Source: Rhodospirillales bacterium
GTDB lineage: Bacteria > Pseudomonadota > Alphaproteobacteria > BOG-932 > Roseiterribacteraceae
Reading direction: 5' to 3'
NCBI GenBank assembly: GCA_003165335.1
Contig: PLTD01000246.1
Coordinates: forward strand, 1-34,644
DNA: 34,644 nt
How positions within the stretch are numbered: the stretch's first letter is position 1; every line of letters begins with the position of its first letter. A program made the position numbers and the translations under genes. Of this stretch, positions 1 to 34,644 are shown one piece after another. The notes beneath the pieces were generated by a model. That model had not been told where the DNA came from. It saw nothing but the letters and a program-made list of their open reading frames with translations, and made no database searches.

Positions 1-54
1 CTTCAGCCGGGGGAAGATGTTAAAGCGACATAACGGAACGAGCGTCTCGCTCAC

Positions 55-64
55 GGGTTAACCC
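55..64. promoter_or_regulatory. 10-bp perfect palindrome upstream of the bacterioferritin-like gene
   Basis: GGGTTAACCC is its own reverse complement and lies 60 bases before the start codon at 124. A smaller inverted repeat (GAGCG-TCT-CGCTC) sits just upstream at 39-51. Either could be an operator for the iron-storage gene. I see no recognisable Fur or Irr box, so the function is not assigned. Confidence 0.25.
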
Positions 65-123
65 TGCAATCGCGGTCGCCATGCGGCCCGACGGATTTCA
101 AGGTAATCGGTGGGGCAATTTTT

Positions 124-654
124 ATGAGTGAATTTATTTCGGATCTCGCGGCGATCCGCGGTCGCGCACGCAATAGCATCGAAAACGGGGCCGTTACGAG
201 CAGCTACAAAGGCGATCGTCAGCAGGTCGTTAAAGTACTGAACGAGGCACTAGCGACCGAACTCGTCTGCATTTTGCGCTATCGGCGTCATCACTACATG
301 GCAAAGGGCATCCATTCCGAATCGGTGAAGGCGGAATTCTTGGTACATGCCACCGAAGAGCAGGAACATGCCGACTGGCTTGCCGAACGGATTACTCAAC
401 TGGGGGGAGAGCCGGACTTCAGCCCTCAGGGGTTGGCGGATCGAAGTCACTCGGAATATGCGCCCGGCACAGACCTCCAATCCATGATCAAGGAAGATCT
501 GATCGCAGAGCGTATTGCGATCGAGACATATTCAGAAATCATTCGTTGGATCGGCAATGACGACCCGACAACACGCAAGCTTTTGGAAGAGATTCTTAAA
601 GTTGAGGAAGAACATGCCGACGATATGGCAAATCTGTTGAGCCGGGTCGGCTAA
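124..654 (+). CDS. Bacterioferritin-like diiron protein lacking the haem-ligand Met
   Basis: This is a 176-aa four-helix ferritin-like protein, expected to oxidise Fe(II) and store iron in the cytoplasm. All six ferroxidase ligands of the bacterioferritin family can be aligned: E46, E79, H82 (in EEQEH), E129, E161 and H164 (in EEEH). In E. coli Bfr the residue after the second glutamate is Met52, the axial haem ligand; here it is Q80, so a canonical inter-subunit haem is unlikely. The first 30 residues are an extension relative to E. coli Bfr. The ATG start has only a weak GGGG ribosome site. Its stop overlaps the stop of the convergent corC-like gene by two bases, so no terminator separates them. 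A Dps-like or rubrerythrin-related role cannot be excluded. Confidence 0.85.
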   Translation: MSEFISDLAAIRGRARNSIENGAVTSSYKGDRQQVVKVLNEALATELVCILRYRRHHYMAKGIHSESVKAEFLVHATEEQEHADWLAERITQLGGEPDFSPQGLADRSHSEYAPGTDLQSMIKEDLIAERIAIETYSEIIRWIGNDDPTTRKLLEEILKVEEEHADDMANLLSRVG

Positions 655-1556
655 CCGTTTGCGGCCGTCCCGCTTACGCCGGGCGGCGTAAGGCGCAGCG
701 TCAGTATCTGATGGCGCTGCCGCTTCAGAATCTCGAAGCGGAAGCCGAAAAAAGTGAAAGTCTGGCCGACTTCCGGGATGTGGCGTGACTCATAGATCAC
801 CAATCCGGCAATTGTTGAATAGTCGGTCTCGTCAGGCAGGTCCCAGTCGAATTCGCGATTGAGATCGCGCACTGTTACGGTCCCATCGATAATATAGCTG
901 CCGTCAGGTTGCGGATAGACACCGGCGACATGGGTATCGAGTTCATCGGTAATGTCGCCGACTATTTCTTCCAGAATATCCTCGAGCGTCACCAGGCCCA
1001 GGAGCGACCCATATTCATCGACCACTAAGGCGAAATGCTCGCGGCGTGAACGAAATGCCTGCAGTTGGTCAAGCAGACTGGTGGCATCGGGCACGAACCA
1101 GGGCTGAGAGGCGACTTCATCAATATTCAGCGTCTCCATTTTTCCCCGGGCGGCGCGGACTTCGCGCAACAGGGATTTTGCATGAACGACGCCGATGATG
1201 TTGTCAGGTTCATCACGCCAAAGCGGAAGGCGCGTGAACGGACTGGCGAGAGCCGCGTCAACTATGTCGGCTGCGGCTAGGTCGGCATCTATCATGACCA
1301 TTTGCCGCCGATGGGTCATCACCTCCCCGACTGTTACTTCCGCCAGATCGAGAATCGAGCGCAGCATCTTGCGCTCCTGCCTGATCTCGGCCGCTTCTCC
1401 GGCATCGTCGCTGGTGTGTTCCTCGATGGCGCTGCGCAGTGCTTCGCCGGTGTCATCGGGCCAAAACTTGCGGCGCAGCCAAATGACGCCCGGATAGATG
1501 GCGCCTCCTATCAGCATCCCCACAGCGAGAAAAGCGAGTGTTTCGGTCAGAGTCAT
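651..1556 (-). CDS. CorC/HlyC-family CBS-domain protein, short form
   Basis: The 301-aa protein has one hydrophobic N-terminal helix (about residues 5-26), a basic turn, a tandem CBS pair (about 75-195, with the typical EVMTHR and LVVDEYGSLLGLVTLEDILEEIVGDI stretches read in parts) and a C-terminal CorC_HlyC domain (about 205-292). Full-length relatives carry a four-helix DUF21 (CNNM) domain before the CBS pair. Here aroB ends only nine bases upstream, so DUF21 is absent apart from perhaps its first helix. CBS-CorC proteins are linked to Mg/Co efflux and to adenine-nucleotide sensing. The role here is inferred from family only. It is the last gene of aroK-aroB-corC on this strand. Confidence 0.85.
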   Translation of the reverse strand: MTLTETLAFLAVGMLIGGAIYPGVIWLRRKFWPDDTGEALRSAIEEHTSDDAGEAAEIRQERKMLRSILDLAEVTVGEVMTHRRQMVMIDADLAAADIVDAALASPFTRLPLWRDEPDNIIGVVHAKSLLREVRAARGKMETLNIDEVASQPWFVPDATSLLDQLQAFRSRREHFALVVDEYGSLLGLVTLEDILEEIVGDITDELDTHVAGVYPQPDGSYIIDGTVTVRDLNREFDWDLPDETDYSTIAGLVIYESRHIPEVGQTFTFFGFRFEILKRQRHQILTLRLTPPGVSGTAANG

Positions 1557-1565
1557 TCTGTCCGA

Positions 1566-2684
1566 TCAGGCCGCCAACGCATGGGCCAGAGCGATTTCAA
1601 CCTCACTGGCCGCGACGTCCTTGGCGACAAAGGCCTGGCCGATGCCGTTGACCAGAACGAAGGTAAGGCGACCGCGTTCAGCCTTTTTGTCTCCCTGCAT
1701 TCTGCGGATCAGCGCATGCGGTTCGAACGCTACGTTACGCGGCGGCGACACCGGCAGGCCATGCGAGAGCAGATGCGCGCGGACACGCATCAGGTCGTTA
1801 ACCGGGCAGTGCCCCAATCGGACGGACAGATCGAAGGCCATCACCATACCGATAGAAACGCCCTCACCATGATTAAGCGCACCGCCGAACCCGCTTTCGG
1901 CCTCGAGTGCATGGCCGAACGTATGACCGAGATTGAGCAATGCGCGCTGCCCGCCCTCGCGCTCGTCCGCAGCCACTATTGAAGCCTTGGCTCTACAACA
2001 TGAGGCGATAGCGTAAACTTGGGCTTCCGGGTCGCCTTCAATGACTGCACTGCCGTGTTCGTCTAACCAGGCAAAAAAATCGCTGTCTCCCAGCAAGCCG
2101 TACTTGACGACCTCGGCATAGCCGGCCTTGAGTTCTCGAGACGGCAATGTGACCAGCGTATCGGTATCGGCCACGACCAGGAGCGGCTGATGAAACGAAC
2201 CGATCAGATTCTTGCCATGCGCGCTGTCGATGCCGGTCTTGCCGCCAACCGAACTATCGACCTGGGCCAGCAAAGTTGTCGGAATTTGGATAAAATCGAT
2301 GCCTCGCAACAAAGTCGCGGCCAAAAAGCCGGCGAGATCGCCGACAACGCCTCCACCCAAGGCCAAGATGACGGTCTTGCGATCGACACCCATCGCGAGA
2401 ATGCTTTCCGCCGCCTGAGCGTAGCTGCTGAGGCTTTTGCTCTCCTCACCTGCTGGCACCAAAATTGCCGGCGGGATTGCAATGCCCGCCGCGGAAAGGG
2501 AGGATTCGACTTTAGATCGATAGAAAGCGGCTACATTCGTGTCGCTGACCAAGATGAGGGGGCGGTCGCCAACCGTTTCCTTAACCAGCGTGCCGAGCCG
2601 TGCCAGAAGACCCGGTCCCACGACAATGTCATAGCTGCGGTTGTCGAGGCCGACGCGGATTCGGTCGGATGGCAGGCTATTCAT
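1566..2684 (-). CDS. aroB: 3-dehydroquinate synthase
   Basis: AroB converts DAHP to 3-dehydroquinate, the second shikimate-pathway step, using NAD and a divalent metal. The sequence shows the NAD-binding GGGVVGDLAGF segment, the PTTLLAQVDSSVGGKTG block, and the metal ligands Glu in GYAEVVKYG, His in LGHTFGHALE and His in NHGEG. I place the start at the ATG that overlaps the aroK stop as ATGA; an in-frame TTG 15 bases further upstream would add only five residues and has no ribosome site. The protein is 372 aa, normal for the family. It is translationally coupled to aroK and nine bases from the corC-like gene. Confidence 0.97.
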   Translation of the reverse strand: MNSLPSDRIRVGLDNRSYDIVVGPGLLARLGTLVKETVGDRPLILVSDTNVAAFYRSKVESSLSAAGIAIPPAILVPAGEESKSLSSYAQAAESILAMGVDRKTVILALGGGVVGDLAGFLAATLLRGIDFIQIPTTLLAQVDSSVGGKTGIDSAHGKNLIGSFHQPLLVVADTDTLVTLPSRELKAGYAEVVKYGLLGDSDFFAWLDEHGSAVIEGDPEAQVYAIASCCRAKASIVAADEREGGQRALLNLGHTFGHALEAESGFGGALNHGEGVSIGMVMAFDLSVRLGHCPVNDLMRVRAHLLSHGLPVSPPRNVAFEPHALIRRMQGDKKAERGRLTFVLVNGIGQAFVAKDVAASEVEIALAHALAA

Positions 2685-3280
2685 GTCCGTGCACCGCAAT
2701 GACTATTCAGCGCTTGCAGCACTGCTTCGACCGTGTTTTCAACGGGGCCATGCAAGCTGTCGACCGTCAGGTGCGCCTCGGCATAGATTGGATAACGCAG
2801 CGCCATCAGTTCGGCCAATTTGGCCGCTCGGTCGACCCCTTGTAGCAGCGGACGCTTTTGCGAACGGCCAGTCCGCGCTACCAGAGTGTCTAGGTCGGCG
2901 CGGAGCCAGACGGTGATGCCATGTTTGCTGATCGTTTCGCGAGTGATGGGGTCCACGAACGCCCCGCCGCCGGTTGCGATAACAGCAAGCGGTCCGCGGA
3001 CCAATCGGGTAATCATTCGCCGCTCGCCTTCGCGGAACGCAGGCTCTCCGATCTGGGCAAAAAGTTCGGCGACAGTCTTGCCGGTTTCGGTTTCAATCTC
3101 GATATCGGTGTCCAGGAACGGCAGTCCCAGTCTATCGGCCAATTTGCGGCCCACGCGCGTCTTTCCCGCCCCCATCAAACCGACCAGAACGACGGGGCGA
3201 TCGAGGTTAAGATGCTCCGCTGTGACCGACTCGGCGCGGGGCTGTATTGTTTGACTGAGCGACACGGCGCTGTTTATCAC
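2681..3280 (-). CDS. aroK: Shikimate kinase
   Basis: AroK phosphorylates shikimate at the 3-OH with ATP. The P-loop GLMGAGKT is at residues 34-41, followed by the shikimate-binding DTD (Asp pair in FLDTDIEIE), the EPAFREGERR block with its conserved Arg, and the GGGAF loop. The adenine lid region RPLL is also present. I chose the GTG at 3280, which has GGACGG upstream and gives 199 aa; a TTG at 3301 would add seven residues without a ribosome site. The N-terminal 28 residues precede the fold, as is common in alphaproteobacteria. The stop overlaps the aroB start. It diverges from the small membrane protein at 3316, so the promoters must lie in the intervening 35 bases or overlap the coding ends. 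Confidence 0.95.
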   Translation of the reverse strand: MINSAVSLSQTIQPRAESVTAEHLNLDRPVVLVGLMGAGKTRVGRKLADRLGLPFLDTDIEIETETGKTVAELFAQIGEPAFREGERRMITRLVRGPLAVIATGGGAFVDPITRETISKHGITVWLRADLDTLVARTGRSQKRPLLQGVDRAAKLAELMALRYPIYAEAHLTVDSLHGPVENTVEAVLQALNSHCGART

Positions 3281-3315
3281 AAAGCCGTCCGCGATTGGCA
3301 ATTGGCCGGGTACAT

Positions 3316-3453
3316 ATGAAGATCGTTCTTATCACTGCCGCCGCCATAGTGGCACTCGTCGTCGTGGTTCTGATCGTGCTGGGAAGCGTTGATATTCCTG
3401 CGCCGTCCGGTCAGATCGAAAAGCCGATTCCGGCCGACCGCCTGATCCATTAA
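3316..3453 (+). CDS. 45-residue single-pass membrane protein
   Basis: The ATG at 3316 opens a 45-codon frame ending in TAA. After MKIV there is a strong hydrophobic helix (about residues 4-23, rich in Val, Ile, Leu), then a short polar tail SVDIPAPSGQIEKPIPADR. I do not recognise a family. It lies between divergent aroK and the secreted protein that starts 13 bases after its stop, and reads in the same direction, so it probably shares a transcript with that gene and xerD. It has no clear Shine-Dalgarno sequence, which lowers confidence. Confidence 0.6.
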   Translation: MKIVLITAAAIVALVVVVLIVLGSVDIPAPSGQIEKPIPADRLIH

Positions 3454-3466
3454 TAGATACCGACCT

Positions 3467-5179
3467 ATGCGTTTAGTCCCGATATTGGCGTTGGCGCTGC
3501 TGTTGCCTCTGACAACTGCCTCCGCTCAGTTTTGGGCGCGGCCGGCTGGTGCAGCGGCGCCTGATCAGGCGCGTGCCAACCCTCCCGAGACTGAACCTGA
3601 ACCTGAACCGCAGAGCGAGCCATCGGCCCCGCAGGAAGCGCTGCCGCAGAAAAGCACCGCTAGCGATGCTGAGGTGCCCCGCAGTTCCGCGCCTCCCGGA
3701 CTAGCAAGCTCGCTCGGTGGATCAGGTGACACTGGGATCGATTCTATCGGCATACTGCCGGCGAGAGACACCGATTTCGAGCGGACGACCTGGCGTTACA
3801 CTGGCTTTGCAGCCGTAGCCGATTTATTGGAGCGCCTGCCCGATCGAATTGATTCGGCCGCCGAACATGAATTGGCGAAAAACCTTCTGGTCAGCATCGC
3901 CGATGCGCCATCCGGCGACGACGGGGGCAGCCGTCTGCTGGAGCTCAGGGTTCGCAAGCTGCTCGCGATGGGCAATATTTCGGATGCCGCCGCCTTGGCC
4001 CGGGCCGCGCCCGGGTTACCCGACAATGCCGCTCTGGCACATGCTGAGGTCGAGGCTGAGCTGTTAGCCGGCCAACTCGAGGCCGCTTGCATCGATATGC
4101 GCTCCTTTGCGGCAATACTGACCGATCCCGCAAGTCAGAACGCGCTGATTTTATGCCGTGAAAACGCGGGCGAGACGATCGAAGGCGGTCCACCGCCGCT
4201 GGATATTCAGTCGCTCGGCGCGGCCGCCCGGATATCGGGGACTCCTTTGTCAGCTGACCCCCAATCTTCACCTCCCGCTCGGCTGGTCTCAGCGGCGATG
4301 GACCCCCAGAATGATCCCGCTTTACGGCTTGAAACAGCCTTCGCCGCCGGGCGGGCGAGCGCGCTTTATGGAGAGTTTCTGGCCAAATTATTTGCCTCTT
4401 CTCCCCCAGGCGGCTTGCCCGCCGACGGCGGTGCACCGGCGAACGGGGCCGCAGCAGCGGCTCTATACCAAGCCATCGCGCAAGAAGGACCTGTCGATCA
4501 GAAGCTGGGCTTGGCAGAACGCGGTCTTCTGTCGCCTGATGGCGTATCCGACAAGATCGGCGTCGCAATGGTTTCCCCCTTGCGGAGTTTTCAGCCGGTT
4601 CCTGAATTGGGTCCTTTGGCCCAGCGGTTCGCGATTTTGTTCTACACTGTGGGGGACACCGAAGCGGCAGCCCCTTGGGCGGAACTTGCCGACGCGAACG
4701 GGAGTGCAGCGCAGCTTTGGCCATACCGCGTACTGCTAAAACAGGCGGACGTCATGGGTATCGGCGATTGGGAACAGGGGTCCGGATTGGATGCCCCGCA
4801 CATTGCCCGAATATTGACCGTACTTTCTGCCTTCGGTGTGACTTCGCCGCCATCAGATAGCGCGCGGGTGAATGGCGATGACAGACCGGAGGCACCCTTC
4901 GGCGACTTACTGGCGATGGATAAATCCGCGCGCGATCTTCACGTCGGTGAGACAGTGTTGCGCGCGCTCTCGGTACTGGGCATCGAGGGACCAGCGCGGG
5001 CCCATCCGCTCAGTCTACGCCGCGCCCTTAGCGACCTGGATCAGGTCAGCCTGCACAGTGAAGCCCGTGCTCTGGCCTTTGAAGCCATAACCGCAGCCCT
5101 ATTCGACGGCAGACCGGCACCTAGTACAACAGCAGTGCCGGGCTCATCTATCGGTGGAAATAATGGGCCGGGGCCGTAA
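3467..5179 (+). CDS. Secreted protein with helical (TPR-like) repeats, function unknown
   Basis: The 570-aa protein has a Sec signal peptide (hydrophobic core LALALLLPLTTASA, cleavage near residue 20). A low-complexity Pro/Glu/Ser/Ala linker follows to about residue 95, with a GAACCT hexamer repeat at the DNA level encoding Glu-Pro pairs. The rest is Ala/Leu-rich and predicted helical; residues about 150-225 resemble TPR-like helix pairs (LLAMGNISDAAALARAAPG, then AALAHAEVEAELLAGQLEAA). It is presumably periplasmic. No catalytic motif is visible. The 3' end overlaps the xerD start by 17 bases, so translation is coupled. A protein of this kind beside aroK-aroB and xerD is familiar to me only as a hypothetical. 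Confidence 0.85.
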   Translation: MRLVPILALALLLPLTTASAQFWARPAGAAAPDQARANPPETEPEPEPQSEPSAPQEALPQKSTASDAEVPRSSAPPGLASSLGGSGDTGIDSIGILPARDTDFERTTWRYTGFAAVADLLERLPDRIDSAAEHELAKNLLVSIADAPSGDDGGSRLLELRVRKLLAMGNISDAAALARAAPGLPDNAALAHAEVEAELLAGQLEAACIDMRSFAAILTDPASQNALILCRENAGETIEGGPPPLDIQSLGAAARISGTPLSADPQSSPPARLVSAAMDPQNDPALRLETAFAAGRASALYGEFLAKLFASSPPGGLPADGGAPANGAAAAALYQAIAQEGPVDQKLGLAERGLLSPDGVSDKIGVAMVSPLRSFQPVPELGPLAQRFAILFYTVGDTEAAAPWAELADANGSAAQLWPYRVLLKQADVMGIGDWEQGSGLDAPHIARILTVLSAFGVTSPPSDSARVNGDDRPEAPFGDLLAMDKSARDLHVGETVLRALSVLGIEGPARAHPLSLRRALSDLDQVSLHSEARALAFEAITAALFDGRPAPSTTAVPGSSIGGNNGPGP

Positions 5180-6137
5180 ACCGAAACTCCGCCCCCCGCT
5201 TTCTCCCGGGGTCGACGCATTCCTGGACATGCTGCTGGGGGAGCGCGGCGTTGCCGTCAACACCTGTGCCGCCTATTCAGCCGACCTGGCCGACCTGAGC
5301 GTATTCCTGAAGCCTCTCGGCATCCAGGCCGAAGATGCAACAACCGATCAGCTTCGCGCCTATTTTGCGGCTCTTCACGGTAGCGGGACCGCCGCCGCAC
5401 CGCGTACCGCTGGTCGGCGACTGTCGGCCTTCCGCCAATTCTATCGTTTCCTGCTGTCTGAGGGGCGGCGGCAAGATGATCCCTCCTCTGCGCTTGATGC
5501 TCCGAAGCTGGGCCGCCCCTTGCCCAAGCTGTTGTCTGAGGACGAAGTCGCAAGCCTCATAACGCCGATCCAGAACGCAATGTCGGAAGGGGCAGTAGCT
5601 GACCCTCAAGAACTTCGTTTCGCGGTGTTGATCGAGTTGCTCTATGGGAGCGGTCTGCGCGTGTCCGAATTGGTCGGCTTGCCGCTCAGCGCGATGGGGC
5701 GTGATGGACGCATACTGGCCGTGCGCGGCAAGGGCGGAAAGGACAGGCTGGTGCCGGTTTCCGAGCCGGCGCGTGCGGCACTGGCTGCCTATCTTGCGAA
5801 TCGCCGCTATTTTGTGGCTGGTGGCGGACCGTCGCCTTGGCTCTTTCCCTCGAAAAGCTCTCGCCTCGGCTATCTGACTCGACAGCGCTTCGCACAGCTG
5901 TTGAAGGAACGCGCTTTGTCCGCGGGGCTCGATCCTGAGCGGGTCAGCCCGCATGTGCTGCGCCACGCCTTTGCGACGCATCTGCTGGACCATGGGGCCG
6001 ATTTGCGCGCAGTGCAAAAAATGCTCGGTCATGCCGATATCGCCACAACCGAAATCTACACTCACGTGGCGGGCGAGCGCCTGCAACGCGTGGTCCGAGC
6101 TCACCATCCCCTGTCGAAACGGAAAAGCGAGAATTAG
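5163..6137 (+). CDS. xerD: Tyrosine recombinase XerD
   Basis: XerD acts with XerC at dif to resolve chromosome dimers before division. The 324-aa protein has an N-terminal SAM-like core-binding domain (about 10-100) and a catalytic domain containing the full set of residues: R166 (GLRVSEL), K190 (RGKGGK), H264 and R267 (HVLRH), H290 (LGHAD) and the nucleophile Y299 (EIYTHV). I prefer the ATG at 5163, preceded by GGTGG, to the GTG at 5154. It overlaps the end of the secreted-protein gene. The length and motif set are those of chromosomal XerD rather than an island or phage integrase; XerC cannot be fully excluded. Confidence 0.93.
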   Translation: MGRGRKPKLRPPLSPGVDAFLDMLLGERGVAVNTCAAYSADLADLSVFLKPLGIQAEDATTDQLRAYFAALHGSGTAAAPRTAGRRLSAFRQFYRFLLSEGRRQDDPSSALDAPKLGRPLPKLLSEDEVASLITPIQNAMSEGAVADPQELRFAVLIELLYGSGLRVSELVGLPLSAMGRDGRILAVRGKGGKDRLVPVSEPARAALAAYLANRRYFVAGGGPSPWLFPSKSSRLGYLTRQRFAQLLKERALSAGLDPERVSPHVLRHAFATHLLDHGADLRAVQKMLGHADIATTEIYTHVAGERLQRVVRAHHPLSKRKSEN

Positions 6138-6185
6138 AACGACGTTTGCCCTATTCCAGTCGGGTATACAGGCAGCTGGCCTGCC

Positions 6186-6227
6186 ATCGAAAAGATGCGC
6201 TTAGTGCTTGCTTGCCCGCTTTTCGAT
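6186..6227. other. Weak inverted repeat between convergent xerD and aminotransferase genes
   Basis: ATCGAAAAG (6186-6194) and CTTTTCGAT (6219-6227) can form a 9-bp stem with a 24-base loop. It straddles the 3' end of the minus-strand aminotransferase and could act as a shared terminator. There is no T-tract and the loop is long, so this may be chance. Confidence 0.25.
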
Positions 6228-7475
6228 CGCCGCCAGCAATATGCACAGTGCGATGCCTTCTGAGGCGGTCCGCACATCCTCGAGTGAAGGGAATGACGGG
6301 GCAAGCCGCAAGGTGCGGTCATGCGGATCGCGTCCATGCGGCCAGGTCGCGCCGGCGGGCGTGAGGGCAAGCCCTGCCGCCTTGGCCAAGACCACGACGC
6401 GCTCGGCTGTACCCTCCATGGCGTCGACGCTGACGAAATAGCCTCCGTCGGGTCGGGTCCACCGCGCTACACCAGTACCGCTCAAGCGTTCGTCGAGCGC
6501 CTGAAGCACTGCTGCAAACTTTGGCGCCAGCAAGGCCCGGTGTTTTTCCATATGCGCGGTCAGTCCGGCATCGTCCTTCAGGAATCTCACATGTCGGATT
6601 TGGTTGAGTTTGTCCGGTCCGATCGTGCGTTTCCCCGCGCGGGCGAGGTACCAGGCCACGTTGGCGGCCGACGAGGCGAAGAATGCCAGCCCTGCTCCGG
6701 CAAAAGTGATCTTTGATGTTGAGGCGAAGACAAAAGCCCGGTCTGGGTTCCCAGCCTGTTCGCACAGATCGAGAATATTGGCGATTTCAGTCCGTTTCTC
6801 GCTCAGGTGATGGACGGCATAGGCATTGTCCCAGAACAAGCGGAAGTCGGGTTCGGCCGTCTTCATATTGGCCAGACGACGCACTGTCTCGTCTGAGTAT
6901 ACTTCGCCCGTCGGGTTGGCATATTTCGGCACGCACCACATGCCTTTGACCCCCGGGTCGCTGGCCAGCAATTCGACAACGTCCATGTCGGGCCCCTGCC
7001 CGGTTAGCGGTACGGGTATCATGCGGATGCCGTATTCCTCGCAGATCGCGAAATGACGGTCATAGCCCGGAACTGGGCATAGGAAGGCCGGACTGGTTTC
7101 CTTCGACCAAGGACGAACCGATCCGGGAACGCCTTTGAGCAAGGCCCAGACAATCGAATCATGCATCATTGCGAGGCTGGCGTTGTTGCCGACGACAATT
7201 CGCTCCGGTGCGGCTCCCATCAGCCCAGAAAATAGCGCGCGTGCTTCGGCCAACCCCTGGATTCCGCCGTAATTGCGTCCATCCTCGCGGGCGTCGCTGA
7301 AATAATCGCCATTGCCGGGCAGCGTGAGCAGACCGTTGGCAAGGTTCAGCTGTTCGGGCGCAGGTTTGCCGCGGGTCATGTCCAATTTAAGCCCGCGTTG
7401 GCGGAAGGCGTCATATTCCGCCTGGACCTGGTCGCGCAGGATTTGGAGTTGGTCGCTGGACAGATCGGAAATCAC
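6201..7475 (-). CDS. PLP-dependent aminotransferase of the Rv3722c / Aminotran_MocR type
   Basis: This 424-aa fold-type I PLP enzyme resembles the aspartate aminotransferase group typified by mycobacterial Rv3722c. Visible marks are the N-terminal MTRGKPAPEQLNLANGL block, GGIQGLAEAR, the Asn in KYANPTGEVYSDETVRR, the DNAYAVHHL segment and the PLP lysine in ASTSKITFAGAGL. It probably transfers the amino group of aspartate or a related amino acid to 2-oxoglutarate in the cytoplasm; substrate is inferred. The start is GTG with a strong GAGGAG ribosome site seven bases upstream. A perfect 13-bp hairpin lies in its leader. It is a monocistronic gene, convergent with xerD. Confidence 0.88.
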   Translation of the reverse strand: MISDLSSDQLQILRDQVQAEYDAFRQRGLKLDMTRGKPAPEQLNLANGLLTLPGNGDYFSDAREDGRNYGGIQGLAEARALFSGLMGAAPERIVVGNNASLAMMHDSIVWALLKGVPGSVRPWSKETSPAFLCPVPGYDRHFAICEEYGIRMIPVPLTGQGPDMDVVELLASDPGVKGMWCVPKYANPTGEVYSDETVRRLANMKTAEPDFRLFWDNAYAVHHLSEKRTEIANILDLCEQAGNPDRAFVFASTSKITFAGAGLAFFASSAANVAWYLARAGKRTIGPDKLNQIRHVRFLKDDAGLTAHMEKHRALLAPKFAAVLQALDERLSGTGVARWTRPDGGYFVSVDAMEGTAERVVVLAKAAGLALTPAGATWPHGRDPHDRTLRLAPSFPSLEDVRTASEGIALCILLAAIEKRASKH

Positions 7476-7482
7476 GCTGATG

Positions 7483-7488
7483 CTCCTC
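7483..7488 (-). promoter_or_regulatory. Ribosome-binding site that fixes the GTG start of the aminotransferase
   Basis: Read on the minus strand this is GAGGAG, seven bases before the GTG at 7475. It is one of the strongest ribosome sites in the window and decides the non-ATG start. Confidence 0.8.
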
Positions 7489-7504
7489 GGAATCGCTCGG
7501 CCTA

Positions 7505-7537
7505 TTAGTGAGGCTGTGTTTCATACAGCCTCACTAA
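7505..7537. promoter_or_regulatory. Perfect 13-bp inverted repeat in the aminotransferase leader
   Basis: TTAGTGAGGCTGT (7505-7517) and ACAGCCTCACTAA (7525-7537) pair perfectly around a 7-base loop. On the minus strand the structure ends about 17 bases before the ribosome site of the aminotransferase. There is no T-tract on either strand, so an intrinsic terminator is unlikely. A dimeric-repressor operator or an RNA hairpin controlling translation fits better. Confidence 0.6.
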
Positions 7538-7589
7538 ACAATTTTGTAGAGCAGCGAAAACACGAAGTATTTTTTGATTGTAAAGCTAG

Positions 7590-7613
7590 TTCGATAAAAT
7601 TTCGATAAATCGA
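7590..7613. repeat. Tandem TTCGATAAA repeats with an overlapping TCGA-TAAA-TCGA palindrome
   Basis: TTCGATAAA occurs at 7590-7598 and again at 7601-7609, one helical turn apart (11 bases). The second copy forms TCGATAAATCGA. The repeats lie in a locally AT-rich stretch (about 7535-7715) between the divergent aminotransferase and CxxC-protein genes, so they may be transcription-factor sites for one of them. Confidence 0.35.
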
Positions 7614-7653
7614 ATCAGTACTTTAGTGTGGCTTTTTAGCGCGTTACTTTCCA

Positions 7654-7681
7654 TTTAGTCTCGAACCTATTATTATATAAT
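7654..7681 (+). promoter_or_regulatory. Possible promoter for the CxxC-protein gene
   Basis: A consensus TATAAT (7676-7681) lies in an AT-rich run, with a weak TTTAGT (7654-7659) 16 bases upstream. Transcription would start near 7688, about 85 bases before the ATG at 7773. The -35 match is poor. The region 7476-7772 contains no other gene-sized frame. Confidence 0.35.
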
Positions 7682-7715
7682 GGTGATTGCCAAGTGCCTT
7701 ATATAGGGGGCTGAA

Positions 7716-7763
7716 TATGGGCAAAACAATTTTGGGTCCGGGTTTACAAAGCTTCGTGTTATA
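7716..7763 (+). CDS. Possible 15-codon leader peptide
   Basis: The frame reads MGKTILGPGLQSFVL and is preceded by GGGG eight bases upstream. It ends nine bases before the start of the CxxC protein. It could be a short upstream frame coupling translation, but a frame this short is easily fortuitous and I do not recognise a leader family. Confidence 0.2.
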
Positions 7764-7772
7764 GAAGGTTAC

Positions 7773-8015
7773 ATGTCCGAACACACAACGCCCAGGCCAA
7801 GCAGCCAAACGGCAAGGGTCAGAGAAGAGGCCTTCTGCCAAGCCTGCGGCTGGCCTGTGATTTTCGCATTCTGTAACGACGGAATGGCGCGCACGGCTCC
7901 ATATTCCGGCTGGGACAATTGGATATATTGCTCCAATAAGACCTGCCAGCATCACCAAGGCGAAGGCATATTCCACAACATGCCCGACTGGATCAAAACG
8001 ACCGGCGGGCATTGA
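7773..8015 (+). CDS. Small cysteine-rich (zinc-ribbon-like) protein, unknown
   Basis: The 80-aa protein has a polar N-terminus and then C22-x2-C25 (FCQACGW), C34, C53-x4-C58 (YCSNKTC) and H60-H61. Two spaced Cys pairs suggest a zinc ribbon. It is unusually rich in aromatic residues (five Trp). No signal peptide or membrane helix is visible. The ATG has AAGG five bases upstream, which supports expression. It stands alone between the divergent aminotransferase and malate synthase. I do not recognise a family and assign no function. Confidence 0.65.
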   Translation: MSEHTTPRPSSQTARVREEAFCQACGWPVIFAFCNDGMARTAPYSGWDNWIYCSNKTCQHHQGEGIFHNMPDWIKTTGGH

Positions 8016-8020
8016 ATAAT

Positions 8021-8058
8021 TAGAGCCGCTTCCCCATTGGTTTGCTAACGGGGCTCTA
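8021..8058 (+). terminator. Stem-loop downstream of the CxxC protein (terminator candidate)
   Basis: TAGAGCC (8021-8027) and GGCTCTA (8052-8058) form a perfect 7-bp stem enclosing a 24-base loop that itself contains CCCC and GGG runs. The structure starts five bases after the CxxC-protein stop. It lacks a following T-tract, so factor-independent termination would be weak. Confidence 0.3.
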
Positions 8059-8090
8059 CGGTTATCTGCATCGGTTTTGGCGCTGCAGCA

Positions 8091-8107
8091 TGTCTATGAT
8101 ATAGACA
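8091..8107. promoter_or_regulatory. 17-base palindrome overlapping a -10 element, upstream of malate synthase
   Basis: TGTCTAT-GAT-ATAGACA is a perfect 7-bp inverted repeat with a 3-base centre. It contains TATGAT (8095-8100), a good -10 hexamer, which would place the transcription start near 8107. Binding of a dimeric regulator here would block RNA polymerase. No strong -35 element is seen at 17 bases, which is compatible with an activated or regulated promoter. Confidence 0.55.
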
Positions 8108-8137
8108 ATGACATCCCTTACCATCATTGCAGAGACC

Positions 8138-9751
<1,614 letters not shown>

Positions 9752-9754
9752 TTC

Positions 9755-10711
9755 ATGTTGCCCGCGCTTGATTTCGAGAAGCCGATTGTCGAACTGGAGG
9801 GCAAGCTCAATGAGCTGCGCAGCATCTCCAGCAGTGACATCAACCTGTCCGACGAGGTCGAAAAGCTTGAGACCCGCCTCGATAAGCTTATCAAGGCGGT
9901 TTATTCCAAGCTGACGGGCGCGCAGAAGGTTCAGGTCGCCCGCCACCCGGGAAGACCCCGAACCAGCGATTATGTTGCCGGCCTGTTCACCGAGTTTACA
10001 CCGCTGGCGGGTGATCGTCGCTTCTCGGAGGATTTGGCGCTCATCAGCGGCATCGGCCGCTTTCGCGGCCGGTCCTGTATCATTTTGGGCCACGAACGCG
10101 GCCACGATACCGACACGCGTATCAAACATAATTTCGGCATGGCTCGGCCTGAGGGTTATCGCAAGGCTGACCGGCTGATGACGATGGCAGACCGTTTCAA
10201 GCTGCCGATCATCACCTTTGTCGATACGATGGGCGCGTTCGCCGGCAAGGAAAGCGAAGAACATGGTATTTCCGAAGCCATCGCCCATTGTCTTGAGACC
10301 TGTTTCCGTGTCGAAGTCCCCTTGATCGCGCTTGTGATCGGCGAAGGCGGTTCGGGCGGTGCGGTAGCCATTGCCGGCGCCGACCGGGTTTTGATGATGG
10401 AACATTCCTATTATTCGGTGATAACGCCGGAAGGCTGCGCCGCCATTCTGTGGCGCAGCGGCAGCAATGCCCCCGAGGCGGCGAACGCCTTGAAACTTAC
10501 TGCACAGGACCTCCGCGGTATGGGGATCATCGACGAGATCGTGCCGGAGCCTATGGGCGGCGCACATCGCCGCAAGGCAGAGGCCATCAATTCGGCAGGT
10601 GACGCCCTGGAACGCGCGTTGGACAGCGTGCGCGGTATGGACGGCCACCAGCTCAGAAATATGCGCCGTGAGAAGTTCCTCGCCATGGGCCGCGAACCCG
10701 GCCTGCACTAA
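9755..10711 (+). CDS. accA: Acetyl-CoA carboxylase carboxyltransferase, alpha subunit
   Basis: AccA, with AccD, transfers the carboxyl group from biotin-BCCP to acetyl-CoA to form malonyl-CoA for fatty-acid synthesis. The 318-aa protein shows the family blocks: N-terminal FEKPIVELEGKLNEL helix, VQVARHPGRPRTSDY, GHERGHDT, the EGYRKADRLM stretch, FVDTMGAFAGKESEEHG, and the oxyanion-forming GEGGSGGA with YSVITPEGCAAILWR. Length is normal. Unusually, it is placed three bases behind malate synthase. A GAAGG ribosome site overlaps the end of aceB. In many alphaproteobacteria accA follows xerD; here about 3.6 kb intervenes. Confidence 0.96.
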   Translation: MLPALDFEKPIVELEGKLNELRSISSSDINLSDEVEKLETRLDKLIKAVYSKLTGAQKVQVARHPGRPRTSDYVAGLFTEFTPLAGDRRFSEDLALISGIGRFRGRSCIILGHERGHDTDTRIKHNFGMARPEGYRKADRLMTMADRFKLPIITFVDTMGAFAGKESEEHGISEAIAHCLETCFRVEVPLIALVIGEGGSGGAVAIAGADRVLMMEHSYYSVITPEGCAAILWRSGSNAPEAANALKLTAQDLRGMGIIDEIVPEPMGGAHRRKAEAINSAGDALERALDSVRGMDGHQLRNMRREKFLAMGREPGLH

Positions 10712-10724
10712 GGCGCAAGACCCT

Positions 10725-11321
10725 ATGCCGCTTTCCCAACCGGCGCCCCGCGCGCCGATCCACAAACGCGCGATCACCTGCGAGGGTTTTCGGCGCGATG
10801 ACGGGCTGTGGGATATCGAGGCCCGTCTTGTCGACACGAAGAGCTATGCTTTCGCCAACACCTGGCGCTCACAGGTCTTGCCGGGCGAGCCGCTGCACGA
10901 GATGCTGGTGCGCCTGACGATCGACCCGTCCTATACGGTGATCGCGGTGGAATGCGCCAGCGATGCGACGCCCCACTCCGCCTGCGGCGATATTCTCCCG
11001 AACTTTCAGCGTATCGTCGGCCAGAAGATCGGCCCGGGCTGGAGCAAGCGGGTGAAATCTCTGGTCGGCGGCGCCGAGGGTTGCGCCCACCATGTCGAAC
11101 TGTTCGGCCTGATGGCGACTGTCGCTTTCCAGACCATGGGCCCCCTCCTCGCCCACGAGAAGAGCAAGTCTTCAACCACCGATGCCCCGGCCGACGTCAG
11201 CAAATTTCTGATCAACAGCTGCCACATCTGGCGCGAAGACGGCGTCTGGGCCAGCCAATTCAATGCCGACCCGCACGGAGCGTTGGGGAATCGGCAGATT
11301 CCGGTCGAGTCGACGAAGTAG
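10725..11321 (+). CDS. DUF2889 family protein
   Basis: This 198-aa cytoplasmic protein matches the DUF2889 pattern: RAITCEGFRRDDGLWDIEARLVDTKSY near the N-terminus (read in parts), GEPLHEMLVRLTID, a Cys in PHSACGDI, GPGW and the C-terminal GGAEGCAHHVELFGLMATVAFQT block. The family has no settled biochemical function; the conserved Cys/His residues could bind a metal. The ATG lies 13 bases after the accA stop, with AAGG upstream, so it is probably the last gene of aceB-accA-DUF2889. Its stop abuts the stop of bolA on the other strand. Confidence 0.8.
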   Translation: MPLSQPAPRAPIHKRAITCEGFRRDDGLWDIEARLVDTKSYAFANTWRSQVLPGEPLHEMLVRLTIDPSYTVIAVECASDATPHSACGDILPNFQRIVGQKIGPGWSKRVKSLVGGAEGCAHHVELFGLMATVAFQTMGPLLAHEKSKSSTTDAPADVSKFLINSCHIWREDGVWASQFNADPHGALGNRQIPVESTK

Positions 11322-11588
11322 TTACTCGAGCGGGTTCAGCGACAGCCTCAGTGCATGCACCTGCCCCGCCAGTTCCTCCGCCAGCACGCCGTAGACCATG
11401 CGCTGGCGCTCGACGCGGGATTTGCCGGCGAAAGCCGCTGCCTTCATCGCGACGGCGAAATGGCTTTCGCCCTTGCCGTCATGCCCATGGTGGCCGGCGT
11501 GCTGATGGCTTTCGTCGATGATGATCAGATCGGCCGGTGCAAAGGCCGCCTCCAGCTTGCTGCGAATGGTTTCCGCGACCGTGCCCAT
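11322..11588 (-). CDS. bolA: BolA family protein
   Basis: The 88-aa protein has the BolA core: a helix TIRSKLEAAFAPADLIIIDESHQHAGH, then GESHFAVAM, FAGKSRVERQRMVYGVLAEEL and VHALRLSLN. BolA proteins bind [2Fe-2S] clusters together with monothiol glutaredoxins and influence iron-sulphur trafficking or transcription. The start at 11588 has GGGGAG seven bases upstream. It is divergent from the zinc-finger/J-domain gene, an arrangement I know from alphaproteobacterial bolA-cobS-cobT regions. No glutaredoxin gene is in the window. Confidence 0.93.
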   Translation of the reverse strand: MGTVAETIRSKLEAAFAPADLIIIDESHQHAGHHGHDGKGESHFAVAMKAAAFAGKSRVERQRMVYGVLAEELAGQVHALRLSLNPLE

Positions 11589-11659
11589 GAAAATCTCCCC
11601 AGCCTCAAATAATCTCCACCGAAAGGCGACATAAACCGTCGCGGGACGCAAGTGGCGGC

Positions 11660-11688
11660 TTGCTTGGTCGCGCGCTCAACCCCATAAT
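11660..11688 (+). promoter_or_regulatory. Promoter predicted to give a leaderless J-domain mRNA
   Basis: TTGCTT (11660-11665) and CATAAT (11683-11688) are separated by 17 bases. Counting seven bases beyond the -10 puts +1 exactly on the A of the ATG at 11695. That gene has no Shine-Dalgarno sequence, so the two observations agree. Confidence 0.5.
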
Positions 11689-11694
11689 TTCCCA

Positions 11695-12261
11695 ATGGAT
11701 CGCGCCTCCCATCGTTTTGACTTCGCACGCGCCGAAGTCCAGTTGCGCGCCTGCGACAGCTCCGGTTGTTCAGGCGAAGGGCTCTATCGTGCGCCCAAAT
11801 CCAACCGACAGTTACGCGAATATCACTGGTTCTGCCTGGACCATGTCCGCGAATATAACAAGGCGTGGAATTTCTGTTCGGGCATGTCCGAGGCCGAGAT
11901 CGAGGCGATGGTGCGCCGCGACACGACCTGGGAACGCGAAACCCGGCCAATAAGCCATTGGGTGGCCCACGAGGAAAAGCTGCACGCCGCCGCCCAGGCC
12001 TATGCGCGGGGCGAAGCACAGACCAGTGGCGAAGAATGGAAGAATCGACAAAAGGCGCGCGAACCGGAAACGCCTGAGGCGGCTGCGCTGCGTTTACTCG
12101 GCTTGACCCCGCCGGTGGACTATGCCGCGATACGCGCCCGCTATATAGAGTTGGTGAAGATCAATCATCCCGACACCAACGGCGGGGACAAAGAGTCGGA
12201 AGAGCGCCTGAAGACTATTAACCAAGCCCTGCAAACCCTAAAGGCTGCCTACCTGGCCTAG
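11695..12261 (+). CDS. Zinc-finger J-domain protein next to cobS
   Basis: The 188-aa protein has an N-terminal metal-site candidate (C20, C25, C47, H50 in LRACDSSGC and [19 protein letters not shown]), a charged linker, and a C-terminal J-domain with the HPD tripeptide at 158-160. J-domains stimulate Hsp70 ATPase, so it is probably a DnaK cochaperone with a specialised client site. Such proteins sit beside bolA and cobST in many alphaproteobacteria. It has no ribosome site and a promoter that would start at the ATG. cobS follows after 29 bases. Its client is unknown; the context suggests assembly of CobS/CobT or a neighbouring metalloenzyme. Confidence 0.85.
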
Positions 12262-12290
12262 CGACAAAGCAAGCAATACCGGAGTTTTCC

Positions 12291-13280
12291 ATGAATCCCT
12301 CGACCGATGCGGTCGGCCTGACAGCGACGCCCGACATCACTTTGTCAGTACGGCAGACCTTCGGCATCGACAGCGACATGCATGTGCCGGCCTATAGCGT
12401 CACGAACGATCACGTTCCCGACATCGACGAGACCTATCGTTTCGACCGCGACACGACGCTCGCCATCCTGGCAGGCTTCGCCTTCAATCGGCGGGTGATG
12501 ATCCAGGGCTATCACGGCACGGGCAAATCGACTCATATCGAGCAAGTGGCGGCGCGGCTGAACTGGCCCTGCATCCGAATCAACCTCGACAGTCACATCA
12601 GCAGGATCGATCTGATCGGTAAGGACGCTATCGTGCTGCGCGATGGCCTCCAGGTCACCGAATATCGCGAGGGGCTGCTGCCCTGGGCTCTCCAGCACGC
12701 CTGCGCCGTCGTGTTCGACGAATATGATGCCGGGCGTCCGGACGTGATGTTCGTGATCCAGCGCGTACTTGAGGTCGAGGGCAAACTGACCTTGCTGGAC
12801 CAGAACCGGGTCATTCGCCCACACCCGGCCTTCCGCCTGTTTTCGACCGCCAACACGGTCGGGTTGGGCGATACGACCGGCCTTTATCACGGTACCCAGC
12901 AGATCAACCAGGGTCAGATGGACCGCTGGAACATCGTGGCCACCCTCAACTATCTGCCCCATGCGGCAGAGGTCGAAATCGTGACCGCCAAGCTGCGCAT
13001 GACCTCGCCGGAAGACCGCGAACTGGTCAGCGCGATGGTTCGATTGGCCGACTTGACCCGCCAAGGCTTTATGGCCGGAGACATATCGACCGTCATGTCG
13101 CCGCGTACCGTCATCACCTGGGCTGAAAATCGGGCGATCTTCGGCGATATCGGTTTCGCCTTCCGGGTCACGTTCCTGAACAAATGCGACGAGTTGGAAC
13201 GTTCGATTATTGCGGAATATTACCAGCGCTGCTTCGGCACAGAACTGCCTGAAAGCGGCGTCCGCGCGATCAGCGCTTGA
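12291..13280 (+). CDS. cobS: Cobaltochelatase subunit CobS (AAA+ / MoxR-like ATPase)
   Basis: CobS is the AAA+ motor of the aerobic cobaltochelatase CobN-CobS-CobT, which inserts cobalt into hydrogenobyrinate a,c-diamide. The 329-aa protein has Walker A GYHGTGKS at 73-80, Walker B ending in D143-E144 (VVFDEYDAG), and a sensor-1 region FRLFSTANT. The N-terminal segment with [12 protein letters not shown] is typical of CobS. It has a good GGAG site six bases before the ATG and is followed by cobT 17 bases later. CobN and other corrin genes are not in the window, which is usual for alphaproteobacterial cobST but leaves room for other MoxR-type roles. Confidence 0.95.
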
Positions 13281-13297
13281 TATCGGGCGGATGATCG

Positions 13298-15142
13298 ATG
13301 CCCGATAGCGATTCGCCGCTCGAGACTTTCAAGCGCGCCACCGCGGCGACCGTACGCGCGATGTCGGGGCAAGATGAGGTCGAGGTCACATTCTCGAACG
13401 ATGCTCCGTCCGTTTCGGGCAAGCGCGTCCGAATTCCAAACCCTGCGCGTGACCTGAACCCGCGCGATGCTGCCGTGGCGCGCGGTGCGGCCGACGCCAT
13501 GGCGCTGAAGTTGCGCCACCACGATGCAGGCATCCACGCCTATCGTATGCCGAATTCAACTCAGGCGCGGGCTGCCTTCGACGCCTTGGAACAGGCGCGC
13601 TGCGAGGCGATCGGGGCCAAACAGATGGCCGGCGTCGCCTCCAACCTGGGTGCGGCGATCGACGACCGCTCTCGCCGTCAAGGATTCGACCGGGTCACAA
13701 CGCGCGATGAGTCGATGTTGCCCGAAGCTCTTAAGCTCCTGGCGCGCGAGGCGCTGACGGGGGAGCCGCCGCCGCCCTCCGCCCGTTCGATGGTCGACGC
13801 CTGGCGTCCCTTTATCGCCGAACATATGCCCTCGCGCTTCGATAGTCTGCAAAAGGTGCTTTACGATCAGGACGATTACGCCCGCGAGACGCGCCGTCTT
13901 CTGACCCAGCTTTCCCTCGATGTCGGACCCGAGATGGAGGAACCGCAGAGCGGCGACGCCGACTCCGAGCAGGACGACCAAGATAGTGAGGAGCAATCAG
14001 AGTCCGACGATCAGGGTGGCCAGACCGAGCAGCAGACCGGCGAGATGCGCCCGACCATGGGCGACGGCGAAAGCGACGAGGCGGCGCAGATCGAAGTCGC
14101 AATGAGCGAAGCGGCCGAAGGCGGCGACGGCACGGAAGATGAAGAATCCGACGCCACCCCTCGCCCCGGCGCGCCTTCGGATTCGACCGACCGCAACGTC
14201 TATAAGGCCTTCACCACTGAATTCGACGAGATCGTGGGGGCGGACCAGCTTGCAGATCCGGAAGAACTCGCCCGCCTGCGGCGACTTTTGGATCAGCAGC
14301 TGCAGCATCTCCACGGTGTTGTCGCACGACTGGCAAACCGCCTGCAGCGCCGATTGCTGGCCAAGCAGACCCGCGCCTGGCAGTTCGACCTTGAGGAAGG
14401 AATGCTGGATACGGCGCGGCTGGCCCGTGTGGTGGTCAACCCGGTCCTGCCGTTGTCGTTCAAGCAGGAAAAGCAGACCGAGTTCCGCGACACTGTCGTC
14501 ACGCTGCTGATCGACAATTCAGGCTCCATGCGCGGCAGACCGATTACGATCGCCGCACTCAGCGCCGACGTGCTGGCGCACACGCTGGAACGTTGCGGCG
14601 TCAAGGTCGAAATCCTCGGCTTCACGACCCGCGCCTGGAAAGGCGGCCAGTCGCGCGAGCGTTGGATCGCGGCGGGCAAACCGGTAAATCCGGGCCGCCT
14701 CAATGATTTGCGGCACATCATCTATAAGTCCGCCGATGCACCCTGGCGGCGGGCCCGCAAGAATCTCGGCCTGATGCTGCGTGAGGGGCTGCTCAAAGAA
14801 AATATAGATGGCGAGGCGCTGTTATGGGCGCACTCGCGCCTGATGGGCCGCCCCGAGCAGCGGCGGATTTTGATGGTGATCTCGGACGGCGCGCCGGTTG
14901 ACGACTCCACCCTATCGATCAACAGCGGCAACTACCTGGAACAGCATCTGCGCGAGGTCATCCGCTCGATCGAAAATAGCGGTTCGGTCGAACTGGTGGC
15001 GATTGGTATCGGCCATGATGTCACGCGCTATTACCGCCGCGCGGTGACGCTGGTGGACGCCGAGCAGTTGGGCGGCACCATGCTGGGCAAACTGTCCGAA
15101 CTGTTCGAAGCCGAAACCGGCGGCCGTCGCAGGGCGGCCTGA
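13298..15142 (+). CDS. cobT: Cobaltochelatase subunit CobT (VWA domain)
   Basis: CobT pairs with CobS as a chaperone-like complex for cobaltochelatase. The 614-aa protein has an N-terminal helical domain, a strongly acidic Asp/Glu/Ser/Gln linker (about 205-300), and a C-terminal von Willebrand A domain with the MIDAS motif D406-x-S408-x-S410 ([11 protein letters not shown]). The [10 protein letters not shown] stretch is typical of CobT. A GGGCGGA ribosome site precedes the ATG. The P450 gene begins six bases after its stop. The acidic linker is expected for the family and not a sign of transfer. Confidence 0.95.
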
Positions 15143-15148
15143 CAGGCT

Positions 15149-16363
15149 GTGAGCCCCTTCCCAGTTCCGATCGACCTTTCCCGGGCAGACTATTGGGTCG
15201 ATCCCTACCCCACTTTGGGCGCTGCGAGGGCTGCTGGGCGCACGACTGTGACGAGCGGCGGCGAGATCGTGCTGCTGAACGCAGACGACGTCGACACACT
15301 CTATCTCGACCCGCATTTCACCGTACCCGGCGTGAGTGACCTGGCGCGGATCGGTATCACCGACGGGCCCTTCTATGAATGGCGGAAGCAGACGCTGGCG
15401 GTAAAAACCGGGGATGAGCATGCGCGCCTGCGCGGATTCGTCGGGCCGGCCTTCTCGGTGCGTCAGATGGATCGGCTGCGGGCCGTGGCGCGTGAACGCG
15501 CCCATGCGCTGATCGACACACACGCCGATGATTGCGAAATGGAGGTACTGGCCGATTTCGCCGGAGACCTGCCGCTGTGGTCGATGTGCAAATTCATCGG
15601 CATCAGCGATGAAGATCGTCTCAGGATCGGGGCATTCCTGGTCGGCACCGAAGAAGGCTTTACCAGCCCGATGACGCCCGACCGCCGGGCGCGGGTCGAG
15701 GCCGCGATCACGGCTCTCAACGATTACATCCGCGAATTGATCGCGCGTCAGCGTTCGGAACCGCAGGACAATCTGATCGGCATGCTGATCGCCAAGCAGG
15801 CCGATCCTGACGGCCCGACCGAAGACGAACTGCTGTCGCTAGTGGTCAACATCGTCGGCGGCTCTGTAGGGTCAACCCGCGCCGCCTTCGCGAATGCGAT
15901 TCTCGAGTTTGCGCGCCATCCCGATCAAGCTGAAATCGTGCGCCGCGATGAAGGTAAGGTTCAAAGAGCGGTCGAGGAATGTCTGCGTTTTCATCCGCCG
16001 TTCCGCTTCGGGCGCCGTGTGGTTAAGGAAGCGACCGGAATGTTCGGCCTCGACTTGACCGTCGGACAATCGATTTTCGTGCCCCGCCAAGCCGTCAACC
16101 GCGACCCTGCCCGCTTCGACGACCCCGACAGGTTCGATGTGATGCGGACACAACGACGTCACTTCAGCTTCTCACATGGCACGCATCTTTGCCTCGGGCA
16201 CGCCATGGCCCGCACCAACCTGCAGGAGGGGCTGAAGGTCCTTCTGGAGCGCTGCATGGCTATCGAATTGCTGGAAGAGCCGGTGCGCGTGCCCTTCGTG
16301 CCGGACGAACAGTTAAAATCTCTGAATATTCGCTTTCGACCGGCCGATCGCAGGACCGTGTGA
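15149..16363 (+). CDS. Cytochrome P450 with an atypical I-helix
   Basis: This is a 404-aa soluble bacterial-type P450. Heme-binding loop F341-S-H-G-T-H-L-C348-L-G350 fits FxxGxHxCxG, with C348 as thiolate ligand. The K-helix ExxR is E277-x-x-R280, and the C-helix HARLR is present. The I-helix reads VGGSVGSTR (236-244); aligned without gaps to P450cam VGGLDT, the acid D251 becomes V240 and the alcohol T252 becomes G241. That acid-alcohol pair normally delivers protons for O-O cleavage, so the chemistry may be unusual. The start is GTG, six bases after cobT, so translation may be coupled. No ferredoxin or reductase is adjacent; the substrate is unknown. Confidence 0.93.
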   Translation: MSPFPVPIDLSRADYWVDPYPTLGAARAAGRTTVTSGGEIVLLNADDVDTLYLDPHFTVPGVSDLARIGITDGPFYEWRKQTLAVKTGDEHARLRGFVGPAFSVRQMDRLRAVARERAHALIDTHADDCEMEVLADFAGDLPLWSMCKFIGISDEDRLRIGAFLVGTEEGFTSPMTPDRRARVEAAITALNDYIRELIARQRSEPQDNLIGMLIAKQADPDGPTEDELLSLVVNIVGGSVGSTRAAFANAILEFARHPDQAEIVRRDEGKVQRAVEECLRFHPPFRFGRRVVKEATGMFGLDLTVGQSIFVPRQAVNRDPARFDDPDRFDVMRTQRRHFSFSHGTHLCLGHAMARTNLQEGLKVLLERCMAIELLEEPVRVPFVPDEQLKSLNIRFRPADRRTV

Positions 16364-16446
16364 CCTGAAAACGTTACATAGGAATAGCGTCATGGATCTT
16401 GATCTCGCCGCCACGATTCGGCGATGTCCAGTGTAGGGAGTGCGCG

Positions 16447-16782
16447 ATGATGAATCATAAAGCAGTTGTCTGTGCCTGCGCCGCCTTAGCTCTTGCAGTC
16501 ACGCCGACCATGTCTGCGTCGGCGCATTATTACCGGCATGGCGGCATCATTTTTGGATTGGGCGCACTTGGCGCGGCAGTTCTCGGAACTGCGGCCGCGG
16601 TCGCGACGGCCCCGTTCGTCGCCCTGGCGCCCAGACCCTATTACGGTGCGCCGCCGGCATATTATGGTCCGCCTCCGGCATATTATCCGCCCCCACCGGC
16701 CTATTATGCCCCGCCCCCGGCTTATTACGCGCCCCCGCCGCAGGCCTATTACGGCCCGCCTGGATACTACGCCCCGCGATGA
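16447..16782 (+). CDS. Secreted Pro/Tyr-repeat protein
   Basis: The 111-aa protein has a Sec signal peptide (cleavage after SASA, near residue 26) and a Gly/Ala-rich hydrophobic segment (about 34-57). Its C-terminal half is built of repeated PPAYY units (PPxYY, about seven copies, residues 64-110). The repeats suggest a surface-exposed, extended or cross-linkable polypeptide. A strong AGGGAG ribosome site lies six bases before the ATG at 16447. It is followed directly by an intrinsic terminator. Small glycine-zipper/PxYY proteins are common in alphaproteobacteria, but the function is unknown. Confidence 0.75.
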   Translation: MMNHKAVVCACAALALAVTPTMSASAHYYRHGGIIFGLGALGAAVLGTAAAVATAPFVALAPRPYYGAPPAYYGPPPAYYPPPPAYYAPPPAYYAPPPQAYYGPPGYYAPR

Positions 16783-16785
16783 TCG

Positions 16786-16818
16786 AAGCCGGCGTGATCG
16801 TCCTTCACGCCGGCTTTT
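16786..16818 (+). terminator. Intrinsic terminator after the Pro/Tyr-repeat gene
   Basis: AAGCCGGCGTGA (16786-16797) and TCACGCCGGCTT (16805-16816) form a perfect GC-rich 12-bp stem with a 7-base loop. A TTTT run (16815-16818) follows. On the minus strand AAs before the stem give a shorter U-run, so it may also serve the convergent DUF1330 gene. Confidence 0.87.
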
Positions 16819-16833
16819 GGCGAATTGGCGCCG

Positions 16834-17121
16834 CTAAATCCCTTCGACGATGACCGCTCTGTAATCCGCACCCTTGAAGCGGTGCTGACGCACTTCCGTA
16901 TAGGCCGGGCTGTCGTACCAGGCCTTGGCTTCGGCGAAAGTCGGGAACGCCAGAATGACGACGCCCTCGACCGGGGGCCCCTCAATCACCTCATGACGGC
17001 CATAGACGGCAAGCGGCGTCATATTGTGGCCCACAGTCGAGGGACCGACATTGGCCGAATAGGTGTCCAGTTCGGCCTTGTCCTTGGTCCGGTCGCGCTG
17101 AAAGACGATATAGGCGGTCAT
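16834..17121 (-). CDS. DUF1330 family protein
   Basis: The 95-aa protein matches the DUF1330 ferredoxin-like (dimeric alpha/beta barrel) family: TAYIVFQRDRTKDKAEL, a central GHNMTPLAVYGRHEVIEG, then VVILAFPTFAEAKAWYDSPAY and the RAVIVEG end. These small cytoplasmic proteins have no firm function. The start at 17121 has GGAGAG eight bases upstream; a longer frame exists but lacks support. It ends 15 bases from the terminator of the preceding convergent gene and is 20 bases downstream of tag, so the two may share a transcript. Confidence 0.83.
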   Translation of the reverse strand: MTAYIVFQRDRTKDKAELDTYSANVGPSTVGHNMTPLAVYGRHEVIEGPPVEGVVILAFPTFAEAKAWYDSPAYTEVRQHRFKGADYRAVIVEGI

Positions 17122-17141
17122 TCTATGCTCTCCTGTTGCAA

Positions 17142-17696
17142 TCAATTCTGGTGGATATTCCGCCGAAAACACTCCGGCGCATGGTCGTTGACGATCCCGA
17201 CTGCCTGCATCCAGGCATAGACGATAACCGGGCCGACGAATTTATAGCCGCGCTTTTTCAGAGCCGCAGAAATTTCTTCGGACAGTGGGGTTTGGGCCGG
17301 CACCGTGCCGGTGTTGTGGATCGGCTTGCCGCCCGCCATGCTCCAGACGAATTGCGAAAAATCCTCGCCCGCCGCCTGCATCTTCAGGTAAGCGCGGGCA
17401 TTGCCGATTGTCGCTTCGATCTTCGCCCGGGCGCGCACAATCCCTGCATTCTGCATCAATCGCTCGACATCTTCTCCGCCGAACTGCGCAACCACCGTGG
17501 GCTCGAAGCCCTGGAAAGCTTCGCGGAAAGCATCGCGCTTTTTCAAAATCGTGGACCAGGACAAGCCGGCCTGAAACCCGTCGAGCATCAACTTTTCCCA
17601 AAGCGCCCGGCTGTCATATTCGGGCACGCCCCATTCCTCATCGTGATAGGCGAGCATCATCGAGTCTGCACCCGGCCATGCACAACGCTGCGGCAT
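17142..17696 (-). CDS. tag: DNA-3-methyladenine glycosylase I
   Basis: Tag excises 3-methyladenine from alkylated DNA. Numbering from the ATG at 17696 (preceded by GGAAAAG; an ATG four codons upstream lacks a ribosome site), the 184-aa protein has zinc ligands C5 and H18 (RCAW and AYHDEEWGVP) and a C-terminal NDHAPEC with the other two. It also has the LSW tryptophan, W47. At the position of E. coli Glu38, which contacts the base, it has Asp (D39, LDGFQAGLSW). I believe this substitution occurs in related proteins, so activity is still expected. It is divergent from hisS. Confidence 0.94.
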   Translation of the reverse strand: MPQRCAWPGADSMMLAYHDEEWGVPEYDSRALWEKLMLDGFQAGLSWSTILKKRDAFREAFQGFEPTVVAQFGGEDVERLMQNAGIVRARAKIEATIGNARAYLKMQAAGEDFSQFVWSMAGGKPIHNTGTVPAQTPLSEEISAALKKRGYKFVGPVIVYAWMQAVGIVNDHAPECFRRNIHQN

Positions 17697-17782
17697 TTTC
17701 TTTTCCATAGGTTAAAAAGAATGGTCAGCTATAACCCGCCCCTGCCTAGCCTCCGAGATGATTTTTCGATAAACCGCCCCGC

Positions 17783-19096
17783 ATGACATACCGCCCTCGC
17801 CCGGTCTCGGGCTTTCCGGAACATCTACCCGAAATCCGCATGGCCGAGCTTCAGATGCTCGACCGGATCCGTGCGACCTTCGAAAGCTATGGCTTCGCTT
17901 CGATCGAGACGCCCTCGGTCGAGGAACTTGAGGTTTTGCTGGCCAAGGGCGAGACCGACAAGGAAATCTATACGATCGAGCGCCTGCAGGCCGATGAGAA
18001 TGCCGGCGGGGAATCACGCTTGGGCCTGCATTACGATCTGACGGTGCCCTTCGCCCGCTATGTCGCTCAGCATTTCAACGATCTGGTCTTCCCCTTCAAG
18101 CGCTACCAGATGCAGCGAGTCTGGCGCGGCGAACGCCCCCAGGCCGGCCGCTTCCGCGAATTCACCCAATGCGATGTGGACGTCATCGGCATCGATAACC
18201 TGGCCGTGACCTTCGACGCCGAATTGGCGGCGGTGGCGATGCAGGCGTTGGAAGCAATCGGCATATCGGGTGTGACGCTGCATATCAGCAACCGGAAGAT
18301 ACTGAACGGCTTTCTGCAGGGCCTCGCTGTCGAGGCCGCGGACAGGGTTTCCGTCATTCGGGCCATTGATGGTCTCGCCAAGTTAGGGACCGAGCAGACC
18401 CGCGCCATGATCATTGCTGGCTGCAAGCGGCCGAATGCTGCGGAGATAGCGGACAAATGCATCGCCCTCGCGGGCATCGCCGGCGAGCGCGAAGTGCTCG
18501 ACCAGGTGCGCGCTTTGGGCGTCAACCACGACGAGTTGGCGCAGGGTTTGGGCGAGCTTCATGAAGTCCTGACCCATCTTAACTTCCTCGGTACGACGAA
18601 CGCGGTCGCAAACTTCTCCATCGCACGCGGCTTCGATTACTACACCGGCACGGTCTATGAGGGCCGCTTCGATGACAACCCCGGTTTCGGCAGCGTAGTC
18701 GCCGGCGGGCGTTACGACGACCTCGCGGGGGCCTTCATCAACAAGAAACTGCCGGGCGTCGGAATCTCAATTGGTTTCTCAAGATTGTTCGCGAAGTTGC
18801 TACAAGATAAAGAAATTACGACTACACGCCGCAGTCCCGCAGACCTCCTGATTGTCCTCCCATCGGAGGAGCGCCGCGAACAGATGCTGACAACGGCTCA
18901 GGCCCTTCGCAAGCGTGGCTTCAAGGTCGAGACTTATCACGCGCCCCAGAAAATCGGGAAACAGATGTCCTATGCCGAGAAGAAGGGTATCCCCTTCGTC
19001 TGGTTTCCGCCCTTCGAAGACGGTAACGGGCATGAGGTCAAAGACATGACCACCGGCGCGCAAACCCCAGCAGAGATCGATACATGGAAACCCTGA
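17783..19096 (+). CDS. hisS: Histidyl-tRNA synthetase of an actinobacteria-like subtype
   Basis: The enzyme charges tRNA-His. The 437-aa class II protein shows motif 2 WRGERPQAGRFREF, the histidine-A loop ARGFDYYTGTVYE and motif 3 GVGISIGFSRL. It differs clearly from the usual bacterial type. Where E. coli and most alphaproteobacteria read LRPEGTA, it has LHYDLTVPFARYV, and it opens with RPVSGFPEHLP and KGETDKEIY. These are blocks I associate from memory with actinobacterial HisS. The presence of the anticodon-binding C-terminal domain argues against HisZ. There is no obvious ribosome site. Its end overlaps the deoC start by 13 bases. It is divergent from tag. Confidence 0.93.
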   Translation: MTYRPRPVSGFPEHLPEIRMAELQMLDRIRATFESYGFASIETPSVEELEVLLAKGETDKEIYTIERLQADENAGGESRLGLHYDLTVPFARYVAQHFNDLVFPFKRYQMQRVWRGERPQAGRFREFTQCDVDVIGIDNLAVTFDAELAAVAMQALEAIGISGVTLHISNRKILNGFLQGLAVEAADRVSVIRAIDGLAKLGTEQTRAMIIAGCKRPNAAEIADKCIALAGIAGEREVLDQVRALGVNHDELAQGLGELHEVLTHLNFLGTTNAVANFSIARGFDYYTGTVYEGRFDDNPGFGSVVAGGRYDDLAGAFINKKLPGVGISIGFSRLFAKLLQDKEITTTRRSPADLLIVLPSEERREQMLTTAQALRKRGFKVETYHAPQKIGKQMSYAEKKGIPFVWFPPFEDGNGHEVKDMTTGAQTPAEIDTWKP

Positions 19097-19869
19097 AGCT
19101 GGATAAGGCGACCTTGGCGCTGATCGATGCAGCCGCCCGCATGGAACCGACACCGGATCTGGCGGGGCGGCTGGTATCCATGGTCGACTTGACGTCGCTC
19201 GAAGATAACGACACTCCGGAGAAGATTGCCGGTCTTTGCCGGGATGCTTTGACGCCGATCGGGCCTGTCGCAGCAATTTGCGTCTATCCGCGGTTCGTGG
19301 CGCAGACCAAGCAGGCGCTTGCCGGAACCGGCGTCAGGATCGCCACCGTCATCGATTTTCCGCGCGGCGATGGCACGCCGGAAGATGTTCTTCGCGAGAC
19401 TGAAAAGGCGCTGGAGGCGGGTGCCGACGAGATCGACCTCGTATTTCCCTATGGCCGGTTTCTTACCGATTCCCCTCCCCCGGCTTCAAAGAATATCCGC
19501 GCCGTGCGTGAGATCGGCGGCTATGACATCCGGCTCAAAGTGATTCTGGAAGTCGGCGCTTATCCCGATCTGGAGTCGCTCACCCAGGCATCCAAAGTGG
19601 CAATCGATGCCGGCGCGGATTTTCTGAAGACCTCCACCGGCAAAACAACGGCTGGCGCCACGCTGGAAGCCGCGGCGGTCATGCTGACCGTGATCGCCGA
19701 ATCGGGCCTGCCGGTAGGCTTCAAGGCATCCGGGGGCGTGCGCGAGGTTCCGCACGCCACAGGCTATCTGGCGCTGGCCGAATCGATCCTGGGCGAAGGA
19801 TGGGCGACGCCCGAAACCTTTCGTATCGGCGCCAGCTCGCTCCTGCCTAAGCTGCTGGCTGCGGTTTAA
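19084..19869 (+). CDS. deoC: 2-deoxyribose-5-phosphate aldolase
   Basis: DeoC cleaves deoxyribose 5-phosphate to acetaldehyde and glyceraldehyde 3-phosphate, salvaging deoxynucleoside carbon. The 261-aa TIM-barrel protein is of the longer, E. coli-like class. Readable active-site residues are D118 (DEIDLVFPY), the Schiff-base K182 (FLKTSTGK) and the second lysine K214 (GFKASGG). The ATG lies inside the hisS end (overlap of 13 bases), so translation is coupled to an unrelated housekeeping enzyme. No other deo or nucleoside phosphorylase gene is nearby. Its stop shares TTAA with the convergent hisI stop. Confidence 0.95.
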   Translation: METLKLDKATLALIDAAARMEPTPDLAGRLVSMVDLTSLEDNDTPEKIAGLCRDALTPIGPVAAICVYPRFVAQTKQALAGTGVRIATVIDFPRGDGTPEDVLRETEKALEAGADEIDLVFPYGRFLTDSPPPASKNIRAVREIGGYDIRLKVILEVGAYPDLESLTQASKVAIDAGADFLKTSTGKTTAGATLEAAAVMLTVIAESGLPVGFKASGGVREVPHATGYLALAESILGEGWATPETFRIGASSLLPKLLAAV

Positions 19870-20270
19870 TCTTCGATAGGTGCGCTGATCTCGATCAACC
19901 CGTCGTTACGCACTTCGCGGAAAAAACAGTTGGGCCTGTTGGTGTGGCAGGCGGCGCCGATCTGCTCGACTCCGAGCAGCAAGGCATCGCCGTCGCAATC
20001 GATCCTGATCCAACGCAGAGTCTGTCTGTGGCCGGACGTCTCACCCTTGCGCCATAAGGCCCGGCGGGAACGCGACCAATAGGTCACCTGCCCGGTCTCC
20101 AAGGTCTCGCGGACGGCCTCGGCGCTCATCCAGGCAAGCATCAATACTTCGCCTGTGTCGTGGCGCTGCGCAATGGCGGCAACCAGCCCGTTGGTGTCGA
20201 ATGCGAGCGAATCCAGCAGGTTTTGCACTGCCGTTTGGGATAATGCCAAGGGGGCCTCTTTTTTTGTCAC
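19866..20270 (-). CDS. hisI: Phosphoribosyl-AMP cyclohydrolase
   Basis: HisI opens the adenine ring of PR-AMP, the third step of histidine synthesis. The 134-aa protein has the family sequence: MLAWMSAEAVRETLETG, YWSRSRRALWRKGETSGH, the Mg-binding DCDGD and the zinc-binding ACHTNRPNCF. It is a stand-alone HisI without the HisE domain. The start is GTG (preceded by a weak TTGGA). It is isolated from other his genes and divergent from clpX, with 152 bases between them. Confidence 0.95.
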   Translation of the reverse strand: MTKKEAPLALSQTAVQNLLDSLAFDTNGLVAAIAQRHDTGEVLMLAWMSAEAVRETLETGQVTYWSRSRRALWRKGETSGHRQTLRWIRIDCDGDALLLGVEQIGAACHTNRPNCFFREVRNDGLIEISAPIED

Positions 20271-20318
20271 AATTCCAACGCATCTATTATGGACATTAAG
20301 ATCACTGACCTGCCAAAC

Positions 20319-20370
20319 TCCGCCGGAACGACAGGATCACAGGGTTCGCCCTGACACTTGCGTTGGCGGA
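20319..20370. promoter_or_regulatory. Structured element with a UUCG-capped hairpin upstream of clpX
   Basis: Nested pairings are visible: TCCGCC (20319-20324) with GGCGGA (20365-20370), AACG (20327-20330) with CGTT (20361-20364) across a 2-base bulge, and CAGGG (20340-20344) with CCCTG (20349-20353) closing a TTCG tetraloop. The 52-base element ends 52 bases before the clpX start. There is no T-tract, so it is not an intrinsic terminator. It could be a 5' leader structure of clpX or a small RNA; I do not recognise a known riboswitch. Confidence 0.5.
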
Positions 20371-20422
20371 CAGAACAGTCAATGATACCAGCGGCCTTTA
20401 GCGGAAATGACGGGTCAAACCC

Positions 20423-21691
20423 ATGACCAAGCCCACCGGCAGTGATTCGAAGAATACGCTTTATTGCTCCTTTTGCGGCAAGAGCCAGCATGAGGTGCGA
20501 AAGCTAATAGCCGGACCGACTGTGTTCATCTGCGATGAATGCGTCGAGCTGTGCATGGATATCATTCGTGAGGAAACGAAAACCCAGCTCGTGAAATCGG
20601 GCGACGGAGTTCCGACCCCGCGCGATATCAAGACCGTACTGGACGATTACGTGATCGGACAGGAACACGCGAAGCGCGTTCTCTCGGTTGCGGTGCATAA
20701 TCATTATAAGCGCCTGAATCACGGCCAGAAAAATTCTGACGTCGAGCTGCAAAAGTCGAATATCCTGCTGATCGGGCCTACCGGTTCGGGCAAGACTCTG
20801 CTCGCTCAGACATTGGCCCGTATTCTGGATGTGCCTTTCACCATGGCCGACGCCACGACACTGACCGAGGCGGGCTATGTCGGTGAAGATGTCGAGAACA
20901 TCATCCTGAAGCTGCTTCAGGCAGCCGACTACAATGTCGAACGGGCACAGCGCGGCATCGTCTATATCGACGAAGTCGACAAGATCAGCCGCAAGTCCGA
21001 CAACCCGTCGATCACGCGTGACGTGTCGGGCGAAGGCGTCCAGCAGGCTTTGTTGAAGATTATGGAAGGCACTGTTGCCTCCGTACCGCCGCAAGGCGGG
21101 CGAAAGCATCCTCAGCAGGAATTCCTGCAAGTCGACACGACCAATATTCTTTTCGTCTGCGGCGGCGCCTTCTCGGGGCTGGAGCGGATTATCGCCCAAC
21201 GCCACCGCGGCACCTCGATCGGTTTCGGCGCGGATGTGCGCGGGCCGGAAGAGCGTCGCACAGGTGAAATGCTGCGCGACGTTCAGCCTGAAGATTTGCT
21301 GAAATTCGGTCTCATCCCGGAATTCGTAGGCCGCTTGCCGGTTCTGGCAACCTTGGATGACCTGGACGAGAACGCGCTGCTCGAAATTCTGACCACGCCT
21401 AAGAACGCGCTGGTTAAGCAGTATCAGCGGTTGTTCGAAATGGAGGACGTCAAACTCGCCTTCCATGAAGACGCACTGAAAGTCATCGCCCGGCGCGCCA
21501 TAGAGCGCAAAACCGGCGCGCGTGGCCTTCGCTCAATCATGGAAGGCATCCTCCTGGAACCGATGTACGAGTTGCCAGGTGAAACCGGCATCTCGGAAGT
21601 CGTGATCAACAAGGAAGCTGCGGAAAAGCGGGCAGAACCGCTTTACATCTATACAGACCGCAAAAAGGACGCCACCCAGCGTTCTTCCTGA
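20423..21691 (+). CDS. clpX: ClpXP protease ATPase subunit ClpX
   Basis: ClpX is the hexameric AAA+ unfoldase that feeds substrates to ClpP. The 422-aa protein has the N-terminal zinc-binding domain (C15, C18, C37, C40) and Walker A GPTGSGKT at 118-125. It also has the pore-loop GYVG, Walker B VYIDEVDK, the RKH loop (GGRKH) and the IGF loop (TSIGFGAD) that docks ClpP. Length and motifs are normal. Unlike the common alphaproteobacterial order clpP-clpX-lon, here it lies behind divergent hisI and before folB, with no clpP or lon in the window. The ribosome site is weak (GGGT). Confidence 0.97.
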
Positions 21692-21712
21692 TCATCGGGT
21701 TGTTCTGAACCT

Positions 21713-22177
21713 ATGACAACGGATTCAGCGTCGAGACGACCGGCTCCAGCGAGCGCTATCGCTCGGCCGGTCGAAACCGTTCAGCCCAGCCTTGGTCTAT
21801 TCGATCCAGAGCGCGACCATATCCGCATGGTGATGCGCGACCTCGTGGTCGAGATCAGGATAGGTCTGCATCCGTGGGAGCAGCTTCGGCCGCAGCGCCT
21901 TGTCGTAAATGTCGAGGCCTGGGCTTACGTCGGGGCGCCCTACACCCACGATGATGCAGGTGCCATCCTGGACTATGACATGATCCGCGACACCATCCGC
22001 GAAGACTGGCCCCAACGCGCTCATGTGAGGCTTTTGGAGCCGTTGGCGGAGGAACTGATTCAGCTGTGCTTCAGACATCCGGCGGTTGAGGCTGCCCGCG
22101 TGCGCTTAGAAAAGCCGGATATATTCTCTGAGGCCCAGGGCGTCGGGATTGAGCTCTACAGACGCAAGGCGCGCTAG
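21713..22177 (+). CDS. folB: Dihydroneopterin aldolase
   Basis: FolB cleaves 7,8-dihydroneopterin in folate synthesis. The 154-aa protein has a 35-residue polar N-terminal extension. The T-fold follows, with the family sequence [12 protein letters not shown], the catalytic-tyrosine region [19 protein letters not shown] and VRLEKPDIF with the conserved lysine. A family member of the related FolX group is possible, but the Glu, Tyr and Lys positions fit FolB. It starts 21 bases after clpX. Its stop overlaps the apt stop as CTAG. An internal ATG at 21824 (MVMRDL region) would remove the extension. Confidence 0.85.
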
Positions 22178-22686
22178 TCGAAACGCATCAACGATTCGAC
22201 CGGCACATCCAATCGCGCTCTCCCGTCCAAAAATCCGAGTTCGATAATGAATCCGGTCGCGACGACATCGGCTCCGCACAGACGCAGCAGCGTAATCGAT
22301 GCAGCCATTGTGCCGCCTGTCGCCAGCAAATCGTCCAAAACAACTACTCGCTGTTTCGGCTTTACGGCGTCGGCCTGAATTTCCACTCGGTCGGTTCCGT
22401 ATTCCAGCGCGTAGTCGTGTCCAAGCAAAGTGCCCGGAAGCTTGCCGCGCTTGCGGATCATCGCAAAGCCGATGCCCAGTTCGCAGGCCAGCGGTGCCGC
22501 TGCCAGGAAGCCACGCGATTCGATACCCACCAGCATGTCGGGCCGGTACGGACGAATGCGCGCCGCCAATTGTCGGATTGCCTCCCGCCAAGCCTCCCCA
22601 TCACCAAGCAAAGGCGAAATATCGTAGAAAAGGATCCCGGGTTTCGGGAATTCCGGTATTTGCGCTATGCGCGTCTTGAGGTCCAT
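22174..22686 (-). CDS. apt: Adenine phosphoribosyltransferase
   Basis: Apt salvages adenine to AMP using PRPP. The 170-aa protein shows the N-terminal [20 protein letters not shown] (read in parts), the [16 protein letters not shown] block, RKRGKLPG, and the PRPP-binding [14 protein letters not shown]. Length is typical. It is a single gene, convergent with folB with four shared bases. It is divergent from the MCE operon, leaving 270 bases between them. Confidence 0.96.
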
Positions 22687-22956
22687 GATCTGCGGCCTGA
22701 CAATGCGTGGAAGGTGTTTCCGGCGTTCAAAGGAAGCCCAAATTAACCGGCTGACGAGTTCATTTGATTTCCCGAAGGTCGGATATCATGATCGCTGGCG
22801 GATCGCTATCGCGTGCCGCTGCGACGTTAACGCTAAACTCTCTCGACAAATTCTGGAAACTACCGACAAAACGGTGGGTTTAGTCTGTGATTTTGGCCTT
22901 TATCTCTCAGTTGGCACGCTCGGAGTTTCCCTATTGATCTGTCGTCCGGCCCTTGA
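22687..22956. other. 270-base intergenic region between apt and the MCE operon
   Basis: The region must hold the divergent promoters. I see no convincing -35/-10 pair or long inverted repeat. A 31-codon plus-strand frame at 22788-22883 (starting MIAGGSLSRAAATL, with AAGG nine bases upstream) is the only short frame with a possible ribosome site. It is not recognisable. Confidence 0.3.
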
Positions 22957-24126
22957 ATGCTGAAACGCTCGGCGCGAAAAACTCGCGACTCGCGCGAGCT
23001 TGGGACATTTGAGCCCAAGGCAGACGGCGACCGAATGAAGGTAACGCTCACCGGTCCCTGGGATGTGCCGACTGTAATGGCGCATCAGCAGACCATGCAG
23101 AAGTTCGCAACTGACCCATCTCTCGAGTTTGCCAAACAATCGGTGATCGATGTTTCGGGCGTTACACGGCTGGATACGGTGGGTGCAATCGCCGTGTCCT
23201 TGCTGAGGGAGCGCTTGGGGCGATATGGCGAGGCTGAGATCACCGGTGCTCACGACGGACAGGAGACACTTCTCGAACAGATCGCTTCTTTCGACGCGCA
23301 GCCTATCCCGCCGCCACCCAAACGAACATCACTCGATCGTATCGCCCTCCTGGGCGAATGGGCAGTCGGCATTGGTTATGAGGCACGCTCCCTGGTGGGC
23401 TTCTTTGGCGAGCTTAGCGTCGTTTTCTATCGCTTGGCGCGCCACCCTAGCCGCCTTCGCATTACCTCTATTGTTAGCCATATGCAGCAGGTGGGGATCA
23501 ACGCGATGCCTATCGTCGGGCTGCTGGCCTTCCTGGTCGGCGTCGTTCTTACCTTCATCAGCGGCGATCAGCTACAGCGTTTCGGCGCCGGTATCTTTAT
23601 TGTCAATCTGATCGGCATCGGCGTCTTGCGGGAACTTGGCATATTGATCACGGCGATCATCGTCGCCGGTCGCTCGGGCTCGGCCTTCACTGCTGAGATC
23701 GGCACGATGAAGATCAACCAGGAAGTCGATGCCATGCGCACGATCGGCCTCGACCCGATGGAGGTTTTGGTCATCCCGCGCGTGATCGCTTTGATCCTGA
23801 TGCTGATTCCGCTGGGATTTTTCGCCAATATGGTGATGATCGCAGGCGGCGCCCTTATGGCGAGCCTAACGCTGGGGGTTACGTTCGCACAGTTTGTGAC
23901 TCAGTTTCAGTCCGCCGTGGCGCTTCATCATCTGTGGGTCGGCATGGTCAAGACGCCGTTTTTCGCATTTGTGATCGCGATGGTCGGATGTTTTCACGGC
24001 CTTCAGGTCGCGGGCAGCGCAGAAAGCGTCGGGCAGCAGACAACGCAGTCGGTGGTCCAATCCATCTTCCTCGTCATCGCGCTCGACGCGCTTTTCGCCG
24101 TCGTGTTCTGGCAAATCGGATGGTAG
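22957..24126 (+). CDS. MlaE-like ABC permease with fused STAS domain
   Basis: This 389-aa protein combines an N-terminal STAS domain (about 28-112, with VIDVSGVTRLDTVGA; equivalent to stand-alone MlaB) and an MlaE/DUF140 permease domain (about 165-389). The permease has the typical GRSGSAFTAEIGTMKINQEVDAM block (read in parts) and five to six hydrophobic helices. With the ATPase and MCE protein it would move lipids between the inner membrane and the periplasm. The ATG at 22957 lacks a clear ribosome site; an ATG at 23035 would cut into the STAS domain, so I keep the longer form. It heads a five-gene operon. Confidence 0.9.
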   Translation: MLKRSARKTRDSRELGTFEPKADGDRMKVTLTGPWDVPTVMAHQQTMQKFATDPSLEFAKQSVIDVSGVTRLDTVGAIAVSLLRERLGRYGEAEITGAHDGQETLLEQIASFDAQPIPPPPKRTSLDRIALLGEWAVGIGYEARSLVGFFGELSVVFYRLARHPSRLRITSIVSHMQQVGINAMPIVGLLAFLVGVVLTFISGDQLQRFGAGIFIVNLIGIGVLRELGILITAIIVAGRSGSAFTAEIGTMKINQEVDAMRTIGLDPMEVLVIPRVIALILMLIPLGFFANMVMIAGGALMASLTLGVTFAQFVTQFQSAVALHHLWVGMVKTPFFAFVIAMVGCFHGLQVAGSAESVGQQTTQSVVQSIFLVIALDALFAVVFWQIGW

Positions 24127-24914
24127 ATATGGCACCGAGCGCGATAACCGAGCCCATCATTCGAATCACCGCCCTGGACACGCAATTCGGGTCGCAGGTT
24201 ATTCATCACAATCTTGAGCTTGAGGTTCGTCGGGGCGAAGTGCTGGGCGTTGTCGGCGGCTCGGGCACGGGTAAGTCGGTTTTGCTGCGCGAAATTGTCG
24301 GCCTGCAACAGGTGACGGCCGGATCAATCAATGTGCTGGGCACCGAGGTCACTAACTGCGGCGCCGATGCGCAAAAGATTTTGCGCCGCAACTGGGGGGT
24401 AATGTTTCAGGAAGGCGCCCTGTTTAGCTCGCTGACCGTGGCGCAGAACATCCAGGTGCCGATACGAGAGCTGACCGAGTTTCCGCAGTGGGCACAGGAT
24501 GAAATTGCCCGGGTCAAGCTGGCGATGGTCGGGTTGCCGCCCGACGCCGGGATGAAGTTGCCCTCGCAGATCTCAGGCGGTATGAAAAAACGCGCCGGAC
24601 TGGCGCGGGCACTGGCCTTGGATCCAGAGCTGCTGTTCCTCGACGAGCCCACAGCCGGGTTGGATCCGATCAGCGCGAATCAATTCGACGAGCTGATCAA
24701 GAATCTCAAAGCGACATTGAACCTGACTGTCTTCATGGTGACGCACGATCTCGACAGTCTGGTCGCGATTTGCGACCGCATCGCCGTCCTGGTCGACAAA
24801 CAGATTGTGGTCGGAACCCTCGACGAGTTGATGGAAGTCGATAACCCCTGGATTCAGGAATATTTCCAGGGCCCGCGCGGGCGCGCCGCGCTCGGACACA
24901 AGGAGCGCAACTGA
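24120..24914 (+). CDS. MlaF-like ABC ATPase
   Basis: The 264-aa ATPase has Walker A GGSGTGKS, Q-loop FQEGALFSSLT, signature ISGGMKKRAGLARAL, Walker B LLFLDEPTAGLD and H-loop VTHD. The GGMKKR signature is characteristic of MlaF among ABC proteins. It energises the lipid transporter on the cytoplasmic side. The ATG at 24120 overlaps the permease end by seven bases; a second ATG at 24129 with GGATGG upstream is equally possible. The MCE gene starts at the next base after its stop. Confidence 0.93.
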   Translation: MVDMAPSAITEPIIRITALDTQFGSQVIHHNLELEVRRGEVLGVVGGSGTGKSVLLREIVGLQQVTAGSINVLGTEVTNCGADAQKILRRNWGVMFQEGALFSSLTVAQNIQVPIRELTEFPQWAQDEIARVKLAMVGLPPDAGMKLPSQISGGMKKRAGLARALALDPELLFLDEPTAGLDPISANQFDELIKNLKATLNLTVFMVTHDLDSLVAICDRIAVLVDKQIVVGTLDELMEVDNPWIQEYFQGPRGRAALGHKERN

Positions 24915-25862
24915 ATGGAAACGCGCGCGAATTACGTACTTGTCGGCAGCAGTGTACTTGCGGCAATAGCAATAATACTCGGCTTCATATTCTGGTTGGG
25001 CAGCAGTCAGTTCAACCATCGCGAAGATACATATTACACATATTTCACTGGTTCCGTGGCTGGTCTGTCATCCGGGAGCATAGTGCGCTATCGCGGCGTT
25101 CCTGTAGGAACCGTCAATAATATCGAAATCGACCCTCAGAATGTCGAACGCATACGCGTCACTCTGAAAATGAAACCGGGCACACCGGTAAAGACCGACT
25201 CGGTTGCTTCCTTGGAGACACAGGGAATTACAGGTGGGTCATACGTCGAACTAACCGGTGGAACTCAGGCGAGCCCTGCCCTTACCTCTGAGAACGACCA
25301 AATTCCTGTGATCAAGGCCGAGAATTCCAGCCTTCAGTCCCTCGTTGCCGACGCACCGAAATTGCTCGGCAAACTGAATCAACTTGCTGATAGCGCCAAC
25401 AGCATTTTGTCTCCTGATAATATCAAGTCGATCTCTGAAACCTTCAGCCATTTGAACAATGTATCAGCCAGCCTTGATACGATCGGACCGGATGCCAAAC
25501 AGGCAGTAGCCAATTTCAATCAGCTAACCGCCGACTTACATAAGCAAGTACCTCAAGTGATGAATACGCTACACCAGGACGGCACTTCAATTCGCGAAGC
25601 TGCTGACGAATTTCACAAGGTTGCGGGGGACCTTGATGCCACGATTGCGGAAAATCGGGGTCCGCTGCGTGATTTTACTGCCAATGGGTTGGGAGATGTA
25701 AGCGGGCTGGTAAGCAATCTGCGCGAGCTGACCGACACGTTAAATCGGGTTGCCGACCATCTGGACCGAGACCCGCAACGCTATTTGTTTGGGGGAACGA
25801 ATGCTGGCATCGATCCCAATCGACCGCTCAGCAGCGGTATCGCTACAGGAGCATCACGATGA
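24915..25862 (+). CDS. MCE-domain (MlaD-like) lipid-transport protein
   Basis: The 315-aa protein has an N-terminal membrane anchor (about 7-27) and one MCE domain (about 37-115, with VAGLSSGSIVRYRGVPVG and ETQGITGGSYVELTGG stretches read in parts). A long helical C-terminal region (about 140-285) follows. MCE rings form the hydrophobic conduit bound to the MlaE permease. The C-terminal helices are longer than in E. coli MlaD and may reach further across the periplasm. The stop overlaps the ATG of the next gene (ATGA). Confidence 0.92.
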   Translation: METRANYVLVGSSVLAAIAIILGFIFWLGSSQFNHREDTYYTYFTGSVAGLSSGSIVRYRGVPVGTVNNIEIDPQNVERIRVTLKMKPGTPVKTDSVASLETQGITGGSYVELTGGTQASPALTSENDQIPVIKAENSSLQSLVADAPKLLGKLNQLADSANSILSPDNIKSISETFSHLNNVSASLDTIGPDAKQAVANFNQLTADLHKQVPQVMNTLHQDGTSIREAADEFHKVAGDLDATIAENRGPLRDFTANGLGDVSGLVSNLRELTDTLNRVADHLDRDPQRYLFGGTNAGIDPNRPLSSGIATGASR

Positions 25863-26467
25863 TACGTCGATCGCTGTTGCTATTGCCCATAGCGTTGGCT
25901 GGATGCTCCGCCAGCAGCCTTCTGGCGCCTTCGGGCGAGCCGGCAAAGCTATATACCTTGAGCGCTCCTGATGAGGTTGCAATATCGGCTGCCCAGGCCA
26001 ACTGGCAATTATTGATCGCGATGCCGGATGCAGCGTTGGATATCAATATTTCGCGCATTGCCATCGCACCAACCCCCGATCGAATCGATTATTACGCGAA
26101 TGTGGCCTGGGCCGACCGGCCTCCGGCCATGCTGCAAGAAATTCTGCTGCAGTCATTCGACAAATCGGGGCGTATCGCAGCTGTGGGGCGACAAAGCGGA
26201 GGACTTAAAGCCGATTTCATTCTGTCTACAGACCTTCAAGATTTCGAGGTTGAAACCGGTCATGGAGATCCTTGCGTGCATCTGCGTATTACGGCGAGAT
26301 TGGTCCGCACGCGCGACAGGGCCATTGTCGCAACGCGCAGTTTCGATGCCGCACCGCCTGCATCTGGAAGCTTTGACGGCGCTATCGCTGGATTTGATAG
26401 CGCGGTCGCTCAGCTATTGCCGGAAATTGTCGGTTGGACACTTACCGAAGGCAACCGAAACCTTTGA
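25859..26467 (+). CDS. ABC-type transport auxiliary lipoprotein (PqiC-like)
   Basis: The 202-aa protein has a lipoprotein signal with LAGC (lipid-modified C16). It then has the ABC_trans_aux / PqiC-like fold: KLYTLSAP near the start, DINISRIAIAPTPDRIDYYANVAWADRPP (read in parts), QSFDKSGRIAAVGR, and the beta strand KADFILSTDLQDFEVE. Such lipoproteins of MCE operons sit in the outer membrane and probably receive the MCE conduit. It is coupled to the MCE gene by ATGA and to the TAXI gene by a TTGA overlap. Confidence 0.87.
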   Translation: MIRRSLLLLPIALAGCSASSLLAPSGEPAKLYTLSAPDEVAISAAQANWQLLIAMPDAALDINISRIAIAPTPDRIDYYANVAWADRPPAMLQEILLQSFDKSGRIAAVGRQSGGLKADFILSTDLQDFEVETGHGDPCVHLRITARLVRTRDRAIVATRSFDAAPPASGSFDGAIAGFDSAVAQLLPEIVGWTLTEGNRNL

Positions 26468-27447
26468 ATAGAAACACTTTCTGCGCGGTACTCGCGATTG
26501 CTTGCGCGACTGTCGCTAGCGCGACGTCTATCGCCGCGCCATCTCCCTTGGTTATCGCCTCCGGACCGGTCGCCGCCTTTGCATTTCCGCTTGGCGGCGA
26601 GATTTGTCGTTTCTATGAAAGTTTTGCTCAAGACAGAGCACGCTGCACTGTTTCCGCGACCGATGGTTCAGTCGAAAACCTCAAGCTTCTGCAAAGTGGA
26701 GATGTACCGCTGGCTTTGGTTCAATCCGACGTAGCGGCCGATGCTGTCAGCTCAAGCGGTCCGTTCGCTGGCGCACCGCCCTTTTCGGACCTCAGAAGCA
26801 TCTTAGGCTTTTTTCCTCAGGCGCTGACAATACTCGTCCGCAGTGATAGCGCGATCAAGCAGGCCGACGATCTGATGGGACAACGTATCGCTGTTGGTGC
26901 GCCGGGTCAGCCGGAACCGATTTTTGCCGATTTCCTTGAAGGTCTGGGCTGGAGCAAGGCCGATTTAGGCGGCGTCCTCGAAATGGCCAGGAGCGAACAG
27001 ATCGCTGCCCTGTGCAACGGCAAGATCGCCGCTATAGCCTTTACGGCTCCGCATCCGAACGGCTTCGTCAGGGAGGCTATCGCCGCCTGCCATGCGACGG
27101 TCCTCGATTTGGCGGGGCCGGTTCTCGAAGCCGCGGTTGGAGCACATCCTGCCTATGCGCCTGTGCGTCTGGATATGAGCATCTACGGCGGAGAGACTCG
27201 CATCGTGCAAAGCTTCGGACCGCGTGCGGTCTTAATGACAACGGTGAAGCTCGACCGCGAAGTAGTGGAACGGCTGATTAAATCGATACTCGGTCATGTC
27301 GACGATTTGAAGAAATCGCACCCGGCATTCGCTACGCTCGATGCCGGTTCAATAACGATATCAGCCGGGCTTGGCGCCGAGCGTCACCCTGCTGCTGCCA
27401 AATATATGACCGATAACAAGCTGAGCGACATTCAGAGCGGTGAGTGA
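26464..27447 (+). CDS. TAXI-family periplasmic solute-binding protein
   Basis: The 327-aa protein has a signal peptide (NTFCAVLAIACATVASATSIAA, read as a hydrophobic core ending near residue 23). It has the TAXI/NMT1-like binding-protein pattern: LVIASGPVAAFAFPLGGEIC, GSVENLKLLQSGDVPLALVQSD (read in parts), GFFPQALTILVRSD and GQRIAVGAPGQ. TAXI proteins normally serve TRAP transporters, yet no TRAP membrane subunit is present. The TTG start overlaps the lipoprotein stop as TTGA, so it is translationally tied to the MCE operon; a TTG ten codons earlier is less likely. Its ligand is unknown. It sits where some Mla operons carry mlaC. Confidence 0.83.
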   Translation: MNRNTFCAVLAIACATVASATSIAAPSPLVIASGPVAAFAFPLGGEICRFYESFAQDRARCTVSATDGSVENLKLLQSGDVPLALVQSDVAADAVSSSGPFAGAPPFSDLRSILGFFPQALTILVRSDSAIKQADDLMGQRIAVGAPGQPEPIFADFLEGLGWSKADLGGVLEMARSEQIAALCNGKIAAIAFTAPHPNGFVREAIAACHATVLDLAGPVLEAAVGAHPAYAPVRLDMSIYGGETRIVQSFGPRAVLMTTVKLDREVVERLIKSILGHVDDLKKSHPAFATLDAGSITISAGLGAERHPAAAKYMTDNKLSDIQSGE

Positions 27448-27522
27448 CCAGGAGCCGTGTCTGTCTTAAGTTTCAACCGGATGGAGTGGCCCATAGCCTT
27501 CATAAGAAGCGATGCACCCGGT

Positions 27523-28005
27523 TCACTTCGGCTGAGAAATAGAACATCGCTCAACCGTCCCGCTTTCTCGACGTAATGTTAGGGTCCTGCCAAATAATGG
27601 AATCCCGACATAGCCGCGCAACCTGACAGTATCGCTGTCGATCGTCGATATGACGCCGGAATAGGTCTTTCCGTTGTCCGGATCATAGATCCAACCGTTC
27701 TTCCACATTCCGTCCGGCTTATCTGACGGCTTGAAGCCCCCCATTAACTGCAATCCGCATAACTGATCCCCATGTTTGTCGGGGTTAGGGTTAAGAATAT
27801 CCTTCGGTATGTAATCCGATGGATGTGCATGCACGACCCGAAAACCGACTAGATAGCCGCATAAGGCGTCGTCGCAGGGTTTGGTTTCCACGACCCAGCC
27901 TTCTTCCTCATTTACCCAAAACTCAGTTGGATAATCCCAGGCCAAAGCCGAATGCGTGCCCCCTAAACCAAGGGCCGCCAGCAAGATAAAACAGTATTTG
28001 CGCAT
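27523..28005 (-). CDS. DUF2147 family exported protein
   Basis: The 160-aa protein has a signal peptide (YCFILLAALGLGGTHSALA) and the DUF2147 pattern: GWVVETKPCDDALCGYLVG, a central NPNPDKHGDQLCGLQLMGGFKP (read in parts), GWIYDPDNGKTYSG and a final LRGYVGIPLFGRTLTLRR. It is periplasmic; Cys residues may pair. The family has no settled function. The ATG at 28005 was chosen for the signal peptide; no ribosome site is seen. A small lipoprotein gene lies 64 bases upstream in the same direction. Confidence 0.87.
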   Translation of the reverse strand: MRKYCFILLAALGLGGTHSALAWDYPTEFWVNEEEGWVVETKPCDDALCGYLVGFRVVHAHPSDYIPKDILNPNPDKHGDQLCGLQLMGGFKPSDKPDGMWKNGWIYDPDNGKTYSGVISTIDSDTVRLRGYVGIPLFGRTLTLRRESGTVERCSISQPK

Positions 28006-28069
28006 AAGGAGATAACGTTTGCCGGCGGCTAAATACTGCGAGAATTCTCGATCGAGCAATCGACCCGCC

Positions 28070-28189
28070 CTATCTACCCCACCAGGAACGATAGTGATGG
28101 TGGCCAGCCCCGTCATCCACAACGATGCAGCCGCCGAGTTGGCTTAACGTGGCGATGGCAATTACAACGGTGAGCATTTTTTTGCACAT
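28070..28189 (-). CDS. 39-residue His-rich lipoprotein
   Basis: The minus-strand ATG at 28189 is preceded by AGGAAAAG with optimal spacing. It opens a 39-codon frame. Residues 6-20 are hydrophobic and end in a lipobox, LGGC (lipid-modified C21). The mature part would be only 19 residues: Ile-Val-Val-Asp-Asp, a Gly/Ala pair, then HHHY and RSWWGR. Three adjacent His and two Trp are notable. It is likely cotranscribed with the DUF2147 gene downstream. I recognise no family; entericidin-like lipoproteins are of similar size but lack this tail. Confidence 0.7.
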   Translation of the reverse strand: MCKKMLTVVIAIATLSQLGGCIVVDDGAGHHHYRSWWGR

Positions 28190-28304
28190 GGGCTTTTCCT
28201 GTCGGTTCACAGGATTAACCCGAGTTGATTAATTTTGTGCCCCCAGCACAAACGACCAGCACGGCAGCGCATGTCGAAATCTTGATTGGCGGGGGTCGAC
28301 CGAA

Positions 28305-28381
28305 TGGTCGGAGTGAGAGGATTCGAACCTCCGGCCTCTACGTCCCGAACGTAGCGCTCTACCAGGCTGAGCTACACTCCG
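28305..28381 (-). tRNA. tRNA-Pro (anticodon CGG)
   Basis: On the minus strand a complete cloverleaf can be drawn. The acceptor stem is CGGAGTG/CACTCCG, the D-arm contains AGCTCAGCCTGGTAGAGC, and the anticodon arm is CTACG-TTCGGGA-CGTAG with CGG and G37. The T-arm has GGTTCGAATCC, with discriminator A and encoded CCA. The 77-base span includes the CCA. Confidence 0.97.
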
Positions 28382-28411
28382 ATAACCGCCTGTTGCGCGG
28401 CAAGGGGCCGA

Positions 28412-28440
28412 CATATAGCGCCGACATTGATGGGCCGCAA
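28412..28440 (-). promoter_or_regulatory. Probable promoter of tRNA-Pro
   Basis: On the minus strand TTGCGG (28440-28435) and TATATG (28417-28412) are 17 bases apart. The -10 lies about 30 bases before the mature tRNA 5' end. The -35 match is moderate. Confidence 0.4.
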
Positions 28441-28463
28441 GCGCACGAGACGGCTTAGGCGCT

Positions 28464-29513
28464 TTAAAATTCCCGCTCGATGCAGAATTCGACCAATGAG
28501 GCCAGCGCGCCGCGCATTTGGCTGGGCGGTAACAACATAAGGGCTTCGATCGCCAGTTCGCCGTGCCGACGGGCCAGGTCGAGCGCAGCGGTAAAGCCAC
28601 CGTGACGTTCGATCAGGGATATGGCGTGATCGAGGTCTCCCTCTTGCTGTTCCATATCTTCAAGTGTGCGCCGCCAGAATGCGGCCTCAACTTCGTTACC
28701 GCGGCTGATCGCATAGACCGCCGGCAAGGTCATTTTTCCTTCGCGGAAATCGTCGCCGATCGTTTTGCCGAGCAGCGCTTCGCGTGCCGAATAGTCCAAA
28801 ACATCATCTGCGATCTGAAATGCGATGCCAAAATTAAGACCGAATCGGTTAAGTGCATCGGCGTCAGACGCAGGGCGCTCAGCCACAATCGCTCCGATTT
28901 CACACGCAGCGGCAAAGAGCGCTGCGGTCTTGGCAGCAACGACGGCCAGATAATCTGCTTCGGAAGTATTTAAGTTATTCGTCGTCGCCAGTTGGAGGAC
29001 TTCTCCTTCCGCGATTACGGCAGAGGCGCGGGACAGGATCCGCAATACGTCTAGCGATCCGTCCTCGACCATCAGCTCGAACGATCGACTGAACAGGAAG
29101 TCGCCGACCAGAACGCTTGCCTGATTGCCGAAGAGCGAATTGGCAGATGATTGCCCGCGGCGGCGCTCGCTTTCATCGACGACGTCGTCATGTAGTAACG
29201 TTGCCGTGTGAATGAACTCAACCGAAGCAGCAAGCTTATGGTGACGCTCGCCGCTATAGCCGCAGAGTTCTGCCGCAGCCAATGTCAAAAGCGGCCGCAG
29301 ACGCTTTCCGCCGGCAGCCACGATATAGCCAGCGAGCTGCGGGATTAGACCGACTGGGGATTGCATGCGATCCACGATGATCCGATTGACGGATTGCATA
29401 TCCTTGGCCAGTAACTCGCTAAGTCTCTCGAGCGCCGCTGCCGAGCGGTCGCGCTCCGTCGGGTCGGCGCCCGATGCGGTGCGGCCTGGCCGTCGTTCGG
29501 CAGCCGCGATCAC
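28464..29513 (-). CDS. Polyprenyl diphosphate synthase (long-chain, quinone side chain)
   Basis: This 349-aa trans-prenyltransferase has both aspartate-rich motifs: FARM in HTATLLHDDVVDESERRRG and SARM in FQIADDVLDY. It also has the GGKRLRP block. It elongates farnesyl diphosphate to an octa- to decaprenyl chain for ubiquinone; the chain length cannot be read safely. The start is GTG; an in-frame ATG 38 codons later (MQSVNR) is an alternative. The gene is next to tRNA-Pro, as in many alphaproteobacteria, and divergent from the DUF2007 gene. Confidence 0.92.
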   Translation of the reverse strand: MIAAAERRPGRTASGADPTERDRSAAALERLSELLAKDMQSVNRIIVDRMQSPVGLIPQLAGYIVAAGGKRLRPLLTLAAAELCGYSGERHHKLAASVEFIHTATLLHDDVVDESERRRGQSSANSLFGNQASVLVGDFLFSRSFELMVEDGSLDVLRILSRASAVIAEGEVLQLATTNNLNTSEADYLAVVAAKTAALFAAACEIGAIVAERPASDADALNRFGLNFGIAFQIADDVLDYSAREALLGKTIGDDFREGKMTLPAVYAISRGNEVEAAFWRRTLEDMEQQEGDLDHAISLIERHGGFTAALDLARRHGELAIEALMLLPPSQMRGALASLVEFCIEREF

Positions 29514-29648
29514 GTCACGGCCCGATATGCGAAGAAAAGATGCTTCAGCCCACTCATAAGCTTAAATCCACTGGTCCCAGCCGGATGCGCTGATCGAAGG
29601 ACCGAAAAGCGATTGGCGGCCAGCTTTACGTCGATCGGTGTGAGTGAG

Positions 29649-29676
29649 AACATAGAGACGTCGCCATTCCGGTCAA
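29649..29676 (-). promoter_or_regulatory. Candidate promoter for the polyprenyl synthase gene
   Basis: On the minus strand TTGACC (29676-29671) and TATGTT (29654-29649) are 16 bases apart. Transcription would start near 29642, leaving a leader of about 129 bases before the GTG at 29513. I saw no other element in the 217-base divergent gap. Confidence 0.4.
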
Positions 29677-29730
29677 GATTAGCATGACTGGTGCTTTAAA
29701 CGGACGACCTTGTAACCGTCGGGCAGGTTT

Positions 29731-29946
29731 ATGAAAGAACTGATCAGAAGCAACGATCTTGTATTCCTGTCCTGGCTCGAGGCAGCCCTGAGTGGAGCGG
29801 GTATTGAGGCCATAATTTTCGATCAATATGCCAGCGCGGTCGAAGGGTCCGTCGGACCGGTACCGCGCAGAGTAATGGTGCATGAGGAAGATTTCGCGCG
29901 TGCACGATGGATTCTCAGCACTGAGAGACCGGAAATCGCTTCATAG
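29731..29946 (+). CDS. DUF2007 (putative signal-transducing, PII-like) protein
   Basis: The 71-aa protein fits DUF2007: KELIRSNDLVFLSWLEAALSGAGIEAIIFD, then a variable loop, RRVMVHEEDFARARWIL. It is a small ferredoxin-like fold of unknown role. A GGCAGG ribosome site precedes the ATG. The methyltransferase gene starts 17 bases after its stop, the order polyprenyl synthase / DUF2007 / methyltransferase being familiar in alphaproteobacteria. Confidence 0.85.
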   Translation: MKELIRSNDLVFLSWLEAALSGAGIEAIIFDQYASAVEGSVGPVPRRVMVHEEDFARARWILSTERPEIAS

Positions 29947-29963
29947 ATGGAACCCAACCGATA

Positions 29964-30704
29964 ATGACCGAGGATTGTCTTCTGGGCGGTCGGGTCTGCT
30001 TGTCGCAACCCGAAAAGGGCTATCGGGTTGCGATTGATCCGGTATTGCTTGCTGCTGCGATCGCGGTGGGCCCGGGCGAGCACATTCTCGATGCCGGCTG
30101 CGGCACCGGTGCTGCGGCGCTTTGCCTCGCGGCGCGGGTGCCGATTTGCGCCATTACCGGCTTGGAGCTGAACAATGATCTTGCCGACATAGCCCGCCGA
30201 AATATTGAGTCGAACCGGATGCAGGAACGCGTGACTATCGTGGAGGGTTCGTTCGAGCGATATGCGCAGGCACAAGCCGGAAATTTCGACCAGGTCATGA
30301 GCAATCCACCTTTCTATCCGACTGGCCGTCATTCCCCCTCGCCTCACACAACCAAGGCGTCTGCGCATGGTGAAGAAACGATCGACCTTCCGACCTGGAT
30401 CAAAGCGGCGGGGATTTCGCTGAAGACTGGCGGAAGATTAACCATGATCCATCGTGCTGATCGCCTGGGGACGATTCTTGGTGCTTTCGAAGGGCGATTT
30501 GGTGCGACATTGATTTACCCCCTGTGGACGCGAGTCGACGGTGAGGCCAAGCGGATACTGGTTAGCGCTCTTAAGGGTCGCAGAACTTTACCCAGACTGC
30601 TCGGAGGGTTGACCCTTCATCGCATTGACGGGTCCTTTACCGATCAGGCCGAGGCAATTTTGCGTGACGCGGCCCCATTGGACCTCGTTTCGGCTTCAGC
30701 ATAA
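29964..30704 (+). CDS. TrmN6-like tRNA1(Val) adenine-N6 methyltransferase
   Basis: The 246-aa class I methyltransferase has the SAM motif ILDAGCGTGAAALCLA, an acidic motif-II region GLELNNDLADIARRN, and the catalytic SNPPFY, which marks N6-adenine or N5-glutamine methylation. The N-terminal LGGRVCLSQPEKGYRVAIDPVLLAA (read in parts) is typical of the TrmN6/YfiC group that modifies A37 of tRNA1(Val). The exact target is inferred. It is followed after 10 bases by a small zinc-ribbon membrane protein. Confidence 0.87.
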   Translation: MTEDCLLGGRVCLSQPEKGYRVAIDPVLLAAAIAVGPGEHILDAGCGTGAAALCLAARVPICAITGLELNNDLADIARRNIESNRMQERVTIVEGSFERYAQAQAGNFDQVMSNPPFYPTGRHSPSPHTTKASAHGEETIDLPTWIKAAGISLKTGGRLTMIHRADRLGTILGAFEGRFGATLIYPLWTRVDGEAKRILVSALKGRRTLPRLLGGLTLHRIDGSFTDQAEAILRDAAPLDLVSASA

Positions 30705-30714
30705 GATAGGCAGC

Positions 30715-30960
30715 ATGAAGTTTCTGGTTTTCATCGTTATCGTCGTGTCGCTCTGGTACGTCATGCGTTGGTTTCAGCAAATTGAAACCGGGCGAGAGCT
30801 TCACAGGCGGCGCATGTCGGAAAGGCGGGGCGCCGGCGCGTCACAAAAAGCGATGCGGGCCACCGATACGGTAATCTGCAGTCGCTGCGGCACCTATGTG
30901 CCGGCCGAATTTCCGACTGCCTGTTCCCGGGCCGACTGTCCCTTCCCCGGCGTCGGCTGA
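30715..30960 (+). CDS. Small membrane-anchored zinc-ribbon protein (PP0621-like)
   Basis: The 81-aa protein has one N-terminal membrane helix (about 2-17), a basic linker (HRRRMSERRGAG) and a C-terminal metal site: C54-x2-C57 (ICSRCGTYVP) with C69 and C74 (ACSRADC). It resembles the PP0621 type, small anchored ribbons without known function. A TAGG site precedes the ATG. It stands where relatives often place a signal-peptide-peptidase-like gene before glyQ. Confidence 0.7.
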   Translation: MKFLVFIVIVVSLWYVMRWFQQIETGRELHRRRMSERRGAGASQKAMRATDTVICSRCGTYVPAEFPTACSRADCPFPGVG

Positions 30961-30991
30961 AACCACAGCTCGATTGACCGCACCGCTTGAT

Positions 30992-31005
30992 CGGGTTGCA
31001 ACCCG
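30992..31005. promoter_or_regulatory. 14-bp perfect palindrome upstream of glyQ
   Basis: CGGGTTGCAACCCG is a perfect palindrome 42 bases before the glyQ ATG. A TTGATC/TAAGGT pair (30987-30992 and 31011-31016, 18-base spacing) would place it between -35 and -10, where a regulator could act. The promoter match is only moderate. Confidence 0.35.
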
Positions 31006-31047
31006 TCGCGTAAGGTGCGCCGCCCTCTCACCGGATTAACAGCATAA

Positions 31048-31923
31048 ATGGCCGATAAGCCGACCAGTTTTCAGGAAATCATCCTGCGCCTTCAGCAATT
31101 CTGGGCGGCGCAGGGCTGTGTGATCCTGCAACCTTATGATCTGGAGATGGGGGCCGGCACGTTTCACCCTGCAACGACTTTGCGAGCTCTGGACAAGGCA
31201 CCTTGGCGCGCGGCATTCGTTCAGCCATGCCGCCGCCCCTCTGACGGGCGATATGGTGAGAACCCGAACCGTCTCCAGCACTATTATCAATTCCAGGTGA
31301 TTCTGAAGCCCTCACCGGCCGAGAGCCAGGAACTGTATCTAAAGAGCCTTGAGGCATTGGGCATCGATCCGATGCTGCACGACATTCGCTTTGTCGAAGA
31401 CGACTGGGAAAGTCCGACGCTCGGTGCGTGGGGACTTGGATGGGAGGTCTGGTGCGACGGCATGGAAGTCACGCAATATACTTATTTTCAGCAGGTCGGC
31501 GGTTTCGAATGCGACCCGGTGTCGGTCGAGCTGACCTATGGGCTGGAGCGTCTGGCGATGTATGTGCTGGACAAAGAGAATGTCTACGACCTGCCTTACA
31601 ACGACCCGACCAGCGCCGTGCCTCTCACCTACGGCGATGTCTTCCTGGAAGACGAGCGGGAATTTTCGGCCTTTAATTTCGAGGCGGCGAACACTGATAA
31701 GTTGAAGACCCATTTCGAGGATGCCGAGGTGGAGTGCCATGCGCTTCTGGAGCGCAAACTGCCCCTTCCCGCCTATGAGCAATGCATCAAAGCGAGCCAT
31801 CTTTTCAATCTGATGGATTCGCGCGGGGTGATCAGCGTCGTCGAGCGCCAGGCGCAGATCGGCAGGGTTCGCGCCCTGGCTCGCGCATGCTGCGAGGCCT
31901 ATCTGGCGAAAACTGTTGGCTGA
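31048..31923 (+). CDS. glyQ: Glycyl-tRNA synthetase, alpha subunit
   Basis: GlyQ is the catalytic class II subunit of the bacterial heterotetrameric glycyl-tRNA synthetase. The 291-aa protein shows the family sequence [24 protein letters not shown] (read in parts), motif 2 region [28 protein letters not shown], and [18 protein letters not shown]. Its length is normal. Its stop lies inside the start of the GNAT gene (overlap of eight bases), not directly before glyS. Confidence 0.97.
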
Positions 31924-32473
31924 TCCGTTCCAGATACGCGACGCTACCGACGCCGATATCCCCGAAATCGCAGCGATTTATCGCCGAGAAGTCGAGAGTG
32001 GAGTAGCGAGCTTTGAGGAGATTGCTCCTTCGGATCAGGAAATGCAGGCGCGAATGGCCAAGATCAGGGCTTTGTCCCTTCCCTACCTGGCGGCCGAACG
32101 GCACGACCGTATTGTCGGTTATGCCTATGCAGGCCACTTTCACCAGCGCGCCGCCTATCGCTACACGCTGGAGAACACTGTCTATATCCGCCACGACGCA
32201 CGCCGTCAGGGCATAGCCCGGGGCTTGCTCCTGGAACTGATAGACCGCTGCGAGGCTTTGGGTTGCCGCCAGATGATGGCTGTAATCAGTCATGTCCCGG
32301 AAAGCGCCTCCGTGGCGCTCCACGCAGCGTTGGGGTTTCGGCTGATGGGGATCGCGCAGGCGGTCGGATATAAATTCGGGCGTTGGATCGACGTCGCCTA
32401 TATGCAGCGGCCGATCGGCGCCGCCGATTCGAATGCACCGGATAGACCGGTAATAGGACCGATCAATGCGTGA
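31916..32473 (+). CDS. GNAT acetyltransferase, phosphinothricin/methionine-sulfoximine type
   Basis: The 185-aa GNAT protein has [27 protein letters not shown], the acetyl-CoA loop R96-R97-Q98-G99-I100-A101, and [14 protein letters not shown] with [13 protein letters not shown]. That set fits the Pat/MddA group, which acetylates L-amino-acid analogues such as methionine sulfoximine or phosphinothricin; the true substrate may differ. The start is TTG within glyQ, required because the fold begins at residue 5. Both ends overlap neighbours by eight bases, so glyQ-GNAT-glyS is translationally coupled. It is a full-length gene, not a remnant. Confidence 0.87.
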
Positions 32474-34529
32474 GTTTCTTCTCGAAATCCTCTCAGAGGA
32501 CATTCCCGCCCGCATGCAGGTTCAGGCGGCGGACGACCTGAAGCGTCTGGTCACCGAATCACTGACCACGGCGGGGCTCTCATATGCCAAGGCCACTGCC
32601 CATTCGACACCGCGAAGGCTTGTGCTGGTGATCGAAGGCCTACCCGAAACCTCCCCCGACCGCACGGAGGAGCGCAAAGGCCCCAAAGTCGGTGCGCCCG
32701 AGGGCGCTATCCAGGGATTTCTGAAATCCGCCGGCTTGACCTCAATCGACCAGACCGAAATCCGGGATACCGATAAAGGGCAGGTCTATTTCGCGCTGAA
32801 GTCCCTCGCCGGGGAGCCCACAGAAGCCATTCTTGCCAACGCTATCTTCGCCGCCATCAGTGCATTGCCGTGGCCTAAATCCATGCGCTGGTCCGATGGG
32901 CGAAGGCGTTGGGTCAGACCTCTATCTGGCATATTGGCCATATTTAACGGACGTCCGATATCGCTGAGCGGCGAAGCGGACCTACCGGCGGCGGGGACTT
33001 CGACTGTTGGGCACCGCTTTCTCGCTCCGCAATCATTTCATGTCTCCGACTTCGCCGATTACGAGCGAAAACTGCTAGAGCACCACGTCGTTTTGGATCG
33101 CGAAAAGCGCAAATGGCGTATCCAGGGCGACGCCAAGCGTTTGACTGAGACTCACGGGCTGGTCGTCGTCCATGACGATCCTCTACTCGAAGAAGTCGCA
33201 GGGCTGGTCGAATGGCCGGTGGTCCTGATGGGGGCGATCGATGACGCCTACATGGACCTCCCGCCCGAAGTCCGCCGCACGACGATGCGGGCAAACCAGA
33301 AATACTTCACGCTCGAACACCCGGACGGCAAACCTGCCGCGCGTTTTCTGATCGTCGCCAATATGGAGACCGAGGATCGCGGCGCGGCAATCGTTTCAGG
33401 CAACGAGCGAGTACTCCGCGCCCGCCTGTCCGACGCCCGCTTCTTCTACGACCAGGACCGCAAGACCAAACTGCACGATCAGCGGCCTAAGCTGGCTAAG
33501 ATCGCGTTTCACGCCAAACTGGGCTCGCTTTTGGATCGGGTCGAGCGGTTGGAGACCTTAGCAGTCGAAATCGCGAAATTTATACCCCGCGCCCAGCTGA
33601 CCATGGTGCTGGAAGCCGCACGCCTGTGCAAATGCGACCTGGTCAGCGGAATGGTCGGAGAGTTCCCCGAACTCCAGGGGCTAATGGGGCGCTATTATGC
33701 AATCGACGAGGGCGCCTCGGAGCATGTCGCCGATGCTATTCGGGATCATTACAAACCGCTGGGCCCGAACGATGCCTGCCCGACCGAACCCGTTTCGGTG
33801 GCGTTGGCATTAGCCGAGAAGATCGACACTCTGGTTGGGTTCTTCGCCATCGGCGAACTGCCCACGGGGTCGAAAGACCCGTTTGCCTTGCGCCGAGCAA
33901 CGTTGGGGGCAATTCGGCTGATCGTCGAGAATGGCCTGAGGTTGCCCCTCGGGCAACTTTTTGGCGTGGCATTCGCCTCTTACAGTAGGACCGAAGAGTT
34001 GCCGCTCGATCAGTTGCTCTCCTTCTTCGCGGACCGTCTAAAAGTCGTGCTCAAGGAGCGTGGAGTCCGTCACGATTTGGTGGATGCGGTGTTCGCGCTG
34101 GGCGGCGAAGACGATCTTGTTCGTCTGCTGGCGAGAGTTCAGGCTTTGAGTGGTTTCCTGGCCAGCGATGATGGAGCCAACCTGCTGACGGCCTATCGCC
34201 GGGCAGCAAATATATTGAAGATTGAAGAGAAGCGCGATGGCGTTTCATTTGATGGCACACCGAACAGCGATCACATGAAACAGGTCGAGGAAACCGCCCT
34301 GGCCGATGCTCTCGAGGCTACCGGCTTCTTGGCGGACGGGATGATTGGTCATGAAAAATATCAAGAAGCGATGGTCCAGTTCGCCACTCTTCGACCAATC
34401 GTTGACGCATTCTTCGATAAAGTGACGGTGAATGCCGAGGAGAGGCAAATCCGTGAGAATCGGCTGCGGCTCTTGTCTCGCATACGCGGCACGCTTAACA
34501 AGATTGCTGACTTTTCGCGGATTTCATAA
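32466..34529 (+). CDS. glyS: Glycyl-tRNA synthetase, beta subunit
   Basis: GlyS binds tRNA-Gly and supports the alpha subunit. The 687-aa protein starts with the typical [17 protein letters not shown] and HSTPRRLVL. It carries the central block MDLPPEVRRTTMRANQKYF and an HD-like stretch with GMVGEFPELQGLMGRYYA and TGSKDPFALRR. A C-terminal anticodon-binding-like region ends near NRLRLLSRIRGTLNKIADFS. Length is normal. The ATG overlaps the GNAT end by eight bases. Confidence 0.97.
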   Translation: MREFLLEILSEDIPARMQVQAADDLKRLVTESLTTAGLSYAKATAHSTPRRLVLVIEGLPETSPDRTEERKGPKVGAPEGAIQGFLKSAGLTSIDQTEIRDTDKGQVYFALKSLAGEPTEAILANAIFAAISALPWPKSMRWSDGRRRWVRPLSGILAIFNGRPISLSGEADLPAAGTSTVGHRFLAPQSFHVSDFADYERKLLEHHVVLDREKRKWRIQGDAKRLTETHGLVVVHDDPLLEEVAGLVEWPVVLMGAIDDAYMDLPPEVRRTTMRANQKYFTLEHPDGKPAARFLIVANMETEDRGAAIVSGNERVLRARLSDARFFYDQDRKTKLHDQRPKLAKIAFHAKLGSLLDRVERLETLAVEIAKFIPRAQLTMVLEAARLCKCDLVSGMVGEFPELQGLMGRYYAIDEGASEHVADAIRDHYKPLGPNDACPTEPVSVALALAEKIDTLVGFFAIGELPTGSKDPFALRRATLGAIRLIVENGLRLPLGQLFGVAFASYSRTEELPLDQLLSFFADRLKVVLKERGVRHDLVDAVFALGGEDDLVRLLARVQALSGFLASDDGANLLTAYRRAANILKIEEKRDGVSFDGTPNSDHMKQVEETALADALEATGFLADGMIGHEKYQEAMVQFATLRPIVDAFFDKVTVNAEERQIRENRLRLLSRIRGTLNKIADFSRIS

Positions 34530-34555
34530 CGCCCTGCGTACGAGGCAGCATATCG

Positions 34556-34567
34556 GAGCCTAGGCTC
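34556..34567. promoter_or_regulatory. 12-bp perfect palindrome between glyS and the next gene
   Basis: GAGCCTAGGCTC is its own reverse complement and lies 21 bases before the next start codon. It could be an operator or form a hairpin in the leader. There is no T-tract. Confidence 0.3.
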
Positions 34568-34588
34568 ACGTTGATAAGGGATAGGGAC

Positions 34589-34644
34589 ATGATCACGAGC
34601 ACGGCGGGACGAGTTATGGCCGGGGCATCTGGGTCTCACAAGTG
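34589..34644 (+). CDS. Start of a gene cut by the window edge, possibly pyruvate phosphate dikinase
   Basis: An ATG with AGGG/AAGGGATAGGG upstream opens a frame running off the end: MITSTAGRVMAGASGSHK followed by TG. In alphaproteobacteria glyS is usually followed by ppdK, whose N-terminus often reads KWVY; the last visible codon is Lys and the next begins TG (Trp possible). The identity rests on gene order only. Confidence 0.45.
   Translation, partial: MITSTAGRVMAGASGSHK

Follow-up and report, generated by a model that had tools for sequence, protein, structure and literature searches.

A bacterial cytochrome P450 with glycine and serine aligned to the I-helix acid-alcohol pair of P450cam, and its small family

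The P450 gene and its locus

The stretch of DNA analysed here (hereafter the window) comprises 34,644 nucleotides from a Rhodospirillales bacterium and carries at 15149-16363, on the forward strand, a single intact ORF of 404 amino acids with a GTG start, which encodes a complete cytochrome P450. The Pfam p450 profile (PF00067) scores 73.5 bits on the protein (cut-off 22.8), and its AlphaFold2 model (mean pLDDT 95.8) superposes on many bacterial P450 structures with Z values up to 50, the identities to the solved structures being 19-30% among the matches listed. By fold, the solved structures nearest to the query are P450 BioI, CalO2 and AurH (Z 49-50, rmsd 1.9-2.2), which also occur among the listed sequence matches (25-26% identity); unlike the query, CalO2 has GHET at the aligned I-helix motif. 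The protein has kept the K-helix ExxR and the haem loop with its Cys, in agreement with the original prediction: E277, R280 and C348 are invariant columns across 53 aligned P450s. The features referred to below are the following.

15149..16363, + strand: cytochrome P450, 404 aa, GTG start 6 bases past the cobT stop; model pLDDT 95.8
15644..15655, + strand: end of the F-helix, residues 166-169 (GTEE); E168/E169 align with T185/R186 of P450cam
15821..15916, + strand: I-helix, residues 225-256, a helix in the AlphaFold2 model
15857..15880, + strand: I-helix groove motif GGSVGSTR, residues 237-244; G241 at the Asp251 position and S242 at the Thr252 position of P450cam
15977..15988, + strand: K-helix ExxR (E277, R280), invariant columns
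16004..16006, + strand: Arg286, a family signature residue of the loop that follows the K-helix (SRS5 region; 5/5 in the family, 3/99 in the background)
16085..16087, + strand: Arg313, family signature (4/4 in the family, the fifth member being truncated; 0/99 in the background)
16169..16198, + strand: haem-binding loop FSHGTHLCLG with the invariant Cys348
16304..16309, + strand: Asp386-Glu387 in the SRS6 turn (4/4 in the family, 0/97 in the background); D386 aligns with Arg386 of CYP121A1
13298..15142, + strand: cobT, the upstream gene (TIGR01651, 838.6 bits)
16399..16782, + strand: small Tyr/Pro-rich ORF, directly 3' of cobT in the congener G001

The P450 gene starts 6 bases after the stop codon of cobT. 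In the congener G001, cobT (88% identical) is directly followed by the Tyr/Pro-rich ORF that here lies 3' of the P450, so the P450 gene is a single accessory insert behind cobT, absent from this locus in the congener. Its base composition (G+C 62%, GC3 72%) resembles that of the neighbouring genes. Contamination of the contig is unlikely, since the adjacent cobS and cobT share 95% and 88% identity with their G001 counterparts, which stand in the same order. The set of cob genes and their synteny suggest an alphaproteobacterium. In a second congener, G002, the cobT-hisS interval (L112:5679-6341), which is the spot occupied by the P450 in the window, harbours two small ORFs resembling a ParD/RelE-type toxin-antitoxin pair and seems to be a place where genes turn over. 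Further downstream in the window, a DUF1330 ORF (16834-17172, - strand) and the end of an ORF for a 3-methyladenine glycosylase (17142-17708) overlap, and G001 has the two behind its cobT as well.

Register of the I-helix and comparison with acid-less P450s

The I-helix string VGGSVGSTR, pointed out in the original prediction, is present at residues 236-244. Anchored on "VGG", that prediction had placed V240 on Asp251 and G241 on Thr252 of P450cam (CYP101A1), so that both acid and alcohol would be missing. This register is one residue off. A profile HMM built from about 100 P450s, with the query left out, aligns the query and P450cam gap-free at the I-helix and matches G238, S239, V240, G241 and S242 to Gly248, Gly249, Leu250, Asp251 and Thr252, respectively. 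Among relatives that carry the acid, the four closest to the query in the first homologue search have N-L-L-F-(A/G)-G-H-D-(S/T)-(S/T)-R in this helix, and the query has N-I-V-G-G-S-V-G-S-T-R, N234 and R244 being invariant and equally spaced in all of them. When the I-helix of the query was scored in blocks against about 100 P450s at shifts from -3 to +3, the flanks gave 1.29 (upstream) and 1.26 (downstream) per residue in the corrected register, as against -0.20 and -0.72 at the shift originally proposed. The eight motif residues taken alone slightly prefer that shift (0.60 versus 0.19), which accounts for the mistake; however, it would require one deletion and one insertion within a continuous helix, and both flanks, N234, R244 and the profile HMM favour the other register. 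On the flank and profile scoring we reject the shifted register and give it almost no chance of being correct.

The anchors on both sides of the motif, together with the profile HMM, argue that only the acid is lost: by alignment, Gly241 takes the place of the I-helix acid, and the alcohol of Thr252 is retained as Ser242. The claim that the acid-alcohol pair is missing thus holds for its first half and fails for its second. A register bringing S242 and T243 with a nearby acid into the canonical positions had been envisaged as the alternative; the alcohol does occupy its canonical position, with no acid at the I-helix acid position. Across 100 homologues, column 241 is E or D in 93 and column 242 is Thr in 90 and Ser in three, while Gly fills column 239 in 97, where the query has Ser.

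Other P450s that have dispensed with the acid are found in the same genome, with the motifs AGNGTT (L013), AGTGTT (L014), GGSATT (L016), AAFHNT (L015) and AGHHTS (two proteins, presumably CYP51-like). In L015 the alcohol is replaced too, by Asn, and a relative with the same motif (L104) occurs in the congener G001. Among characterized enzymes, CYP121A1 (mycocyclosin synthase) lacks the acid (Ile236) and has the alcohol Ser237 followed by Thr238, an arrangement matched by the acid-less Ser-Thr of the query; the two differ at the acid position itself (Gly241 in the query, Ile in CYP121A1) and at Ser239, which is Gly in CYP121A1. P450nor likewise lacks the acid and keeps the alcohol (Ala-Thr). 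Since AGVIST of CYP121 and AGNATM of P450nor align with GSVGST of the query in the shared profile, a chemistry dispensing with the usual O-O protonation, such as radical coupling (CYP121A1) or NO reduction (P450nor), has to be considered. It is improbable, as nothing in the query is CYP121-like beyond general P450 similarity (127.6 bits with TIGR04538, the cut-off being 500) and no cyclodipeptide synthase is found among the window genes scanned.

The original prediction further noted that known P450s without the pair use substrate groups for proton delivery or use peroxide, and it took the lack of a redox partner gene nearby as compatible with an unusual electron or oxidant supply. No redox partner gene is indeed found among the window ORFs scanned, and this, with the missing acid, is what speaks for a peroxide-driven, CYP152-like peroxygenase. 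The genome of the window, however, encodes about 20 P450s and yields 11 Fer2 hits elsewhere, candidate redox partners among them, so the neighbourhood is hardly informative on the electron source. In place of the Arg-Pro pair of the CYP152 I-helix the query has G241-S242-T243, and its score with the CypC model NF053744 is negligible (18.3 bits, cut-off 600). A peroxygenase is therefore very unlikely.

Loss of the acid alone is not striking; the conserved signature that marks out a separate family is the stronger observation.

The family and its charged signature residues

The first homologue search returned only acid-bearing cousins, up to 38% identical to the query. These sister P450s (L021/L127 and L022-L024, 33-38% identity) have N234, R244 and the overall architecture in common with the query, but carry a G(A/G)GHD(S/T)(S/T)R-type motif with the acid that the query lacks; moreover, E168/E169, R286, R313 and D386, all present in the query, are absent from L021-L024. 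A search of the whole genomes behind these cousins yielded L115, which is 48% identical to the query over the full length and carries VVNIIGGAVGSTR, and searches of the order and class of L115 added L126 (49%), L133 (48%) and L134 (48%; an incomplete gene, broken off by the contig end), each of which has GGAVGST. All five proteins, the query included, conserve VNxxGG(S/A)VGST, with Gly at the acid position and Ser at the alcohol position in five of five. VGST is thus kept in every member, which answers in the affirmative the question of motif conservation among homologues raised at the outset. That codon 241 (GGG) reflects an error of sequencing or assembly was considered and rejected on the same grounds, the four other members also having Gly there.

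Only four members above threshold emerged from 377 genomes of the phylum of L115. Around the window, a protein search of the order of the query, of 385 genomes of its class and of 398 of its phylum gave no second member, only the best few candidates per genome being scored in the large genome searches. The listed matches from a plasmid collection were about 28-34% identical. The named record behind L115 is a "Deltaproteobacteria" MAG (OFTM108) that NCBI ranks under Myxococcota, and all four relatives come from genomes of one Myxococcota-type class. First-look P450-profile candidates in this class (e.g. G744) number up to 136 in a single genome, which points to P450 complements of very large size.

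In a tree computed with the signature columns removed, the five members form one clade with 100/100 support, and the neighbouring clades retain the acid in an HD(S/T)(S/T)-type motif. Because the adjacent clades keep it, loss of the acid is most simply seen as a derived change on the branch of the five-member family. Judged by sequence, the query belongs to a small P450 family that has no name in the libraries searched here. The best NCBIfam match, TIGR04515, could hint at a catalytically silent homologue, for instance a P450-derived glycosyltransferase activator, but with 128.5 and 149.2 bits, respectively, the query and L115 both stay far under its cut-off of 343. The query also has an intact haem loop, haem Cys and ExxR, all of them conserved, and the window holds no glycosyltransferase gene near that of the P450. 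We regard a silent protein as highly improbable.

The members are further set apart by charged residues. Glu168 occurs in all five and in one of 99 other P450s, Glu169 in all five (3/92 of the others) and Arg286 likewise (3/99); Arg313 and the pair Asp386-Glu387 are present in four of four members and in none of 99 and 97 other P450s, respectively. At column 386, neither 123 aligned P450s nor 109 distinct acid-bearing ones have any D, E, K or R. In the profile alignment, which at the F-helix and SRS6 carries some uncertainty towards distant P450s, E168/E169 fall on T185-R186 of P450cam and D386 on Arg386 of CYP121A1, a residue of opposite charge. In CYP121A1 the hydroxyl of Ser237, the counterpart of S242 in the alignment, contacts both Arg386 and the sixth water ligand (PMC11084333), so that in one solved P450 at least, the residue in the D386 column is close enough to reach the alcohol. 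The F-helix of P450cam, for its part, contacts Asp251 via Lys178 (PMC8470667), which makes the end of this helix another position where a carboxylate might extend into the groove. By these alignments the family appears to have gained charges at pocket-side positions in SRS2, SRS5 and SRS6, and a pocket that, as predicted, carries E168, R286 and D386 implies a polar or charged substrate.

Possible routes of proton delivery

The CYP121A1 and P450cam contacts, taken with the signature columns, lead us to propose that the acid has been relocated, with D386 as the first candidate and E168/E169 as the second. The query may well be a redox-driven P450 in which the carboxylate of the proton relay has shifted off the I-helix, a reading that we hold with somewhat less than even confidence. 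It would work as a conventional redox-driven enzyme, with electrons from ferredoxins encoded elsewhere in the genome, and Ser242 would stabilise the iron-hydroperoxo species as Thr252 does in P450cam. Of the carboxylates that could hand protons to Ser242, Asp386 of the SRS6 turn would be the most likely one, and Glu168/Glu169, where the F-helix ends, would come second. This specific form of the proposal, an acid-alcohol relay rebuilt in trans from the retained Ser and a carboxylate of SRS6 or of the F-helix, is more tentative.

Two observations weigh against relocation. The signature and the loss of the acid lie on one branch and count as a single event, not as independent covariation; and the other acid-less P450s of the same genome have no D, E, K or R at column 386, so that compensation at this position is not obligatory there. 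The role of D386 and E168 may be confined to the substrate, and binding of a polar substrate would be no less simple a use of the charges than a relay.

The same residues could be read in terms of substrate-assisted protonation of the kind known from CYP107A1 (EryF), in which a polar substrate held by R286, D386 and E168 would donate or position the proton and Ser242 with a water would complete the relay. In EryF the equivalent of Thr252 is Ala245 and the 5-OH of the substrate is used (PMC10741444), and calculations point to the substrate carboxylate in OleT (PMC10988616); the charged signature at pocket-side positions, implying a polar substrate, fits these precedents. EryF and the query have each lost one half of the acid-alcohol pair naturally, although not the same half: EryF has lost the alcohol (PMC10741444), whereas the query has lost the acid and, unlike EryF and OleT, kept the alcohol. 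The retained alcohol and the neighbour genes, which vary between family members, speak against substrate assistance, and we consider it possible, albeit doubtful.

Single mutants affecting either the acid or the alcohol of the I-helix underlie much of the present knowledge of how P450s deliver protons. A family that has dropped the acid in nature, kept the alcohol and acquired charges alongside is a ready-made test of alternative proton-donor sites, and also of how far the I-helix acid is needed at all. Should the carboxylate prove to have moved to SRS6 or to the F-helix, a new design position would be available for the engineering of P450s and peroxygenases.

No conserved gene neighbourhood that could serve as a guide to the substrate was found across the family loci compared. 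Luciferase-like monooxygenases lie within 20 kb of the family P450 in two of them (L136 and L137). In L137 (genome G815), unlike in the window with its preceding cobT, a TetR-type regulator gene at 8828-9463 directly adjoins the P450 on the same strand and may encode a dedicated regulator.
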